A DNA stretch of 64,000 nucleotides, from NCBI GenBank assembly GCA_016207825.1, contig JACQZI010000027.1, forward strand, positions 1 to 64,000, written 5' to 3'. A model generated the notes under the pieces. That model saw nothing but the letters and a program-made list of their open reading frames with translations. It had not been told where the DNA came from and made no database searches. The position numbers were made by a program, and so were the translations under genes. The DNA is from Planctomycetota bacterium. Lineage in GTDB: Bacteria; Planctomycetota; MHYJ01; JACQXL01; JACQZI01. Shown piece after piece: positions 1 to 64,000 of this stretch; within the stretch, counting starts at the first letter, position 1; each line of letters starts with the position of its first letter.

Positions 1-1
1 A

Positions 2-682
2 GAGGATTGGTATGACCAGGGAAATAACCATTTCTCAGGCTGGCTTCCCGGACAAGGCTTGCTGGTTGGTTCGCCTTCGGCAACTGGCACATATAATTTT
101 ACCTTACGCGCTATCGGATATCTCAACCGCAGTATCACCAAGGAATTCAGTATTACCGTTACGGTAACTCCGTTAAGCATCACGACCAATTCACTCCCGC
201 AGGGCGACCCGAATATCGCATATTCAACCACGCTCGGCTTTAACGGCGGAATAACCCCGGTAACCTGGTCAATCATAAACGGCTCTCTGCCTTCGGGCAT
301 TACATTAAATAGCCAGACCGGAGTGATTGCCGGGACAACAACAGAAGCCGGAACGACCGCGTATTTTACCGTTCAGGCGTCTTCCTATGACGGACAAACA
401 ATAAATAAGAATTTATCGCTTTATATTGCGCCGGCATTAACCGTCCATACGGAAAGCTTGCCACAGCCGGTTTACAATACTCCTTACAGCACGGTTATCA
501 GCGTCACGGGCGGGACGGTCATCAGCGCGACAGTGGTTGATGGCGAATACGGCGATTGGTTTGCCGGAACGGGATATTTGATAACGCTGGAAGGGACACT
601 GCCTCCGGGATTGGGCTTGACTTCCACGAACGGCGACCCGTGCGAATGGTATAGCCAATCGAACCAGAACTGTATCAACTAA
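2..682 (+). CDS. Exported-type Ig-like repeat protein, C-terminal part cut off by a frame break (5' partial)
   Basis: The frame is open to the left window edge, so the true start lies outside; TTG at 59 is only the first possible internal start. The translation shows several putative bacterial Ig-like modules, each with the typical 'LPxGLxL...G' turn (for example 'LPSGITLNSQTGVIAGTT' and 'LPPGLGLTSTNG') and spacer segments such as 'ITTNSLPQGDPNIAYSTTLGFNGG'. Such modules occur in large surface or secreted proteins and probably act as spacers or in carbohydrate/protein binding. The last module stops abruptly after 'TNG' and runs into a stop at 680-682, while the neighbouring frame continues with the second half of an FN3 domain. 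I infer that this reading frame and the one ending at 2318 were once one gene, broken by a small deletion, indel or assembly error between about 620 and 690. Confidence 0.7.
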   Translation, partial: EDWYDQGNNHFSGWLPGQGLLVGSPSATGTYNFTLRAIGYLNRSITKEFSITVTVTPLSITTNSLPQGDPNIAYSTTLGFNGGITPVTWSIINGSLPSGITLNSQTGVIAGTTTEAGTTAYFTVQASSYDGQTINKNLSLYIAPALTVHTESLPQPVYNTPYSTVISVTGGTVISATVVDGEYGDWFAGTGYLITLEGTLPPGLGLTSTNGDPCEWYSQSNQNCIN

Positions 683-791
683 TGTCATAGCTTATGCTGA
701 TACGGGACTTTCCCCGGGCACGAATTATTATTACCGCATCAAAGCCTACAATCAAATTGGAGAAAGTTTCTATTCGTTTGAAGCCCATGCA

Positions 792-2318
792 ATGACTTAT
801 ATCGTAATAGAAGCGCCTTCAACTTTATCTAGTGAAATCGTTTCAGATTCACAAATTAACTTAAGCTGGCTTGACAATTCTTATAATGAGGATGGATTCA
901 AGATAGAACGTAAAATAGGCCCGTATGGGAAATATCAACAACTTGCCTTGGTTAACGCCAACGTCACCGTTTATTCCGATACCGGTCTTGCACCGGCGAT
1001 GTTTTATGGCTACCGCATCACGGCATATAATCAGAGCGGTAACAGCCATTATTCTATTGAAACAGGTTCGGTTACGCATGAAAGGTCTTTTGAAAGGCTT
1101 CTAAATAAGCTTGACCTGCATTATCAGAACGGGGCAATAAATAATTACGACGTCTACCAATCGCTTCACACGGATGTTTCTTTAGCCCAGGATTTTTACG
1201 GCCAGGGAGATGTGGGCTCAGGCATCGCTAAGTTGAATGGAGTCTGCACGGAAATAACCGCGAATACACCGGAGCATATTACTGCCCAAGCCAGCGCAGA
1301 GTTATATGGGATGGCGCAGATATTAGCACTGCTAACCGGCCAAATTCGGGGAGCGAATTCCACTGCTCCTGCGCCTAAATACATACCATACTGTAACACA
1401 ATAACTATAACAGGAATCACTCAACCTGGTTTTACCGGAAGCTACGAATGGGTAGTGACTAAGACCGGAACTGGAGATGTTGAGCTGGGAGGTAATACCA
1501 GTGGCAACGTGCATACTCCAATCACTCAAACGTCAATTACTATACATGGCATCGTGAGTAGCACGAATCAGGATGATATTGAAATCGGGCTGATAATTAC
1601 CCCATCTGAAACAACTACAGCTACTGTTATTACCAGCACTAAAATAACGGTCATACAAGTAGATTTAACGTTTAATATTACCGGAACAATTTCCGCAGAT
1701 AATGATAAACACGACCCAATATCTCGAACAGTTGGTACAGATTTATTAGGCGTAGTTCCAATAACTTATACCCTATCACGAAATTATATTGCTAATCAAA
1801 TGGAGATTATGGGTATAATAAAAAATATTACACCAACGACTACCAGCCAGTGGAATTTCCGGCGAGATGTTGAATCTCAAAGCTGGCAATATACTCCGGC
1901 TGATGCCGATGCCGGAAGAGATCCTATTCCAGTTCCTTTTGGCGCGAAGAGATTCACCGGCGGACCTCCGACTTTTAATGATGATACAAATGACACAGAT
2001 GAAGATCTTACCCCTAATAGCGCTAATAGAATCTTTGTTTGGGATTGGCCACGGATAGACATTAGTGGAGCCGACGCTGCCCCAATAGGAACAGTATTTG
2101 CTCTGCGTTTCCATGGAAGAGAATGGTTGACTCTGTGTACAAATGGTGATAGAGTAACAAGAGTCGTTGAATGGACATGCTCAATTACTGTTCGTAAAGA
2201 TGGTAATGGTGTTTATACACGTGTTGGCGCTAATGAAATTAGAGAGTTGAATCCGGGAGAAACATTTCCTCCATTGGGATTTACTAAAGCCGAAGCGCTT
2301 AATGCAATGGGGAGATAA
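792..2318 (+). CDS. FN3-FIMAH surface protein, probable continuation of the broken gene upstream
   Basis: The frame is open from 621, where it encodes the end of an FN3 domain ('ADTGLSPGTNYYYRIKAYN'); the ATG at 792 lies inside this homology and has no ribosome binding site, so it is probably not a genuine start. After it come one complete FN3 domain (about residues 8-95, 'SQINLSWLDNSYNEDGFKIERK'), an all-helical FIMAH-like domain (about 98-185, 'LLNKLDLHYQNGAINNYDVYQSL'), and a roughly 320-residue beta-rich tail beginning 'YIPYCNTITITG'. The tail's first part is also found in the product of 3046-4929. No sortase signal or PEP-CTERM is visible. A role as an exported adhesive or scaffold protein is inferred only from domain content. 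The gene ends 17 nt before the next gene, which has a good ribosome site, suggesting co-transcription. Confidence 0.6.
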   Translation: MTYIVIEAPSTLSSEIVSDSQINLSWLDNSYNEDGFKIERKIGPYGKYQQLALVNANVTVYSDTGLAPAMFYGYRITAYNQSGNSHYSIETGSVTHERSFERLLNKLDLHYQNGAINNYDVYQSLHTDVSLAQDFYGQGDVGSGIAKLNGVCTEITANTPEHITAQASAELYGMAQILALLTGQIRGANSTAPAPKYIPYCNTITITGITQPGFTGSYEWVVTKTGTGDVELGGNTSGNVHTPITQTSITIHGIVSSTNQDDIEIGLIITPSETTTATVITSTKITVIQVDLTFNITGTISADNDKHDPISRTVGTDLLGVVPITYTLSRNYIANQMEIMGIIKNITPTTTSQWNFRRDVESQSWQYTPADADAGRDPIPVPFGAKRFTGGPPTFNDDTNDTDEDLTPNSANRIFVWDWPRIDISGADAAPIGTVFALRFHGREWLTLCTNGDRVTRVVEWTCSITVRKDGNGVYTRVGANEIRELNPGETFPPLGFTKAEALNAMGR

Positions 2319-2335
2319 AGAAAGGAGAAAATAAA

Positions 2336-3034
2336 ATGAAATTGTTTAAATTTAGTATTGCTATAGCGGCAAGTATATTTATTCTTTATATGACATTTAC
2401 GACTACCGTGTTTACAGCAGATAATAGTAATGACAATGAAAAGGATAAAATTATTAACGCTTTCAAGAATGAAAATACATCGCCAAATGAGGTCGAAAGA
2501 ATCAAACAAATTCGTCAAACTCAGATAGAAGCGCTGATTTACATCGTTAGGGACTATCAACAAGGCGAAAAAGAGGGAAGGGCATGTTTGAGAACTCCTC
2601 CTATAGAAGACGCTATTAAGCTATTGGGACATATTAGAGCTATTGAAGCCGTTGAACCAATAGTTAATCTTATATGGTTTGAAATCAGTGGTGGCAGTAC
2701 GATAGATGGAGAACCTGTGACATATTACATAAGAGTGACAGATACTGACCAGGAGTTTGCACGGGAAGCTATCTTTTCCGCTTCTCAAACTACCCTGGTT
2801 AAAATAGGTTCACCGACAGTTCCATTCCTGATTAAGATACTAAAGAACGGTAGCATCCTTCCGGATAAAAACAGCTTTGCCTTAAAGACAATCTATTTGA
2901 TAGAAGGTGATTGTGCAATTCATCGCTTGGAAAAGACTTTGAGAGAGGAAAAGGATGAGACCAAGAAGAAGAACCTAACCGACGCCATCACCAAGTTTAA
3001 GGAAGAGTTAAAATCAGGCGCTTATAATAAATAA
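2336..3034 (+). CDS. Exported HEAT-like helical protein, paralogue A
   Basis: Starts at ATG 2336 with AAAGGAG just upstream. Residues 1-28 form a signal peptide with a hydrophobic core ('FSIAIAASIFILYMTF') ending near 'VFTA'. The mature part is mostly helical, with segments such as 'EDAIKLLGHIRAIEAVEPIVNLI' and 'SPTVPFLIKILKNG' that resemble HEAT repeats. Its closest relative here is the product of 6094-6837: both share 'ERIK' and 'QIEALIYVI'-type segments, 'LRTPP', and a nearly identical C-terminus 'EEKDETKKKNLxDAITKFKEELKSGA'. The precise function is unknown; periplasmic or outer-surface protein binding is plausible for HEAT-like folds. It lies between two FN3-FIMAH genes, only 11 nt before the second, so it was probably inserted or duplicated as part of an FN3/HEAT cassette. 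Confidence 0.75.
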   Translation: MKLFKFSIAIAASIFILYMTFTTTVFTADNSNDNEKDKIINAFKNENTSPNEVERIKQIRQTQIEALIYIVRDYQQGEKEGRACLRTPPIEDAIKLLGHIRAIEAVEPIVNLIWFEISGGSTIDGEPVTYYIRVTDTDQEFAREAIFSASQTTLVKIGSPTVPFLIKILKNGSILPDKNSFALKTIYLIEGDCAIHRLEKTLREEKDETKKKNLTDAITKFKEELKSGAYNK

Positions 3035-3045
3035 GACTGCCCCAA

Positions 3046-4929
3046 ATGAGAAAAGTCTTCCAATGCCCAATCAATAATGGCCCGACTAATTTAATCGTCA
3101 CGGCTACTTCATCATCTCAGATAGCATTTGAGTTTCTGGATAATTCAGATAATGAAGAGGGCTTTGCCGTAGAGCGTAAGACTGAAATATATGGAACCTA
3201 TGAAACCATTGCCTATATCGTACCAATTAGTTCTGATACCGGCTCCGGCATTCCAATTATATCTTATGATAAAATAGTATCACCAAATACCACATATTAT
3301 TATCGTGTCCGGGCTTATAACGACGTTGGCAATAGTCCTTATTCCAATGAAGCGAATGCATTAACATGGATGCAGACGCCGACAAGTTTACAGGCAACGC
3401 CTGTTTCCATTTCCCAGATAGATATAAGCTGGCTGAACAATACCACAAACCAAGACGGATTGGTAATAGAGCGAAAAGCAAGCTACGGCGATTTTGCCCA
3501 GATTGCCACGGTCTATGCAAATACCACCAGTTATTCTGATACAACTCTTATTTCTGATACACGTTATGATTACCGGGTCAAGGCATACAGAACCGGAAAT
3601 AGCAGCGGTTATTCTGGAGTGACAAACACGGTTACCATAAGATTAACCGTGCCATATTTAAGCGGGATAGTTACGGAGTATTATAACCAGGGTCTGATAA
3701 CCGATTATTCGGTTTACCAGACGCTATTGGGTTATCTTTCCTCTGCACACTCATCTGCCGGTCAGGGAGATTTGGTTTCTTATGTCAGTTACCTTAATGC
3801 CTTTAATGATAAAGTTATTACAGAAACAGGCACTACCATTAACCAAAATGCCGGCTTGGCATTATTAGGAATGGGATTGCAAGTAAAAGAATTAAAGGCA
3901 GGGATTAGAGGGATAGACGCAAAATCCGACCCAATAACATATATTCCAGTATGCCATGTTATTACTTTTACGGCGACAGTTACCCCCACTAATACACCCG
4001 GCGAATACAAATGGGTAATTACGCCAACTGGCACGGATAAATTGAGATTTGAAAGTCCTGATGCAGGAACCTTTGACCCAGATAATCCTGTTACGCCAAC
4101 TATTGCAGTCCATGGCTTAAAATGGAGCGATGCAACAAATGATATTGGGATTATCTTTGTGTTTACTTCCACTCCAAATGGTAACGTTATTTCTACTACC
4201 TATAACAGCACGGTAATTACAACCAGTTTCTCAAGCGAACCAATTTTAACTATGGCCAATCCTCAAACTCCAACAGTTATCGCAGATGCAACTGTTGTTA
4301 CGATAACAGGTTCTGCTTTTGTCATATCATCAACAGCAACTATTAGCACTACTCCGGTGTTTGACTCATATTGTAAACAATGGGAATTAGGTTACATTCA
4401 AAATGTGATATCCGATACTATCCTATATACATATCAAGGTATTACCCCAATCAAGGGAACACAAATCAATTTAGCGCTTTTAGATTCATTTCCTGACGAA
4501 CTAGTTTTATATGGAAACAAATTCACTTCAAATAATCAGTCATTAAAACCACAATGGTTTAGAGACACGCCATCATGTACGCTTTCATGGAATTATCTAG
4601 GAACAGGAGAGCCATTACAATCGTTTTATCGTTATGCAGAATTCATCGTTTGGCTAGTGGCATATAACAAAACCACAAAGGAAATTAGATACTTAAGGTG
4701 GTGGCGGTGGAAACTCGTTCATGACATTGTCTTCGATACAACGAAACCTTTGCCTCCTAATGGAACTGTGCAGGCAAGAACGACTATAAAAGAAACAAGC
4801 ACCGTAGGACAAATTAATTCCGGCAATGATAAGGGAAACTGGGAGAGTTTAAGTCTACAGAAGAATCCCCCTGTTATTGAACCGCCTCTTGCTAATGATC
4901 CAATTACTTGGCAATGGGGATGGCAATAG
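3046..4929 (+). CDS. FN3-FN3-FIMAH surface protein, apparently missing its signal peptide
   Basis: Two FN3 domains (about residues 12-108 and 110-202; 'SQIAFEFLDNSDNEEGFAVERK', 'SQIDISWLNNTTNQDGLVIERK') are followed by a FIMAH-like helical domain (about 204-288) and a beta-rich domain beginning 'YIPVCHVITFTATVTP' that aligns with the tail of the 792-2318 product. The final 200 residues are unique and rich in Thr, Trp and Pro. The only in-frame ATG follows a stop at 3028, there is no convincing ribosome site, and the protein begins almost at the first FN3 strand with no signal peptide. Since relatives in this window are exported (the minus-strand gene at 38441-39424 has a clear signal), I infer a 5'-truncated or translationally coupled copy. 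It may be a decaying duplicate. Confidence 0.65.
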   Translation: MRKVFQCPINNGPTNLIVTATSSSQIAFEFLDNSDNEEGFAVERKTEIYGTYETIAYIVPISSDTGSGIPIISYDKIVSPNTTYYYRVRAYNDVGNSPYSNEANALTWMQTPTSLQATPVSISQIDISWLNNTTNQDGLVIERKASYGDFAQIATVYANTTSYSDTTLISDTRYDYRVKAYRTGNSSGYSGVTNTVTIRLTVPYLSGIVTEYYNQGLITDYSVYQTLLGYLSSAHSSAGQGDLVSYVSYLNAFNDKVITETGTTINQNAGLALLGMGLQVKELKAGIRGIDAKSDPITYIPVCHVITFTATVTPTNTPGEYKWVITPTGTDKLRFESPDAGTFDPDNPVTPTIAVHGLKWSDATNDIGIIFVFTSTPNGNVISTTYNSTVITTSFSSEPILTMANPQTPTVIADATVVTITGSAFVISSTATISTTPVFDSYCKQWELGYIQNVISDTILYTYQGITPIKGTQINLALLDSFPDELVLYGNKFTSNNQSLKPQWFRDTPSCTLSWNYLGTGEPLQSFYRYAEFIVWLVAYNKTTKEIRYLRWWRWKLVHDIVFDTTKPLPPNGTVQARTTIKETSTVGQINSGNDKGNWESLSLQKNPPVIEPPLANDPITWQWGWQ

Positions 4930-4961
4930 TAAAATAATAAAATCGCAATGAAAGGAAAAAT

Positions 4962-6002
4962 ATGTTGAAGATGAAAAAAATATGGTTTTTCAGTATCGGG
5001 ATTATTTTTATAAGCATACTAGGTTGTGGTACAAATAATGTGTCTTCCTCTAATGTCAATCTTAAGCAAAATGAGACCTCAATAGAATTTCTTAATTACA
5101 GTGAAGAAGTAACTGAAAAACAGATAGCAACTTCTGATTTCTGCATCGTGGGGAAGGCGCATATCAAAGGGCAGAAGGTTCTGGATGAAATAAACTGGAA
5201 GGATGAAAACGGGAATGTTACTAAAAAACCTTTCAAGTGGAACATAGAAGGAGAAATCAAAATCGATTCTGTCATATATGGAAAGCCAAATGTTAAAACG
5301 ATTGACTTTACTATGGTAACCAGTTTATTTGTACTATCTTCTGAGGCTGGCGGACAGATGGGAGAATTTGACGCAGTCTGGAAAGGCCTTCAACCTAAAG
5401 AAGACGATACTTTAATAATCTTTGGAAAGGTGGAAGCAGGAAACATCAAAATTATAAAGCCCATAAAACGAGAGAACATATCAGTATTCACTGAAAGTTG
5501 CAAGGCAATTAAAAGCTTACTAAGTCTGGATAAGAACGAATCTCAAAAGCAACGGGAAAAATTGCTCGTTGAATCTAATAACCAGGATTTACTTCTTTAC
5601 TTAATCAGAAAAATAGCTCAGGAGGAGGGGCTGAGTAAAACCATATCGTCAATTGAAACGTTATTCACTAAGGGGATGATAACCCCTGAACGCGAATTTA
5701 TCAGCTATAGATTAGCTATGGAGCTTGTTGCAACACATCATAATGACATAAAACAAAACAAACTAACCATATTGAATAATATTATCACCAAAAATCTGTC
5801 TACTATAGCAACAGTAATAGACGGCGTTGCTCATCTTAGAATATTTGACACCAAAGCCTTTGAACAAAACTATGAACTTAAAGAGGGTGTTAAAACAATA
5901 CTGAATAATCTATCCCAAAAGTTCAAGAATGACAAAGACTATTCAGAATGGGAAAAGCGGGTAAATAAAATATTCCCACCGGAAGAAAAGACGGAAAAGT
6001 GA
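4962..6002 (+). CDS. Putative lipoprotein of unknown function
   Basis: ATG 4962 follows GAAAGGAAAAAT. The N-terminus is a lipoprotein signal: basic 'MKMKK'-like start, hydrophobic stretch 'IWFFSIGIIFISI', and lipobox L-G-C with Cys at about residue 22. The first 170 mature residues contain a beta-rich region ('FCIVGKAHIKGQKVL...', 'DTLIIFGKVEAGNIKII') and the rest is helical. I do not recognise the family. It sits in the same-direction cluster of exported FN3 and HEAT-like genes and has a separate ribosome site, so it is probably a membrane-anchored partner of that secretome cluster; no motif defines a catalytic role. Confidence 0.65.
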   Translation: MLKMKKIWFFSIGIIFISILGCGTNNVSSSNVNLKQNETSIEFLNYSEEVTEKQIATSDFCIVGKAHIKGQKVLDEINWKDENGNVTKKPFKWNIEGEIKIDSVIYGKPNVKTIDFTMVTSLFVLSSEAGGQMGEFDAVWKGLQPKEDDTLIIFGKVEAGNIKIIKPIKRENISVFTESCKAIKSLLSLDKNESQKQREKLLVESNNQDLLLYLIRKIAQEEGLSKTISSIETLFTKGMITPEREFISYRLAMELVATHHNDIKQNKLTILNNIITKNLSTIATVIDGVAHLRIFDTKAFEQNYELKEGVKTILNNLSQKFKNDKDYSEWEKRVNKIFPPEEKTEK

Positions 6003-6093
6003 AAAATCACCTTCCTAATATTCTTGCGTTAAAAGAGTTATGCCGATGGGATGTGTCCCGGAAATCCGTAAATCATAAAGAAAGGAGATAAAA

Positions 6094-6837
6094 ATGAAAT
6101 CGCTACGCAAGAATTACTTAAGCCGGATAGGGATGGTTTTTATAGCACTCGTTTTAATAGGGGCTATCACTCAAATAGTTTTCACAGAAGATAAATTAAG
6201 CGAGAAAGATAAAATTATTATTAAACTAAAAGATGAGGACACTCTTGCCAATGAAGCAAAGAGGATTAAAGAAGACCGGCAAGTTCAAATAGAAGCGTTA
6301 ATTTATGTCATTACAGATATTCAAAAAGGCTTAGCCGAAGGCCGTCCCTCTTTGAGGACTCCCCCAGCTGAAATGTCTGTTCAATTATTAGGCGATATTA
6401 GAGCCGTAGAATCTGTTAATACGTTAATTGATTTGGGATGTTTTCTTATTGATGAACGAACGCCTTCAATATCTTTGAGTACTGATCGTGATATGGCTTT
6501 GAGAGGATTAGAATCATCTACCGAAAAGGCTTTATCGAAAATAGGAAAGCCTGCTGTGCCAGAGCTGATTGAATTGATAAAAAATGGAACCACTAGAACA
6601 CACTTTGCCGCAGGAGTAACAAATGAAGGCAAACGTCTAATACAAGCAAATGATAATAGTAATGCTAAGAAGAATTATTTCTTCAGGGAAATGCTGTATC
6701 TAATAGAAGATGATTGTGCGGTTCATCGCTTAGAAAAGGCGCTGAAAGAGGAAAAGGATGAGACCAAGAAGAAGAACTTATCCGATGCTATTACTAAATT
6801 CAAGGAAGAGTTGAAATCCGGAGCTTTTAATAAATAA
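6094..6837 (+). CDS. Exported HEAT-like helical protein, paralogue B
   Basis: ATG 6094 follows AGAAAGGAGATAAAA, a strong ribosome site. The N-terminus is a signal peptide ('IGMVFIALVLIGAITQIVF'). The body parallels the 2336-3034 product: 'QIEALIYVITDIQKGLAEGR' against 'QIEALIYIVRDYQQGEKEGR', shared 'LRTPP', 'LLGDIRAVESV' and an almost identical last 40 residues. It has an extra insert around 'GVTNEGKRLIQANDNSNAKK'. The duplicated order (FN3-FIMAH gene, HEAT-like gene, FN3-FIMAH gene, lipoprotein, HEAT-like gene) suggests a cassette duplication. Function unknown; a HEAT-type helical repeat in the periplasm is the best structural guess. It is the last gene before the promoter and 22-bp repeat array. 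Confidence 0.75.
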   Translation: MKSLRKNYLSRIGMVFIALVLIGAITQIVFTEDKLSEKDKIIIKLKDEDTLANEAKRIKEDRQVQIEALIYVITDIQKGLAEGRPSLRTPPAEMSVQLLGDIRAVESVNTLIDLGCFLIDERTPSISLSTDRDMALRGLESSTEKALSKIGKPAVPELIELIKNGTTRTHFAAGVTNEGKRLIQANDNSNAKKNYFFREMLYLIEDDCAVHRLEKALKEEKDETKKKNLSDAITKFKEELKSGAFNK

Positions 6838-6987
6838 AACTATCCCGAAAGGGAGGCTTCGCGCTGGGTGAGTAAAATATTCCCGCCTGCCCCGACTTCA
6901 GGTGGGCCGGAAACCCCGAAATAATATGGAAATATCGGAGTAATTCCGGGGACGTAATCCTGAAGTCTCCTTATTCAAACTTTCCCC

Positions 6988-7016
6988 TTGACATTTCAGG
7001 TTGACATTATTATAGT
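6988..7016 (+). promoter_or_regulatory. Consensus sigma-70 promoter leading into the 22-bp repeat array
   Basis: TTGACA at 6988-6993 and TATAGT at 7011-7016 are separated by exactly 17 bp. The predicted start near 7023 lies about 17 bp before the first 22-bp repeat, so the array would be transcribed and lie in the leader of the gene at 7397. A second TTGACA at 7001 is too close to serve as the -35 for this -10. Confidence 0.65.
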
Positions 7017-7039
7017 ATCATTGTTTTAAGTGTGGCTAC

Positions 7040-7303
7040 GGGTAGATTCAAGCGCATGGAAGGGTGGATTCAAGCACGTGGACGGGTAGATTCAAGCGCG
7101 TGAGAGGGTAGATTCAAGCGCGTGGATGGGTAGATTCAAGCGCGTGGAAGGATGGATTCAAGCGCGTGGACGGGTGGATTCAAGTGCATGGATGGGTGGA
7201 TTCAAACGCGTGGATGGGTAGATTTAAGCGCGTGGGAGGGTAGATTCAAGCGCATGGAAGGGTAGATTCAAGCACGTAGGAGGGTAGATTTAAGAGCGTG
7301 GGA
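7040..7303 (+). repeat. Array 1: twelve tandem copies of a 22-bp repeat
   Basis: Twelve units of exactly 22 bp fill 7040-7303 with no spacers. Each unit begins GGGT(A/G)GATT(C/T)AA and ends with a G(C/T)GTGGA-like block; differences between units are mostly transitions. The copies are imperfect, so this is an old minisatellite. Because 22 is not a multiple of three, it is unlikely to be coding. It sits between a consensus promoter and the gene at 7397. The flanking 80 bp at 7304-7396 are G-rich and then A/T-rich, with nothing I can name. Confidence 0.9.
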
Positions 7304-7396
7304 GGTAGGGCACGGGGGTAGGGTGGTATCGGTCTTGCAGCAAGGTTTTTAAAAAGATTTGGCATCTAATGTTCTAATATATAAGGGGTTATAAAT

Positions 7397-8206
7397 ATGG
7401 CAGAGCCGACTAAGCAAATTTTATTCAAGGCCATCCTTCGCGCTCCTTTTTTCGACCATGCGCCCGAAGAAGAGGTGGAGAAATGGGCTAAAAACACCAT
7501 TGATGCCGCCCAAAAAACATACTCCCAAAGCAAAAAAGCAATCCGGACAAAAAAAGACTACGAGGAAAAGATTGCCAAACCAGCCGAGGAGATGATAGAT
7601 AAATTTATTTCAAAGGGAAAGTATAAAAGCCACGAGCAAATCATGAATAAGCTGAGGGATGGTAAAAATCTGGCGGCGAAAAAGTTTTTCGAGAAACGCA
7701 AAAGGGCGTATGAATCCGGTAAATTCGCCGATGACGTCCAATTCGGCAAAAAATTCTACGCCCAAAAGTGGGTAAAATATAACGGGCCTTTAAGAGGCTA
7801 CAAAAAAGGCGGAATAAAAGGCCTGGGCGCATTGGCCGTAATGGCGTTATCCGCGGATAAAGACCTAAATCAGTTTTTGAAAAAAGATACGGATAAAATT
7901 ATTGATGGCGTCCCGCTTTCTATTGCTTTGCCGGATAAGGCCGGGAAGTTCAAGAACGCTTTAAGAAACCAAATCACCCGCTCAGGAAAATACATAATCG
8001 ATACGAATTATAAAGAACAAAGCCTCCGGGATGAAAACGAAACAGTTAACCGCTTGGCGAATGAATACCGTTTGCCGGAAATCGCGCCTTTTAGCCCTGT
8101 GGGAGTTTCATACATAAATTTCATTGCAGTTGAGATGTCGAATCCGGTAAAACCTGGTGAGACAATTAAACAGCTTGGATTGGATGTGCAGGTGGCAACC
8201 GTTTAA
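7397..8206 (+). CDS. Unknown basic protein of 269 residues behind the repeat array
   Basis: No signal peptide or membrane segment is visible except a weak hydrophobic patch 'GLGALAVMALSA' near residue 145. The first 130 residues are lysine-rich, probably helical ('KKAIRTKKDYEEKIAKPAEEMIDKF'); the C-terminal 90 residues look beta-rich. I do not recognise the family. The upstream region GGGGTTATAAAT gives only a weak ribosome site. It is the first gene after the promoter/22-bp repeat leader and ends exactly where the convergent minus-strand gene ends. A short stretch, 'IAKPAEE...FISKGK', resembles 'IAEPAEQ...FISRKGK' in the C-terminal half of the trypsin-like protein at 41156-43000; this could be chance or a shared domain. 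Confidence 0.6.
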   Translation: MAEPTKQILFKAILRAPFFDHAPEEEVEKWAKNTIDAAQKTYSQSKKAIRTKKDYEEKIAKPAEEMIDKFISKGKYKSHEQIMNKLRDGKNLAAKKFFEKRKRAYESGKFADDVQFGKKFYAQKWVKYNGPLRGYKKGGIKGLGALAVMALSADKDLNQFLKKDTDKIIDGVPLSIALPDKAGKFKNALRNQITRSGKYIIDTNYKEQSLRDENETVNRLANEYRLPEIAPFSPVGVSYINFIAVEMSNPVKPGETIKQLGLDVQVATV

Positions 8207-8485
8207 TCATTCTAGGAATGCGACTAATTGGTTTACCGAGGCATTGACATCGCGGAAAAGGAGAATGAGCTCTTTGCTGTGGTCGGCGTTGTCATCTTTG
8301 GCTAAAGGAAGTTCTCCCAGCCTTTGAATGAAAGAATCATCCTTATAAAGGGCTTTCATTTCCTTTAAGATGTTATTATACTTTTCTGCGTAAATATTGG
8401 CGTAGAAAGAGGGGTTGTCCGCGCTCAAGGTCGAAAGCTCATTATAAAGCACGTTTACCAGCCGCTTGATTGTTTCTTTGTTCAT
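8207..8485 (-). CDS. Small acidic helical protein, unknown
   Basis: The 92-residue product starts at ATG 8485-8483 ('MNKETIKRLVNVL'); a longer reading from 8521 is possible but adds an unlikely hydrophobic tail. The sequence is helical and acidic with no cysteine or known motif. Its stop abuts the stop of the convergent gene ending at 8206, so the two may share a termination region. Both genes begin after a similar 'CTAATATATA' block, which could be a common promoter element or coincidence. An immunity-like or antisense-regulated partner of the basic 269-residue protein is conceivable, but nothing in the sequence shows it. Confidence 0.5.
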   Translation of the reverse strand: MNKETIKRLVNVLYNELSTLSADNPSFYANIYAEKYNNILKEMKALYKDDSFIQRLGELPLAKDDNADHSKELILLFRDVNASVNQLVAFLE

Positions 8486-8576
8486 AATATCTAATATATA
8501 TTGTTGCCTTAAAACCACCAAGAAAAATCTAATTTCATGTTATCACTCTCTGCTCCGCCTATCCCGCTTTTCCCCG

Positions 8577-8773
8577 ATTGGTATTTAATTGGCATCCTTT
8601 CCGTAAGTTTTTACTTGAGATATAGGAAAGTATAAACACGAATCTCACGAATAATTACTCCATTGTTTTTATAATAAAATTAGTTATATTCGTGTTATTC
8701 GCCTAATTCGTGCTATTTGTGTTCCTCTTTTTCTGAATTGGTATTTAATTGACAGCTCTTGCGTAAGTTTTTA
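8577..8773. repeat. Pair of 37-bp direct repeats in a 320-bp non-coding gap
   Basis: Two imperfect 37-bp copies at 8577-8613 and 8737-8773 both start ATTGGTATTTAATTG and end CGTAAGTTTTTA. The core 'TTGGCAT...CCGTAAG' / 'TTGACAG...TGCGTAAG' weakly recalls a sigma-54 -24/-12 element, but neither copy keeps both invariant dinucleotides. Between them lie alternating CACGAAT / ATTCGTG words of the dispersed type seen elsewhere in this window. No gene is visible from 8522 to 8841. Confidence 0.5.
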
Positions 8774-8841
8774 TAAGTGGAGCAACTGTCTCGAAAGTAT
8801 TCGGGATGATCTCTGAACTATGAATTCAATTGAACGAGCCC

Positions 8842-10080
8842 ATGTTTAAATCAGCGGATATTGTCATAATCGGCGGCGGGGTTTTCGGGACTTCCGTTGC
8901 CTACCACCTCGCCCAATCCGGTCTGCCTGTCCCGTTGCGCGGGACGCAGGCAGGCGCTAAGAATATAATTCTTTTGGAAAAAGACCTGCTCGGAAGCGGC
9001 GCCACCGGCAAGGCCGCCGGTTTAACCATACGACAGTGGACCACAGAACTCGATATCGCCCTGGTCAACGGGTCACTGGAAATATATAAGAGCCTGCCCG
9101 GTATTAATTCCGCTTTCAGGCAGACCGGGCTTGTGTATCTGGCAAGCACTGCGGATGACGATAAATACCTCACCCAATCCGAGTTACTTATAAAGACAGC
9201 CGGTGTCCGATATTCCCGCTGGGATAAAGCCGCTATTAAAAAGAATCTCCCCTGGATGGCGACGGATATTTTCACTGCCGGTTTATACACACCCGATGAC
9301 GGCTACATAGACCCCTACCAGATAGTTTCCGCGTTCGCTTCCCTGGCGCGTAAAAAGGGAGTGGAGTTTTGGGAGAAGACCGAAGCCATAGCAATAGATG
9401 TCTCGGATAATAAAGTCAGCGGGGTCAAGACCAGCCAGGGCTATATTTCCACTCCACTTATAATCAATGCCGCAGGCGCCTGGGCTAAAAAGGTCGGCGC
9501 ACTGGCTGGGTTGAATCTTCCTTTGAAACCTTACCGCACCCAGATTGCCGTCCTATGCCAGTCCGGAGCGACGGCTACGGAGCGGCGGATGGCCGTCCTG
9601 AAACCCAAGCACAAGCTCCCCAATAATTTTACCGCCGTTTATGATATGGCTAAGAACGTGTATTTCCATGAGGAAACCGGAGGCCTTCTACTTGCCGGGG
9701 ACGGCACGACCGAGACAGAGGAAAACCCCGACCAATATAAACAGCGGGGTGACGATAAATTCCTTTCCGAGATTGCGGATAAGATATCATCGTTAATTCC
9801 CGGAATGTCCGAGGCTGGAGTGGTAAAATCATGGGCCGGGCTTTGCATGGCAACTCCTGACCGCCTGCCGGTTTTAGGGCCGGTGAAGGAGTTGGAAGGA
9901 TTCTGGATTGCCGGGGGCGATAACGGCTACGGATTTATGAGGGCCGGGATGCTCGGCAAACTCTTGGCGGAAATATTGAGGGGAGATAAATCATCGCTTG
10001 ATATCTCCTTGCTTTCACCGGAGAGGTTTAAGGGCAAAGATTATTCTGAGTTTAAGATTAAGCAGGGAATGACGGTTTAA
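8842..10080 (+). CDS. FAD-dependent oxidoreductase of the DAO/sarcosine oxidase beta-like family
   Basis: The N-terminal Rossmann fold shows 'DIVIIGGGVFGTSVAYHLA', then 'NIILLEKDLLGSGATGKAAGLTIRQW', typical of the glycine/D-amino-acid oxidase superfamily (sarcosine oxidase beta, proline or glycerol-3-phosphate dehydrogenase relatives). The C-terminal 'GLCMATPDRLPVLGPV...GFWIAGGDNGYGFMRAGMLGKLLAE' is the FAD-binding end of that family. The natural substrate is not determinable; amine or amino acid oxidation is likely. I prefer ATG 8842 over the TTG at 8830; no strong ribosome site supports either. An 11-residue segment (LPVPLRGTQAG) between the first helix and second strand is encoded by a palindrome at 8923-8953 and looks like an in-frame insertion. 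No paired alpha/gamma subunits are nearby, so it is probably a stand-alone enzyme. Confidence 0.85.
   Translation: MFKSADIVIIGGGVFGTSVAYHLAQSGLPVPLRGTQAGAKNIILLEKDLLGSGATGKAAGLTIRQWTTELDIALVNGSLEIYKSLPGINSAFRQTGLVYLASTADDDKYLTQSELLIKTAGVRYSRWDKAAIKKNLPWMATDIFTAGLYTPDDGYIDPYQIVSAFASLARKKGVEFWEKTEAIAIDVSDNKVSGVKTSQGYISTPLIINAAGAWAKKVGALAGLNLPLKPYRTQIAVLCQSGATATERRMAVLKPKHKLPNNFTAVYDMAKNVYFHEETGGLLLAGDGTTETEENPDQYKQRGDDKFLSEIADKISSLIPGMSEAGVVKSWAGLCMATPDRLPVLGPVKELEGFWIAGGDNGYGFMRAGMLGKLLAEILRGDKSSLDISLLSPERFKGKDYSEFKIKQGMTV
8923..8953. repeat. Palindrome inserted in frame in the FAD oxidoreductase
   Basis: Arms CTGCCTGTCCCG and CGGGACGCAGGCAG flank a 5-nt loop. With two adjacent bases it forms a 33-nt stretch that adds 11 residues to the Rossmann fold without breaking the frame. 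Similar GTCCCG/CGGGAC palindromes recur in other genes and gaps of this window. Confidence 0.75.
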
Positions 10081-10084
10081 AATA

Positions 10085-10110
10085 GCCACTGAGACGCAGA
10101 GAACACAGAG
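10085..10110. repeat. Dispersed CCACTGAGACGCAGAG-type repeat
   Basis: A short A/G-rich block after the FAD oxidoreductase stop belongs to the same word family (CCAC...CACAGAG) found around 62261-62300, 62666-62698 and 63774-63812. These sit in gaps between genes. Confidence 0.45.
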
Positions 10111-10158
10111 AAAATAATTTGTTTTAGTCTCGTAAAAGTCCCTGTTAAAGTTTTGCTA

Positions 10159-11253
10159 TTAGTTTTGCTTTATCGCGGCGACCAGTTCAGCAAGTATCAA
10201 GGCGTTAGGAACGCGCCTGACCGGAAGGAACCAGGTCTTTTTAGGGCCTTCTATCTTCACATAGCCCGCTTCCAGTGAGATGTTCTTGATATCGCTGTAA
10301 GCAAGATTGATTGGCCCTTTAAGATGGATTATTAGTTTATAGATACCGTATATAATCCAGCCGGCGCCTGCCGTCATAAGCCCTAACAGGATGATAACCA
10401 AAGGGTTTGTTTCCGACATTCCTGAAGAGGCGATATTTCGGTTTAGTGCGATACTGTCTTTGGTAAGCGCCACGGGGCCGAGCGAGATTCTGCCTTCGGA
10501 CTTTACCTTTTGCAGGGATTTTTCCTTGGCGACGGCCAGGCTTTTGGTTACGATATCCTGGATTAAATTAAGGCTATTCGCGTAACGGGTGGATTCAAAG
10601 GCTATTTTCCCCCCTTCGCTTCCGGTAATTTCCACCCTCTGTTCGTCTTCTACGGTGGTTGAGCCGTATGTCTGGGTGGTGATTACCCGGAAGTCTGTTT
10701 TGATTGCTTCCACGCTGTCCCAGGGGATGGATACTGTTTTAAGGGAAGGCATTTCCCTTATCCATTTGATGCCCTTGGAATCTATTTCTATGGATAAGCC
10801 CCGCTCGTAGAACACGACCATGATTCCAGCCGCGGCGATAGACACGGCGACAAGCAGGTTAAGGATGAAACTATCATCCGGAAGCGATAAAGCGCTCGTT
10901 AGTATCAGCATTATTAATAACGGGATAAAGGAACCGGCTATCAGCGAAAACCAGTAGATAGACATCCGGGCGTTGCTGGTTACGCCCCAGAGGAGGTTTA
11001 GTATCAGGCCGGCAAAAAGGAATCCGCCTGATGCGCACAGCGGTATGGCGGAAGCGGGAATTTTATCGTCTGGATTGAATTTGATATTTGCAATGAGCAA
11101 TCCTATGGAAATAAGCGCCAGGACCGCGGAGATAATTGCGGAAATCTGGATGGTCCAGGAACGCTTTAAGATTGTTTTATTGTCGGCGCTTCTGCCGCCC
11201 AACGCGCCGGATTTATCGGAGGCATTATCCATACCAAAAGATAATATCATCAT
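10159..11253 (-). CDS. Membrane protein with PH-like domains, unknown function
   Basis: Four hydrophobic segments lie in residues 30-155 ('ISAIISAVLALISIGLLIANI', 'PLCASGGFLFAGLILNLLWGV', 'WFSLIAGSFIPLLIMLILTSAL', 'LVAVSIAAAGIMVVFY'), followed by a soluble beta-rich region ('GLSIEIDSKGIKWIREM...VSIPWDSVEAIKTDFRV') that resembles a bacterial PH-like domain, another hydrophobic hairpin near 290-315, and a second short PH-like segment 'LAYSDIKNISLEAGYVKIEG'. Bacterial PH-like membrane proteins of this sort have no well-established biochemical role. The start is uncertain: ATG 11253, or Met 8 ('MDNASDKSG'). It is divergent from the RND adaptor gene and convergent with the oxidoreductase, so it is probably monocistronic. 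Confidence 0.65.
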   Translation of the reverse strand: MMILSFGMDNASDKSGALGGRSADNKTILKRSWTIQISAIISAVLALISIGLLIANIKFNPDDKIPASAIPLCASGGFLFAGLILNLLWGVTSNARMSIYWFSLIAGSFIPLLIMLILTSALSLPDDSFILNLLVAVSIAAAGIMVVFYERGLSIEIDSKGIKWIREMPSLKTVSIPWDSVEAIKTDFRVITTQTYGSTTVEDEQRVEITGSEGGKIAFESTRYANSLNLIQDIVTKSLAVAKEKSLQKVKSEGRISLGPVALTKDSIALNRNIASSGMSETNPLVIILLGLMTAGAGWIIYGIYKLIIHLKGPINLAYSDIKNISLEAGYVKIEGPKKTWFLPVRRVPNALILAELVAAIKQN

Positions 11254-11361
11254 GAAACACTAATGTCAAATTTTAGAAAGGTTTATCGGGATGTTTTCTT
11301 TCTTCCTGCGGAGGCCTATTGTAAAATATGCAGAGCGGGAAATTACCGGGCAATGATTTTC

Positions 11362-11390
11362 TTGTTTTTATCGAGAATGTGCTGTATAAT
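11362..11390 (+). promoter_or_regulatory. Sigma-70 promoter of the RND efflux operon
   Basis: TTGTTT at 11362-11367 and a perfect TATAAT at 11385-11390 are 17 bp apart, ending 35 bp before the adaptor start codon at 11426, which has AGGAGAAGC as ribosome site. Confidence 0.6.
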
Positions 11391-11425
11391 AAAAAATTCT
11401 AATACCTGTTATAGGAGAAGCTATA

Positions 11426-12682
11426 ATGGTAAAAGCAAAGATTCTTGCGAGAGCGCTGTGTTTTATTTTATGTCTAATCGTTTTTTCCTCCTGTTCGCAA
11501 AAGGAACCGCCCAAGGCCAGGCAGGCGCGCCTGGCGACCGTGACGGTCACGAAACCCGCGGAGGAACGGGTTGAGCGCATCATAACCGCCATCGGAACGC
11601 TCGATCTGGAAGACGAGGTTAATGTCGCCACCGAAGTCGGCGGGCTCATCAAGGAAGTCCGGTTTGAGGAAGGGCAGGAGATATCTCCGGGCGATATTTT
11701 GGTCGTGCTGGATGAGACTAATTTTAAGCTGAATGTGGATAAGGCAAATGCTGCTTTGGACAAGGCTACATCAGGACTTTCGCTGGCGGAGGATAATTAC
11801 AATCGCGCCAAGACCTTAAAGGAGAAGGAATTGATTTCAAACCAGGAATACCAGGAAGCCACACTGGCGCTTCAGAATGCCAAGTCCGACCTTGCCGGCG
11901 CCCAGACCAATTGCCGGATTGCCCAGCGGGCGCTGGATTTTTCCGTCATCAAAGCACCGTTCCGCGGGCGCGGCATTTCCGGTTCAACCGAGAACGGCCA
12001 ATCACGGGATGGCGTCCCGGCCGGCGAATTCCCCAAGGGCAAATACACCTGGGAAGTCCAGAAGAAGCTTGTTTCCGTGGGAGAGTATTTGAATACCGGC
12101 AGCCCGGTTGCCGAGCTGGTTAACCGGACGACCCTGAAACTGCGTTTCACCGTACCGGAACGGGAAGCCCGTTATCTTGCCATGGGCAAGGCCGTGAAAT
12201 TTACCACCCTGGCCGCGCCCGGCGATTTTAAGGCAGTAATATTTTACATCGCCCCGAATATCATCGAAAGCACGCGGGCAGTCACCGTCAAGGCGTATGT
12301 CGACAATAAAGACCATGTTTTGCGTGCCGGCTATTCCGCCAACGTCAGTTTCGTCGGAGAACTCAGCGAGAAAGCCATGATGATTTCCCGCCGTTCATTG
12401 CGTTTTGACGTGGATAAATCATACGTCCTGGTAGTCATGGACGGGGTGCTTAAGAAGAAAGATGTAACCATCGGAATTGAACATGATGAATATGTGGAAA
12501 TAACTTCCGGGCTCAGCTTAACCGATAAGGTGGTGGTCCGTTCGGGCTCGTTTTTGGAAGATGGCACCAAGGTGGAGGTGATACCGGATTCTCCGGTTGG
12601 AACGCCTGTCCCGCAGTCCCGCCCCGAATGGCAAGGCTCTCCAGAGGCGGCGGATAAACCGGAAAATAAGAAAGATAAATAA
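11426..12682 (+). CDS. RND efflux periplasmic adaptor lipoprotein (MFP/HlyD family)
   Basis: The N-terminus is a lipoprotein signal with lipobox S-S-C (Cys about residue 24). The mature protein has the membrane fusion protein order: beta-barrel and lipoyl half ('VATEVGGLIKEVRFEEGQEISPGDILVVLDETNF'), alpha hairpin (about 105-165, 'ANAALDKATSGLSLAEDNYNRAKTLKEKELIS'), the second lipoyl half ('IKAPFRGRG...LVSVGEYLNTGSPVAELV'), and a beta-barrel and membrane-proximal domain at the C-terminus. It bridges an inner-membrane RND pump to an outer-membrane channel. An insert of about 25 residues follows 'APFRGRG', where relatives have a short turn. The pump gene starts 2 nt downstream. No outer-membrane factor is adjacent; the TolC-like protein of the cus operon or another might serve. 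The substrate cannot be told from sequence. Confidence 0.9.
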   Translation: MVKAKILARALCFILCLIVFSSCSQKEPPKARQARLATVTVTKPAEERVERIITAIGTLDLEDEVNVATEVGGLIKEVRFEEGQEISPGDILVVLDETNFKLNVDKANAALDKATSGLSLAEDNYNRAKTLKEKELISNQEYQEATLALQNAKSDLAGAQTNCRIAQRALDFSVIKAPFRGRGISGSTENGQSRDGVPAGEFPKGKYTWEVQKKLVSVGEYLNTGSPVAELVNRTTLKLRFTVPEREARYLAMGKAVKFTTLAAPGDFKAVIFYIAPNIIESTRAVTVKAYVDNKDHVLRAGYSANVSFVGELSEKAMMISRRSLRFDVDKSYVLVVMDGVLKKKDVTIGIEHDEYVEITSGLSLTDKVVVRSGSFLEDGTKVEVIPDSPVGTPVPQSRPEWQGSPEAADKPENKKDK

Positions 12683-12684
12683 TT

Positions 12685-15600
12685 ATGTGGCTTCCGGATA
12701 TGTCCATAAGAAGACCGGTGACCACGGTGATGGTCATTTGCGCGCTTCTCATTTTCGGCGTTATCGGATTTTTCAGGCTCGGCATTGCGCTCATGCCCGA
12801 TGTCGATTTTCCCATAGTCAGCGTCGGCACCAGCTGGCGCAATTCCACGCCTGAACAGGTGGAAATAAGCGTGACCAAGCCAATCGAAGCCGCCATCGGA
12901 CAGCTGGAAGGCGTCAAGCATATTACCTCATCCAACCGGCGCGGTTCATCCCGCGTCACCGTGGAGTTCGAATTATCCCGCGATATCGAAAGCGCGACCC
13001 AAGACGTGCGCGATGCCGTTTCACGGGCATCCCATGATTTGCCGGATGATGTTGACCCGCCGACCATCAGTAAATACGATGTCAATGCCCAGCCGATTAT
13101 GATGATTGCCGTTTATGGAGATTTGCCGGTGACCGAGATACGCCAGTTTGCAGAGGAGACCATTGCCCCGCGGCTCCAGCAGAAACCGGGAGTAGGCTCC
13201 ATCGATGTCGGCGGAGGCCGGACGAGAGAAATCAGGATCTGGCTCTACCGCGACAAGCTCAAGCAATACGGGATAACCATCCAGGATGTCATCAATGCGC
13301 TTAAGACGGAAAACCTGGAAATGCCCGGCGGCAAGGTGGAAACGAATGTCCAGGAACTGGTCATCAATACCAAGGGCAGGATTGATAACGCCCGGCGCTT
13401 TAACGATATTGTGATTACTTACCGCGAAGGGACATCGATAAAAATAAGCGATGTCGGCTACGCCGAAGACGGGATGAACGATATGGATTCGATCGTCCGT
13501 TTCGTGGACCCGGCGGGCGCCGAACGCTTAAGCATCGGGATGCGCGTCTCGCCGCAGACCGGCGCCAACCAGGTTGCCGTGGCGCGCGCCATACGCGAGG
13601 AGATAGAAAACACGCGCAAGATTCTCCCCAAAGGGATGTATATGGATATAGCTTTCGATAACTCGGTCTTTATCGAGCGCGCCATAAACGATGTCAATAT
13701 GAACTTGGTAGTTGGCGCGATACTGGCCTCCCTGGTTATACTTTTGTTCCTGCAGAATATCGGGACGGCCGTTATCAGCGCCCTAGCTATCCCGACTTCG
13801 ATTATCGCCACCTTCGGATTCATGTATTTCATGGGCTTTACATTAAATACGCTGACCATGCTCGGGCTGGCGCTGGCCGTGGGGATTGTCATAGACGATG
13901 CCATCATAATAGTCGAAAATATTTACCGCCATAGGGAAGAAGGTAAAGGCATGTTGGAAGCCGCCAAGGACGGTGCCAGCGAGATAAGCTTTGCCGCCAT
14001 GGCCGCGACCTTCGCGCTTTTGGGCATATTCCTGCCGGTCGCTTTTATGTCCGGGCTCATCGGCAGGTTTTTCTATGAATTTGGGATGACCATGGCTTTT
14101 TCCATATTCATCTCGCTCGTCGTGGCTTTAACCCTGACCCCGATGCTTTCTTCCCGGTACCTTAAGGTCGGAGTAGCGCGGTTTTTCCTTTTCAAATGGT
14201 TTGAAGCGCTGATGAACGGCTCGCGCAGGCTCTACACCAGGGTTATTGCCGTCACTTTAAAATACAGCATCACGACTATTGTGGCGGCAATCATCCTTTT
14301 TATCGGGAGCGTCTGGCTGGTCAGGAATCTAGGCGTGGAATTCCAGCCGCAGGAAGACCAGTCGCGCTTTATGGTGCGCATAGAAACGCCCATAGATTAT
14401 TCCGTATTGGCCACCGAACAGGTGACCAGGAAAGTCGTGGATATAGTCAAAGGCATTCCGGAGGTGGAATATTTCATGGCGGCCACCGGCGGCTTCGGCG
14501 GTTCGGCAAACTCCGGCAGCCTGAACGTGACCCTGAAGGACAGGCGTTTCAGGACGCGTTCGCAGTTTGAAATAATGGCGGATGTTCGTCGCATGCTTTC
14601 CAAAATCCCGGACGCGGCGGTGAGCGTTTCCGAGGCAAGCGGAGGCGCGCCGGGCGGCGGCGGGCGCGGAGGCGCCATCCAGTATGTCATCCAGGGGCCG
14701 GACCTTGCCGTGCTTGACCGGGCAACGAATACTATCATGGAAGAACTGAAGAAAACGCACGGCTTTGTCGATGTGGACCGCGATTTGCGCATCGGGAAAC
14801 CCGAGCTACAGGTGAAGATAGACCGTGAACGCGCCGCCGAGATGGGAATTTCCGCAGCGGATATCTCCGGCATCATCGGTGTAAGTTTCGGCGGGCTGGA
14901 AGTGGGCGATTATACCGAAGGCGGAAAAACATATAAAGTCCGCGTTAAAGCGGTGGATAGCGAGCGGAGGACCATAAAGGATATCTCGGATATCAGCATC
15001 CGCTCGGCAAAGGGAGAGGTCGTGGATATGACCAATATAATCGATGTCAAGCCTTCGATCGGGCCGAACATGATAAACCGGACCGACCGCGAGCGTTCCG
15101 TGACGCTTTCGGCCAACCTGGAAGGATTGCCCCTGGGCGATGCTATCGCGCAGATGGAAGCGATAAGCAAAAAAGTGCTTCCTCCCGGTTATTACGGCAG
15201 GCGTTCAGGCTCGAGCGAGATGTTCGGAGATGCCTATTTCAGCATAATTTTCGCGCTTGTCTTGGCGCTTATTTTCAGCTATATGATTCTTGCCGCCCAG
15301 TTTGAAAACTTCATCCATCCCTTTTCCATCACGCTTTCGCTTCCGTTGGCCGTGGTCGGTGCTCTGGGGTTCCTGTGGTTTGGCGCGAATGTTATCGGCC
15401 TGTCCGGCATGACCATAAACATCATGTTCATGATCGGCGTAATTCTACTGGTCGGCCTGGCTAAGAAAAACGCCATTCTCTTGATTGATTATACCGACCA
15501 GCTTAGGAAAAGCGGGTTAAGCCGTGACGATGCCCTGAAGCAGGCCTGCCCGGTCAGGTTAAGGCCGATTCTTATGACCTCGATTACCACGATTGCCGCG

Positions 15601-15783
15601 ACTATCCCGGTGATTATCGGTTTGGGGGAAGGCTCGGAAAGCCGCCGCCCGATGGCGATAGCCATATTCGGCGGGATAGTAACCTCGACCCTTTTGACCC
15701 TGGTTGTGATACCTTCCGTTTACCGCATCTTTGATATCATCCTTACCAAATTCCATCTTTCCAGGGAATCGAAGAAACAATAA
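12685..15783 (+). CDS. RND multidrug/solute efflux permease, HAE1 type
   Basis: At 1032 residues the length is right for an AcrB-type pump. The start 'MSIRRPVTTVMVICALLIFGVIGFFRLGIALMPDVDFPIVSVGTSW' is the standard TM1 and porter entry. TM4 carries the proton-relay pair in 'LGLALAVGIVIDDAIIIVENIYRH' (about residues 393-416), and a second 12-TM half repeats the layout ('NIMFMIGVILLVGLAKKNAILLIDYT'). Two large periplasmic loops match the porter and docking domains. It exports substrates from the periplasm or inner membrane with proton drive. Coupled to the adaptor gene upstream by a 2-nt gap. A Gly/Ala-rich loop 'GGAPGGGGRGGAIQ' replaces part of the second porter domain. Unlike the cus pump it lacks metal-specific methionine clusters, so drug- or lipid-like substrates are more likely. 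Confidence 0.92.
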   Translation: MWLPDMSIRRPVTTVMVICALLIFGVIGFFRLGIALMPDVDFPIVSVGTSWRNSTPEQVEISVTKPIEAAIGQLEGVKHITSSNRRGSSRVTVEFELSRDIESATQDVRDAVSRASHDLPDDVDPPTISKYDVNAQPIMMIAVYGDLPVTEIRQFAEETIAPRLQQKPGVGSIDVGGGRTREIRIWLYRDKLKQYGITIQDVINALKTENLEMPGGKVETNVQELVINTKGRIDNARRFNDIVITYREGTSIKISDVGYAEDGMNDMDSIVRFVDPAGAERLSIGMRVSPQTGANQVAVARAIREEIENTRKILPKGMYMDIAFDNSVFIERAINDVNMNLVVGAILASLVILLFLQNIGTAVISALAIPTSIIATFGFMYFMGFTLNTLTMLGLALAVGIVIDDAIIIVENIYRHREEGKGMLEAAKDGASEISFAAMAATFALLGIFLPVAFMSGLIGRFFYEFGMTMAFSIFISLVVALTLTPMLSSRYLKVGVARFFLFKWFEALMNGSRRLYTRVIAVTLKYSITTIVAAIILFIGSVWLVRNLGVEFQPQEDQSRFMVRIETPIDYSVLATEQVTRKVVDIVKGIPEVEYFMAATGGFGGSANSGSLNVTLKDRRFRTRSQFEIMADVRRMLSKIPDAAVSVSEASGGAPGGGGRGGAIQYVIQGPDLAVLDRATNTIMEELKKTHGFVDVDRDLRIGKPELQVKIDRERAAEMGISAADISGIIGVSFGGLEVGDYTEGGKTYKVRVKAVDSERRTIKDISDISIRSAKGEVVDMTNIIDVKPSIGPNMINRTDRERSVTLSANLEGLPLGDAIAQMEAISKKVLPPGYYGRRSGSSEMFGDAYFSIIFALVLALIFSYMILAAQFENFIHPFSITLSLPLAVVGALGFLWFGANVIGLSGMTINIMFMIGVILLVGLAKKNAILLIDYTDQLRKSGLSRDDALKQACPVRLRPILMTSITTIAATIPVIIGLGEGSESRRPMAIAIFGGIVTSTLLTLVVIPSVYRIFDIILTKFHLSRESKKQ

Positions 15784-15784
15784 A

Positions 15785-16231
15785 TCACTTCGCGATTGAT
15801 TTGGCAAGTGCAATACCGAGTTCGCGCAATGCTTCCTGGGAGGCCTTATCCGGTTTATCTTTCACCAAAACAGATTTCCCGAGTTGCTGCAGCCTGAAAG
15901 CGCGGCAGAGCTGTTCGATGCTCTTGGCAGCCGTCCCTCCGCCTCCGTGGGTGACGAATATACCGCAGGGTTTATTATCAAGCTTTCCCTGGGTGGGGTA
16001 GAAAGTCCGGTCGAAGAAATCCTTAACGATCCCGGACATATAGCCAAAATAATCCGGCGAGCCGAGGCAAACCGCGTCAGCGGCGATGAGTTCTTCCGGC
16101 CCGGCATCAGGCGCTTTTTTCACTATCGGCGCAGTCTCTTTTACACTCCTGACTCCTTCAGCCACAAATTCTGCGGCAAGCTTGGTGTTACCGGTCTGCG
16201 AATGGTAAACTATCAGGACTTTTTTAAGCAT
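15785..16231 (-). CDS. Flavodoxin-family protein
   Basis: The N-terminal 'KVLIVYHSQTGNTKLAAEFVAEGV' is the FMN phosphate-binding loop (S/T-x-T-G-N-T), followed by 'ADAVCLGSPDYFGYMSGIVKDFFDRTF' and 'KPCGIFVTHGGGG', typical of the flavodoxin/WrbA-like NAD(P)H-dependent FMN reductase group. At 148 residues it is a single domain. It probably transfers electrons or reduces quinones in the cytoplasm; a specific partner is not evident. It converges with the RND pump (1-nt gap) and is read from its own region near 16240-16260. The ATG at 16231 begins 'MLKKVLIVYH', a natural start. Confidence 0.85.
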   Translation of the reverse strand: MLKKVLIVYHSQTGNTKLAAEFVAEGVRSVKETAPIVKKAPDAGPEELIAADAVCLGSPDYFGYMSGIVKDFFDRTFYPTQGKLDNKPCGIFVTHGGGGTAAKSIEQLCRAFRLQQLGKSVLVKDKPDKASQEALRELGIALAKSIAK

Positions 16232-16348
16232 ATATAAATTCCTTACTTGTTTTAAGAAGGCAGTTTATTATAAAAGCCAGGGCAATTCAAGTAAATAAAG
16301 CTTGCGGCAAGGGGAAGTGGAAATATTATTAAATATTCCAAAAATATA

Positions 16349-16398
16349 TTGACAAATCACGTGCCGTAAATTATACTATATACTCGTAGGGGGTATAT
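16349..16398 (+). promoter_or_regulatory. Promoter and CsoR-type operator of the copper efflux operon
   Basis: TTGACA (16349-16354) and TATACT (16372-16377) are 17 bp apart. Directly after the -10 is an imperfect palindrome at 16378-16398 with arms ATATAC and GGTATAT around a G-run, close to the known CsoR operator form (ATACCC...GGGGGTAT in Bacillus). It covers the expected transcription start, a sound position for repression relieved by Cu(I). The first gene of the operon encodes a CsoR homologue, consistent with autoregulation. Confidence 0.75.
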
Positions 16399-16414
16399 GG
16401 GAAGGAGCATGAAT

Positions 16415-16684
16415 ATGTTAGACACAAAATCCAAAAAGGATGTGCTGAGCCGGCTTAACCGCATTAAGGGCCAGATTGCGGGCGTCCAGCGGATGGTCGA
16501 GGAGCCCCGATACTGCGTTGATATCATTAACCAAATTACCGCCATCAAGCGCGCCCTTGACCAGGTGGGCTTAATCGTGATGAAACAGCATATCAACACC
16601 TGCGTTTCCAGCGAGATTAAAAAGGGGCACGATACCCAGAAAGTCAATGAATTGATCCAGACGATTGACCAGTTCGTAAGATAA
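16415..16684 (+). CDS. csoR: CsoR-family copper-sensing repressor
   Basis: An 89-residue all-helical protein of the DUF156 family. Counting from ATG 16415, the Cu(I) ligands fit the CsoR fingerprint C-x24-H-x3-C (Cys34, His59, Cys63); formaldehyde- and nickel-sensing relatives use other ligand sets. I chose ATG 16415 because AAGGAG at 16402-16407 is 7 nt away; the upstream ATG at 16409 is only 1 nt from it and the 16397 GTG-like start precedes it. Cu(I) binding should release it from the palindrome at 16378-16398 and derepress the cus genes that follow (9-nt gap to the next). The silver response is possible but not shown. Confidence 0.92.
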   Translation: MLDTKSKKDVLSRLNRIKGQIAGVQRMVEEPRYCVDIINQITAIKRALDQVGLIVMKQHINTCVSSEIKKGHDTQKVNELIQTIDQFVR

Positions 16685-16693
16685 AGGTGATTT

Positions 16694-18064
16694 ATGAGGC
16701 TGACGGTATTTTTGCTGATGCTTTTCGCGGTTTGCGGATGCGCTTCATCCGCAGAAGAACCTGTATTGCTTAATGCCCCGAGCGCGGATAATTACACCGC
16801 GCCGGAAAATCCGTTTCCTTCGGTTACGGAAACGGATTTAATTGCTTCTCCCCTGAATCTGGATAATGTAATCGGTTTTGCCCTTGATAATAATCCATCC
16901 TTGAAAGCGGCCAACAGCCGCTGGGAGGCGTCCCGGCAAAGGCCGGTCCAGGCGAGAAGCCCGGAAGACCCGATGTTATTAGCCCAATATATGAATAATC
17001 CGGATATGTATAAAACCGGTTTGATGCTTTCGCAGAAAATACCGTGGTTCGGCAAACTCAGCCTCGCGGGAAAGATTGCCGAATCGGATGTTTTGATAGA
17101 AGAACAGAAAGCGATAAACGAGCGCTGGCTTCTGGTCGGTAAGGTCAAAATAGCTTATTACGATTTGTTCTGGATTAACCGGGCTATCCGCGTGAATGAG
17201 GAAGCCAAAGGCATCATATCCAATATAGAAAAAATAGCGCTGTTGCAATACGAAACCGGCAAGACCGGCCAGCAGGATGTTTTGAAAGCGCGGATAGAAC
17301 TCGCCCGGATAAATAACGAAATTGGCGTTTTAAACGAGAGCCGGACTGCGGCGATAGCCGCACTTAACCGGCTTTTGAACCGCCCGTCCTCGGCGCCTCT
17401 GGGGGAACCGGAAATGAATAATCTGTCCGCCTTGAAATTATCGCTCGAACAATTAACCGGGCTGGCTTTGAAGTTTTCGCCCGAAGTTAAAATGAGCGAG
17501 GAAGAAATAAGAAAGTTTGATAATGAAGTTGCCCTGGCGCGTAAGCAGTATTACCCGGACTGGGTTCTCTCGCTGGAGTATAACCGCTTAGACAACGGCA
17601 TAGAAGGCGAAGATAACGAATGGGGCGTCAAGGCGGGAATCAATATTCCCTTGTGGCGCAGGAAATATGCCGCCGCCGTGCGCGAGGCAAACGCCAACCA
17701 AAAGGCAAGCCAATATGAATCGCAATCAGCCAAAAGCAAGACCATTTTCGACGTGAAAGACAGTTACGTGAAAATCGCCAACGCCTGGAAAGTGATTGAG
17801 TTGTACCAAAACACCCTGATTCCGCAGGCAAGCCAATCGCTGGCGGTTTCCCAGGTCGGTTACCAGACCGGCAAATCTGATTTCCTGGATTTATTGGACA
17901 GTGTCAGCCTGATTTTGGATTTGAAGCTCGGTTTATACCAAGCTCAGGTTGATTATAAAAAGGAACTGGCCGCGCTGGAATTATGCTGCGCTTTCCCGGT
18001 GGAAAGCGTTACCGGCGAAAGAACCCCTAAAGAGGCAACGCCTAATACAAAGGAATCCAAATAG
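16694..18064 (+). CDS. cusC: CusC/TolC-type outer-membrane efflux channel lipoprotein
   Basis: The signal 'MRLTVFLLMLFAVCGC' ends in a lipobox with Cys at residue 16, as in CusC. The 456-residue body has two outer membrane efflux protein repeats with long coiled-coil helices ('IGFALDNNPSLKAANSRWEASRQRP', 'LEQLTGLALKFSPEVKMSEEEIRKFDNEVALARKQYYPDW'). It forms the trimeric outer-membrane duct of the Cu/Ag RND system. Ribosome site AAAGGTG lies upstream of ATG 16694. It is second in the operon csoR-cusC-cusB-cusA and ends 20 nt before cusB, so it is regulated with them. The low-similarity loop near the C-terminus ('ERTPKEATPNTKESK') is likely disordered. Confidence 0.88.
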   Translation: MRLTVFLLMLFAVCGCASSAEEPVLLNAPSADNYTAPENPFPSVTETDLIASPLNLDNVIGFALDNNPSLKAANSRWEASRQRPVQARSPEDPMLLAQYMNNPDMYKTGLMLSQKIPWFGKLSLAGKIAESDVLIEEQKAINERWLLVGKVKIAYYDLFWINRAIRVNEEAKGIISNIEKIALLQYETGKTGQQDVLKARIELARINNEIGVLNESRTAAIAALNRLLNRPSSAPLGEPEMNNLSALKLSLEQLTGLALKFSPEVKMSEEEIRKFDNEVALARKQYYPDWVLSLEYNRLDNGIEGEDNEWGVKAGINIPLWRRKYAAAVREANANQKASQYESQSAKSKTIFDVKDSYVKIANAWKVIELYQNTLIPQASQSLAVSQVGYQTGKSDFLDLLDSVSLILDLKLGLYQAQVDYKKELAALELCCAFPVESVTGERTPKEATPNTKESK

Positions 18065-18084
18065 TTTTAATAAGGAGTTGTAGT

Positions 18085-19737
18085 ATGTCTAAAAAAGGTT
18101 TGATTATTTTTATAATTCTTATCGTGGCTCTTGCCGGGATTGTTGTGTTTGTCCCGCAGGCCAGGGACGGATTTATTGCCGGGTGGAACTGGGTTTTCGG
18201 TTCGCCCAAAGCCCTGGAAGCGGGTTATTATTATACCTGCCCGATGCATCCGGAAATACACCTTCCTTCTGCCGGTGATTGCCCTATCTGCGGGATGAGC
18301 CTGGTTAAAAAGGAATCCGGCAAGGAAGAGGAAAAAGCCACGAGCATCACCCTTTCCGGCCGCCAGGTCCAAATCGGCGGGATAAGGACGGAAGCGGTTA
18401 AAAAGAGGGGTTTGGTCAAAACCGTGGATGCTATCGGCAAAATAGATTACGACGAACGCGCCCGTTACGCGGTCAGCGCGCGGGTTGACGGCAGGGTGGA
18501 TAAAATTTATGTCAATTTTACCGGCGCAACTATTAAGCCGAATCAAGCTATGGTTGATATATACAGTCCGCAGCTGGTCTCCGCGCAGAAGGAATATCTT
18601 TTGTCCCTCGATACGCTTAAAAGTGTCCGGGCAAGTGAATTCAAGGAAACTGTGAAAAGCGCCGAGGAGCTTGTCGAGGCGAGCCGGCAAAGATTGCTGC
18701 TGTGGGGAATCACCCCGGAACAGGTCAGCAAGCTGGAAAAGACGCGTGAGGTGGAAAATCATCTGACGATTTATTCCCAGAATAAGGGGACAATTATAAC
18801 CAAAAATATTGTGGAAGGGCAATACGTCAAGGAAGGCGATGTCCTTTTTGAAACAGCCGATCTTTCCAATGTCTGGCTTTACGCGGATATTTACGAGCAG
18901 GATATTCCTTTGCTCGCGGAAGATTCAGCCCGGGAAGCGGAAATAACATCCAAGGCCTTTCCCGGAGAAATATTCAGCGGCCGGATAGAATTTACTTATC
19001 CTTTTGTCAATCCGGAAACGCGGACGATGAGGATACGGATTACCATTCCGAATCCGCATTTAAAACTGCGTCCGGAGATGTTTGCCAACGCCCGGATTAA
19101 AGCGGCTTTCGGGGAAAAGCTTGCTATTCCGGAAAGCGCGGTGGTCTATACCGGCAAACGAAATATTGTTTTTATGGCGGACGGCGCCGGGGTGTTTACC
19201 CCCACGCTTGTTTCTTTGGGGGCGCAGTGGCTTTATGACAAGGATTTTATTTACTCGGAACAAAGCGCTTTGCCTTTCCATCAGGGCATGCAGAGGTATC
19301 ACGAGGTTTTGGGCGGGGTAAAAGAAGGCGATATAATCGTAACCAGCGGCAATTTCCTGGTGGATGCGGAAAGCCAGATTCAGGGCGCGCTCCAGAGATT
19401 TCTTAAAGATTTGCCCGCGCAGGATAAAACAGTTTCCCATGAGAATGTAAAACCATCGTTTAATGAAAACGACGCCTATGTTTGCCCGATGAAATGCGAA
19501 AGCTCGGATAAACCCGGCAAGTGCTCCAAATGCGGGATGAATCTGGTGCCGAATACGCCATCGCCGGAAAAGGAGCCGGTGAAACAGGAAAACCCGGCAG
19601 AAAAGGATGCTTATATCTGCCCGATGCATCCCGATGTAATCTCTGATAAGCCCGGTAAATGCCCCAAGTGTGGGATGAATTTGGTGCCGAATCCGAAAGC
19701 CGGGGAAAAACAGGACCATTCGGAACATAACCATTAA
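18085..19737 (+). CDS. cusB: CusB-type periplasmic adaptor with three heavy-metal-binding domains
   Basis: After an N-terminal membrane anchor ('GLIIFIILIVALAGIVVFV') comes a heavy-metal-binding domain (about residues 48-73, 'YTCPMHPEI...GDCPICGMSLV'), then the HlyD-type adaptor: 'VDAIGKIDYDERARYAVSARVDGRVDKIYVNFTG', a helical hairpin and 'IYEQDIPLLAEDS', 'AIPESAVVYTGKRNIVF'. Two more CPM-type metal domains are at the C-terminus (about 464-490 and 508-535, ending 'CSKCGMNLVPN' and 'CPKCGMNLVPN'), finishing in a His-rich tail. CusB relatives usually carry one such domain at most; three is unusual and suggests metal scavenging or hand-over to CusA. Ribosome site AAGGAG precedes ATG 18085. cusA follows 2 nt downstream. 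Confidence 0.9.
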   Translation: MSKKGLIIFIILIVALAGIVVFVPQARDGFIAGWNWVFGSPKALEAGYYYTCPMHPEIHLPSAGDCPICGMSLVKKESGKEEEKATSITLSGRQVQIGGIRTEAVKKRGLVKTVDAIGKIDYDERARYAVSARVDGRVDKIYVNFTGATIKPNQAMVDIYSPQLVSAQKEYLLSLDTLKSVRASEFKETVKSAEELVEASRQRLLLWGITPEQVSKLEKTREVENHLTIYSQNKGTIITKNIVEGQYVKEGDVLFETADLSNVWLYADIYEQDIPLLAEDSAREAEITSKAFPGEIFSGRIEFTYPFVNPETRTMRIRITIPNPHLKLRPEMFANARIKAAFGEKLAIPESAVVYTGKRNIVFMADGAGVFTPTLVSLGAQWLYDKDFIYSEQSALPFHQGMQRYHEVLGGVKEGDIIVTSGNFLVDAESQIQGALQRFLKDLPAQDKTVSHENVKPSFNENDAYVCPMKCESSDKPGKCSKCGMNLVPNTPSPEKEPVKQENPAEKDAYICPMHPDVISDKPGKCPKCGMNLVPNPKAGEKQDHSEHNH

Positions 19738-19739
19738 AT

Positions 19740-22700
19740 ATGATAAGGAAGCTGATAGATTTATCGATTAAGCACCGGGCGATTGTGCTCTTCGGAGCGG
19801 CGCTCCTGACTGTTTGGGGCGTCTGGTCGGTAATCAATACGCCGATTGATGCCATCCCGGATCTTTCCGATACGCAGGTAATTATTTATTCGACCTGGAA
19901 AGGGCGCGACCCGGAAACCATAGAAAAGCAGGTCACTTACCCGATAACAGCCAAAATGCTCGCCGTTCCCAAAAGCAAGGTCGTGCGCGCGTTTTCCATG
20001 TATAGCTACTCGCTCATCTACGTGATATTCGAAGACGGGACGGATATTTACTGGGCACGCAGCCGCGTCCTGGAATATCTTTCGACCATTGCTGGGCAGC
20101 TGCCTGAGGGCGTAACGAGCCAACTGGGGCCCGATGCCACGGGCGTCGGTTGGATTTATCAATATACCCTTGAAGACACTTCCGGTAAATACGATTTGGG
20201 CGAATTGCGCGCCATCCAGGATTGGTATGTCCGGTATCCTTTGACCACGGTGCCTGATGTCGCCGAGGTCGCCTCCATCGGCGGCTTCGCCAGGCAGTTC
20301 CAGGTGATTATCGACCCGGCGAAATTATTCTCTTTGAATATCCCGCTTTCTCGCGTGGCGGAAGCGATTAAATCCGGCAATAATGACGCCGGTGGCGCCT
20401 CGGTGGAAGTCGCGGAAAGGGAAAAACTCCTTAAAGGGATAGGTTATATCAAGACCTTGGGCGACCTGGAAAATATCGTGGTGGAGGTGCGCAATGGGTT
20501 GCCGATACTCGTGCGTGATGTCTCCAAGGCGGTTGTAATCGGTCCGGAAATGCGCCGCGGCATCGCGGAGAAAAACGGCGAAGGGCAGGTGGTCGGCGGA
20601 ATCGTCGTCATGCGCTTCGGCAAGAACGCCCGCGAAGTGATTAATAATGTAAAAGAGAAAATAAGCGAAATATCAAAGGGCTTGCCGGCCGGCGTGGTGA
20701 TAAAGCCGGTCTACGACCGCTCGGCGCTGATTAACCGCAGTATTAAGACGCTCTCCGACCAGCTGAAAGAAATACTCGGCATGATGGCGTTGGTTTGCAT
20801 CATCTTTCTCTTTCATATCCAGAGCGCGCTGGTTTCCTGGCTGGCGTTGCCTATCGGCACGCTCATCGCTTTTATCATAATGTATTTCCTGGGCGTAAAT
20901 TCCAATATTATGTCCCTGGGCGGGATTGCCATCGCGCTGGGCGATATGGCGGATGGCGCTATTTCGCTCGTGGAAAACCTGCATAAGAAGCTGGAAAAAA
21001 ACCAGGCTGGCAAGAATCATTGGGAACTGGTTGCCGAGGCGGCCAAGGAAGTCGGCCCTGGAATTTTCGGCTCGTTACTGGTTCTGGTTGTTTCGTTCCT
21101 GCCTATCTTCGCGCTGGACGGGCAGGCGGGAAGGCTGTTTAAGCCGCTCGCTTATACCAAGACATTTGCCCTGGCCGGCGGATGCCTGATTACGATAACG
21201 CTTATCCCGGTTTTGATGGGCTATTTCGTCCGGGGCAAAATTATCCCGGAGAAGAAAAATCCGGTCAACCGCGGATTGATTAATCTTTACCTCCCGATAC
21301 TTAATTTCTGCCTTAAATACCGCAAAACGGTTTTATTGATTGCGGTTGTCGGATTGCTTTCCATGTATATCCCTTACCAGAAGATTGGTTCGGAATTCAT
21401 GCCGCCTTTGGATGAAGGTGATATCCTTTATATGCCGACGTCGTATCCGGGAATTTCCGTCACTGTGGCGCAGGACGCGTTACAGCGGCAGGACCAGATT
21501 ATCAAGATGTTCCCTGAGGTAGCGGTGGTCTTCGGCAAAACCGGCCGGGCGGAGACCGCGACCGACCCGGCGCCGCTGGAAATGGTGGAGACGACCATTT
21601 CCTTGAAGCCCCGCGATGAGTGGCTTGCCCGCAAGATAAAAGAAGGATATTTGCTTGGCCTGGCTGAAGACGCGTTGGCTTCGAGCGGGCTGGATGAACA
21701 AACGCTCAAAAGAATCTCCCGCGAAACGGAGAACATGGCGCTCTTCAGGCTGAATAAGTTTATCAGGCTGAAGATTGTTTCTTCTTCCGGGCAGCAAGCC
21801 GAGCTGGAACGGATTATCCGAGACGAACTCCCCGCAAAAATAAACGAAGAGCTTATTAATGCCATCAAGGAAAATCTCCGGGCTGAAAACATCAAGTTTG
21901 ATGCCTCTAACTTGAAACTTCCTGTTTCCGAAATCCCCATGCGCCCGGTTGCCTCCACCTACGAGCTTATGTCCGATGATATGGAATCCGAGATGAAATT
22001 CCCCGGGTTTGTCAATGCCTGGACCATGCCGATAAAAACGCGGATAGACATGCTTTCCACCGGCGTAAAAACTCCGGTTGCCATCAAGGTTTTCGGGCCG
22101 GATATCAATATCGCGCAGGAGATAGCCAAGGAAATAGAGACCGCGGTAAAGCGCGACCCCGGCACACAGAGCGCCATCGGGGAAAGGTTTACCCAGGGGT
22201 ATGTTACATTTGATATCAAGCGCGAAGAATGCGCCCGTTACGGCTTGAGCGTGGGAGAGGTGCAGGATATTATCGAAACCGCCATCGGCGGGATGAATAT
22301 TTCGGAGATAGTCGAAGGCCCTTACCGCTTCTCGGTAAATATCAGGTATCCCAGGGAGATGAGGGATAATATCGAAGAACTCAAAAGGGTCTTGGTTTCT
22401 GCTTCCGGCGGACAGAATATTCCCTTGATGAGCGTCGCGGATATCGTCTTTAAGGACGGATATTCCTCCATAAAAACAGAGCAATCCATCCCGGTAAGCG
22501 TGGTTTATATTACTCTTAAAGAAGGGCAGGACGTAGGAAGTTATGTGGCGCGCGTGAAAGGATTCCTTGAAGGCAAAATAAAACCGCCTGCCGGATATTA
22601 TTATTCTTTCAGCGGGCAATACGAATATATGGAGGCGCTCAATAAAAGGCTTTTGGTAGTCGTTCCGCTTACCTTGGTTATAATTACAATCATCGTCTAT

Positions 22701-23186
22701 TTTACGGTCGGCAGCATCCTGATGACGCTGATATTGCTTATCACCCTGCCGTTTTCCCTGATTGGCGGATTCTGGTATATGTATATAATGGATTTTAATA
22801 TGAGCCTGGCGGTTGTTTCCGGATTCATTGTCCTGGCAGGCTTTGCTTCGCAGACCGCGATAATCATGCATGTCTACCTGGATTTGGCAATGGAAGAGAA
22901 AATAAAGTCCGGAATCCCGATAACCAAAGGCGTGATAAATGCCGCGATGATAGAAGGCGCGGTCATGCGCGTCCGCCCGAAAATAATGAGCGTGGCGACC
23001 AGCTTTTTCGGGTTATTGCCCTTGCTCTGGACGAGCGCCGCGGAAGGGGGACCCTTACTCAGGATGGCCGTGCCTTTGATGGGCGGGCTCGTTACCTCCG
23101 TTATCCATACATTGCTTTTGATACCGCTTTACTACGCGATTTATCTGGAAATAAAATATAAGAATAAGGAAAGGAGAAAAACATGA
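19740..23186 (+). CDS. cusA: CusA-type heavy-metal RND efflux pump
   Basis: At 1148 residues it is somewhat longer than typical CusA (about 1050). It starts 'MIRKLIDLSIKHRAIVLFGAALLTVWGVWSV' and keeps the HME-RND signatures 'PIDAIPDLSDTQVIIYSTWKGRDPETIEKQVTYPI', 'GPDATGVGWIYQYTL', and the TM4 proton-relay stretch 'LGGIAIALGDMADGAISLVENLHKK' (about residue 392). The second half repeats with 'GFIVLAGFASQTAIIMHVYLD'. The extra length falls in the second periplasmic loop (about 640-720, lysine/glutamate-rich), which is not seen in standard CusA. It drives Cu(I)/Ag(I) out with CusB and CusC. The stop overlaps the start of the YHS lipoprotein by 4 nt (ATGA), so the two are translationally coupled. 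Confidence 0.92.
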   Translation: MIRKLIDLSIKHRAIVLFGAALLTVWGVWSVINTPIDAIPDLSDTQVIIYSTWKGRDPETIEKQVTYPITAKMLAVPKSKVVRAFSMYSYSLIYVIFEDGTDIYWARSRVLEYLSTIAGQLPEGVTSQLGPDATGVGWIYQYTLEDTSGKYDLGELRAIQDWYVRYPLTTVPDVAEVASIGGFARQFQVIIDPAKLFSLNIPLSRVAEAIKSGNNDAGGASVEVAEREKLLKGIGYIKTLGDLENIVVEVRNGLPILVRDVSKAVVIGPEMRRGIAEKNGEGQVVGGIVVMRFGKNAREVINNVKEKISEISKGLPAGVVIKPVYDRSALINRSIKTLSDQLKEILGMMALVCIIFLFHIQSALVSWLALPIGTLIAFIIMYFLGVNSNIMSLGGIAIALGDMADGAISLVENLHKKLEKNQAGKNHWELVAEAAKEVGPGIFGSLLVLVVSFLPIFALDGQAGRLFKPLAYTKTFALAGGCLITITLIPVLMGYFVRGKIIPEKKNPVNRGLINLYLPILNFCLKYRKTVLLIAVVGLLSMYIPYQKIGSEFMPPLDEGDILYMPTSYPGISVTVAQDALQRQDQIIKMFPEVAVVFGKTGRAETATDPAPLEMVETTISLKPRDEWLARKIKEGYLLGLAEDALASSGLDEQTLKRISRETENMALFRLNKFIRLKIVSSSGQQAELERIIRDELPAKINEELINAIKENLRAENIKFDASNLKLPVSEIPMRPVASTYELMSDDMESEMKFPGFVNAWTMPIKTRIDMLSTGVKTPVAIKVFGPDINIAQEIAKEIETAVKRDPGTQSAIGERFTQGYVTFDIKREECARYGLSVGEVQDIIETAIGGMNISEIVEGPYRFSVNIRYPREMRDNIEELKRVLVSASGGQNIPLMSVADIVFKDGYSSIKTEQSIPVSVVYITLKEGQDVGSYVARVKGFLEGKIKPPAGYYYSFSGQYEYMEALNKRLLVVVPLTLVIITIIVYFTVGSILMTLILLITLPFSLIGGFWYMYIMDFNMSLAVVSGFIVLAGFASQTAIIMHVYLDLAMEEKIKSGIPITKGVINAAMIEGAVMRVRPKIMSVATSFFGLLPLLWTSAAEGGPLLRMAVPLMGGLVTSVIHTLLLIPLYYAIYLEIKYKNKERRKT

Positions 23187-23515
23187 GGAATATAGTGATA
23201 GGCATGGCAATTGCCTGCTTGGTAATTATTGCGGGATGCAATAAGTCCGAACCGGAGAAGCCGGAGACCTCGCCGGCGGCTGAAACAACGGCAACCACAA
23301 CGGTGCCCACGGCAGACGAAAACGCAAAAGTGCTTCCACATACGATAACCGAGGCCGAAATAGGGAAAGAGGCGGCTTGCCCGGTGATGGGGAGCAAGAT
23401 AAAGGTGACCAAGGACACGCTTTCCGCTGAATACCGGGGTAAGATTTATTATTTCTGTTGCGATGGCTGCCCGGATGATTTTGCCAAAGACCCGGAAAAA
23501 TATACGAAGAAGTGA
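23183..23515 (+). CDS. YHS-domain lipoprotein, likely periplasmic copper binder
   Basis: A lipoprotein signal ('IGMAIACLVIIAGC', Cys about residue 19) is followed by a Thr/Ala/Glu linker and a YHS domain (about 65-110): 'AACPVMGSKI...YRGKIYYFCCDGCPDDFAKDPEKY'. The Cys pair CC-x2-C and 'CPVMG' are the metal-binding elements of YHS/TRASH-like modules found with heavy-metal pumps. It is likely anchored on the periplasmic side and captures metal for CusB/CusA. Overlap of 4 nt with cusA (ATGA) indicates coupling. The protein is short, so it is a single-function binding module rather than an enzyme. Confidence 0.8.
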   Translation: MRNIVIGMAIACLVIIAGCNKSEPEKPETSPAAETTATTTVPTADENAKVLPHTITEAEIGKEAACPVMGSKIKVTKDTLSAEYRGKIYYFCCDGCPDDFAKDPEKYTKK

Positions 23516-23566
23516 AGCTCCATAGGAGAGATGATTTAAATTATTATAAATAGAAAGGAAGGTATT

Positions 23567-25243
23567 ATGGACATGCTTTGCAGGCAATGCGAACAAACCG
23601 CCAAAGGAACCGGATGCACCGTTAAAGGCGTCTGCGGCAAAGAGCCGGAAGCCGCGGTCTTGCAGGATTTAATCCTGTATGGCTTAAGGGGCGTCGGAAT
23701 CTACGGGCAACTCGCCCGCCAGCTCGGCGTTAAAGACAAGGATGTCGATTACTTTGTCATGAACGCCCTTTTCACCACGATTACCAACGTCAACTTTGAC
23801 GTAAAAAGGCTTAAAGAAATAGTCAAAGAGACTTACGAAACAAAGGAAAAGATAAAGAAGCTGTTTTTGGATGCCTATAAAAAGAAGAACAGCAAGGAGT
23901 TTTCCGGAACGCTGCCTAAAGCGGCCGAATGGAAGCCGGCTGATGATTTGCCGGGCATGCTGGCGGAAGGGTCTAAAGTGGGCGTCCGGGAAAATCCGGA
24001 TTTGAACGAAGACTTAAGAAGCCTGCGTGAATTGCTTTTATACGGCGTAAAAGGCATCGGCGCTTACGCGCACCACGCTTGGCTTTTGGTCAAAGAAGAC
24101 GAAACCGTCACGGCATTTTTCCATAAAGCGCTGGCCGCACTGGCCGATTACTCGCTTTCCGCGGATGAGCTGACCGGTCTTGTCATGGAAGCGGGTAAGG
24201 TTAACCTAAAATGCATGGAAATCCTAGACCAGGGGCATACCGAAAGGTTTGGAAATCCCGAGCCGACTTCGGTTTACCTGGGGGTGAAAAAAGGTCCGGC
24301 AATCATTGTTTCCGGGCATGATTTGGTGGATTTGGAGGAGCTCTTAAAACAGACCGAAGGCAAAGGCGTGAATATTTACACGCACGGCGAGATGCTTCCC
24401 GCCCATGCCTATCCCGGCTTGAAGAAATACAAACATCTGGCCGGACACTTCGGAAGCGCCTGGCAAAACCAGCAAAAGGAATTCGATAACGTCCCTGCGG
24501 CAATCCTGATGACGACAAACTGCATCCAGCAGCCGCGCGATTCTTACAAAGACAGGATATTTACCACCGGCATGGTCGCGTTTCCCGGATTAAACCATAT
24601 TCCCAACTACACGCCCAAGGATTTCAGCAAAGTCATCGAAAAGGCATTGGCGTTAAAGGGATTTGCCCAAGACAGCCACGAAAAGGATATCACCATCGGG
24701 TTTGGCCACGCGGCCGTCCTGGGCGTGGCGGGCAAAGTGATTGACGCGGTAAAGAGCGGCGCGATAAAGCACTTTTTCCTGATAGGCGGCTGCGACGGCG
24801 CCAAGCCGGTCCGGAACTATTACACCGAATTCGCCCAGAAAGTGCCCAAAGACTGCGTGATACTTACTCTCGCCTGCGGAAAGTTCAAGTTTAACCGGCT
24901 GGACTTCGGCGATATCAACGGGATACCGAGATTGCTGGACATGGGCCAGTGCAACGACGCCTATTCGGCGATAAAAGTTGCCGGCGCGCTGGCGGACGCC
25001 TTCAAATGCACGGTTAATGACCTGCCGTTGTCGCTGGTGCTTTCCTGGTATGAGCAAAAAGCGGTCTGCATCCTGCTGACGCTCTTGTCATTGGGCATAA
25101 AGAATATTAAGCTGGGTCCGTCTCTGCCGGCGTTTGTCTCGCCCAATGTCCTGAAAATACTGGTGGAGAAATTCAATATCGCCCCGATAACCACGCCCGA
25201 GGAAGACTTAAACAGCATCTTGGGCGCGAAGATTAAGGCGTAA
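23567..25243 (+). CDS. hcp: Hybrid cluster protein (hydroxylamine reductase)
   Basis: The 558-residue product starts with the [4Fe-4S] cluster motif C-x2-C-x8-C-x5-C (Cys5, Cys8, Cys17, Cys23), the class I pattern of anaerobes, and contains the hybrid-cluster signatures 'GHDLVDLEELLKQTEGKGVNIYTHGEMLPAHAYPGLKKY', 'GGCDGAKPVRNYYTEFAQKVPKDCVILTLACGKFKFN' and 'DMGQCNDAYSAIKVA'. It reduces hydroxylamine to ammonia in vitro and is now thought to reduce NO to N2O or to S-nitrosylate proteins in vivo. Ribosome site GAAAGGAAGG is upstream. A strong terminator at 25268-25298 closes the gene. No Hcr reductase gene is adjacent. I see no clear NsrR or FNR box in the 50-nt gap upstream. Confidence 0.96.
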   Translation: MDMLCRQCEQTAKGTGCTVKGVCGKEPEAAVLQDLILYGLRGVGIYGQLARQLGVKDKDVDYFVMNALFTTITNVNFDVKRLKEIVKETYETKEKIKKLFLDAYKKKNSKEFSGTLPKAAEWKPADDLPGMLAEGSKVGVRENPDLNEDLRSLRELLLYGVKGIGAYAHHAWLLVKEDETVTAFFHKALAALADYSLSADELTGLVMEAGKVNLKCMEILDQGHTERFGNPEPTSVYLGVKKGPAIIVSGHDLVDLEELLKQTEGKGVNIYTHGEMLPAHAYPGLKKYKHLAGHFGSAWQNQQKEFDNVPAAILMTTNCIQQPRDSYKDRIFTTGMVAFPGLNHIPNYTPKDFSKVIEKALALKGFAQDSHEKDITIGFGHAAVLGVAGKVIDAVKSGAIKHFFLIGGCDGAKPVRNYYTEFAQKVPKDCVILTLACGKFKFNRLDFGDINGIPRLLDMGQCNDAYSAIKVAGALADAFKCTVNDLPLSLVLSWYEQKAVCILLTLLSLGIKNIKLGPSLPAFVSPNVLKILVEKFNIAPITTPEEDLNSILGAKIKA

Positions 25244-25267
25244 GTTTGATATAGGTAAGATGAATCT

Positions 25268-25298
25268 AAAACGCCCCGATATGAAATCGGGGCGTTTT
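25268..25298 (+). terminator. Rho-independent terminator after hcp
   Basis: Perfect stem AAACGCCCCGAT / ATCGGGGCGTTT with a 5-nt loop and flanking A and T runs. It can act in both directions, but only the plus-strand gene ends here. Confidence 0.9.
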
Positions 25299-25328
25299 CA
25301 TATCTGATTAAAGAAAGGAGCGGGAAAT

Positions 25329-26276
25329 ATGAATACCAGAACCTTATTGATTGCCGCGATATGCGCGGTATTTGTGGCGGGTTATGCAACGATAACCATG
25401 GCGGAGGACGATGCCTTCGCGGTTTTGGAGCAACTGGAAAAGAATTATGTCGGACTGGAAAAACCGGGGCTGGATACACTGGCTGCCAAGGCTAATTGTT
25501 CCTTGTCCCCTAAAACAGATGTTATGATTTATTGGATGAAAGGAAAAGGCGTTAAAGCAAAGGCCGAAGGCGATGGCACCGATTCCATGGTGGCTAAGCA
25601 AATGGTTGAGGCGTATATAAGGCTTACCGGACTGGGGATAAAAACACAAAAAGAAATGTTTGGTTTTAACAAAGATAATGTAAAGATAACCTCTGAACCG
25701 GCTGTTTTGAAAGACGGCACCAAGGTTACCCAGCTGACTATTGTCCCCAAAGACGATAAAAAAGCAAAGGAGTTAGGCTTCATTAAAACGATTTTTATGA
25801 TAGACACCAAAGAATGGGTGTTAAGGCAGTCAAAAATAACCACAAAAGAAGGTGAAGCCGTGGTTGATTTTGAATACAAAGACGGTTTGATTACCAAGAT
25901 GTCCGCGACCACTTTAAGCGCGAGCACCGTAGTGACCAATACTTACGCGACTGTGGATAAGTTCACCGTGCCGGCCAAGACGGAAGTCTCCATGGATGGC
26001 AAGGAGATTCCGGATAATATGAAAAAAATAACCATCAGCTATTCCGATGTTAAAGTAAACGGCAAAATTCCGGATGAGATTTTCGCCGAGCCGAAAGCCG
26101 GTGACGTCCCCAAGCCGACGGAAAACGCGGCCCAATTATTCCAGCAGGTCCAGCAGGCAATGCAAAAAGGCGATATGGAAACTGCCAGGCTGAAATTAAA
26201 GCAGATTGTGACCTATTACCCTGACGACCCCATGGCCAAAGCGGCCGAGATGATGCTTCAAAATCTTCCTGAATAA
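25329..26276 (+). CDS. Exported LolA-like protein with a helical C-terminus, unknown function
   Basis: A signal peptide ('TLLIAAICAVFVAGYATITMAE', cleavage after A) begins the protein; AAAGGAGCGGG is the ribosome site. Residues about 30-245 form alternating strands ('VKITSEPAVLKDGTKVTQLTIVPKDDKKAK', 'VLRQSKITTKEGEAVVDFEYKDGLITKMSA') resembling the LolA/LppX-type outer-membrane lipoprotein carrier fold. The last 60 residues are helical ('AAQLFQQVQQAMQKGDMETARLKLKQIVTYYPDDPMAKAAEMMLQNL') like a TPR hairpin. Whether it carries lipid or lipoproteins is unknown. It is flanked by hcp behind a terminator and mscL 33 nt downstream. Confidence 0.7.
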   Translation: MNTRTLLIAAICAVFVAGYATITMAEDDAFAVLEQLEKNYVGLEKPGLDTLAAKANCSLSPKTDVMIYWMKGKGVKAKAEGDGTDSMVAKQMVEAYIRLTGLGIKTQKEMFGFNKDNVKITSEPAVLKDGTKVTQLTIVPKDDKKAKELGFIKTIFMIDTKEWVLRQSKITTKEGEAVVDFEYKDGLITKMSATTLSASTVVTNTYATVDKFTVPAKTEVSMDGKEIPDNMKKITISYSDVKVNGKIPDEIFAEPKAGDVPKPTENAAQLFQQVQQAMQKGDMETARLKLKQIVTYYPDDPMAKAAEMMLQNLPE

Positions 26277-26309
26277 GCATCTTGCGTATTATAAAGAAAG
26301 GAGCGGGGT

Positions 26310-26759
26310 ATGTTTAAGGAGTTTAAGGCTTTCGCGATGAGGGGGAACGTCCTGGATATGGCAATCGGCATCATCATCGGCGCCTCGTTCGGTAAAATCA
26401 TCACCTCGATAGTGAATGACGTCCTGATGCCGCCTATCGGCATGCTTTTGGGCAAGATGGATTTCTCCAACCTTTTTGTGGTATTGTCCGGTGATACCGC
26501 CGGCAAGGCGATAAACACCGTGGCGGACGCCAAAGCGGCGGGACTGGTGACGGTAAATTACGGGCTGTTTGTAAACACGCTTATAGATTTTATCATCGTG
26601 GCGTTTGTGATATTCATGCTGATAAAGCAGATAAACCGCCTGAAGAAAGAAGAGCCCAAACCGGTTACTGCGCCGACGACCAAGGACTGCGGATATTGCT
26701 TTACGGCGATTCCGCTTAAGGCTGTCAAGTGTCCGCATTGCACTTCGACATTACAATAA
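26310..26759 (+). CDS. mscL: Large-conductance mechanosensitive channel MscL with C-terminal zinc ribbon
   Basis: The N-terminus '[48 protein letters not shown]' is the classic MscL TM1 with the pore-lining glycines; TM2 is '[26 protein letters not shown]'. It opens to release solutes upon membrane tension. After the usual C-terminal helix there is an extra 25-residue module with four cysteines ('[23 protein letters not shown]'), a zinc ribbon in the cytoplasm. This extension is known in some environmental MscL proteins but its role is unclear. Ribosome site AAAGGAGCGGGGT. Probably read with the LolA-like gene. Confidence 0.95.
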
Positions 26760-26763
26760 TTAG

Positions 26764-26904
26764 CATGAATCAGCCGGGGCGATTCTGGGAGGGTTGCTCG
26801 GCGCGGAAGCGATTCCGGAGAACCTTATCCGTGAGGTGGAAAACTCCGCAGGCATCAAAAAACTCGCCCATGATTTGTTTATGGCAAGGCAGGTAATGAT
26901 TTAA
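26764..26904 (+). pseudogene. C-terminal fragment resembling ADP-ribosylglycohydrolase
   Basis: Immediately after the mscL stop, this frame (stop TAA at 26902) encodes 'AGAILGGLLGAEAIPENLIREVENSAGIKKLAHDLF', which matches the last helices of ADP-ribosyl-(dinitrogen reductase) hydrolase-type proteins (GA-x2-GA-G...P-L--...L-A-DL). No start or upstream homology exists because mscL abuts it, so it is a remnant left by deletion. I am confident of the fragment, less of the family. Confidence 0.5.
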
Positions 26905-26983
26905 AATTATCAGGAGTGGTGTATTCCCTGAATTCTCACCAGAGAGACATTCAAAATATTTTGCCACAAATAGAATTTTTCTC

Positions 26984-27011
26984 TTGACAACTCCATGATA
27001 GATACTATAAT
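26984..27011 (+). promoter_or_regulatory. Sigma-70 promoter of the giant metzincin gene
   Basis: TTGACA (26984-26989) and TATAAT (27006-27011) with a 16-bp spacer; the predicted start lies about 100 nt before ATG 27122. The leader contains no obvious structure beyond the ribosome site AAAGGAGAACGCC. Confidence 0.65.
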
Positions 27012-27121
27012 CAAAAATAATTAATTGATTCGCCTGGACACAAAATAGATTTCAGCATCTTTGAGCAAGCAGCAGATTTTGGCGGGCTATTTATCGTTAT
27101 CTGTCTATAAAGGAGAACGCC

Positions 27122-30100
27122 ATGAGAAAAACAAGACTGTTTGCTTTAGGATTGCTTACGATTTGCTTAGCCTCTGTTTTTCCTCTTTTATCGGAGTCAA
27201 ACAATCAAACCACATTGGCAGAAAATGCCAGCAGTTTCTTTGTTGCCGATGTCAATAACGACAGCCGGCCTGATATAATCCTTTTCAATCCGCATAAAAC
27301 TTCCGAATATACGGTTCTCCTTAATCAGGGTAATAGCGCATTCAATACACAGGCTAATTTCAAAATGCCTGATTCGGTTAAACCGGATAAACTGTTCACT
27401 ACCCTGGAAATAGATATTGATAACGACGGAACAAACGAACTCCTTGAAATAACAGATAATAAATTAGTCCTGGATACGGCCCCGCAATCGCCTGTGGCGA
27501 ACGAAGCCGAACCGCCTGATACCAATCCGCTCAAAAGCCTTGCCTTTTCGTCAGATACGCTGGTCGGCGCTTCTGCCGAAGAGATTACCGGCATGGTCGC
27601 AACGCCTCTGGACGATTTCGGCGTGATTACCGAAGCCTTGATGGGAAACGTGGATGATGTGGTTTACGTGGAATTACAGTTGAATTTAGCACCCCGTTAT
27701 TACTGGGGCGCGGTCCTGGCCAAAGTTACCGGCGCGGATATTATTTCCATAGAAGAAAGCTATGATACATGGAATACCGGAATGGGTTTGTGGTGGATGT
27801 CTTTTTCGGCAGACCCTGCCCGGGGCGGCGCCGGAAAACTTTATTATTACGACCACATCCATTCGCCTGATAACGACACATATCAAAGCGAAGGCTCATC
27901 CTGGTCAGCCGCCTGGGAAGCGGAAGGCGAGCTTTATGGTTCTGCGCAGGGGCCATCCGGCAGTATTGTCAGCGGCACGGCAGTTTCTGAAGCCCGGTTC
28001 TTCTTTTCAGGCTCTGCAGGTGCTTATGTCCCGCCCAGGTCAGGCATTCGCCTCGGATTAAGATTAAAAGATGCCGAAAAAGTCACGGTTCAGATTTCCC
28101 GCCACGAGCAGTTCGACTTTAGCTGGCTGAATTTTGATTATGTCCAGCCGGAGCAGGAGATAGCGGTTGTCCCGCGTGAAGAAAATTACCAATCCGTTCA
28201 TAAAGAAGGGCAAAACGTCTGGATGCAGGCTTCCGGCCCGGTTACGGCCGCAGTTGGGTCGGATGTTACTATCAAGGCATATGGCGAATTGATGTATAAT
28301 ATAAATGAATACTCTGCTTCGGCGGAAAGGGTGGATACACAGGGTGGAAGCACCGTATTAACCGATACCGGCGTAACCGCGGGCAACCAATTCGGTCCGA
28401 TTGCCTATACATATAATATAACTCATGCAAGCCATGAAGTGATAAATTTTATTATGAGGAGTTTAGGGGCTTCTCCCCATCTGCCGGCAGAACTGTATAT
28501 GACTTACGGAGTAAAACTTTCTGATGCCACGCCTCCGGCCATTACAATCAACTCGCCCCAGGATGGCAAGAAATACGGATTAGTAGAAAGCACCAGCATA
28601 GATGTTATGATAATTGATAACCAATCAGGTGTGGCAGCGAGCAAAATCACTCTTAATGGCAAAGAGGTAAATCAAGGCTATAACATTGAGATTGCCAGCC
28701 TTCTGGCGATAACGAACACCTTAACCGTCTGGGCGATAGACAATGCCGGTAACGAAGCAACTAAATCCAGTACATTTTACGTTGATTGTTCAGTGGCAAG
28801 CATCCGGGCATTGATACTAAAAGGCATGGCCGATGGTTCAATCAGATGGTGGCTTGGTTACTCCTTCCTATTCAGATTAGCTTGGATTGAAAGAGCCATT
28901 GAAAACGGAAATATTAGTGCTGCGGTAAACATGATAAATGACTTTATCAGAACACTTATGAATCAGGTTGATAGGCGTGTAGAATTAGAAATTGGTTCCC
29001 ATATAATTTTCGGTTTAGCTCAATTGAGTTATTTGATTAATCCACTACCGCCTCCAGCCCCATGCTCATGGACGGTAGATGACGGTAAAAACTATGTTTC
29101 TGAAACAGAGAGAACCACCACCTTTGAGATTGGTTCTGAACGAGGTATTCCCTGCGGTTGGCCACCTCCGGGCATACCGGTTGCTTATGAAACAGGTAAT
29201 CATAGGGTTTTCTTTCCGTCTCATCCGGGAACAAGGAATATAACATTACCAGTAAGAGATAACCGTGCCGGTATAAATATAAATGTCGGCTCAGGTTGTT
29301 TCCCGCCATGGATTGCCGTGTTAAAAATCTGGCAGCTTAATGATATACTAAGCCAACGAAGGCCAAAAGCAGAAGAAGTAGAAAAACTATGGAAAGGAAC
29401 GGGGGGTGAACTCGGCATAATTGATTTGGAAAAGGAAATAATAGAAACTGAAGAAAAATCTTGGGGCGATATTGCAGAAGTTATGAGTCAATTCGAAGCT
29501 GGGAATCTATCTGAAGATAAATGCAAGGAAGAAAAAGAGACTATTCGACAAAACGCTAAAGATGAAGTGGAAAGTTTAAGAGAACAAATAAAAGATAAAC
29601 AGAACTTATTAAAAGTTCTTTTTGCGGAAATTGCCCAATACGATGAAGCATTGACAAAGACTATTTCCAGCGGTTGTTATGCATCGGATTATAACACTAC
29701 TATGATAGTCAGTTTGCACAGCGTTACCCCTCGCGCCGGATTAATTCCATCAGAAGGAAAAGCGACTTTTCGCGGTTACTTTGATGTGATTCCAGATGAA
29801 ATTACTTTCGGAACTGAAGAAATTACAGTCAGTGATATAGAACTCATAGACAAATTTACCGCTAAAGCCACAGTTACCATAGGCGATACCGATGCGGATA
29901 TAACCGGATGGAAAGACGTGAAAGTAACCATAGAAAAAGCAAATCCTACTAAACCGGCTGCTGACAAACTATTTGCCGTATGTAAATTAGAACTGAAGTT
30001 TATCGTAAATGGAAATGAAGAAAATGATGCATATATCGGATTGAATAATGATGATAATAATAACAACAACGTTAACGATATGGGAGAATCAGGCTTTACG

Positions 30101-33100
30101 GATGCAAGTTTGGTCGAACTCGTGATTAAGCCAATACCATCTATAGTTGGAAGAGAAGTTAAATTGAATATCAACAACTCGGGTAGTGATAAAATAAAAG
30201 TATGGACAAGCCAGCAAAAGGGAAGAGAAGTACTTTTACCGGAACAATTTTTATCAGGTGATTTAGGGAAAAGCCTTTGGGTCGAAGGGATAAAAGGCAG
30301 TGATTTTGAGAAAGATATTAGGTTTTTATTAGAATATGATGAGTTTTTTCCTACTGGTGGTATGCTGGGTGAAAACAAAACCTCTGAACCTATCGAAGGG
30401 ACGGTCATTGGACTAGAGATTGATTTCGCAAATACACCTCGTGATGATGATGACTATGTAATGCAAGGAGTTACCCAAAATGTAAAGGTAAAATTGGTTG
30501 GTCCGGCAACAAGCGTTGGTAATATTACGGCACTCGCTATCGACCCTTCGGATGATGCCAGGATTACGGCACCTAATCAATTGCCACAACCTATTAGTGT
30601 TGCCAATCCGCTTAATGTAATAGTATTTGGCGAAAAAATGAGCGTAGGCATAGATAAAACATTTCTGAAAGTTACTGGTAAAATAGGGAGTTTAGAGTTT
30701 AAGCCCATAGAAAATTTTACGGTTATTGCCGCGCCATTCGTTAATATAGATGCCTGGAAATTACAATATGCTACCGATGGTAACGATATTTTTAAGGAAT
30801 ATCAGGATAATAATTATGAAGCGCCCCGAAACAGGTTAGACGAAGAAAAAGAGCTTAATCCCGGTGCGATTGTTGGCTTCAACGCCGATGATGATAATAA
30901 GAATTATAAAATGGACAAAGACGAAGAAAATATTGCTATCAACCATGAAAATGACCTTGTTAAGTTGACCTTGTATGCTGAAGTGGCACAACAAGTTCCT
31001 AATCCTTCAATCCAATTAATGCTTCAACAAAAGCCAATAAACGGCGTAAAAGGAGGGAGGATACGAATCTGGAGAACTAGACAAAAAGATACCCAGGGTC
31101 CTGTTATTGATGAAAATAATCTAGTTGCAAACTTTACCACGCAAAATCTGCCTGCCGAACTTTGGGTTGAAGGGACGAGATTAAGTGGAGAACCTCGAGA
31201 CCTCTCTCTTACCCTTAGTATCTTTTCTGGTGGAGGCTTGGTCAGAAGCGATGCTATAAATTTGACCGTAGTTGGGGTTGAGGTGCATGCCGAAGCTGAT
31301 ATTAACAGCCTCACAACTAATTATATCCGCTTGTTTGATAATAAGGATGCTCCTAATGGCGAAACGGATATTGACAAAATGACAGAAGGAAAAGTGCATG
31401 CCCGGGTTTATCTGGCATCTAACGGCAGTGATGTAGATATAGAAACTTTCAGCTTTACCCCCGGAGCGGCTGGAAAAACAATCACTTTCAAGGAAGAAGT
31501 GCCGACAAAAAACAATTACATGGATGCGAACGAACTTGAACCAATATTAATAAATGGCACGGAACTTGAATATATAAATGATCCGCTTAGCGGAATGTTC
31601 GCGGTAACTGAAAATATTCAGTTTCAAGATTCTTCTTCCAATGAACCTGCCGGTGGTGTTCCGGCTGTTGTCGGGGGAAGATTAGTTTTCACTTATTGGG
31701 AAGACCTGCCGCGCCATGATTTTGGTATCCGACCGCCCGGATGGTTGGTAAATGTAGTTAAAGTTGATTTGGATTTGCAGAATCTACCGGAAATAAATGA
31801 GGAAATATCTGGGGCATTTGTATTAGAAAGCGGGGCGATAACAGGAACAATAGTTATATCCTCCATCATAGCCGGCAACTGGCGATTAACCTTTCCAAAC
31901 AATGTAACCATTAGTAGAACGGATACATCCGCATTCATCAACTCTGGCGATTTACATCCCATTGTAGCTAATCAAGCAATTAGTATTCCTATAGAAGTAG
32001 AAGGAACAACTGTCAGTTTTCAGAATCGGATAAAACTTGAATTTATTCCTCAATATAATCCAGTTCCCATAACAGATACGGTGTTAGCAACTGTTTACAA
32101 TATAGAATACATAGAACAAACAACTAGAACAACGCCTTTAAATCGGTTGAATTCTATTAGAAATCCAGCCTACATAGTAAATGATAGCAGCGGCGAAGCT
32201 ATATTCCGAATCAAAAGCATTTCTCCTGCGATTTTTGATGGCGTTAACAATGATAGATTAAAATGGAGAATTAAAAGCGGTTCCACTGGTGATGTACGTT
32301 TTTACAATAATATCGGGACAGAAATATCCTGCAGAGGAACCAAATTGGGGGATATTCAATTTGCTCTCGAAATAGACGGCTATGAAATTATTACACCAGA
32401 ATTTAAATCACGTGTTGTTAATGAGCGGACAGTAACGGTGAGGGTAAATATTATCAACACTCCTGGATTAGTAACTTTTGTAAGCACTAAATCAGAAGTA
32501 GATGGAATGATAGAAAGAATGAATATCTACTGGCGACAATTGGGTATTAGATTTGAGTTAGAAAATAGCAGAACAATAAGAAATATGCCTTCTGGGGTAG
32601 TAGCAACCGCCATAGGAAACGGAGTATTTAAAGTAAATGTGCCTATTACCGCTTTTGATGGAACAATACTTAGTGCGCTCACTAATCAGGAAATAACAGA
32701 ATTACAAATTGTTAATAATATAAACAGGTCTGCTTCTGCTAACGTGGTAAATATCTATTCTGTAGCTAATGTTGGAGGTGCTGGTGTAGCGGGGCTTACA
32801 TTTCCCGGACTTGCAACAAATCCAGCAAATACCCCATCAGAATTGGCTTTTACCACAACTGAGCTAACTACTGGGGATATACTTTTTGCTAGACCCTGCA
32901 TGTTTGTTGATGGCGATACGGCCGGTAATATTCCCGTATTAGATGTTATCAAGAATACATGGGCTCACGAAATAGGACATTATTTCCGCTTAAGACATCC
33001 AGATGATATTGGTAATGTTTCACCGCTAATTATTAATGATGGGAGGAATCTTATGACTGGTCGCGGGCAGACTTATCCTGTTGCTGAAGATTTAATTGGA

Positions 33101-33148
33101 GAACAGGGAAGCATAGCCATAAAATCACAATTTGTTAGAGATAGATAA
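27122..33148 (+). CDS. Giant exported metzincin protease with VCBS, Ig-like and FIMAH domains
   Basis: 2008 residues. A signal peptide ('LFALGLLTICLASVFPLLSES') opens the protein. Residues 37-110 hold two VCBS/FG-GAP repeats with calcium-loop motifs ('DVNNDSRPDIILFN', 'DIDNDGTNELLEI'). Later come an Ig-like domain (about 475-553, 'PPAITINSPQDGKKY'), a FIMAH-like domain (about 555-640), a coiled coil (about 745-840), and two to three copies of a beta module with 'DDDN' calcium-type loops and 'LWVEG' (around 940-1420). The C-terminus has the zincin motif H-E-I-G-H-x5-H in 'AHEIGHYFRLRH' (near residue 1947) and a Met-turn-like 'NLMTG'. It is thus a secreted zinc endopeptidase with a long binding stalk; targets are unknown. 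No C-terminal anchor is visible, so release or association with the outer surface is inferred. It is followed 11 nt later by another exported protein gene. Confidence 0.85.
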   Translation: MRKTRLFALGLLTICLASVFPLLSESNNQTTLAENASSFFVADVNNDSRPDIILFNPHKTSEYTVLLNQGNSAFNTQANFKMPDSVKPDKLFTTLEIDIDNDGTNELLEITDNKLVLDTAPQSPVANEAEPPDTNPLKSLAFSSDTLVGASAEEITGMVATPLDDFGVITEALMGNVDDVVYVELQLNLAPRYYWGAVLAKVTGADIISIEESYDTWNTGMGLWWMSFSADPARGGAGKLYYYDHIHSPDNDTYQSEGSSWSAAWEAEGELYGSAQGPSGSIVSGTAVSEARFFFSGSAGAYVPPRSGIRLGLRLKDAEKVTVQISRHEQFDFSWLNFDYVQPEQEIAVVPREENYQSVHKEGQNVWMQASGPVTAAVGSDVTIKAYGELMYNINEYSASAERVDTQGGSTVLTDTGVTAGNQFGPIAYTYNITHASHEVINFIMRSLGASPHLPAELYMTYGVKLSDATPPAITINSPQDGKKYGLVESTSIDVMIIDNQSGVAASKITLNGKEVNQGYNIEIASLLAITNTLTVWAIDNAGNEATKSSTFYVDCSVASIRALILKGMADGSIRWWLGYSFLFRLAWIERAIENGNISAAVNMINDFIRTLMNQVDRRVELEIGSHIIFGLAQLSYLINPLPPPAPCSWTVDDGKNYVSETERTTTFEIGSERGIPCGWPPPGIPVAYETGNHRVFFPSHPGTRNITLPVRDNRAGININVGSGCFPPWIAVLKIWQLNDILSQRRPKAEEVEKLWKGTGGELGIIDLEKEIIETEEKSWGDIAEVMSQFEAGNLSEDKCKEEKETIRQNAKDEVESLREQIKDKQNLLKVLFAEIAQYDEALTKTISSGCYASDYNTTMIVSLHSVTPRAGLIPSEGKATFRGYFDVIPDEITFGTEEITVSDIELIDKFTAKATVTIGDTDADITGWKDVKVTIEKANPTKPAADKLFAVCKLELKFIVNGNEENDAYIGLNNDDNNNNNVNDMGESGFTDASLVELVIKPIPSIVGREVKLNINNSGSDKIKVWTSQQKGREVLLPEQFLSGDLGKSLWVEGIKGSDFEKDIRFLLEYDEFFPTGGMLGENKTSEPIEGTVIGLEIDFANTPRDDDDYVMQGVTQNVKVKLVGPATSVGNITALAIDPSDDARITAPNQLPQPISVANPLNVIVFGEKMSVGIDKTFLKVTGKIGSLEFKPIENFTVIAAPFVNIDAWKLQYATDGNDIFKEYQDNNYEAPRNRLDEEKELNPGAIVGFNADDDNKNYKMDKDEENIAINHENDLVKLTLYAEVAQQVPNPSIQLMLQQKPINGVKGGRIRIWRTRQKDTQGPVIDENNLVANFTTQNLPAELWVEGTRLSGEPRDLSLTLSIFSGGGLVRSDAINLTVVGVEVHAEADINSLTTNYIRLFDNKDAPNGETDIDKMTEGKVHARVYLASNGSDVDIETFSFTPGAAGKTITFKEEVPTKNNYMDANELEPILINGTELEYINDPLSGMFAVTENIQFQDSSSNEPAGGVPAVVGGRLVFTYWEDLPRHDFGIRPPGWLVNVVKVDLDLQNLPEINEEISGAFVLESGAITGTIVISSIIAGNWRLTFPNNVTISRTDTSAFINSGDLHPIVANQAISIPIEVEGTTVSFQNRIKLEFIPQYNPVPITDTVLATVYNIEYIEQTTRTTPLNRLNSIRNPAYIVNDSSGEAIFRIKSISPAIFDGVNNDRLKWRIKSGSTGDVRFYNNIGTEISCRGTKLGDIQFALEIDGYEIITPEFKSRVVNERTVTVRVNIINTPGLVTFVSTKSEVDGMIERMNIYWRQLGIRFELENSRTIRNMPSGVVATAIGNGVFKVNVPITAFDGTILSALTNQEITELQIVNNINRSASANVVNIYSVANVGGAGVAGLTFPGLATNPANTPSELAFTTTELTTGDILFARPCMFVDGDTAGNIPVLDVIKNTWAHEIGHYFRLRHPDDIGNVSPLIINDGRNLMTGRGQTYPVAEDLIGEQGSIAIKSQFVRDR

Positions 33149-33159
33149 GGAGAAAAAAC

Positions 33160-34308
33160 ATGGAATCCTTAAAGCATAATACTATTGTGATCATTCTTAT
33201 TTGTTTGCTCTGTAGTTTTGTTGTTGCTGATGATACTGATGACAACGAGAACAATATTAACTCATCTATAAAACAACTTTCTGCGTTAATCGAAACATCT
33301 TCGTTTGATCAACAAGAAGCGGAGAAAATCGTAAGTAACATCTTAAAATCAAATGATGATAAAACGGTAGCGACATTAGAAAAGTTTTTTATTGCTGATC
33401 AATGGATATATATCCTCGCTGAAAGACGAGAAAAATTATTCTTCTTAAACGCCCTAAAAAACAACACTAATCTATTAAATGTAAAAAATTTTCTAAAGAA
33501 ATATCTTTCTGAAGGCTATTTAAAACATCAAGAGCACCCTAAATATCATGAGATATTTCATAGTCTTATAATGGTAACGGCAGAATCTATTAATGAAAAA
33601 GAAGCCATTAAATTATTTAGTAATATTACAGAAAGCCCTCATTTTGAATCAGAGAAAATACAGGAACAATCAATGCTATCTGTTCTTAAAGGATTTATCA
33701 AAATTGGCAACGATCAGGCGTTTGATTATATTGAACAGCTAAAAGATTTACTTTGCCAGGATTTAGAAAACATTAATATGCTATCGGATTGCTCAAACGA
33801 TAAAGCGGTCGATTATCTTTTATTCGTTATATTAAATATCGAAAAAGTATGGGAAAGCGATACAAAGAAGAAACAAATCATAATTACCGAGCAACTGCAA
33901 AAGGCAAAAATGGCAACTGCCTATATTTTTAGAGAAAAATGCCTTAATGCATTGCTTGGAGAAGGGTATAAGGATCAATTGAATGTATTTATTGGTCACA
34001 ACAACAAAATCGAGAGCGAGGGGGTAAAATATTGGTCAAGCAAAAAGCTATCAGCGTGTTTAGATGAAATCAAAAAGAATCGAAAGATACTGGAGGGAGC
34101 TGAAAACATAGATCTTAAAATAGACCTTAATAAATTTATTGATAAGCTTTCTGAAATAATTGAGCAGAAAAATGAAAAAGAAAAGGAAGGTAAAAAAGAT
34201 AAAGACAAACCTAAAGATTCTCCTGACCAATCAGATACCGATAAACCCAAGGATAATCCAGACGATAATCCAGACAGCGGTTCGGATAATCCCGAAAAAC
34301 CTAAGTAG
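33160..34308 (+). CDS. Exported helical protein with acidic Pro/Asp C-terminal tail, unknown
   Basis: Ribosome site AAGGAG, then ATG 33160. Signal peptide 'TIVIILICLLCSFVVAD'. The body (about 25-330) is helical, with HEAT-like periodicity ('YLLFVILNIEKVW', 'FRKALNALLG'-type helices), and ends in a low-complexity tail of Lys, Asp, Pro and Ser ('DSPDQSDTDKPKD', 'DSGSDNPEKPK'). The same tail ends the next exported protein, including at the DNA level. I do not know the function. It follows the giant metzincin by 11 nt and is likely co-transcribed; it may be an accessory or inhibitor of that protease, which is speculation. A palindrome follows the stop. Confidence 0.7.
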   Translation: MESLKHNTIVIILICLLCSFVVADDTDDNENNINSSIKQLSALIETSSFDQQEAEKIVSNILKSNDDKTVATLEKFFIADQWIYILAERREKLFFLNALKNNTNLLNVKNFLKKYLSEGYLKHQEHPKYHEIFHSLIMVTAESINEKEAIKLFSNITESPHFESEKIQEQSMLSVLKGFIKIGNDQAFDYIEQLKDLLCQDLENINMLSDCSNDKAVDYLLFVILNIEKVWESDTKKKQIIITEQLQKAKMATAYIFREKCLNALLGEGYKDQLNVFIGHNNKIESEGVKYWSSKKLSACLDEIKKNRKILEGAENIDLKIDLNKFIDKLSEIIEQKNEKEKEGKKDKDKPKDSPDQSDTDKPKDNPDDNPDSGSDNPEKPK

Positions 34309-34310
34309 TC

Positions 34311-34373
34311 CCGATAAATCGGGATACCCGCCGCCCCGATAGTCGGAGCGAGCCTCGCCTATGGCGGGAGAGT
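34311..34373. repeat. Small dispersed palindromes after the tail-bearing gene
   Basis: TCCCGATAAATCGGGA is a perfect 16-bp palindrome at about 34309-34324. A second block, with GCGAGCCTCGCCT and TGGCGGGA, recurs at about 45311-45335. They fill part of the 316-bp gap before the next gene, which also holds a promoter and leader. Confidence 0.6.
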
Positions 34374-34432
34374 GGTAAAAGATAAACAAGATTAAGCTGA
34401 ATCGTCCTTATTCCCTAATGCTTAATTTATCG

Positions 34433-34461
34433 TTGACAGTTTCTCCGTCCTATTATATACT
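34433..34461 (+). promoter_or_regulatory. Sigma-70 promoter with a long leader before the gene at 34625
   Basis: TTGACA (34433-34438), 17 bp, TATACT (34456-34461), identical in form to the csoR and pseudopilin promoters. The predicted leader is about 155 nt and includes a possible hairpin with GACG / CGTC outer pairs and TTTT / AAAA inner pairs near 34521-34545. I do not match it to a known riboswitch. Confidence 0.65.
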
Positions 34462-34624
34462 TACATCTCATCTTGCTTTGCATCTAGTAAACGAGTTAGC
34501 GGAAGCGCCTTACGAATGATAGACGTTTTGCGAAAATAGCGTCCGATAAACCGCGTAAATAAATGGATAGGAGGCGAGGTGTGTGTCCCGCGAGGAAATT
34601 CCTTAATTATAAAAGGAGGTGTGT

Positions 34625-35818
34625 ATGATGAAAAGAATAAATTGGGTTCAAAGAATTATAACCGTGTCAGCAATCGGTGTGCTACTTGTTTTCTGTTTTA
34701 CATTCTCTCATGCCGAGATAGACCAAAAATATTATGGTTTTTGGGTGGACACCAGAGACCAGAAATTAGCACCTGAAGAGCAAGCGCTTGTTGATCAGCC
34801 GGCAATGACAAGACCGGAGTTACTGAGGAAAGGCGCAAAGAATGATATTACTAATTTAAGGAATAGCGTTGAAGACGAACTTAGAATATATGTTTTGGCA
34901 TTCATATGGGAAGACGATAAGATTCAAAAAGTAAAAAGCATCTTAAATAAACCATGGGACACGGAAGGGATTAACACTCTTTGGCAGCTAACATTCGGAA
35001 ACGCGCCGGAATGGAAAGGCGTATGCGGACGAAAGCAACCGCTCTTAAATCTTTTCGTCTATATCACTACTAATTATAAAAACAATGAAATAAACGAATT
35101 AATCAAAGAAAAATTTGATGCGATAGCCAAAAGTATGCAAGATGAAAAACCAGAATTTGTGCATGTCAAAAACCCTAAGGTAGTTCAAGTAATGGAATTA
35201 TGGTGTGCTATTGCCGAATACGGTTCCTTGGCTCTTATATCAAATACAATGTTGCAAACCGTAGAAAAAACTCCCGATGATACAAATTCTTATCCGATTG
35301 CTCGTTCGTTTCTGGAAATCTTTGCGGCTTATCCGTCCGAAGAAAGCATTAATCAGCTAAAGAATTTATTTAACAGCCTTTCTTGGGATAAAAATGATGA
35401 CAGGAGAAAATACCTCGAGCAAATAGTTAAATGGAATGAAATGTTACTTCGCTATCCAGTTTTAAAGGTATTTAAATATACGCGACATATTAACGATTTA
35501 CTTCAAAAGTGGGTTAAACAGGCTGATACGATGCAAGAAAGCGAACAAGACCGTACAGCATTTCTTGAAAAACAAATTGAGGGATATGTGAATGACCAAA
35601 TAAAAAGAGCAAACGAACTTGAAAGTGGACGTATATTTACAAAACAAGGCTGGATTAAAGAAGCTAACCAAATAAAAAATAAACTAAAAATATTTAGGAC
35701 AAAAGAAAAGCAAAATAATGCCAAAGATTCACCTGACCAATCAGATACTGATAAACCAAAAGATACGCCTGACAAGAAGCCCGACAGCGGTTCGGATAAT
35801 CCCGAAAAACCTAAGTAG
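34625..35818 (+). CDS. Exported helical protein with the duplicated Pro/Asp tail, unknown
   Basis: ATG 34625 is the start: AAAAGGAGGT lies 5 nt upstream, better placed than the GTG at 34619. Signal peptide 'VQRIITVSAIGVLLVFCFTFSHAE'. The mature body of about 320 residues is helical with no motif I recognise, and only distantly resembles the preceding gene product. The C-terminal tail repeats 'DSPDQSDTDKPKD' and 'DSGSDNPEKPK'. The last 35 nt of coding sequence and the flanking 'GAGTGGTAAAAG' block after the stop are nearly identical to those of the 33160-34308 gene, indicating a recent copy or gene conversion of the 3' end. It has its own promoter, so it can be regulated apart from the metzincin. 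Confidence 0.7.
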   Translation: MMKRINWVQRIITVSAIGVLLVFCFTFSHAEIDQKYYGFWVDTRDQKLAPEEQALVDQPAMTRPELLRKGAKNDITNLRNSVEDELRIYVLAFIWEDDKIQKVKSILNKPWDTEGINTLWQLTFGNAPEWKGVCGRKQPLLNLFVYITTNYKNNEINELIKEKFDAIAKSMQDEKPEFVHVKNPKVVQVMELWCAIAEYGSLALISNTMLQTVEKTPDDTNSYPIARSFLEIFAAYPSEESINQLKNLFNSLSWDKNDDRRKYLEQIVKWNEMLLRYPVLKVFKYTRHINDLLQKWVKQADTMQESEQDRTAFLEKQIEGYVNDQIKRANELESGRIFTKQGWIKEANQIKNKLKIFRTKEKQNNAKDSPDQSDTDKPKDTPDKKPDSGSDNPEKPK

Positions 35819-35861
35819 CAACTATACCCGTGAGTGGTAAAAGGATAAATAAATCACGGAT

Positions 35862-35993
35862 AGGGTGGATATTATATCCGAGCAGGGTATACAATGCATC
35901 CAAATAGGGGATAGATTGCGCTTAAATAGGTCATACATCACGCTTGAATAGGTTGTCCATCACACCTGAATAGGTTACATACTTACGTCCGGG
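35862..35993 (+). repeat. Array 2: six degenerate 22-bp tandem repeats
   Basis: Six units of exactly 22 bp, each beginning AGG and most ending in CTGAAT or CTTGAAT, start 44 bp after the stop of the 34625 gene. Identity between units is lower than in array 1. Aligned without gaps to array 1, 10 of 22 consensus positions agree (for example GGT near the start and CGC, TG, AT near the end). The gap from 35994 to 36120 is A/T-rich with no feature I can name. Confidence 0.7.
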
Positions 35994-36190
35994 ATACCAT
36001 TAGAGAAATAGTTTACGCCTATCATAATCCTTTGTTTTAACCCATGTCAAACCGGATTTTAATTAGAATCATTCCAAAAAACATTTAAACCATTAGATTA
36101 AATACCAACCATCAATTTTTCCATAGGGGGTGGAGAATATCCCCAGAGGGGGTGGGGATGCTTTCCGTGCCACGGGGGAATACGATTTTC

Positions 36191-36432
36191 TATAGGGGGG
36201 ATTACGTCATTCTATAAGGGGGAGTACGTCTGAACATAGGGGGGACTACGTCGGCCTATAGGGGGTATTACATCTGACTATAAGGGGTATTACGTCCGTG
36301 TAAAGGGGGTATTACGTCCGTATAGGGGGAGTATTCCATCCATGTAGAGGGTGTATTCCGTCCGTATAGAGGGGGCACTACGTCCATGTAGAAGGGGGAT
36401 TACGTCTGTGTAGTGGGTGGAATAGCCTTTCA
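36191..36432 (+). repeat. Array 3: eleven G-rich 22-bp tandem repeats
   Basis: Eleven units, mostly 22 bp (two of 20 and two of 24 that cancel), of the form TATAGGGGG followed by (T/A)(A/T)TTACGTC. Each carries a run of four to six G. Degenerate copies continue on both sides from 36121 to about 36470, ending in a hairpin with arms GGGTATC and GATACCC near 36470-36497. In the same register 12 of 22 positions agree with array 1. No spacers are present, so this is not CRISPR. Confidence 0.85.
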
Positions 36433-36506
36433 GGTAAGGGGGAGTTGGACTTTGGAGGGGGAGATGGTAGGGTATCTACCCCCCGGGGATACCCCCATGT
36501 GGAATA

Positions 36507-36812
36507 TCAAAAACAGCCGTGGGTGGATTCTTCCTCATATATTCTGTAGGCGAGATTGAAATAGCCGTCCTCGGATAAATCACCCGGCACCGGATTGCCC
36601 CCGAACCTTGGGTGCGGGTATTCCACCTTTAAAGCGCTCAAGTAGCGGTCGAGCCGGATATCCAGACAATCCGCCATGCAAACGGTTTCCACTATTTTTA
36701 TTATCGCGTCTTTCAAGCTATCAGTATATATTTCTTCCCAATAGGAAATGAGGACTCGCCTTGCCTTTTCGGCATCGAAGTAATGAGACAAATTGACGAT
36801 ACGTTTTTCCAT
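36507..36812 (-). CDS. Small unknown protein next to array 3
   Basis: A 101-residue product, 'MEKRIVNLSHYFDAEKARRVLISYWEEIY...', helical in its first two thirds, with a Pro/Gly-rich segment ('YPHPRFGGNPVPGDLSEDGYFNLAYRIYEEE') and two cysteines in the middle. No signal peptide or known motif. The AT-rich upstream region has no strong ribosome site. It is the last gene of the minus-strand run that begins with the ECF sigma factor, although 134 bp separate it from the HEPN gene. Function unknown; a conserved hypothetical by its composition. Confidence 0.55.
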   Translation of the reverse strand: MEKRIVNLSHYFDAEKARRVLISYWEEIYTDSLKDAIIKIVETVCMADCLDIRLDRYLSALKVEYPHPRFGGNPVPGDLSEDGYFNLAYRIYEEESTHGCF

Positions 36813-36946
36813 ATAGCATCATCCATCCATATAAAGTATAACCGATGATTAGAGCATTTTCAACCTAAATTTATTTGGGATGGAAAAATATTTATAATGA
36901 ACTATTTGGGAATCGGTGCTGTATTATTTCGGGATTTACTTAGGAT

Positions 36947-38002
36947 TTATTGAATCTGGGCTTCGTTTAACAGATTATCTCTTTTCTGAGAATCAAACAC
37001 GGCTTCCTGCAATTCTTTATGTAATTCTTTACGTGACATATTTTTAATAAGACGCAAGACAAGATATCTAATAAGAGCAATTCTAATAATACCTTCTAAT
37101 TTATTTATTTGCTCAATCATTTCTGCAAAATTTGTATATGCTAGTTGTACAAGATTAGCGCTTCCATGAACCCATTCATTTCGTGTTTTATATAAATCTT
37201 TATATATTTGGAAGATATCATACATCTTTTCATTGTCTTTTATGGATAAAACCGACATTTTTTCGCATAGTTTATGGGATAATTCCATTTCCGATATTCC
37301 ACACATCGCTTCAGCGCAAGTCCATAAATCTACGATAACATCAAAAAACAATCCTGAAGTTGGAGCCCGAACAAAACAATAAAGAGCATTCAGTATATCA
37401 GATTGAGGATTTTGTGGTAATTGTTTGAATGATTCCCATAATAGCTTTGTTAGGGTTATAAGTTTGTTTTTATGCTCTTCGTCTATAAGATATGAATGAA
37501 AATCACCTGGTAATAATGACTGTGTCCCAGCGCATAATCGACTTGTGGTAGGTGTGTTGTTATAATATCTGACTTCAATTTCATCTGCTAATGCTATATA
37601 GCCAGAACGAGTCATTCGTAATAATGCCATTATTGCCCATGAACATGGATTGCGTCCTACGCTGAACGCATGTAAACCTGATAGTGTTTCCCAGCCAGAA
37701 TCGTTTTTAATCTCAACACACCAAGCTTTAGATAAGATATTAATCGTTTCTGCATGCTGATCATCCCATCGGGCTTCTTTAACAAATCCGGTTGGCGTTA
37801 TAGCTTCAGATGTTACACATTCCTTAGAACCATCTTCGTAACACTTAATAATTTGACTGACTTTTTTAGCCCTAAATATTTTTGCTAGCTCATGTTCAGA
37901 AAGTTTGCGTATAACAAATGGACCAATATCAACATTGCCAATAGCAGAATTAAGCCCGTTGATATAAATTAATTTTTGGGTATATGTAATATCATTATTC
38001 AT
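36947..38002 (-). CDS. HEPN-domain protein (Apea-like), candidate RNase or defence factor
   Basis: The C-terminal half has the pattern of an Apea-like HEPN domain: 'FFDVIVDLWTCAEAMCG', then 'IFQIYKDLYKTRNEWVHGSANLVQL' with R-x4-H (Arg and His near residues 273 and 278), the metal-independent RNase motif of HEPN proteins. The N-terminal 200 residues ('IYINGLNSAIGNVDIGPFVIRKLSEHELAKIF') match the N-terminal region often fused to such HEPN domains. HEPN proteins act in toxin-antitoxin and antiphage systems by cutting RNA. Here the likely partner is the winged-helix gene immediately upstream, separated by 63 nt. No nucleotidyltransferase (MNT) antitoxin is adjacent. I am fairly sure of the fold, not of the biological role. 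Confidence 0.75.
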   Translation of the reverse strand: MNNDITYTQKLIYINGLNSAIGNVDIGPFVIRKLSEHELAKIFRAKKVSQIIKCYEDGSKECVTSEAITPTGFVKEARWDDQHAETINILSKAWCVEIKNDSGWETLSGLHAFSVGRNPCSWAIMALLRMTRSGYIALADEIEVRYYNNTPTTSRLCAGTQSLLPGDFHSYLIDEEHKNKLITLTKLLWESFKQLPQNPQSDILNALYCFVRAPTSGLFFDVIVDLWTCAEAMCGISEMELSHKLCEKMSVLSIKDNEKMYDIFQIYKDLYKTRNEWVHGSANLVQLAYTNFAEMIEQINKLEGIIRIALIRYLVLRLIKNMSRKELHKELQEAVFDSQKRDNLLNEAQIQ

Positions 38003-38065
38003 CGCACACTTCCTATTTTCTGCTTTTCTTCCTCTGTCTATTAGATATTCTCTGCTCCTTATCGG

Positions 38066-38404
38066 TCAGGGCACAAGCCGCCCTTTTTTGCCCAAGCAAT
38101 GCCAGACTACCCGCTCGGCTAACTCCATATCCGCATTAGATGTTGCTATCTTATCTTTTTCAGGAGAGATGCCATAAACCGGTTTATCATATCCCGGCGC
38201 ATCGTCAAATCGGTTAATCTTACCTTGTTCAACCAGATAATCCAGCGCCTTTTGGGTTAAATCCATATCTATCTTGGTTCCCTTAGATATCTCGGAAGCG
38301 GTTCGCGTAGTCAATTTGTAGAGCTTTTTCAATAGGGTATCCGCTCGTTCGCGCATCACCGCCCACGCATCAAGCTCTTCCCATTCCGATTTTCGTTTCG
38401 GCAT
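38066..38404 (-). CDS. Small winged-helix DNA-binding protein
   Basis: 112 residues. The central part 'RADTLLKKLYKLTTRTASEISKGTKIDMDLTQKALDYLVEQGKINRFDD' fits a winged helix: helix 1 'ADTLLKKLYK', helix 2 'TASEISKGTK', recognition helix 'MDLTQKALDYLVEQG', then the wing. A C-terminal segment 'NADMELAERVVWHCLGKKG' follows. It may regulate the HEPN gene 63 nt downstream or the FN3-FIMAH gene upstream. The start ATG 38404 lies after AAGGAACAAAT-like sequence. It is too short to include an effector domain. Confidence 0.65.
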   Translation of the reverse strand: MPKRKSEWEELDAWAVMRERADTLLKKLYKLTTRTASEISKGTKIDMDLTQKALDYLVEQGKINRFDDAPGYDKPVYGISPEKDKIATSNADMELAERVVWHCLGKKGRLVP

Positions 38405-38440
38405 AAGCTTATTTGTTCCTTTTGGTGGTTTTTTAGGGAG

Positions 38441-39424
38441 TTATTTTTTGTCCTCTGTCATTAGGGGTCCCGTAATTGACTTCCCGGATTCTTTTTTGAC
38501 TATCGCCTGGAATTCTTCCAGGTATTTAGTGTAATTATTTAAATTGCCTTTTGCCGCTGATTCATTCGCTAAGGTTAGCTTTGATATGAGCGCCTGGTAT
38601 ACCTCATAGTTAGTTATTGACCCCTCATCAAAGTATTTGGTTACGACCTTTTTCAGGTAGTCAACGGTGAGCTTAAGAGTACTCGCATTAGTTTCTCCCG
38701 AATAATCGCTACCGGTTTGTTCATCAAAGGCTTTAACCCGATAGAAATAAGGTGTGTCCTCTTGAAGGCCGGTATCTGAATAGCTTGTTGCATTAGAAGG
38801 AACCGTGGCAATTTTCTCGAACTTGCCATAGCATAGCTTGCGTTCTATAATAAAGCCATCTTCGCTCTTGGAATTATCCTGCCATTTGATATCTATTTGG
38901 GAAAGCGAAATCGGCGTGGCAACCAGATTTGACGGAGTGGCTAATAAAGTAGATACTTTTATCTCATTGGAATAACTGCTATTCCCTTTTTTGTTGTAGG
39001 AAAGCACCCTGTAATAATACGTGGTTTCGGTAGCAATCCCATCATCTTCAGACGAAACCGGCCCGCAATAATGACTGCCATCGGAAAATTTGGGTTGGAA
39101 AATCTGGACTATTTGTTCGTATTTACCGTTCATACCGGTTTTGCGTTCTACAATAAACCCTTCCGAATTGTTCGAATTATCCGTCCAAGTCAGGCAGATT
39201 TCAGAGGCAGATACAACATTGGCATGTAAACCAGTAGGGGCAGCTGGAATATGGTTTTCCAGTATCAATAGATAGAGATTTGAGAATTCATTTGCTCTTG
39301 AAGTCGTTTTATTAGAGCCGGAAGACCCGATAATTATGTCATCGTTTGGAGCGCCGGCGCCCGTTACAGTAAGTAAAGTAGTTAATAATAAAATAACCGT
39401 AATTATTTTTATTATTTTGAGCAT
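38441..39424 (-). CDS. Exported FN3-FN3-FIMAH protein
   Basis: A clear signal peptide ('IIKIITVILLLTTLLTVTGAGA', cleavage near GAGA) opens a 327-residue protein. Two FN3 domains follow (about 58-155 and 157-248, 'SEICLTWTDNSNNSEGFIVERK', 'SQIDIKWQDNSKSEDGFIIERK'), then a FIMAH-like domain (about 250-320, 'LKKVVTKYFDEGSITNYEVYQALISKL'). It is the shortest member of the FN3-FIMAH family here and the only one with an intact signal, so it is the best reference for the others. It lies 28 nt after the anti-sigma gene in the ECF operon, so its expression is probably under that ECF regulon. Confidence 0.85.
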   Translation of the reverse strand: MLKIIKIITVILLLTTLLTVTGAGAPNDDIIIGSSGSNKTTSRANEFSNLYLLILENHIPAAPTGLHANVVSASEICLTWTDNSNNSEGFIVERKTGMNGKYEQIVQIFQPKFSDGSHYCGPVSSEDDGIATETTYYYRVLSYNKKGNSSYSNEIKVSTLLATPSNLVATPISLSQIDIKWQDNSKSEDGFIIERKLCYGKFEKIATVPSNATSYSDTGLQEDTPYFYRVKAFDEQTGSDYSGETNASTLKLTVDYLKKVVTKYFDEGSITNYEVYQALISKLTLANESAAKGNLNNYTKYLEEFQAIVKKESGKSITGPLMTEDKK

Positions 39425-39452
39425 ACTCTATAGCCTAATTATATTTCCTCTC

Positions 39453-39968
39453 CTATATCATCAACTGTGTGTTTTTACGCTCCGCATCCGTCAGATTGAC
39501 TATCTGCGCGTCTATCTTGAGCTTCTTTTCCCGCGCCAGCCATCCGGCAGAGAGAATCGTTAAATACGGGTCGCGCTTTATCTTTTCCGGCAAATCAGTC
39601 AGGCTGGTCGCCCCGTTCTTTTTCAGGTATTTCCAGATATCGCCCGCGGTCTCGCCTATTTTATCAATCGTAATGAGTTCTTTAACTTTAGAAGGCAGGA
39701 ATTCTTTTTTAAGCATATTCTTTAAGGCATCCAGTTTCTGCTTGGTTTCCAGCTTTTCGTGGTGGACTTTGCTGACCAGCATGCCGAAGGTATCTTCCCA
39801 GTCAAAGAGGTCCTGCCTGCATTTGGGGCAGACCCTTAGATGCGCAAAGAGTTTTTCCTCTTTTTCCCTGGTCAGGAAGGTCGTATCGCCCATTACGTAA
39901 TCGGTCAAATCCATTTCCATTTCCGAGCATTCAGCCGTTGCCTGGCATTGGTTTTTCTTCTTTACCAT
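39453..39968 (-). CDS. Zinc-finger anti-sigma factor with a fused winged-helix domain
   Basis: The first 70 residues contain a zf-HC2-type zinc motif: 'CSEMEMDLTDYVMGD' followed by 'HLRVCPKCRQDLFDW' (His-x3-Cys-x2-Cys), as in ZAS anti-sigma factors. The middle is a lysine-rich linker. The C-terminal 65 residues ('IGETAGDIWKYLKKNGATSLTDLPEKIKRDPYLTILSAGWLAREKKLKI') form a winged-helix domain of the DUF2582 kind. No transmembrane segment is visible, so it is a soluble anti-sigma factor, unlike the usual membrane-bound ones. It overlaps the sigma gene by 38 nt, indicating coupled translation and stoichiometric control of the ECF factor. Confidence 0.75.
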   Translation of the reverse strand: MVKKKNQCQATAECSEMEMDLTDYVMGDTTFLTREKEEKLFAHLRVCPKCRQDLFDWEDTFGMLVSKVHHEKLETKQKLDALKNMLKKEFLPSKVKELITIDKIGETAGDIWKYLKKNGATSLTDLPEKIKRDPYLTILSAGWLAREKKLKIDAQIVNLTDAERKNTQLMI

Positions 39969-40551
39969 TTTCCTTCTCCTTTATCTCTCTTAATAATTGT
40001 AGCATAAGTTTGCGCAAACGGCAAACTTTTTGCCTCAGATTTGGCAGTTCGTATTTATCAAAAGGCGGGGTTTTATGGATATTCTCATAAGCCATCTTGC
40101 CCGGTTCCTGCCCGGCCATGAGGAGCATGAGTTGCCGGTCTTCTTCGGGCAATTGAGCCAGGATTTTCTTAAGCCTTTCCATCTCGCGGTCGTAGTTCTT
40201 AGGGTGCGGCCTTAAATCAGCTATATCCAGAGGCAGTTCTTCGGTATATATTTCAGTCAATGATTTTGGCTGGTGGCGATGTCTTTTGTTCCCAATCCAG
40301 CAGACATTCTGGCATATCTGGTAAAACCATGCCTTGAAAGAGCCCTCGCCGGAAGGGGTGAATTCATTATTATTAAGCTTTTCCAGCGCGGTCAGGCATG
40401 CCTGTTGGACGAGGTCATCTATAAATCCTTTGTCCCGATACCAGCTTTGGCTGCGGATATAGTTCCAGCCAGGTTCGTAATAACGGCTAAACAGGGTTTC
40501 CATGCAATTTGCTTTTAATAACTCCTCATCCGACCTGCCGTCCGTTACCAT
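39931..40551 (-). CDS. ECF-type RNA polymerase sigma factor
   Basis: 206 residues with region 2 ('LFSRYYEPGWNYIRSQSWYRDKGFIDDLVQQACLTALEKLNNNEFTPSGEGSFKAWFYQICQNVCW') and region 4 ('LKKILAQLPEEDRQLMLLMAGQEPGKMAYENIHKTPPFDKYELPNLRQKVCRLRKLMLQLL'). Region 3 is missing, as in all ECF factors. It is followed by its zinc-finger anti-sigma gene (38-nt overlap) and an exported FN3-FIMAH gene, so the regulon probably concerns the cell surface. A possible weak promoter (TTGTCA, 17 bp, TTACTA) lies upstream, but I cannot define the ECF target motif. Subfamily not assigned. Confidence 0.85.
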   Translation of the reverse strand: MVTDGRSDEELLKANCMETLFSRYYEPGWNYIRSQSWYRDKGFIDDLVQQACLTALEKLNNNEFTPSGEGSFKAWFYQICQNVCWIGNKRHRHQPKSLTEIYTEELPLDIADLRPHPKNYDREMERLKKILAQLPEEDRQLMLLMAGQEPGKMAYENIHKTPPFDKYELPNLRQKVCRLRKLMLQLLREIKEKENGKEEKPMPGNG

Positions 40552-40823
40552 ATATAGACTCCTTCAACAGATTAGTAAGCAATTATCGTGCCAAGTGACA
40601 AAATACCGCTAAAGACGATTTTAACGCACTTCTATTCCTAAATAAAGCTTTTCACAGGTGTTCCCCTGCCAATTCATGTAAAGGGAGTGTCAAAAAGTGT
40701 AAAGTAATTTGGCAACACATCAAGGTCGCTATACACAAATCTGATAAATTTTGCCCTTCTTAAAAGATTTCCTGTCACAAGAGGCTCGTTTTGGAATTAG
40801 GATATGCAAGGGGATGAGTAACA

Positions 40824-41159
40824 ATGAAGAAAAGTGATGAAAGTGAGGGTAAAGATATGGAAAACGAAACCAAAAACAAACAGGGGTGCAAGTTATGTGG
40901 GAAACCGTTACCGAACGGTAACAGCTTGGTTAACCAAACAGCCCGGACGTTAGGTTATTGCCGGTATTGCTACAAAGGAGAGTTCCCAAGACAGCATAAA
41001 TATACCAGGATGAATTTACGGGAGGGGACAGGCGGACCTTTGTCATGGTCAGAACGCAGGTTATCTGAACAAGCAGGCTTTAACCCGGAGGTCTGGTCTC
41101 CGGAATTCCGCGCGGAGATGGAAGACTACTGGGAAGCCAGAATGAGAGGTGAGGTATGA
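40824..41159 (+). CDS. Zinc-ribbon small protein coupled to a protease gene
   Basis: 111 residues. Two C-x2-C pairs ('GCKLCGKPLPNGNS...GYCRYCYKGEF') form a zinc ribbon in the middle; the C-terminus 'LSWSERRLSEQAGFNPEVWSPEFRAEMEDYWEARMRGEV' is helical and acidic. Its stop overlaps the next start by 4 nt (ATGA), so it is translationally coupled to the trypsin-like gene. The start at 40824 follows AAGGGGATGAG; an alternative is Met 12 (ATG 40857). Function unknown. The 272-bp gap from 40552, divergent from the ECF operon, holds no gene. Confidence 0.6.
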   Translation: MKKSDESEGKDMENETKNKQGCKLCGKPLPNGNSLVNQTARTLGYCRYCYKGEFPRQHKYTRMNLREGTGGPLSWSERRLSEQAGFNPEVWSPEFRAEMEDYWEARMRGEV

Positions 41160-43000
41160 CTACAAAGTTACAAGTTACAAGTAGCAAGTTAAAAGTTGGA
41201 AGGCTCCTGATAATACTTATTACAGGAATCCTATGTATCGGAGTTACCGCCTGGGCGACTAAGCCTGCGGAACTTCCTTCCGGCGTTACCATTATAAAGC
41301 CAATGGATAAAGCCAATAACCCATATCAAAAGGAATACGATGAAATGCTTGCACCTACAGTTATGATTGAAACGCTGACGGGATGCGGAAGCGGGGTTGT
41401 AATTCCGAGTTCAATAGTTCAACAGCTTAATAGTTCAAAAGAAACTTACATATTAACGGCTGCTCATGTAGTGGGGAAATACGCCAAAGTTGAAGTTACA
41501 TTTTACAATTACGATAATTCTACATTTAACATAATTACGGCATCCGTAGTAATGACAGATACTTCCAAAGACTTAGCCCTTCTTCGTGTTCTTTGTGACC
41601 TTAGTGGTGAAAAGATTTATCCAGCGAAGTTGGCAAAGAGGGATTACAAGCCATATCTATTTGCAGAAGTTTGGGTGGTTGGATGTTCTTTAGGATTAGA
41701 CCCCAGGCCTTCTTTTGGTCATCTTTGCGCCTTAGCGGTCGATTCTTGGGAAGTCTCTGCACCTGTTCTACCTGGGAATTCGGGCGGGCCTGTATATGCG
41801 AAGCGAAGCGCCGTCCCGTCTAATGACGGGAACGCCTACCAATATGAGTTAATCGGTATTGCTGTGTGGGTCAGGCTGTATGGCGACCAGTTAATAACTA
41901 CCATGGCGGGAATAGTTCCTATCTCGGAAATATACAATTTCCTCGACCAAAGGACTAAAGAACCGAAGGACGAAAGGACATTAAATAGTTCTTCCGTTTT
42001 TCCGTTCCTCAGTTCTTCTGTTCGTCAATCAGACGCATCGAGGTGTCTTTCCGTTAGCATGCGCGGAAGGGAGATGTATCGGCGGATAGATAAATTAATG
42101 AAGTATCCCTACCCGACAGAAACAGGAAGTGGCCCCGGCACCTTCGGCCGGGACGACCGAACATGTTTAATCTGTAGGGTCGGGACCTTCGGGGATACTA
42201 CCATGAGTACAGTAAAACTATGGATAAAGCTGGCCGTAAACCCGCTGACGACTGCCGTGCCTAAGATGGCTGAACTTTGGGCGAATGGTCTGTCCAACAA
42301 TGCGGACAAGCTGATTGACCGCATTAAGACGACTATCCCGGATGAAATCACCTATCTTTCACGGATTGCCGAACCTGCGGAACAGGAATTCCGGAAAGTG
42401 CTTGACCCTGCTTTTATCAGCCGTAAAGGCAAAAACAAGAACAGGATAAATGCCACACAGGCTTATAAAATCAAGCAGGCATGGGCAAGGTATCTGAAGA
42501 ATCTTGAATATATGTTTGAGAACGTTGACGGCGTCGCCGCCAAGAGGTTTAAAGACAAAGTTCAGGCTTCCAAAGATGCTTATGCCGACAGGTTAAGCGA
42601 AACCACGCTTGCCTTGACAGGCGTTAAGGCATTGGAATCCGGTCCGGCAAGGATAGCGGTGTTCTGGTTATCAGGCGACTCAAAAGCCAAAGGGCTGATG
42701 AGAGCCGCTGACCAGTACGTTGCCGCGAGCGAACCTTTTAACGTCACCACGATGGAAAAGAGGAATTCGCTCAGGTCTTTGTTATTCGCTCGCCTGATTC
42801 AGGGAGGGATAACAATCATCCATGCGGGAATGGGGATGCCGGTCATAACGGAAGTCAATACCCTCTTGAACTCGCTTGTTCAGGGGATGATTGACCCGAT
42901 GTTAGGGCTGGAAAGCTTTACTCCAGGCGGAGCAAGCCACGTTGACTTTATCAAGGATAACGGACAGTTGTTCTTGGAGGTAAAAGTCAGTCAGGTGTAA
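41156..43000 (+). CDS. Exported trypsin-like serine protease fused to a C-terminal unknown domain, with repeat insertions
   Basis: A signal or anchor ('LIILITGILCIGVTAWA') follows an N-terminal 'KLQVTSSKLKV' stretch that looks repeat-derived. The protease domain (about 55-265) shows His in 'ILTAAHVVG' (near 103), Asp in 'DTSKDLALLRV' (near 139) and Ser in 'LPGNSGGPVYA' (near 208): a complete S1-type triad. Residues about 340-614 are a separate helical domain of unknown function. Short low-complexity or palindromic segments interrupt it: 'SSIVQQLNSSKE' near 85, 'KRSAVPSNDGN' near 218, 'NSSSVFPFLSSSVRQSDAS' near 280, and 'GSGPGTFGRDDR...VGTFGD' near 325, each matching a dispersed DNA repeat type. 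All are in frame, so the protein is probably still made. It is coupled to the zinc-ribbon gene upstream and ends at a terminator. Confidence 0.8.
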   Translation: MTTKLQVTSSKLKVGRLLIILITGILCIGVTAWATKPAELPSGVTIIKPMDKANNPYQKEYDEMLAPTVMIETLTGCGSGVVIPSSIVQQLNSSKETYILTAAHVVGKYAKVEVTFYNYDNSTFNIITASVVMTDTSKDLALLRVLCDLSGEKIYPAKLAKRDYKPYLFAEVWVVGCSLGLDPRPSFGHLCALAVDSWEVSAPVLPGNSGGPVYAKRSAVPSNDGNAYQYELIGIAVWVRLYGDQLITTMAGIVPISEIYNFLDQRTKEPKDERTLNSSSVFPFLSSSVRQSDASRCLSVSMRGREMYRRIDKLMKYPYPTETGSGPGTFGRDDRTCLICRVGTFGDTTMSTVKLWIKLAVNPLTTAVPKMAELWANGLSNNADKLIDRIKTTIPDEITYLSRIAEPAEQEFRKVLDPAFISRKGKNKNRINATQAYKIKQAWARYLKNLEYMFENVDGVAAKRFKDKVQASKDAYADRLSETTLALTGVKALESGPARIAVFWLSGDSKAKGLMRAADQYVAASEPFNVTTMEKRNSLRSLLFARLIQGGITIIHAGMGMPVITEVNTLLNSLVQGMIDPMLGLESFTPGGASHVDFIKDNGQLFLEVKVSQV

Positions 43001-43036
43001 ACGTGGAAACGTTTATAAGCTGATAGGTTGATAAGA

Positions 43037-43075
43037 GGGCGTCCCAATCAAAGGGGTTGCGGACGCCCCTTATTT
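43037..43075. terminator. Probable bidirectional terminator between the protease and helicase genes
   Basis: Stem GGGCGTCC (43037-43044) and GGACGCCC (43061-43068) with a 16-nt loop, followed by CTTATTTTA. It lies between convergent genes. Confidence 0.6.
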
Positions 43076-43078
43076 TAT

Positions 43079-43176
43079 TCAATCACCGTAGTGCCCCACC
43101 TGCGCTATCGCTTCGGGGGCGTCGTTGCTACTCCGCATTTCTCCCCTTTCACTTCGTTGCGGGGGCTACCGATTGA
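43079..43176. mobile_element. MITE-like element with short terminal inverted repeats
   Basis: TCAATCACCGTAG at 43079-43091 and CTACCGATTGA at 43166-43176 are near-perfect inverted ends of a 98-bp G/C-rich segment with internal palindromes (for example GCCCC / GGGGGC at 43093-43120). There is no ORF. It lies in the 194-bp gap between the protease and DinG genes. Confidence 0.45.
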
Positions 43177-43194
43177 TTAAAAACAGAATGGTGC

Positions 43195-45264
43195 TTATTC
43201 TACAATGGTTTCACACTTGGGAAGGGCATTAATGAAGAATCTGCCATACTGCTTGGTGACCACTCTATTATCCAGTATCACAACCATGCCCTTATCCGTC
43301 TTGGTCCTAATTAATCTCCCGAATCCCTGCCTCAGCTTGATTATCGCCTCCGGCAGGAAATAGCCCATGAAAGAATCTATTCCCTCACGCTCCATCTTCT
43401 CTATCTTCGCCTCGACCACCGGTTCGGAAGGCACTGGGAAAGGGAGCTTGGTGATAATAATATTTTCCAATGCCGCGCCCGGCACATCCACACCCTGCCA
43501 GAAGCTGTCCGCCCCGAAGATGACCGAGCCGACCCGGTTCTTGAATTCCTCCAGCATCTTGTGACGCGGCAGGTCCTTGCCCTGCAGATATGCCGCCATC
43601 CCGGCTTTTTCCAGCTCCGGATAAAGATGCTCATACATCCGGTTCATGAGGTCATAGCTCGTAAAAAGGACAAAGGCGCTTCCTTTGGAAAGATTGAGGT
43701 ATTTCATTATCCGCTCTCCCGCCATCGGCAGGAACGATGCCTTGTCATTCGGGTCCGGCATGTCACGCGTCAGGAACATCCTGACCTGCTTCTGGTAATC
43801 AAAGGGCGAGCCGAGAATCACTTCCCCGGTCTTTTCTATCCCGAGTATTTTCTTGAGATACCCCAGCCCGTCCTTTTGCGCAGTTGCCAAGGTCGCGCTG
43901 GTGAGTACCACGCTTTTTAATCTCCCGAAGAGAATCTTTTTCAGGCTTTCCGCCACAGAGACCGGGGCGCTTTTCAGGATGATGTTCGGGCGGTTAAAAC
44001 GGGACTTCCGCTTTTCTATCCAATAGACTCCATTCGGAGTATTTGTTGTATTCACCGAGGGAGAGTCTTCGCACTCGCTCACGTCTGATTGCTTCACAAA
44101 GTTTTCCAGTTCCAGTGCCAGCGATGCGGTGCGTATAAGGAACGCGTTCAGTTCTGTTTCATCAAATTTCCGTGCCCCCTTCATATTTTTCTTCTTCAAG
44201 AGTTCGTCTTTGAGTTCTTTCAGGTCGAAGTGGAGACGGGAGAGTTCGGCGGAGAGGGGATTGGGGACAAAATCCTTTTTCCTGACGCGGCCGTTTTCCG
44301 GCGCCTCGTTTTCATACCACTCGATAATCGAATTGAAGAAGCATTCCGCGGCATCGCGCGCGGATTGGAGCGATTCCTTGCAGCGCCTTAACGGCGTAAT
44401 CTTGGGAGGGATAAATGAGAGCAATCCCTTATTCGTCCGCGGGTTATAGATGGAATTAAGCAAATAATTAACGCGGTAGTTGGAGATATCCAGCCCTAAA
44501 TGGCTCTGGGCGACGCTTTCCAGCCGGTGGGCCTCGTCTATTATCGCCACGTCGTAATTCGGGAGGATGTTGTTTTCCTCCTCGCGCATCAGGGCGTCCA
44601 TAAGAAGGAGCGCGTGGTTGACGACGATGATATCGGCGTTCCAGACGGCGTTCCTCGCCAGCCGGTAAAAGCATTGGCGGTAATAAGTGCATTTCTTCCC
44701 GGAGCAGTTATCGCGCTCGCAGGAGACCTCTGACCAGACCTTGTCCGAAGGCGTCCAGCTGATATCGGAGAGGCTGCCTTCCTTGGTCTTGGCTGACCAT
44801 TCCTTTAATCGGGAGAGCTCCTCCAGTTCAAGAGAAGTCTCGAAGAGTTCGGATTGGTAATTGGCGGCGCGGTTAAGTCGCCTGAGGCACAGATAATTAT
44901 TGCGCCCTTTGACCAGTGCCGAGGTAAAAGGAACGCCAAGAATATCTTTTAAGAGAGGCAGGTCTTTATGGAAAATCTGTTCCTGGAGATTAATGGTATG
45001 TGTGGAGATGACGACTGCTTGGCTGTTAATACCTTCTGCGGTGTCTTCACGTGTTTCCCTGGCAGAGCAGGCATAGGCGATAGCGGGAATAAGGTAGGCA
45101 AAGGTCTTGCCCACTCCGGTGCCTGCCTCGACCATCAAGTGTTGTGATTCGTTAATTGCCTTGACGACCGCCTTGAACATTTCGACCTGTTGTGGCCGCG
45201 TTTCGTAGCCGGGCATCTTCTTGGAAATGAGTCCGTTGGGTGAGAATATTTCTTCAGGATTCAT
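43195..45264 (-). CDS. dinG: DinG/XPD-family ATP-dependent DNA helicase
   Basis: 689 residues. Walker A 'VEAGTGVGKTFAYLIPAIAYA' near residue 42, the iron-sulfur cysteines in 'SCERDNCSGKKCTYYRQCFYRLARNAV' (about 180-205), DEAH box 'VAIIDEAHRLES', and C-terminal motifs 'GSAFVLFTSYDLMNRMYEHL', 'SVIFGADSFWQGVDVPGAALENIIITKLPFPVPSEP', and 'IKLRQGFGRLIRTKTDKGMVVILDNRV'. This is a 5'-to-3' superfamily 2 helicase with a [4Fe-4S] cluster, acting on D-loops or R-loops in DNA repair. No fused exonuclease domain. It is transcribed towards the protease gene; the upstream gap at 45265-45432 is full of palindromic repeats. Confidence 0.93.
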   Translation of the reverse strand: MNPEEIFSPNGLISKKMPGYETRPQQVEMFKAVVKAINESQHLMVEAGTGVGKTFAYLIPAIAYACSARETREDTAEGINSQAVVISTHTINLQEQIFHKDLPLLKDILGVPFTSALVKGRNNYLCLRRLNRAANYQSELFETSLELEELSRLKEWSAKTKEGSLSDISWTPSDKVWSEVSCERDNCSGKKCTYYRQCFYRLARNAVWNADIIVVNHALLLMDALMREEENNILPNYDVAIIDEAHRLESVAQSHLGLDISNYRVNYLLNSIYNPRTNKGLLSFIPPKITPLRRCKESLQSARDAAECFFNSIIEWYENEAPENGRVRKKDFVPNPLSAELSRLHFDLKELKDELLKKKNMKGARKFDETELNAFLIRTASLALELENFVKQSDVSECEDSPSVNTTNTPNGVYWIEKRKSRFNRPNIILKSAPVSVAESLKKILFGRLKSVVLTSATLATAQKDGLGYLKKILGIEKTGEVILGSPFDYQKQVRMFLTRDMPDPNDKASFLPMAGERIMKYLNLSKGSAFVLFTSYDLMNRMYEHLYPELEKAGMAAYLQGKDLPRHKMLEEFKNRVGSVIFGADSFWQGVDVPGAALENIIITKLPFPVPSEPVVEAKIEKMEREGIDSFMGYFLPEAIIKLRQGFGRLIRTKTDKGMVVILDNRVVTKQYGRFFINALPKCETIVE

Positions 45265-45300
45265 TGTAGTAATATATTACATCAACTTGTCTTTCCGTGC

Positions 45301-45420
45301 TTGCCGCCCTTGGCGAGCCTCGCCTTTGGTGGGACTCGGAATCTATTTTCTGGATTCCCGCTGGAGTTTATCCCGCCTTTCGGCGGGGCGGGAATGACAT
45401 GTGGCGCCGGAATGACAATC
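45301..45420. repeat. Cluster of small palindromic repeats between dinG and the zinc-ribbon gene
   Basis: Includes 'GGATTCCCG...CGGGAATGAC' and 'CCCGCCTTTCGGCGGG' palindromes, plus a block sharing GCGAGCCTCGCCT with 34347-34365. No gene is visible in the gap from 45265 to 45432. Confidence 0.55.
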
Positions 45421-45432
45421 GGGAAAGATACT

Positions 45433-46563
45433 TCATTTCTTCCACTCCTTCGGAGTAAGGGTTTTATTTGCCGACCACCAGTTGTCCCATACTGCTTTAC
45501 CGGTAAATGCCTGGTTGGTGAAATAGGATATTATTTTACGGGCTTTATCCCTTACCTGGGTATCCGGGTTTTCCAGGAAGTTAGCGACTTTTTCAAGCTT
45601 TGTGCATTCGCCCAAAGAGACCAGCGCGGCAGAGGCTTTCATGCTGACCATGGGGTCGTCATCAGTTGAAAGCCTTGAAAGCGAGCTTCTGGCTTCCGGG
45701 AAGGTTTTTGCGCCGCCGCCTGCCTTGAAATAAGAGGAATACTGTTTGATTTCCGTATTGTCCTCTATCAGCTCGTATTCAGGCTGTTCGGTTATGATAA
45801 GGTAAAAGAGGTCAGCCAGGAGAGTTTTGAGTGTGGCATGCTGGTCGCGGTATTTTTCCGTGATATTCTGGTAAACGGTTTTATTGTTGAATTGGCCGTA
45901 ATAAGCGAGGATAATCATTCCTTTGGTTGCACGTATCTTTTTTGCCAGGTCGCCTTTCTGGTATTCTTCGAATAGTATTTTGAGCGCGTTTGCCGGGTTT
46001 CCTGCCAGCGCCTTGGCAAGCGGTTCAAGGTTCGGCGATTCGGTATCCAATATGGCCGCTTTTAAGGTTTCGTCGGGAGAGGCGGCTTTTGGTTTTCCAT
46101 CATCCGGTTTTTCCTTAAAGAATTGGATGTATACACTAATTCCGATGGCGGCCAGGGCGATAATGGTGATAGCAAACCTGACCAGCGGCTGTTGGAAGAA
46201 TGAAAACTTTCGTTGGGCGCGCCCGCTTTTCATGAATCCGACCTGCGTTCCGCAGGCATGGCAGATAACATCTCCCTGAGGTATTTCCGCGCGGCATTTG
46301 GGGTTGGGGCAGCGCTTGGTTCCGGAGCTCTCCGGCGGAGGCAAAGGCGCTTTTTTATCGCCTTTGGCAGGAGATGGCGCGGTTTCCTTTTGCTTTGGCG
46401 GTTCGTTTTCCAGAGGTAGCAATTCCAGTTTATCCGAGGTTGGGCGTTTAGGGATAGGGACTTCAACCGCCATGGCGCATTGGGGGCATTTTACTTTTTT
46501 ACCGGCCAGTTCGTCCTTGGTCTTTATTTTCTTACCGCATTTACAGGAGAAAAGTATCGGCAT
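45433..46563 (-). CDS. Membrane protein with two zinc ribbons and a HEAT-like periplasmic domain
   Basis: I chose ATG 46563-46561 (Met 13 of the longest reading), giving 'MPILFSCKCGKKIKTKDELAGKKVKCPQC', the common planctomycetal N-terminal zinc ribbon. A Pro/Lys linker, a second ribbon ('RCPNPKCRAEIPQGDVICHACGTQVG'), one transmembrane helix ('FAITIIALAAIGISVYIQFF', about residue 140) and a helical domain follow, with HEAT-like repeats such as 'DDPMVSMKASAALVSLGECTKLEKVANFLE' and 'NPDTQVRDKARKIISYF'. The ribbons are cytoplasmic and the HEAT-like part is outside. Function unknown; such proteins are abundant in Planctomycetota. Its 5' end lies 112 bp from the divergent pabB gene. Confidence 0.7.
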   Translation of the reverse strand: MPILFSCKCGKKIKTKDELAGKKVKCPQCAMAVEVPIPKRPTSDKLELLPLENEPPKQKETAPSPAKGDKKAPLPPPESSGTKRCPNPKCRAEIPQGDVICHACGTQVGFMKSGRAQRKFSFFQQPLVRFAITIIALAAIGISVYIQFFKEKPDDGKPKAASPDETLKAAILDTESPNLEPLAKALAGNPANALKILFEEYQKGDLAKKIRATKGMIILAYYGQFNNKTVYQNITEKYRDQHATLKTLLADLFYLIITEQPEYELIEDNTEIKQYSSYFKAGGGAKTFPEARSSLSRLSTDDDPMVSMKASAALVSLGECTKLEKVANFLENPDTQVRDKARKIISYFTNQAFTGKAVWDNWWSANKTLTPKEWKK

Positions 46564-46640
46564 AAAATAGAATAATAACAAAACTTTTGAATAAAGCAAG
46601 TTTTGTTAGACATATATTTAAGTAACTCGTAGAGATTTTC

Positions 46641-46669
46641 TTGCTTGTGATAAGCCAAAGGGATATAAT
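46641..46669 (+). promoter_or_regulatory. Promoter of pabB, possibly giving a leaderless mRNA
   Basis: TTGCTT (46641-46646), 17 bp, perfect TATAAT (46664-46669). The -10 ends only 6 nt before ATG 46676, so the start of transcription would fall at the A of the start codon; no ribosome site is present there. Confidence 0.5.
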
Positions 46670-46675
46670 TGATAT

Positions 46676-48076
46676 ATGCTGAAAATGGTTTCACAGGATT
46701 TGCAATATCCCCCTTCAAGGGAAGAGCTGATAGACCAGATGTATTATCATTCCTATCCGTTTTTCCTGGAAAGCCTGATGGAGAATCCATCGTTCGGCAG
46801 GTATTCATATTATGGGTCAGACCCGTTTCTGGTTTTGAAGTCCAAGGGAATGCGGATTACGGTTATCAAGTCGAATAAAGTAATCCATAAAACCGGTAAT
46901 CCTTTTAGTGAGCTGAAGGAAATACTGAAAACATACAGGCTGGAATCCGCGCCCTTGGGTGAAGAGACGGCTCCGTTTATCGGCGGCGGGGTAGGTTATA
47001 TGGGTTACGACCTGTGCCATTTTGTGGAGAAACTTCCGAACACGGCGAAAGACGACCTGGGTTTTCCGGATATGTTTTTCGCCTTTTACAATCAACTGAT
47101 TGTCCATGACCACCTGAAAAACAAGATGACTCTGGTCAGATTGGTGGCCGCGGATAATTCAATCTCCAAGCCAATCTGCATGAGCATGACCGGCCGCCGG
47201 TTCAGGATTAAGGAGACGATGCCGACCAAGTTCGTATCCAATTTCAGCCGGGCGGATTATTTGAGGGCGGTAAAGGAAGCCAAAGAGTATATCGCAGCGG
47301 GTGATATTTACCAGGTCAATCTTTCCCAGCGGTTCAAGACGGATTTTTACGGTTCGCCTTTACATCTATATAAGAAGCTGAGCAAGATTAACCCGGCGCC
47401 TTTCAGCGCGTTTCTTAGGCCGAATCCGTGGCAGATTGTTATGAGCTCTTCCCCGGAGCGGTTCCTGAAGGTGAAAGACGGAGTGGTCGAAACCAGGCCG
47501 ATAAAGGGAACCAGGCCGCGCGGGAAGACAAAGAGCGAAGATAATAAATTGAAGAAAGCGCTTTTGGAAAGCGAGAAAGATAATGCGGAGCTTGCCATGA
47601 TTGTGGATTTGGAGCGTAATGACCTGGGCCGGGTGTGCAAATACGGCTCGGTCAAAGTGACAAATGCAAGAGAGTTGGAAAGCTACCAAACGGTGCATCA
47701 CTTAGTGGCAACCGTAAAGGGGGAACTGTCGCCTGATAAGGATGTAGTCGATTTAATCAAGGCGTCGTTTCCGGGCGGTTCGATTACCGGCGCGCCGAAG
47801 ATACGGGCGATGGAAATAATAGACGAACTGGAACCGACCGCGCGCGGGCCTTATACGGGCGCTTTGGGCTGGATAGGGTTCGACGGCACGATGGATTTAT
47901 CCATTGCCATAAGAATTTTACTTGTAGATACACCCCTTAATCAGACGATAAATAAAGTATATTATCAGGTCGGCGGCGGTATTGTTGCCGATTCTGTGCC
48001 TGAAGCCGAATATAAAGAAACGCTGGATAAAGGCAGGGCTCTGGAGAGGGCATTAATTGAAAGCCAGAACAGCTGA
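46676..48076 (+). CDS. pabB: Aminodeoxychorismate synthase component I (PabB-like)
   Basis: 466 residues. The chorismate-binding core has 'EAKEYIAAGDIYQVNLSQRF', 'SPERFLKVKDGVVETRPIKGTRPRG' (the PIKGT Lys near residue 277 is the PabB signature; TrpE has PIAGT), 'LAMIVDLERNDLGRVC', 'ELESYQTVHHLVATVKGEL' and 'SFPGGSITGAPKIRAMEIIDELE'. It makes 4-amino-4-deoxychorismate for folate, in partnership with a PabA glutaminase not seen here. The start is ATG 46676, possibly leaderless, or Met 4 (ATG 46685). The next gene, queE, starts at the last base of the stop codon (1-nt overlap), so they are coupled. Confidence 0.88.
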   Translation: MLKMVSQDLQYPPSREELIDQMYYHSYPFFLESLMENPSFGRYSYYGSDPFLVLKSKGMRITVIKSNKVIHKTGNPFSELKEILKTYRLESAPLGEETAPFIGGGVGYMGYDLCHFVEKLPNTAKDDLGFPDMFFAFYNQLIVHDHLKNKMTLVRLVAADNSISKPICMSMTGRRFRIKETMPTKFVSNFSRADYLRAVKEAKEYIAAGDIYQVNLSQRFKTDFYGSPLHLYKKLSKINPAPFSAFLRPNPWQIVMSSSPERFLKVKDGVVETRPIKGTRPRGKTKSEDNKLKKALLESEKDNAELAMIVDLERNDLGRVCKYGSVKVTNARELESYQTVHHLVATVKGELSPDKDVVDLIKASFPGGSITGAPKIRAMEIIDELEPTARGPYTGALGWIGFDGTMDLSIAIRILLVDTPLNQTINKVYYQVGGGIVADSVPEAEYKETLDKGRALERALIESQNS

Positions 48077-48873
48077 TGACTAATTTAGCATATATGAATG
48101 CAGGGACTGCTTTGAATACCGCCAATATTTTCAGCATTTTCGCTTCTGTCCAGGGAGAAGGCATTTATGTAGGAGTCCCCCAAATATTCATACGTTTTAC
48201 CGGATGCAATATCCGATGCGGTTATTGCGATACGGCAGAGGCGCTTACGCCGCAGGCGATTGCCCGGGTTGAGGCAACGCCGTTTTCCGGAAATATGACG
48301 CTGTTATCAAACCCGCTTTCAATCGAAGTGATTGCCGGCCATGTAAAAGGGATGAATGATAGTTTTAACGGATTTCATTCGATCGCGTTGACCGGCGGAG
48401 AGCCCTTGGTCAGCAACGGGTTTCTGAAGAAGCTTTTACCGGCACTTAAGGGGACCGGGTTAAGGATATTCCTGGAAACCAACGGGACATTACCGGAAAA
48501 GTTGGAAGAAATGATAGAAATGGTGGATATTGTTTCAATGGATATAAAAATACCGTCCAGTATGCAGAACGGAACGATTGATTGGAATAAAACCAAGGCG
48601 TTCTTGGAAATTGCCTCCAGGAAAGATTGTTACGTGAAAATAATTATAGACGATAAAATCCAGGAGGAGGAATTAAAGAAAGCGGGCGATTTGGCGGCAA
48701 GTATCAATCCGGATATGCCGGTGGTAATACAACCGGTTTCTTCAGGCAGTAACGGGAAAAGCGGCAGTTGCGTTTCCCTGAAGAAACTTGCCGATGCCTA
48801 CGGCATTTTACGGGCAGTGCTGAGCGATGTGCGGATAATACCGCAGGTCCATAAACTGGCCGGATGGAATTAA
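48076..48873 (+). CDS. queE: 7-carboxy-7-deazaguanine synthase QueE
   Basis: 265 residues of radical SAM type with the CX3CX2C motif Cys44, Cys48, Cys51 ('TGCNIRCGYCDT'), preceded by 'IFSIFASVQGEGIYVGVPQIFIRF', the QueE N-terminus. 'LTGGEPLVSNGF' and 'LETNGTLP' are the SAM-binding strands. It converts 6-carboxytetrahydropterin to 7-carboxy-7-deazaguanine for queuosine. The partner genes queC and queD are not nearby. The reading frame begins at the last base of the pabB stop. The N-terminal 16 residues ('MTNLAYMNAGTALNTA') are extra relative to most QueE, so a later start (Met 7) is possible. Confidence 0.88.
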   Translation: MTNLAYMNAGTALNTANIFSIFASVQGEGIYVGVPQIFIRFTGCNIRCGYCDTAEALTPQAIARVEATPFSGNMTLLSNPLSIEVIAGHVKGMNDSFNGFHSIALTGGEPLVSNGFLKKLLPALKGTGLRIFLETNGTLPEKLEEMIEMVDIVSMDIKIPSSMQNGTIDWNKTKAFLEIASRKDCYVKIIIDDKIQEEELKKAGDLAASINPDMPVVIQPVSSGSNGKSGSCVSLKKLADAYGILRAVLSDVRIIPQVHKLAGWN

Positions 48874-48907
48874 TAAATACTTGAAACTTAAGGCGTTTTG
48901 ATTTATT

Positions 48908-50371
48908 ATGCTGGCTAATATGTTTTCTCCCAAAGAACTGTTAAGCGTTGAAATCGGCGGGGAATACCTGAAGCTTGCCCATATCAAGAAATCCGGAAGC
49001 GGAGTCCGCGTACTTAAGATGGTGAGCAAGGATATCCGCCCCCTTTCCGATGACGAGATTTCAGAATTTATAAAGAATTACGTTGCCGAGAACCAGATTA
49101 AAACCAAAAAGGTTATTACGTTCATCAGCCCGCGTTATACGATAAACAAAAACATAGAACTGCCTTCCACTAACGAAGCGGAAATAAAAGAAATCATCAA
49201 TCTGCAAGCCAGCCGCCATACGCCGTATTCAAGGGATGAAATTGTTATTGATTATATCCCGATAGGCGTTATCAAGGGCGGTTATACAAAAGTGCTTTTG
49301 GTGATAGTAAACAAGGATATTATCAAAAAATACCAGGATATCCTGGAACGGACCGGATTAGAATTAACGAAAGTAGTTTTGGGCAAGGAAATAATCTGCC
49401 GGTGGTTCCAGGAATTAAGAGGCGCCCAGCAGGAACCGGTTTGCCTGCTACACGTGGATTATGCCGGCACCGATTTTTTGGTGGTGCAGGACGGCAAGGT
49501 GATTTTTGCCAGAAACATTCCGATAGGGGCCTATCAATTAAATTATGAAGGACCGGCGCAACAGGAAAGATTCCTGAAAGAAATCCAGAGTTCCCTGGAA
49601 AGTTACCAGGTGGAAAACGTGGACAAGTTCAAACGGGTGGTAATGGTTGGGGCGGTTGATAAGCTGGCAGAATTGCCGAAAGTATTGGGAACCCAGTTTG
49701 GTTTTTCGGTAATGAACGAACCGTATTTTGACCGTGCTTCTTTCATGCCGGAAGTGCAGTCTGTCAAGGAAGCGGATAGCAAGGAAATGTCTTATTTACC
49801 GGCGTTATACGCACCGTTGTGTTATCAATTAAATGATTTTATCGACCTTACACCCGAGGATATCCGCCTGCGCGAAATCATGGCGGAAAAGAGCCGCGAC
49901 CTTATATTCACCGCAACGCTGGTAATGTTTATTCTGATTGTCGGCTCTTTCGTGCTTTACAATAAAATAACGACCAAACAAACAACCCTTAAGTCATTCG
50001 TTGGTATTTATGAGAAAGAACATCAGGATGCATTGAAATTGAAGGAATTTTACAAGCAAACCGGGGTTATCAAGAGATATTTGGATGAAAGGACTTTCGC
50101 TCTTGAAGTGATAACAGAGATGTACCGCCTGGCACCCAAAACTGTTTGGCTGAATAACATCAGCTATGTTTATGAGAAAGATAACAGGAATCTTAAGCTT
50201 GACGGAAGCGGGGAATCGTTAGCCGATATCCAGAGGTTCATCGATTCTCTGAAAGAATCCCCGTTTTTCGAGGTGGATAAAGCCACGAAAAATATGCGTG
50301 GGGAACTATATGATTTTGAAGTGGTTTGCCTGTTCAAAAAGAATAAGGCTGTCGTAAAAGCGGAGAAATAA
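48908..50371 (+). CDS. Type IV pilus / type II secretion assembly protein, PilM-PilN-like fusion
   Basis: 487 residues. The N-terminal 320 residues have the actin-like PilM/GspL fold: 'LSVEIGGEYLKLAHIKKSG', 'KKVITFISPRYTINKNIELPSTNEAEIKEIINLQASRHTPYSRDEIVIDY' and 'CLLHVDYAGTDFLVVQDGKVIFARNIPIGAYQL'. It is followed by a transmembrane helix ('LIFTATLVMFILIVGSFVLYN', about 335-357) and a PilN/GspL-like periplasmic domain with the ferredoxin-like 'LAPKTVWLNNISYVYEKDNRNLKLDGSGESLADIQRFIDSLKES'. In most bacteria PilM and PilN are separate. It anchors the inner-membrane platform that assembles pseudopilins such as the product of 54503. The GspM/PilO-like gene follows 2 nt later. Confidence 0.82.
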   Translation: MLANMFSPKELLSVEIGGEYLKLAHIKKSGSGVRVLKMVSKDIRPLSDDEISEFIKNYVAENQIKTKKVITFISPRYTINKNIELPSTNEAEIKEIINLQASRHTPYSRDEIVIDYIPIGVIKGGYTKVLLVIVNKDIIKKYQDILERTGLELTKVVLGKEIICRWFQELRGAQQEPVCLLHVDYAGTDFLVVQDGKVIFARNIPIGAYQLNYEGPAQQERFLKEIQSSLESYQVENVDKFKRVVMVGAVDKLAELPKVLGTQFGFSVMNEPYFDRASFMPEVQSVKEADSKEMSYLPALYAPLCYQLNDFIDLTPEDIRLREIMAEKSRDLIFTATLVMFILIVGSFVLYNKITTKQTTLKSFVGIYEKEHQDALKLKEFYKQTGVIKRYLDERTFALEVITEMYRLAPKTVWLNNISYVYEKDNRNLKLDGSGESLADIQRFIDSLKESPFFEVDKATKNMRGELYDFEVVCLFKKNKAVVKAEK

Positions 50372-50373
50372 AT

Positions 50374-50898
50374 ATGGGTTGGTGGGCAAAGTTGTCTCAA
50401 AGGGAAAAAAGGCTTTTTTCCGTTGCTGTGGCCGTTATTGGCGTGTGCTTCCTTTGCTATTTTATCTTGTTCCCGGCTTTTGACAAGATAGAAAGTATTG
50501 ATAATGAGATAGAAAAATATAAGGAAGACATAAAATCAGACAGGTATTATTTAACTAATAAGGAAAAAATAGAAAACGACTATAATGATTTTAACAGCCG
50601 TATCATAGGGATTATTGCAATTAAAGATGCAACCGAGCTGCAAAGATTCATCGAGCGAAACGCAGCGGTTCGGGGAATCGGTGTGGAGAATATAAAAGAG
50701 GAGCCTAAAAGCGGGGAAAGCGCTATTTCCGTCAGATGTGACTGCTTCGGGACAAGGGACAAGATGATTGCTTTTTTATATGACATAAGTACATCGGATG
50801 TTCCGGTAAAGATAACCAAGCTGACATTATCTCCGAAAAAGGAAGATTTTGCCGCAACGTTTTTCATTTCTCTTGTTACATTAAAACCAGGCAAATAG
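50374..50898 (+). CDS. GspM/PilO-like inner-membrane assembly protein
   Basis: 174 residues. 'WAKLSQREKRLFSVAVAVIGVCFLCYFILFPAFDKIESIDNEIEKYKEDI' is the standard start of GspM: short cytoplasmic segment, one transmembrane helix, then a coiled coil. The C-terminal ferredoxin-like domain ('IERNAAVRGIGVENIKEEPKSGESAISVRCDCFGTRDKMIAFLYDISTSDVPVKITKLTLSP') matches PilO/GspM. It works with the PilM-PilN fusion upstream (2-nt gap) as the inner-membrane platform. The operon ends here, facing the convergent DUF4416 gene 17 nt away. Confidence 0.78.
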   Translation: MGWWAKLSQREKRLFSVAVAVIGVCFLCYFILFPAFDKIESIDNEIEKYKEDIKSDRYYLTNKEKIENDYNDFNSRIIGIIAIKDATELQRFIERNAAVRGIGVENIKEEPKSGESAISVRCDCFGTRDKMIAFLYDISTSDVPVKITKLTLSPKKEDFAATFFISLVTLKPGK

Positions 50899-50915
50899 GC
50901 ATTTTTTACACTGGG

Positions 50916-51470
50916 CTAAACAAGCGGATTCAGGGTTTTTAACTGCTTTAGGTAGGCATTTCTAACGGTTTGTAGAAATTCCGTATATGCTTTTGTTTTA
51001 TAATCAGGGTATGTCCATGGCCAGGATTGATAGCTGCCGTTCTGGTAGTAGAGAGTGATTTCCGCATAAATTCCTTTGGAAAGATATATACGGTGTGAAT
51101 AATCTTTTGTTGATGCCAATAACAGTTTAGCCGCATCCAAATATCCGGGGTCAAGGTTTATCGGCCGGGGTATATTGCCTTGCCGGCGGGTATTTACGAA
51201 TTTGTCTTCAAGCTTATTGGTCCATATTTTTATCCCAGGGAGAGTGTCCGGTTCGATAAGTTTGGAAAACGATAGGAATTGGCGTAGGATTGGTTTCCCC
51301 ATGGTTTTGTTGTAATAATCAGTGAAGTCAAAAGGGATTAAAGCGGTTTTGTGGTCAATCGCCCCGAATTTTTCCAGAAGATGTCGTTCCGCTTCCGGAA
51401 ATAATTCTGGTATTGACGAAAGAATTCCGGTAATCAGCTTTACCGGCTTCGGTATTTCTATTTTGCCCAT
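50916..51470 (-). CDS. DUF4416 family protein
   Basis: 184 residues with the family start 'MGKIEIPKPVKLITGILSSIPELFPEAERHLLEKFGAID' and conserved 'PFDFTDYYNKTMGKPILRQFLSF', 'TNKLEDKF', 'NLDPGYLDAAKLLLASTKDYSHRIYLSKGIYAEITLYYQNG' and 'WPWTYPDYKT'. The family is found in Planctomycetota, Nitrospirota and Desulfobacterota-like bacteria. No biochemical role is established. Cytoplasmic, no signal or membrane segment. It is convergent with the GspM-like gene and read in the same direction as the small gene at 51528. Its presence supports the proposed lineage. Confidence 0.85.
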   Translation of the reverse strand: MGKIEIPKPVKLITGILSSIPELFPEAERHLLEKFGAIDHKTALIPFDFTDYYNKTMGKPILRQFLSFSKLIEPDTLPGIKIWTNKLEDKFVNTRRQGNIPRPINLDPGYLDAAKLLLASTKDYSHRIYLSKGIYAEITLYYQNGSYQSWPWTYPDYKTKAYTEFLQTVRNAYLKQLKTLNPLV

Positions 51471-51527
51471 GTAGAGTTTAAGGGTCGATGATTAAACGAT
51501 ACTTTGTAAGCTAATCCCTCAAACTGC

Positions 51528-51737
51528 TTAGGTGCTTTTAAGGAATTTTAACAACCGCACCGCTGTTATCCTGATTTTGTCGTCGCTCTCATACATCCCG
51601 GCTTTTATCCTGGATTTGATGGTCCATAATTTCTGGGATGCGAGATTAAACGTTGAGGCATCAGAGCGGGAAGATGTTTTATTCCCTCTCTCTCTCAAAT
51701 AGAAACAATGCTGCGACCGTCTTTTGTTGTAATGCAT
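51528..51737 (-). CDS. Small basic protein, FlgM-like C-terminus
   Basis: 69 residues with a strong ribosome site (AGGAGGGGGGT just upstream of the ATG at 51737-51735), which makes it a probable real gene despite its size. The C-terminal part 'TIKSRIKAGMYESDDKIRITAVRLLKFLKS' resembles the end of the anti-sigma factor FlgM (a helix with 'IRIxAxRLL'). FlgM proteins hold the flagellar sigma factor; no flagellar genes are seen here. The N-terminal 30 residues are basic and Ser-rich, without known motif. It is 57 nt upstream of the DUF4416 gene on the same strand, so they may be one transcript. Confidence 0.5.
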   Translation of the reverse strand: MHYNKRRSQHCFYLRERGNKTSSRSDASTFNLASQKLWTIKSRIKAGMYESDDKIRITAVRLLKFLKST

Positions 51738-51856
51738 ACCCCCCTCCTCTCTCTATTTCCTCTATATATAAATATCGGTGTTACTACAAAAAAACTTTAG
51801 GCGGCAATATATTTTTCTTGTAAAAGGGGGGGCTTTATTATAAGATAATCTTCAGA

Positions 51857-53518
51857 ATGATATTTAACAAAAGCAGGTCTATTAATTTTTTATGCTTGCT
51901 TATTGCGGCATGTATTATAAGCACGCCGTTGCTTATTTTCACGCAAGAGCCGGACGAGAGCGAATCCCAGCCGGAAAACAATGAGCCACGCAAATCAGTT
52001 TCTGCGGAGGATGTGTCAAAGCTGGAAAGAATAGTATCCAGGTTGCGAAACATGGAGTTTAAGGATAAAGTCAAGATAGGTTTTAAGAACAAAAAAGAGC
52101 TTAAAAAGAAAATAGTAGATGATTACCAGTCGGAAGAGTGGAGCAAGGAATCGGCTAACATTCAAAAGGCACTGGTTAAAATGGGGCTTATTCCCAGCGA
52201 ACTAGACTTAAATAAATTTATGGTTGAGTTGCTCACCGAGCAAATAGCCGGATTCTATGATCCTGAAGCTAAAGAGCTTTATTTGATTGAAGCCGATGAA
52301 GGCGAAAAGATGTCCCCGGAAGCCTTACAGATAGAAATGCTTTTCGGTGTTCCTTACACTAATTTTACGGGCGTCCATGAATTAACGCATGCATTACAGG
52401 ACCAGAATTACAATTTGAGGACCTTGCCTATGAACAGCCTGGAAAATGATGATATTGCCACTGCTGTCCAGGCTTTGGTTGAAGGTGATGCCAGCTATGT
52501 CATGTATGATTATCTTATGCAGCGAATCGGCCGGGACCTTGCTCTTTTTCCCGATATTATCGGGAATATGGATAATGTTCCGCTTGGGGGTAAAGATGTT
52601 TTCAGCACAGCGCCTAACTATATTAAAGAAGGGCTTTTGTTTCCCTATATGCAAGGTTTGCATTTTGTGCTTAAGGTGAAATCAGAATACGGATGGGATA
52701 TGATAGATAATATGTATGAAAAGAGATTGCCAGCTTCCACCGAGCAGATTTTACACCCGGAAAAATATACTTCCAAAGAGCCGGATAATCCCATAACCGT
52801 AACATTGCCCGATTTGACCGGTTTTTTGCCTGCGGAACAATACGAAAAGCTGTTTGAAAATGTCATCGGTGAATTTACGCTTACAATCTTGATCAAGGAA
52901 TACTTGCCGAGTATAAAAAACAAGCAAATCGCTGCTGGATGGGGCGGCGATAAGTTTGCGGTATTTGAGAAGAAAGGGAATCCTTTATCAAAAGAACAAC
53001 AAGAAAAAGTAAAAGATCTTATTAATGAACTTGAAAAAGGCAAGCCAGAAAATGCCAAAAAAGCCGAGTCAGAATTGTTTCTTCTTGGCATATCCACGGT
53101 GCCGTTTCTTAAGGAAAGCTGGATTAAAGCTGAAAACGCTGAGGTAAAACAGGTGATTAAGCGGGCAGAGGAAAAAATCCAGGATGCCAATACGATGTTG
53201 GTTTGGTATACTACTTGGGATACCGCTAAAGATGCTAAAGAGTTTTACGATGCGTTTTTTAAATTACTGGCTAAAAAATATGATAATGCAGAAATTATCG
53301 AGCAGACAGCGGCTAAAGACGAAGGCAAAACAATCTGGTCTTTGGAAAGCAACGCGGTTTCACTGGAGATAAGGGATAAAATGGTTTTGGTGATTGAATG
53401 TATTCCCAGAGGCATATTAGCCAAGGTAAGTTCGTCTGTATGGCAAAATACAAAAACCGAAGAATTGAAAGAAGTTAAACGCATTGAACTTGAAGAGAAA
53501 AAAGAAGAGGAAAAATGA
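51857..53518 (+). CDS. Exported gluzincin metallopeptidase of unknown substrate
   Basis: 553 residues. A signal peptide ('FLCLLIAACIISTPLLIFT') starts the protein. The zinc motif H-E-x2-H is in 'GVHELTHALQDQNYNL' (near residue 174), and the likely third ligand is Glu in 'ALVEGDASYVMYDYLM' (near 209), typical of gluzincins. The preceding 'LTEQIAGFYDPEAKELYLIE' is part of the same family, found in many environmental genomes without known function. The region after 400 is helical and ends in a Lys/Glu tail. It is exported, so it probably processes periplasmic or surface proteins. Its stop overlaps the STAS gene start by 4 nt (ATGA), showing coupled translation. Confidence 0.75.
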   Translation: MIFNKSRSINFLCLLIAACIISTPLLIFTQEPDESESQPENNEPRKSVSAEDVSKLERIVSRLRNMEFKDKVKIGFKNKKELKKKIVDDYQSEEWSKESANIQKALVKMGLIPSELDLNKFMVELLTEQIAGFYDPEAKELYLIEADEGEKMSPEALQIEMLFGVPYTNFTGVHELTHALQDQNYNLRTLPMNSLENDDIATAVQALVEGDASYVMYDYLMQRIGRDLALFPDIIGNMDNVPLGGKDVFSTAPNYIKEGLLFPYMQGLHFVLKVKSEYGWDMIDNMYEKRLPASTEQILHPEKYTSKEPDNPITVTLPDLTGFLPAEQYEKLFENVIGEFTLTILIKEYLPSIKNKQIAAGWGGDKFAVFEKKGNPLSKEQQEKVKDLINELEKGKPENAKKAESELFLLGISTVPFLKESWIKAENAEVKQVIKRAEEKIQDANTMLVWYTTWDTAKDAKEFYDAFFKLLAKKYDNAEIIEQTAAKDEGKTIWSLESNAVSLEIRDKMVLVIECIPRGILAKVSSSVWQNTKTEELKEVKRIELEEKKEEEK

Positions 53519-53850
53519 ACGTTCAGGTGACTTTTACCAAAAAGGGTGATATTAATATTATAGAGCTTTCAGGGCGTTTTGTCGGTAAAGAAGCGGAAGA
53601 TGTGATAAAAGAAGTCACTAATCGTTTAAACACTAAAGATAAAGCTAAAGTAATCATTGATTTGACCAATCTTGAATATATAGGCAGCCAGGGAGCTTCG
53701 GCTTTGATGTTCCTTTCGGAAAAATATAGTCTCAGGGTAGTTTCTCCGCAATCGATAGTGTTAAATACATTAACCCTCTTAAAGTTAGAACAAATCATCG
53801 GCATATTTGCAACGGTGGATAAAGCCGTTGAGGATTTAAAAAAGAGTTGA
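53515..53850 (+). CDS. STAS-domain anti-anti-sigma factor-like protein
   Basis: 111 residues: 'MNVQVTFTKKGDINIIELSGRFVGKEAEDVIKEVTNRLNTKDKAKVIIDLTNLEYIGSQGASALMFLSEKY' is a complete STAS fold, with the phosphorylatable Ser in 'YIGSQGASAL' (SpoIIAA-like position near residue 60). Such proteins bind anti-sigma kinases of the RsbW/SpoIIAB type in partner-switching. No kinase or PP2C phosphatase is adjacent, so it may serve another pathway. Coupled to the protease gene by a 4-nt overlap, and 19 nt before gcvH. Cytoplasmic. Confidence 0.85.
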   Translation: MNVQVTFTKKGDINIIELSGRFVGKEAEDVIKEVTNRLNTKDKAKVIIDLTNLEYIGSQGASALMFLSEKYSLRVVSPQSIVLNTLTLLKLEQIIGIFATVDKAVEDLKKS

Positions 53851-53869
53851 TAAGTAAAAGGAGATGTAT

Positions 53870-54250
53870 ATGCAACAAGGGGAAATTCGGTACAGCCGGA
53901 CTCATGAATGGGCTCGGATAGAGGATGGCAATATTGCGTCTGTGGGGATTACCGATTTTGCGTTGCAACAATTGAGCGATCTTGTTTATATAGGCCTTCC
54001 TAAAATTGGGCAGCCTGTTAAAAGTGAAGCTCCTTTCGGGGAAGTGGAATCCGTTAAAGCTGTTTCTGATTTGAACGCTCCGCTTTCGGGTGAGGTTGTT
54101 GAAATTAATGAAAATATCGTTTCTAATTTGGGTTCGATTAACAAAGACAACTGGTTGATTAAAATAAAGCTGGGTCATGAAAAAGAATCTGAATGGACTA
54201 AGTTGCTTTCGGAAAAAGACTACGATAAATTAAAAGAGGCCGGCAAATAA
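53870..54250 (+). CDS. gcvH: Glycine cleavage system H protein, stand-alone
   Basis: 127 residues from ATG 53870 (AAGGAG is 6 nt upstream; the ATG at 53864 overlaps that site). The lipoyl-lysine is Lys63 in 'GEVESVKAVSDLNAPLSGEVVEINE', the exact family pattern, and the start 'IRYSRTHEWARIEDGNIASVGITDFALQQLSDLVYIGLP' is canonical. It shuttles the aminomethyl group between P, T and L proteins. The gcvP, gcvT and lpd genes are not nearby. Stand-alone H proteins also act as lipoyl carriers. It follows the STAS gene by 19 nt. A strong promoter 29 nt downstream serves the pseudopilin. Confidence 0.93.
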   Translation: MQQGEIRYSRTHEWARIEDGNIASVGITDFALQQLSDLVYIGLPKIGQPVKSEAPFGEVESVKAVSDLNAPLSGEVVEINENIVSNLGSINKDNWLIKIKLGHEKESEWTKLLSEKDYDKLKEAGK

Positions 54251-54278
54251 AAATTTACCCGGTTTTAAAAATAATTTG

Positions 54279-54307
54279 TTGACAATACCCAAAAAGTGTA
54301 TTATACT
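54279..54307 (+). promoter_or_regulatory. Promoter of the pseudopilin gene
   Basis: TTGACA (54279-54284), 17 bp, TATACT (54302-54307). The leader is about 190 nt before the ATG at 54503, longer than usual, with no structure I can name. Confidence 0.7.
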
Positions 54308-54502
54308 AAAGACGAAAGGGGTAGAAACCGAAAAATATATTAGGAGAGGGTTAAGGAAGAGGATAAAAGGATTTAAAAAGGCATCATATATAATATTATC
54401 CAGAACTGGTTGATTTCTTCTTTATTCTCCCCTAAATAATTGCAAGGTGTAACAACTATCATAATAATTAGAATTACTAATAAAAGAAAGGGGGTGAGAA
54501 AA

Positions 54503-55072
54503 ATGAGAGAGAAAAAAGGCTTTACCCTGATAGAACTCTTGGTCGTAATCGCTATTATCGCCATATTAGCGACCGTTCTTTTGCCGGCAGTTGTTGGAGG
54601 CAATAAAAAAGCCAGAAAAACAGCTTGTGCGCAAAACCTGCAAAAACATCTCTATCAAGCAATGTTCCGTTATGTAACAGACATCAATTATGGCGCTTAT
54701 CCGAAAGGGGATAATTATAAGGGCAAAAACTTCTGGGAGGTTTTAAGAAATGCGCCTACAATAGATGAAAGCATTCTGGCAGACGACAAAAGAAAACATG
54801 TATATTATGTATGCCCGGTCAAAGGCGGTATGTCCGGTTTTGGTGTGAATGATTATCGCGGGCCTATTAATACGACTGGTAAGTTGATTACCTCCGGAAC
54901 CAAAGGCACCCAGCCCATCGCAGGGGATATTGTGGATAATCATGGCGATGATACGGTAAACATCCTGTTTTTTGATGGCACTGTGGAAGAAGTAAAAAAA
55001 GGGACCAGCGAGTGGGATGATGCCAACAATAATTTGACTGATGAAGGAGGCGGCGAAGGAACCACACCATAA
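54503..55072 (+). CDS. Type II secretion-type pseudopilin
   Basis: 189 residues from ATG 54503 (GAAAGGGGGTGAG upstream). The prepilin peptidase site is K-K-G / F-T-L-I-E-L with cleavage before Phe7, followed by the hydrophobic '[24 protein letters not shown]' helix. The C-terminal part is globular with a '[19 protein letters not shown]' end, a planctomycetal H-x9-DG-like motif, and a Gly-rich tail. It assembles on the platform of the PilM-PilN-like and GspM-like proteins encoded at 48.9-50.9 kb. Expressed from its own consensus promoter. Homologues in Planctomycetota are often numerous and their substrates unknown. Confidence 0.9.
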
Positions 55073-55084
55073 CTCTAATAACAG

Positions 55085-55195
55085 CGGGAGTTCCCCGCCT
55101 GTGAAGGCGGGGGTGAAAGCCGTTTCCAGCAACGAAGTTGCTGGACAGGCGAAGCCTGAAGCAATAAGAACCACGCCTGTAAAGGCGTGGGTATC
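55085..55195. mobile_element. Four-hairpin element, resembling an IS200/IS605-type end or PATE
   Basis: Four perfect hairpins follow each other in 98 nt: CCCCGCCT-GTGA-AGGCGGGG (55093-55112), CCAGCAAC-GAA-GTTGCTGG (55126-55144), CAGGC-GAA-GCCTG (55146-55158) and CCACGCCT-GTAA-AGGCGTGG (55171-55190). The first and last share the CGCCT/AGGCG core and GTRA loops. This recalls hairpins at the ends of IS200/IS605 elements or small derivatives, but no transposase or TnpB gene is present. A structured RNA is the alternative. Confidence 0.5.
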
Positions 55196-55211
55196 TATCT
55201 AAAACTCTTGG

Positions 55212-55250
55212 CGAAGGCAACCTTTCTTTAAGAAGGGTTGCCTTTTTTTA
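55212..55250 (+). terminator. Rho-independent terminator after the pseudopilin and hairpin element
   Basis: Stem AAGGCAACC / GGTTGCCTT with additional inner pairs, loop around CTTTAAG, followed by TTTTTTT. Ends the pseudopilin transcript. Confidence 0.9.
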
Positions 55251-55313
55251 TGCCCGGTTTTACTTGCCTGAGATAAGCAGATTGTAAAGGGGAATTTTTA
55301 CTTGACATCAGGG

Positions 55314-55343
55314 TTGTTTTTAATGTAGATATTACTATATAAT
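55314..55343 (+). promoter_or_regulatory. Promoter of the exported gene at 55349, possibly leaderless
   Basis: TTGTTT (55314-55319), 18 bp, TATAAT (55338-55343) just 5 nt before ATG 55349. An alternative is TTGACA at 55302-55307 with TAGATA at 55326. No ribosome site exists before the ATG in either case. Confidence 0.4.
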
Positions 55344-55348
55344 ATATT

Positions 55349-56362
55349 ATGAACGCATTATTTAAAAAGACTGTTTTGGCAATCTTATTGGGCGCGGCGG
55401 TGTTTGTTCCGTTTTTGTTTGCTCAGGATAATTCAGGTGCTAAAGCTAAAGTTCGCCAGCGTTGGATGTTGGAGTTTGCCAACAATCCACCAAATGTTTT
55501 TACTTACGTTACCCCGAGCGATAAACGGGAGAATTATTGGTATATGGTATATACCATCACTAACCCGACGGATGATAAAATCAATCTTGGAGTTGATATA
55601 TGTGTGCGTGCGATTATCGATAAGGAAAATATCGATAAGGAGAAACCCGTAAAAGATACGGATAAATATTACCAGGATGCCATCCATCCATTTATTGAAG
55701 ATGGAATAATAATTGCCGAAGAGAAATTGGCCGGGCTTAATCAAACACTCCAGGCAGACAGAATTAAAGAGTTAAAAAAGAAATTGAATTATTTGAATTG
55801 TAAAGAACTCAGGGATAAAAAGGAAATATTGCCTAAAGAAACAATCAAATGTTTAGCCGTATTTAATGAATTTGATCCGAAGAGCGTCCGCTTTGAAGTA
55901 ATGGTAGGAGGGTTATTTGACGTTATAAAATGGCGTTTTGATGCCGATCCTCCTCCTAATCCGGTTGGTAATTCAGCTAGTGAAAAAATAGTATACGGAT
56001 ACGAATGTAAAATAAGGAAAGTTGTTTACGATTGCCCGGGAGATGAGTTTTGGGACCAGACACGTGCTTTGGAAGAAGTCAGGAAAGAATGGCTTATCAG
56101 GGATTACGGTCCGTTTGGTGATAAAAAAGGACTGGAAAGCATGATGGAATCGTTAAGCGACCCGAATCCTTTATTGCGCTGGACAGGCTGGTATTTGCTT
56201 TATAATCTGACAGGCCTTGATTTTAAGTACAATCCTGCTAAAGCACCTGACGATAATAAAGAATCTCTTGACCGCTGGCGTGAATGGTGGCACCGGAATA
56301 AAGAGAATCTTTTTTACAACTCCGCTACAAACCGGTTTGAAGTGCGCAATACAGGGAAATAA
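55349..56362 (+). CDS. Exported protein of unknown function
   Basis: 337 residues. The signal peptide 'LFKKTVLAILLGAAVFVPFLFAQ' is clear. The mature region is beta-rich at the start ('ENYWYMVYTITNPTDDKINLGVDICVRAII'), which looks like an Ig-like or CARDB-type strand set, and ends in a helical HEAT-like segment ('GLESMMESLSDPNPLLRWTGWYLLYNLTGLDF') with 'WWHRNKENL'. I do not recognise the family; such proteins are typical of Planctomycetota. It is monocistronic with the terminator upstream, and faces the convergent binding-protein gene 43 nt away. Confidence 0.7.
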   Translation: MNALFKKTVLAILLGAAVFVPFLFAQDNSGAKAKVRQRWMLEFANNPPNVFTYVTPSDKRENYWYMVYTITNPTDDKINLGVDICVRAIIDKENIDKEKPVKDTDKYYQDAIHPFIEDGIIIAEEKLAGLNQTLQADRIKELKKKLNYLNCKELRDKKEILPKETIKCLAVFNEFDPKSVRFEVMVGGLFDVIKWRFDADPPPNPVGNSASEKIVYGYECKIRKVVYDCPGDEFWDQTRALEEVRKEWLIRDYGPFGDKKGLESMMESLSDPNPLLRWTGWYLLYNLTGLDFKYNPAKAPDDNKESLDRWREWWHRNKENLFYNSATNRFEVRNTGK

Positions 56363-56405
56363 ATTTCTTTGTTTTTCCGAAACCAAATCCGTTTATTGCG
56401 GTAAA

Positions 56406-57476
56406 TTATTCCGGCGTGAACTTTATGTCTTTAAGATCGATCTCCGCGTCCGTAACTTTGCGTTCGGACTCTTCCTGGATTTCTTTCGTTGATTTTTCTC
56501 CCGGCGCAAACGGAGTGTTGATTGATTTTTGTCCAACCAAATATTGCACCGTCTTATTCCAGAGAGGAAGAAGATTTATCGTTGCAATATTTATCTTGTC
56601 AGGGGATCCCGCCAGATAAATGGCGTTAAATGACGCCCATGCCGGAATGATTGAGCCGGATAAATTTCCTTTTTTAGCCATCTCATTATTTAAAGCAACC
56701 TGGTTTTTCGTTAAATAATAACAGGCTGTTTTAAGGCTCTTTAATAAGGATGCGGTTTTCGATTTGTTAGTATTATAAAAATTATGGCTTATTAATACAA
56801 TTGATGTAATACGGCTGTCCGCAATTCGTTTATAGGTATTATATTGGGTGGCTTCTGGGTCGCAGATAACCGCGCCGGTTATTGCTTTACCGGTAAGCTC
56901 TGATTTCAGTTCCGTTTCCTTTATGTTTTGAATAAACACGTCTTGTTCTGCAATTATGCGTTCTGCATTTAGCCAGTCTAAAAGGTGCGCATGTGCAGAC
57001 GTGTTGAAAGGGACCCCTATTTTTAACTTAGAACCTTTTAAATCTTTGAGGTATTGAACAGGTGAATCAGGGGCAATAAGCAGAACCGCCCGGCCGAGGC
57101 TCCCGAAAGAGCATAAGATATGTGCGGGAGTCCCGTTTCCTAATGCCATTAATCCCGGAAAATCAACCGTAAACGCCACATCAATTGTTCCTTTGTTTAA
57201 ATCATTCAATAATTGGGTTTCAGAATCGTATGCTGTAACTTCTCCTTTGAAAGAGTTTTTCTCAAGAATATTTGTATGCTTAAGGGCAATTCCTAAGTGG
57301 GCGTTAATAATCATGGTTTTTACATACCCGATTTTTATCGGTATGATTTGGGTGGGTTGTGTTGTTCCTCCGTTTCCGATTCCCCCATTCCCGCCGCCGT
57401 TAGTGTCATCCTTTTTGCATGCGCCCGCTAATCCGATTAATAAAACTAAAGCCAGCCCGATAATCGTTTTTTTCAT
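56406..57476 (-). CDS. NMT1/SsuA-type ABC transporter substrate-binding lipoprotein
   Basis: 356 residues. The lipoprotein signal 'TIIGLALVLLIGLAGAC' gives lipid attachment at Cys20. After a Gly/Asn linker the sequence 'IPIKIGYVKTMIINAHLGIALKHTNIL' and 'DLNKGTIDVAFTVDFPGLMALGNGTPAHILCSFGSLGRAVLLIAPDSPVQYLKDLKGSKLKIGVP' matches the NMT1/SsuA family that binds sulfonates, nitrate or pyrimidine precursors. No permease or ATPase gene is adjacent, so it is an orphan. The strong minus-strand promoter at 57511-57539 (TTGACT, 17 bp, TATATT) drives it. Ribosome site GAGGAGAAATTAAT. Confidence 0.82.
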   Translation of the reverse strand: MKKTIIGLALVLLIGLAGACKKDDTNGGGNGGIGNGGTTQPTQIIPIKIGYVKTMIINAHLGIALKHTNILEKNSFKGEVTAYDSETQLLNDLNKGTIDVAFTVDFPGLMALGNGTPAHILCSFGSLGRAVLLIAPDSPVQYLKDLKGSKLKIGVPFNTSAHAHLLDWLNAERIIAEQDVFIQNIKETELKSELTGKAITGAVICDPEATQYNTYKRIADSRITSIVLISHNFYNTNKSKTASLLKSLKTACYYLTKNQVALNNEMAKKGNLSGSIIPAWASFNAIYLAGSPDKINIATINLLPLWNKTVQYLVGQKSINTPFAPGEKSTKEIQEESERKVTDAEIDLKDIKFTPE

Positions 57477-57510
57477 ATTAATTTCTCCTCATACATTATA
57501 TATTACATTT

Positions 57511-57539
57511 AATATAGATTGTTGCGGCGGTTAAGTCAA
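57511..57539 (-). promoter_or_regulatory. Promoter of the substrate-binding protein gene
   Basis: On the minus strand TTGACT (57539-57534), 17 bp, TATATT (57516-57511), about 35 bp before the start codon at 57476. Confidence 0.6.
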
Positions 57540-57637
57540 GAAGATTTTATTTAAACTGAATCTGTTTTATATCTGAAATTCTTGACAGTTCACGTGATTT
57601 ATAAGAAAATAACTTTATACTAACGTGGATTGATACT

Positions 57638-57985
57638 ATGAATTCAGACTTAAGCACCATACGTTGGTTCTTCCAAAGAATAACCGGTATACTGTTGACT
57701 GCTTTACTCGCTATTCATATCATTACTTTGCACTTTACTGTTTCCGAAGTCATCAGTTTTGATACCGTGGTCACGCGTATTCAAAGCAGTATTTTCTGGC
57801 TGTTTTTCTATACTTTATTTTTATTGCTAACTCTCTGGCACGGCTTTAACGGCGTTTACGAAGTGGTCAGTGATTATGCGCCGTCTCCCGGCCTGAAACG
57901 GTTTATGATATGGTTCTTCTGGCTGTTCGGATTAATACTTTTTGCCTGGGGAATGAATGTGCTTTTAACATGGAAGGCATGGTAA
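57638..57985 (+). CDS. Succinate dehydrogenase membrane anchor subunit (SdhD/C-like)
   Basis: 115 residues, three transmembrane helices, beginning 'STIRWFFQRITGILLTALLAIHIITLHF', the 'RITG' entry of cytochrome b556 anchors with a heme-ligand His candidate in 'AIHIITLH'. With the next gene it forms the two-subunit membrane anchor of the SDH complex, which carries heme and binds quinone. It starts the operon sdhD-sdhC-sdhA-sdhB and overlaps the next gene by 1 nt. I cannot tell which anchor is D or C from sequence alone. Confidence 0.8.
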   Translation: MNSDLSTIRWFFQRITGILLTALLAIHIITLHFTVSEVISFDTVVTRIQSSIFWLFFYTLFLLLTLWHGFNGVYEVVSDYAPSPGLKRFMIWFFWLFGLILFAWGMNVLLTWKAW

Positions 57986-58368
57986 TGAATATTGTAAAAA
58001 ATATCAATGACCTGAAAATCGATATTCTGCGCAATAAGAATGTAGGAACTTTTTCCTGGTTCCTTCACCGGATTACCGGATTGCTCCTGGTTTTTTATAT
58101 TTGCCTGCACCTTTGCGTGCTGGGTAGCGATAGCCTTTTTGGCAAGGGTACTTTTGACCTGTTAATGGGCCAATTCAAAATCACGCTTTTTAAACTGATG
58201 GAAATCGGCTTAATTGGAACGGTTGCTTTCCATTTGCTTAACGGCTTAAGGGTCATCTTTGCCGATTTTCTGGCTTTAACTAGATCCCAAAAAATATTAT
58301 TCTGGGCGGTTGCTTTATTGCTTGTTGCGATTATCGCAGTTACTTTTATAGTATATTTCTATGTTTGA
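57985..58368 (+). CDS. sdhC: Succinate dehydrogenase cytochrome b556 subunit
   Basis: 127 residues from ATG 57985; longer upstream readings overlap the preceding gene and are unlikely. '[26 protein letters not shown]' contains the S-x2-H-RITG pattern and heme His. The other two helices are '[28 protein letters not shown]' and '[24 protein letters not shown]'. It pairs with the first anchor and binds quinone. It overlaps sdhA by 8 nt. Confidence 0.85.
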
Positions 58369-60085
58369 TGTAATTATTGTCGGTGGAGGTTTGGCCGGTT
58401 TAAGAGCGGCGATTGCCGCCAAAGAATCCGGCGCGAGCCCCTTGATTATTTCTAAGATTCATCCTGTTCGTTCCCACTCAGGCGCCGCGCAGGGCGGAAT
58501 CAACGCGCCTCTGGCAAATCATCCGGACGGCAAAGACGACTCCCCTGCAAAACACGCATTTGATACCATTAAAGGAAGCGATTACCTGGCTGACCAGGAT
58601 GCCGTGGAATTAATGACCTCAACCGCGCCGTCGGCGATTTATGAATTGGAGCATTGGGGCTGTCCGTTTGACCGCACCACTGATGGCCGCATTGCCCAGC
58701 GACCCTTTGGCGGAGCCGGATACCCAAGAACCTGTTTCGGCGCGGACCGGACCGGGCATTATATCCTGCAAACCCTTTATGAACAGGTCGTAAAACAGCA
58801 AATACCGGTTTATGAGGAATGGTTTGTGGTTTCGCTTATTGCTAATGAAGGCACCTGCTGTGGAGTGGTGGCCCAGAATTTAAGAACAGGTAAATTAGAA
58901 GCAATAGAGGCACACGCCGTTATCTTTGCGACCGGCGGTGCGGGCCGGATTTACGGACGCTCCAGCAACGCACTGACCTCGACCGGATTGGGTATGTCTA
59001 TTCCTTTCTGGGCAGGGGCACATCTTAAAGATATGGAATTTATCCAGTTCCATCCCACTACGATCATCGGTAAAAATATATTAATGACCGAGGGTTGCCG
59101 CGGGGAAGGCGGTTACCTCATCAATAAAGATAATGAACGCTTTATGAAACGTTATGCCGCGGAGAAAATGGAATTGGCCCCGCGCGATATAGTCTCTCGT
59201 TCTATCCAGACCGAAATTAACGAAGGACGCGGGTTTTCCATAGACCCGGCTTCCGGCGGTTCGGGCGGAGGATATGTCCACCTTGATATCCGCCATTTGG
59301 GCAGGGCGAAAATTATGGAGCGTCTTCCCGGCGTAAGAGATATCTGCCTGGAGTTTTTAGGTATTGACCCCATTGACAGCCCGATTCCCATCCAGCCTGC
59401 TCAGCATTATACAATGGGCGGAATTGATACGGATTCTAACGGTAAAACTGCGGTTAAAGGTTTGTATGCAGCCGGTGAATGTGCCTGCGTCAGCGTGCAT
59501 GGCGCGAACCGCCTGGGCGGTAATTCGCTCCTTGATACCATTGTTTTCGGCAAGTTTTCCGGAATAAAGGCCGCACAGGAATCGCTCGAATCAAAAACGA
59601 AGTGCCGGATAGATGCCAATGCGTTGAAAATGACCTTAAAACAGGTGGAAGCCCATTTGCAGCGCATGTGTGACAACCGCGGAAATGAAAATCCCTACCA
59701 GATAAAATTAGAACTGGCTAAAGTCATGGATGATAAAGTTGGTATTTTCCGCACCGGCTCTGACATGAAAGAAGCCCTGGATAAAGTCCGTGAGTTGAAG
59801 AAAAGATTTAAGCAAATACGTTCGGCTGGCATGATAACGCCGTTTAATTATAATTTATTGTGGCTCCTGGAAATGGAAGGCAATCTTGATGTTGCGGAAG
59901 TAATTGCCATGGGCGCGTTGGCCCGGCAGGAAAGCCGCGGCTCCCATTCGCGCCGTGATTTCACCAAGCGCGATGACCAGAACTGGTTGAAGCATACCCT
60001 GGCTTCTTATACCAAGGACGGGCCGGTTTTATCTTATAAGCCGGTAACCATAACCAAGCATCAACCCCAGGAAAGGAAGTATTAA
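58361..60085 (+). CDS. sdhA: Succinate dehydrogenase/fumarate reductase flavoprotein subunit
   Basis: 574 residues. The FAD site starts '[23 protein letters not shown]', the covalent FAD His is His39 in '[12 protein letters not shown]', and '[22 protein letters not shown]' and '[14 protein letters not shown]' are substrate and FAD motifs. It oxidises succinate, or reduces fumarate in reverse, on the cytoplasmic side. Overlaps sdhC by 8 nt; sdhB follows 3 nt later. Direction in vivo depends on quinone type, which is not visible here. Confidence 0.96.
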
Positions 60086-60088
60086 TCA

Positions 60089-60805
60089 ATGACTACTTTT
60101 AAGGTTCTTAGGTTTGACCCGGCAAAGGATAAAGCGCCGCGGGTTGATACCTTTGAAGTCCCTGCAGAAAAAGGCTTGACCGTTCTGGAAAGCCTTTACT
60201 ATATAATGGAAAACCATGACGGGTCGCTGGCTTTCCGTTCTTCCTGCCGTGCCGCCGTATGCGGTTCATGCGCCATGCATATAAACGGGAAATACCGCCT
60301 GGCTTGCAATACCCAGGTGGAAACCCTTAAAAGCGATATCATCACGGTTCAGCCGCTGGCTCATTTGCCTATTCTTAAAGATTTGGTTGTTGATTTGACT
60401 AATTTCTTCAAACATTATGATGAAATCAAGCCATATATAATTCCCGACAGCAAACTGCCGGAAAAGGAATTCGTGCAATCACCTAAAGAGCGCAGGAAAA
60501 TAGACGGTATGGTTGATTGCATCCTCTGCGCTGCTTGTTACGGCTCATGCCCGGTGGCGGCCGGCGAACCGGGATACTTAGGTCCGCACGCGCTTCTTAA
60601 AACCGCCCGCTTTGTATATGACTCGCGCGATAAATCCACCAAGGAACGCCTGCAACTGGTTGCTCATAACAAAGGACTGTTCCGTTGCCACACGATATTT
60701 AACTGCCAGATTGCCTGCCCGAAAAACCTTGACCCGTCCGGCGCAATCGCCAAGCTGAAGATGAAATCAGTCTGGTCTTCTTTAAAGGAAATATTGCCCT
60801 TCTGA
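60089..60805 (+). CDS. sdhB: Succinate dehydrogenase/fumarate reductase iron-sulfur subunit
   Basis: 238 residues. [2Fe-2S] motif 'SCRAAVCGSCAMHINGKYRLAC' (C-x4-C-x2-C-x11-C), [4Fe-4S] motif 'CILCAACYGSCP' and the third cluster 'CHTIFNCQIACP'. It passes electrons from FAD to the membrane anchor. Ribosome site GGAAAGGAAG. Last of the four core sdh genes; a membrane protein gene follows after 2 nt and may be co-transcribed. Confidence 0.96.
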   Translation: MTTFKVLRFDPAKDKAPRVDTFEVPAEKGLTVLESLYYIMENHDGSLAFRSSCRAAVCGSCAMHINGKYRLACNTQVETLKSDIITVQPLAHLPILKDLVVDLTNFFKHYDEIKPYIIPDSKLPEKEFVQSPKERRKIDGMVDCILCAACYGSCPVAAGEPGYLGPHALLKTARFVYDSRDKSTKERLQLVAHNKGLFRCHTIFNCQIACPKNLDPSGAIAKLKMKSVWSSLKEILPF

Positions 60806-60807
60806 TA

Positions 60808-61236
60808 ATGAAAAGATTTTCCTTCATCCAGGGATTTTTCATACTGGTAACAACCATCGGATGCCTTTATTTCATTTATGATAATATCATCTTTCTGGCC
60901 AACTTTAATTCCTGGGTGCCTGACCGCGAAATTAACTTTACCGCGTCAATCGGGATGCTGGTTTCATCAATCATTACTTTTTTCAATATGATATGGCTTG
61001 CCATGATATTATACACAAAACGTTCTCCATTGAAGATAATGAAACCGGTTCTGGCGGTGAGCGGTGCTTTAAGCCTTATGTTTTCCCTGTCTCTGGCTGG
61101 TTTGATTTTTAATTATATGGCGTCGGAAAAAGCTGAATTTTCAACCGTTTTGATTTCTCTTTTTACTGTCAGCGTTATCGGAGGCGTTATAATATTATGG
61201 AAATACACCTTCTCCTCCAAACCGTTTAATAATTAA
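60808..61236 (+). CDS. Four-helix membrane protein, unknown, distal to sdh
   Basis: 142 residues with four hydrophobic helices ('GFFILVTTIGCLYFIYDNIIFL', 'IGMLVSSIITFFNMIWLAMILY', 'VLAVSGALSLMFSLSLAGLIFNYM', 'TVLISLFTVSVIGGVIILW'). No known motif. It starts 2 nt after the sdhB stop, so it is likely the last gene of the operon. Function unknown. Confidence 0.7.
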   Translation: MKRFSFIQGFFILVTTIGCLYFIYDNIIFLANFNSWVPDREINFTASIGMLVSSIITFFNMIWLAMILYTKRSPLKIMKPVLAVSGALSLMFSLSLAGLIFNYMASEKAEFSTVLISLFTVSVIGGVIILWKYTFSSKPFNN

Positions 61237-61293
61237 AATAGTTATTAATAGTTGCAAAATAATTCACTGTCGATATAATAAAGATAAGGCGTA

Positions 61294-61331
61294 CCCCGTA
61301 AGAAGTGCGCTTAAGCACACTTCTTACGGGG
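61294..61331. repeat. 38-bp palindrome abutting the tRNA gene
   Basis: CCCCGTAAGAAGTG and CACTTCTTACGGGG arms of 14 bp surround a GCTTAAGC centre. The last base of the palindrome is the first base of the tRNA. No T-run follows, so it is not a simple terminator. Confidence 0.75.
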
Positions 61332-61402
61332 CGGGCGTAGTTCAGTGGTAGAACACCAGCTTCCCAAGCTGGATGTCGCCGGTTCGAGCCCGGTCGCCCG
61401 CT
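61331..61402 (+). tRNA. tRNA-Gly (CCC anticodon)
   Basis: Full cloverleaf: acceptor GCGGGCG / CGCCCGC, D-arm GTTC...GAAC, anticodon stem CCAGC / GCTGG with loop TTCCCAA (anticodon CCC for GGG), T-arm GCCGG / CCGGT with loop TTCGAGC, discriminator T at 61402. No encoded CCA; the end is added post-transcriptionally. The 3' end is duplicated downstream. Confidence 0.95.
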
Positions 61403-61464
61403 CTCCGACATAACGTCGGGGAGCGAGGATGCCGTCCTGACGTGACGTAGGGGTCGCCCGCTCT
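61392..61464. mobile_element. Duplicated tRNA 3' end around a small palindromic insert
   Basis: GGTCGCCCGCTCT at 61392-61404 (tRNA 3' end) recurs exactly at 61452-61464. The 47 bp between contain the palindrome CTCCGAC...GTCGGGGAG. It looks like a tiny element inserted at the tRNA end with att-like duplication. No integrase is present. Confidence 0.5.
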
Positions 61465-61476
61465 TAGGAGATAAAG

Positions 61477-62001
61477 ATGAGAATTATTATCGCGTTGACA
61501 GCGTTCCTTTTCCTTTCGCTCAATGGCTGCGTTACTATCGCTTCCCTGCCGGAAGATGACGCCGCAAAGCTTAACGAGGATTTAAGTTTTCTCTCATCTG
61601 AAAAAACCGTTATTAAGCCGACTCCCAATGATTATCCGCCGGAGCACGAAAACACTTTTATCTGGCCCGTCCAGGGCAGGCTTTTGGGAACCGCTTCCAA
61701 GGAAGGAATCAAGATTAAGGCCTCCTCCGGCACACCGGTCCTTGCCGTGAAAAGCGGCGTCGTCACCTACGTGGATGAGCAAATGCGCGGATTCGGCAAG
61801 GTAGTCGTCGTCAAGCACGCGGATGGATTCACCTCCTTCTACGGCTATAACTCGGAGATTTCCGTAAAAGCCGGCGATAAAGTCAGGCAAGGGCAAACCA
61901 TCGCCCGCGTCGGCCAGACCGGCAGGGCCGAAGAGCCACAGCTTTATTTCAAGCTCTTGAAAGGCGAGGAACTCGTTAATCCTGTCTACTACTTAAAATA
62001 A
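61477..62001 (+). CDS. LytM/M23-type lipoprotein, probably catalytically inactive
   Basis: 174 residues. Lipoprotein signal 'IIIALTAFLFLSLNGC' with Cys18. The LytM fold is recognisable: 'FIWPVQGRLLGTASKEGIKIKASSGTPVLAVKSGVVTYVDEQMRGFGKVVVVKHADGFTSFYGYNSEISVKAGDKVRQGQTIARVGQTGRAEEPQLYFKLLKG'. The zinc ligands are missing: the H-x3-D site reads G-I-K-I and the H-x-H site reads L-Y-F. It therefore resembles EnvC/NlpD, which activate amidases rather than cut peptidoglycan. Ribosome site TAGGAG. Same strand as fmdB-like gene. Confidence 0.82.
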   Translation: MRIIIALTAFLFLSLNGCVTIASLPEDDAAKLNEDLSFLSSEKTVIKPTPNDYPPEHENTFIWPVQGRLLGTASKEGIKIKASSGTPVLAVKSGVVTYVDEQMRGFGKVVVVKHADGFTSFYGYNSEISVKAGDKVRQGQTIARVGQTGRAEEPQLYFKLLKGEELVNPVYYLK

Positions 62002-62033
62002 TTTAGTTGTTAGATATTAGTGTTTAATGGATT

Positions 62034-62264
62034 ATGCCCTTATACGAATACACCTGCTGTAAATGCAAGAACCTCTTTGAAGCCCTGATACGCAAAAAGG
62101 AGGATGAAGCGGATTTATCCTGCCCCAAATGCGGGGCGAAAAAAGTGGCCAAAGAGTTCTCCGCTCCGGCAATCAAGGGCGGCGGCTCCTCCGGCTCTTC
62201 CGGCGGCCATTCTTCTTCGTCTTGCGGTTCCTGTTCCAGCGGAAGCTGTTCTACGTGCCATTAG
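62034..62264 (+). CDS. FmdB-family zinc-ribbon protein
   Basis: 76 residues, 'MPLYEYTCCKCKNLFEALIRKKEDEADLSCPKCGAKKVAKEFS', with two C-x2-C pairs of the CxxC_CxxC_SSSS regulatory family, then a Gly/Ser/Cys-rich tail ending 'CSTCH'. Role uncertain; possibly a nucleic-acid or metal-binding regulator. The stop TAG lies within the first TIR of the GxxExxY element, so the insertion met the gene end precisely. Confidence 0.85.
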   Translation: MPLYEYTCCKCKNLFEALIRKKEDEADLSCPKCGAKKVAKEFSAPAIKGGGSSGSSGGHSSSSCGSCSSGSCSTCH

Positions 62265-62698
62265 CCACAGAAAAACACGGAAGCACACAGAAAAATGACA
62301 GAGTTTTTATATAAGGAAATTACAGAAGAAATAATCGGCTCGGCTTTCGAAGTGTATAAAACTCTCGGTTATGGTTTTCTTGAAAAGGTGTACGAGAATG
62401 CCTTGTTGCAGGAACTGAAGGTAAGGAAGATAAAAACCAATCAACAGTACCCTATTAAAATCCGTTATAAAGGAAGCTTGGTTGGTGAGTATATAGCTGA
62501 TATCATAGTTGAAGATAAGATAATTGTGGAACTGAAAGCAGAGAAAGAATATAATGCGGTTCACGAAGCGCAATTATTAAACTATCTGAAAGCGACAGGA
62601 ATAAAAGTAGGGTTACTCTTAAACTTTGGTAGGCAAAAATGCGAACATAAAAGGCTTGTATTTTAGTTCCGTGAAATTCTGTGTGATTCTGTGGCTAA
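62261..62698. mobile_element. GxxExxY cassette bounded by inverted repeats
   Basis: TTAGCCACAGAA (62261-62272) and TTCTGTGGCTAA (62687-62698) are perfect 12-bp inverted ends. Inner CACACAGAA (62284-62292) and TTCTGTGTG (62677-62685) are also inverted. Both flank the GxxExxY gene, and the left end overlaps both the fmdB-like stop and the upstream of the GxxExxY start. Confidence 0.5.
62295..62666 (+). CDS. GxxExxY protein, PD-(D/E)XK nuclease-like
   Basis: 123 residues. The name-giving motif G-x2-E-x2-Y is at residues 27-33 ('GFLEKVY'); 'GEYIADIIVEDKIIVELKAEKE' carries the Asp and E-x-K of the PD-(D/E)XK nuclease fold. Its function is unknown; these small proteins are widely scattered in environmental genomes. 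The start ATG 62295 overlaps the flanking repeat. It sits inside a cassette with inverted ends and looks recently acquired. Confidence 0.9.
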   Translation: MTEFLYKEITEEIIGSAFEVYKTLGYGFLEKVYENALLQELKVRKIKTNQQYPIKIRYKGSLVGEYIADIIVEDKIIVELKAEKEYNAVHEAQLLNYLKATGIKVGLLLNFGRQKCEHKRLVF

Positions 62699-62711
62699 TT
62701 AAGGAGAATAT

Positions 62712-63182
62712 ATGAAGCAAATCTGGGCGCCGTGGCGGATGGAATATGTCAAGAACGCTAATGCCAAGGGCTGTTTCCTCTGCGCCGCGTTAAAAGAGAA
62801 AAAGGACGGCAAAAACTTCATCATCACACGGGGAAAGCACGCCTTTGTCATCATGAACCGCTATCCCTATAATACCGGCCACTTATTGATTGCCCCGAAC
62901 AAGCACAAGGCGAATCTGGAGGATTTAACCCGCGAGGAAGTCCTTGAGATATTCGAACTCCTTAAAAAGATGAAGCATCAAATCAGCAAATGCCTAAAGC
63001 CGGAAGGTTTTAATGTCGGGATAAACATCGGCAGGATTGCCGGAGCCGGATTAAGAACGCATATTCACGTTCACATAGTTCCCCGCTGGGCAGGGGATAC
63101 CAATTTCATGCCGATTCTCGGCAAAACCAAGGTGATTTCCGAATGCCTGCATAAACTCCATAAGCAGTTGACGAAACCATAG
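62712..63182 (+). CDS. HIT-family hydrolase (Ap4A phosphorylase-like)
   Basis: 156 residues. Zinc-site start 'IWAPWRMEYVKNANAKGCFLCAAL' and the histidine triad 'RTHIHVHIVPRW' (near residue 117) identify the HIT superfamily, branch with 'WAPWRMEYV' as in bacterial Ap4A hydrolases or phosphorylases. It cleaves dinucleoside polyphosphates. Ribosome site AAGGAG. Followed 7 nt later by a membrane protein gene. Confidence 0.92.
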   Translation: MKQIWAPWRMEYVKNANAKGCFLCAALKEKKDGKNFIITRGKHAFVIMNRYPYNTGHLLIAPNKHKANLEDLTREEVLEIFELLKKMKHQISKCLKPEGFNVGINIGRIAGAGLRTHIHVHIVPRWAGDTNFMPILGKTKVISECLHKLHKQLTKP

Positions 63183-63189
63183 AAATTAC

Positions 63190-63765
63190 ATGAGAATTAT
63201 TAGAATCTCAGTCCTACTTATTTTAACAATTGCCGCGGCAGTCTTAATAATACAAAATATTTTACTGCTTACTCTTTCTGATGATGATTATATTTCTTTT
63301 TCAAACGCTAGCTTGAGAACAGATATGAAGATCAAGAATTCCTCGCCAGAATTTATAAAAAGGACTATTGACGAAATGAATTCCGACCGTGAAAGGTTTT
63401 TGCAATCCGGAAGTTCCTTTGTCTTAAGGAAAAGCATTATAGCAACTATAATTGCTTTTTTATTTCTTATTCTTACTTGGGGAGTTTTTACTAACCGGAA
63501 AACCCTTACTAGAATTGCAGCCCTGATCTGTTCGGTTGTCTCGATTGTGGGGATAATCTACGGATACGAAAGCTCGCGTATTCATTTTAAAATCTATGAG
63601 GAAATTATTCATTTAAGTTTTTCAGTTAAATTACTATTTTTTGCCACGACCCTAACAACAATTATGATTCCTTTTGTCTTAGTTTTTAGTGTTATTTCTA
63701 TATTTAAGCCGCCAGTTGAATCTGGACTCAAGATAGTAATTTCCGAAAAGGCAGAAACCAAATAA
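63190..63765 (+). CDS. Membrane protein of unknown function
   Basis: 191 residues with an N-terminal hydrophobic helix ('ISVLLILTIAAAVLIIQNILLLTL'), a soluble segment of about 65 residues, then three transmembrane helices ('IIATIIAFLFLILTWGVFT', 'TRIAALICSVVSIVGIIYGY', 'LLFFATTLTTIMIPFVLVFSVISIF'). No motif I recognise. It starts 7 nt after the HIT gene, so they are probably co-transcribed. The C-terminus is short and cytoplasmic. Confidence 0.6.
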   Translation: MRIIRISVLLILTIAAAVLIIQNILLLTLSDDDYISFSNASLRTDMKIKNSSPEFIKRTIDEMNSDRERFLQSGSSFVLRKSIIATIIAFLFLILTWGVFTNRKTLTRIAALICSVVSIVGIIYGYESSRIHFKIYEEIIHLSFSVKLLFFATTLTTIMIPFVLVFSVISIFKPPVESGLKIVISEKAETK

Positions 63766-63773
63766 TCTTTCCT

Positions 63774-63990
63774 GTATTCTTCGTGACTTTGTGCCTTAGT
63801 GGCAAAATAAAAGCGGAGCAGCAGCGACGTCCCCGTAATGAAATGAAGGGGGAGGCGTCCCGAAATAAATCAGAACGCCCCCCACCATGTCTTAAACCAA
63901 TTCCTGTATCGAGGCAGTCCGTCTGAAAATTGGGCCTCATGCTTAAATTCTAAACAACCATCTTGGCGTCCTTTGCGGTGAAATTACTGA
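63774..63990. repeat. Gap rich in dispersed repeats at the window end
   Basis: Contains the 'TTCGTGACTTTGTGCCTTAGTGGC' type block (positions 63780-63803), a palindrome with arms GACGTCCCC and GGGGGAGGCGTC (63819-63850), and a 'GGCGTCCTTTGCGGTGAAA' type block. No credible gene is seen to the end of the window. Confidence 0.6.
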
Positions 63991-64000
63991 TCACCTTACT

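Follow-up and report, generated by a model that had tools for sequence, protein, structure and literature searches.

The window analysed here, a 64,000-nt stretch from a Planctomycetota bacterium (contig JACQZI010000027.1, positions 1–64,000), contains a gene for a FAD-dependent oxidoreductase of the DAO family, whose closest solved relatives are the sarcosine oxidase-like protein 1y56_B and dimethylglycine dehydrogenase, and which carries in frame a short palindromic element. The features at the locus are as follows:

8842–10080, + strand: host gene, DAO-family FAD-dependent oxidoreductase of 412 aa (Pfam DAO, PF01266, E 5.6e-63)
8922–8954, + strand: inserted palindromic element, 33 nt (clean gap in the congeneric orthologue; boundaries by analogy with nested copies)
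8923–8929, + strand: outer stem, 5′ arm, CTGCCTG (sequence, DNA fold)
8930–8934, + strand: inner stem, 5′ arm, TCCCG (sequence, DNA fold)
8935–8939, + strand: loop of 5 nt, TTGCG (sequence, DNA fold)
8940–8944, + strand: inner stem, 3′ arm, CGGGA (sequence, DNA fold)
8945–8946, + strand: CG bulge, 2 nt unpaired on the 3′ side of the inner stem (DNA fold)
8947–8953, + strand: outer stem, 3′ arm, CAGGCAG (sequence, DNA fold)

Read in succession, the segments from 8923 to 8953 form an imperfect palindrome with 12 paired bases per arm, split over two stems. An earlier note on this DNA had described a 31-bp palindrome at 8923–8955; the palindrome is real, but its pairing is not perfect, due to the CG bulge, and the inserted stretch is indeed of 33 nt, but best placed at 8922–8954. 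The palindrome folds as DNA with −12.6 kcal/mol (z = −4.4) and, together with its flanks, as RNA with −25.5 (z = −2.5). There are four palindromes of at least that quality in the window, versus zero or one in each of 40 Markov-shuffled windows; the other three resemble ordinary hairpins of the terminator-like or AT-rich sort. The reading frame stays open across 8923–8953, as the earlier note had stated; the 33-nt element amounts to 11 codons and the protein gains LPVPLRGTQA plus one Gly.

The orthologue from a congeneric genome (G001:C24, locus L014), with 91 % amino-acid and 85 % nucleotide identity to the host gene, lacks exactly the 33 nt at the palindrome, and the gap is clean. The filled site in the window reads ...CTCGCCCAATCC GG[TCTGCCTG...CAGGCAGG]CGCTAAGAATATAAT, and the empty site in the congener reads ...CTCGCCCAATCC GG CACTAAGAATATAAT. 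Because of the flanking GG, the boundaries of the insert are ambiguous by 2 nt, and coordinates 8920–8952 and 8921–8953 fit the gap as well as 8922–8954. A gap of 10–12 columns is found in all 16 aligned homologues, some from members of the genus itself and the most distant from other families. The note had taken a clean 33-nt gap in orthologues as the sign of an insertion, which is what the congener shows, and the same 11 residues without a palindrome as evidence against one, which were seen in 0 of the 16 homologues. The congener also contains, just upstream of the start codon of the orthologue, a 55-nt insertion that is absent in the window and includes another hairpin, CCCCGAAATTCTTCGGGG.

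In the AlphaFold model of the host protein (mean pLDDT 84), a helix at residues 14–25 is followed by a lower-confidence loop containing the insert and then by a strand at residues 42–46. The model and the alignment thus agree with the previous placement of the insert in the turn between the first helix and the second strand of the Rossmann fold. Comparison of the congeneric pair gave dN 0.058 and dS 0.714, which indicates purifying selection on the host gene. The gene contains a second in-frame insert, of 45 nt (15 residues), at 9547–9591, bounded by an 8-nt direct repeat, GCCGTCCT. Both congeners have this second insert and the remaining homologues lack it; no further copy of it was found in the loci examined, and over the surrounding 60 nt the congeners are 100 % identical, versus a gene average of 85 %.

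Copies of the palindrome elsewhere in the genome, the existence of which had been left for checking, were found both inside and outside genes. The pattern CTGCCTG-N(3-33)-CAGGCAG has 12 matches in the window's genome, one of which (L006) is internally not much of a palindrome, and the reversed-pattern control has none. Six copies lie in frame in genes: that in the DAO gene and those in genes for sigma-factor-like, glycosyltransferase, acyltransferase-like, nucleotidyltransferase and zinc metalloprotease products. The latter five align to gaps of 10, 9, 7, 10 and 10 residues in homologues from the same order, each gap corresponding to the core plus 2 nt (cores of 28, 25, 19, 28 and 28 nt). Copies of a short form, situated outside genes in the same genome, have cores of 17 or 18 nt, a length that would break a reading frame. 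Presence/absence between the two congeners is also clean at loci L139 and L141, and at L067 and L004 the gaps are larger or more diverged. The short-form copy at L139 (G001:C80:4363-4379) is situated at the very end of a gene, spans 19 nt when its outer C and G are counted, and alters the C-terminal residues and the stop by comparison with the window's genome, where the site is empty. The short-form palindrome at L004 (G000:C5:194480-194496) lies within a larger hairpin-like stretch, CCCCGAACC...GGTGCGGGG, the entire 46 nt of which are absent from the congener; L004 is possibly a compound element. No second copy of the exact 31-nt sequence was found, with 0 matches in the genome contig collection, so that no identical source copy is known. 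A relaxed pattern yielded five matches in other MAGs from this collection; a match in Nitrosomonas lacks a real inner stem and was discarded as probably due to chance.

The family extends across the order. The pattern CTGCCTG-N(4-26)-CGCAG[AG]CAG has 56 matches in 15 genomes, and the reversed-pattern control has 0 in all 15; 48 of the 56 are from the same order, where a few overlap or are doubtful, and the copies in the order number about 45. These share a common design, CCTGCCTG - variable complementary inner stem - CG - CAG[G/A]CAGG, and in 46 of 49 copies the outer arm reaches 8 bp through an additional outermost pair. The inner stems differ from copy to copy and their complementarity is kept: in the three positions adjoining the outer stem of 42 distinct inner hairpins, 112 of 126 pairs are complementary, versus 78.6 ± 4.4 with shuffled 3′ arms; the observed count was reached in 0 of 20,000 shuffles. 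As CG is built into the order-wide pattern, its conservation rests on the matches found without requiring it, among which all the longer copies carry CG except L011, from the window's own genome, with CA. In-frame copies inside or adjoining conserved domains, identified by domain matches and not by aligned empty sites, were found for a Cys/Met PLP enzyme, a NadD-like CTP_transf (two copies), adenine deaminase, an M16 peptidase, methylmalonyl-CoA mutase, RecG, carbamoyl-phosphate synthase, HsdM, GatB, SpoVR and MutL. Taken with those in the window's genome, more than a dozen genes besides the oxidoreductase gene carry a family member in frame.

The ends of the element can be deduced from two copies in genome G007 that are inserted within another member of the family, in the arrangement CCTGCCCGCCGAAG[C/T]C, element, TCGGCGCAGGCGGG, the uninterrupted form of this host member being present in 13 copies in the same genome. 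Each nested insert is exactly C-core-G, and its target site is not duplicated. In combination with the empty sites in the congener, these nested copies place the ends of the element at CCTGCCTG...CAG[G/A]CAGG and show insertion of the whole palindrome without duplication of the target site.

Very probably, then, the 33 nt in the oxidoreductase gene were acquired since the split from the congener, as a copy of a REP-like, non-autonomous palindromic mobile element. It is improbable that the palindrome is, instead, a functional RNA hairpin kept by selection for the control of translation or of the mRNA: it does fold stably as RNA, and a role as RNA elements has been proposed for transcribed REPs (PMC3733652), but it is absent from all the homologues aligned, it has copies in many unrelated genes and positions, and a search of Rfam gave no match for it. 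Most likely, the added residues serve no useful purpose and are tolerated by the enzyme as a loop. That they give the protein a new useful property is hardly probable; it would be in keeping with the purifying selection seen between the congeners, but dN/dS informs on the gene and not on the insert, which is confined to the window's genome and appears in the model as a loop of low confidence. Short palindromes can also arise by replication template switching, and no transposase is linked to this one, as would be expected of a sequence that arose de novo by that route and is not mobile. Such an origin is, however, very improbable, since outer-arm sequence, CG bulge and boundaries are common to copies throughout the genome and across genera, and two copies sit within other copies at precise sites. 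Least probable of all, the 33 nt could be ancestral and have been deleted in the congener and elsewhere, for a single pairwise gap gives no polarity by itself, but the 16 homologues all lack the insert, whose DNA is that of a dispersed repeat family.

Under the preferred reading of an acquired mobile palindrome, the element, here of 33 nt and in the family mostly of 27–36 nt, entered the turn between helix and strand as one complete hairpin unit, leaving no target-site duplication. Its insertion was tolerated by virtue of a length multiple of three and the lack of stops, both shown for the copy at 8922–8954. IS200/IS605 and REP elements move by a single-strand route with HUH-type enzymes. Three features point to a similar route here, namely the hairpin form, the CG bulge and the lack of target-site duplication, and it is conceivable, as a tentative proposal, that the element was mobilised as single-stranded DNA by a transposase of the HUH/Y1 type acting in trans. 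None of the 30 loci with Y1_Tnp genes examined in these genomes is flanked by the palindrome, with one marginal single motif at L097, and the window's own genome yielded a single Y1 match, to a short open frame of 94 aa. The missing link to such an enzyme counts against the preferred reading, as does the absence of an identical source copy.

The total length is divisible by three in 46 of 54 copies from 15 genomes, mostly of this order, and in 34 of 42 distinct inner hairpins, with a naive p of 3e-10 that ignores relatedness; some of the copies counted lie outside recognisable genes. Additionally, of 32 elements, 26 have no stop in any of the six frames; in shuffles the number is about 10. A multiple-of-three length was rejected as a universal rule, cores of 26 and 27 nt being common in other families of the phylum. 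The length bias in the order could stem from passage through coding sequence or from a small number of founder forms. The lengths divisible by three, also seen in copies outside recognisable genes, and the openness of most copies in all six frames raise the idea that the palindromes of the order are adapted to coding sequence, with an active pool that spreads through protein genes or is shaped by them and is moved by an unknown mobiliser, a reading which we consider rather unlikely.

Dispersed copies, compensatory stem changes and presence/absence at orthologous sites are general features of REP-like mobile palindromes, all of them seen here, and the sequences are best labelled as a REP-like, non-autonomous palindromic element family. 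GTAG REPs, associated with RAYT transposases, are likewise imperfect hairpins of 20–40 bp, with sub-families showing complementary stem changes and with intragenic copies (PMC3733652), but the present family has neither a GTAG at its ends, just 3 of 49 copies having this motif at a distance of up to 12 nt from an end, nor a RAYT/Y1 gene flanked by copies. CGTC REPs, which include RPE-4, RPE-6 and dRS3, are also short palindromes in and between genes for which no dedicated transposase is known (PMC3733652); they differ in the CGTC outside the stem, an 8–9-bp stem beginning with AT and a CCA-like tail. The present copies have neither the tag nor the tail, their stem does not begin with AT, and they have an internal CG bulge instead. 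Membership in the GTAG or CGTC super-families was rejected, as their end tags are absent among the copies tested. MITEs (Correia/NEMIS, RUP, ERIC) are small and non-autonomous and have inverted ends as well, but the element described here is shorter, nearly all hairpin, and without a target-site duplication beyond a possible 2 nt, the empty sites and nested copies leaving an ambiguity of ≤2 nt. The behaviour of the family is as in Rickettsia palindromic elements (PMC2229807, PMC10969869, PMC3767692): like these and their Wolbachia counterparts (RPE/WPE), it consists of palindromic repeats, presumed selfish and with no known transposase, that interrupt unrelated conserved protein genes without breaking the frame and that also lie between genes. 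RPEs are mostly of about 100–150 bp and occur in Rickettsia (PMC2229807, PMC3767692), in contrast to elements of 27–36 nt from an uncultured lineage. The distinction is based on size and on the missing CGTC tag of RPE-4 and RPE-6. The likeness is thus one of idea, as the earlier note had put it, with tolerance in proteins shared and size and end tags differing, and the comparison stands as an analogy that does not imply membership. No published description of the present sequence family was found in open-licence papers, the consensus figures of PMC3733652 being excluded from this search.

Selfish palindromes in frame have been described chiefly in Rickettsia and Wolbachia, and a few other species have reported REP cases; intragenic REP copies have been reported, for example, from Opitutus terrae (PMC3733652). 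The family described here is an abundant one in uncultured bacteria, with clean empty sites and with nested insertions that fix the ends of the element, and its host genes include those for repair and core metabolic enzymes. As a natural series of insertions, it can serve to test both the tolerance of proteins to new loops and the movement of palindromes for which no transposase is known. Related families occur elsewhere in the phylum, with 33–81 copies of the hairpin design per genome in G255, G279 (f50) and G082 (f57); two of these three high-copy genomes are 99–100 % complete, and the three are good material in the search for the mobiliser.
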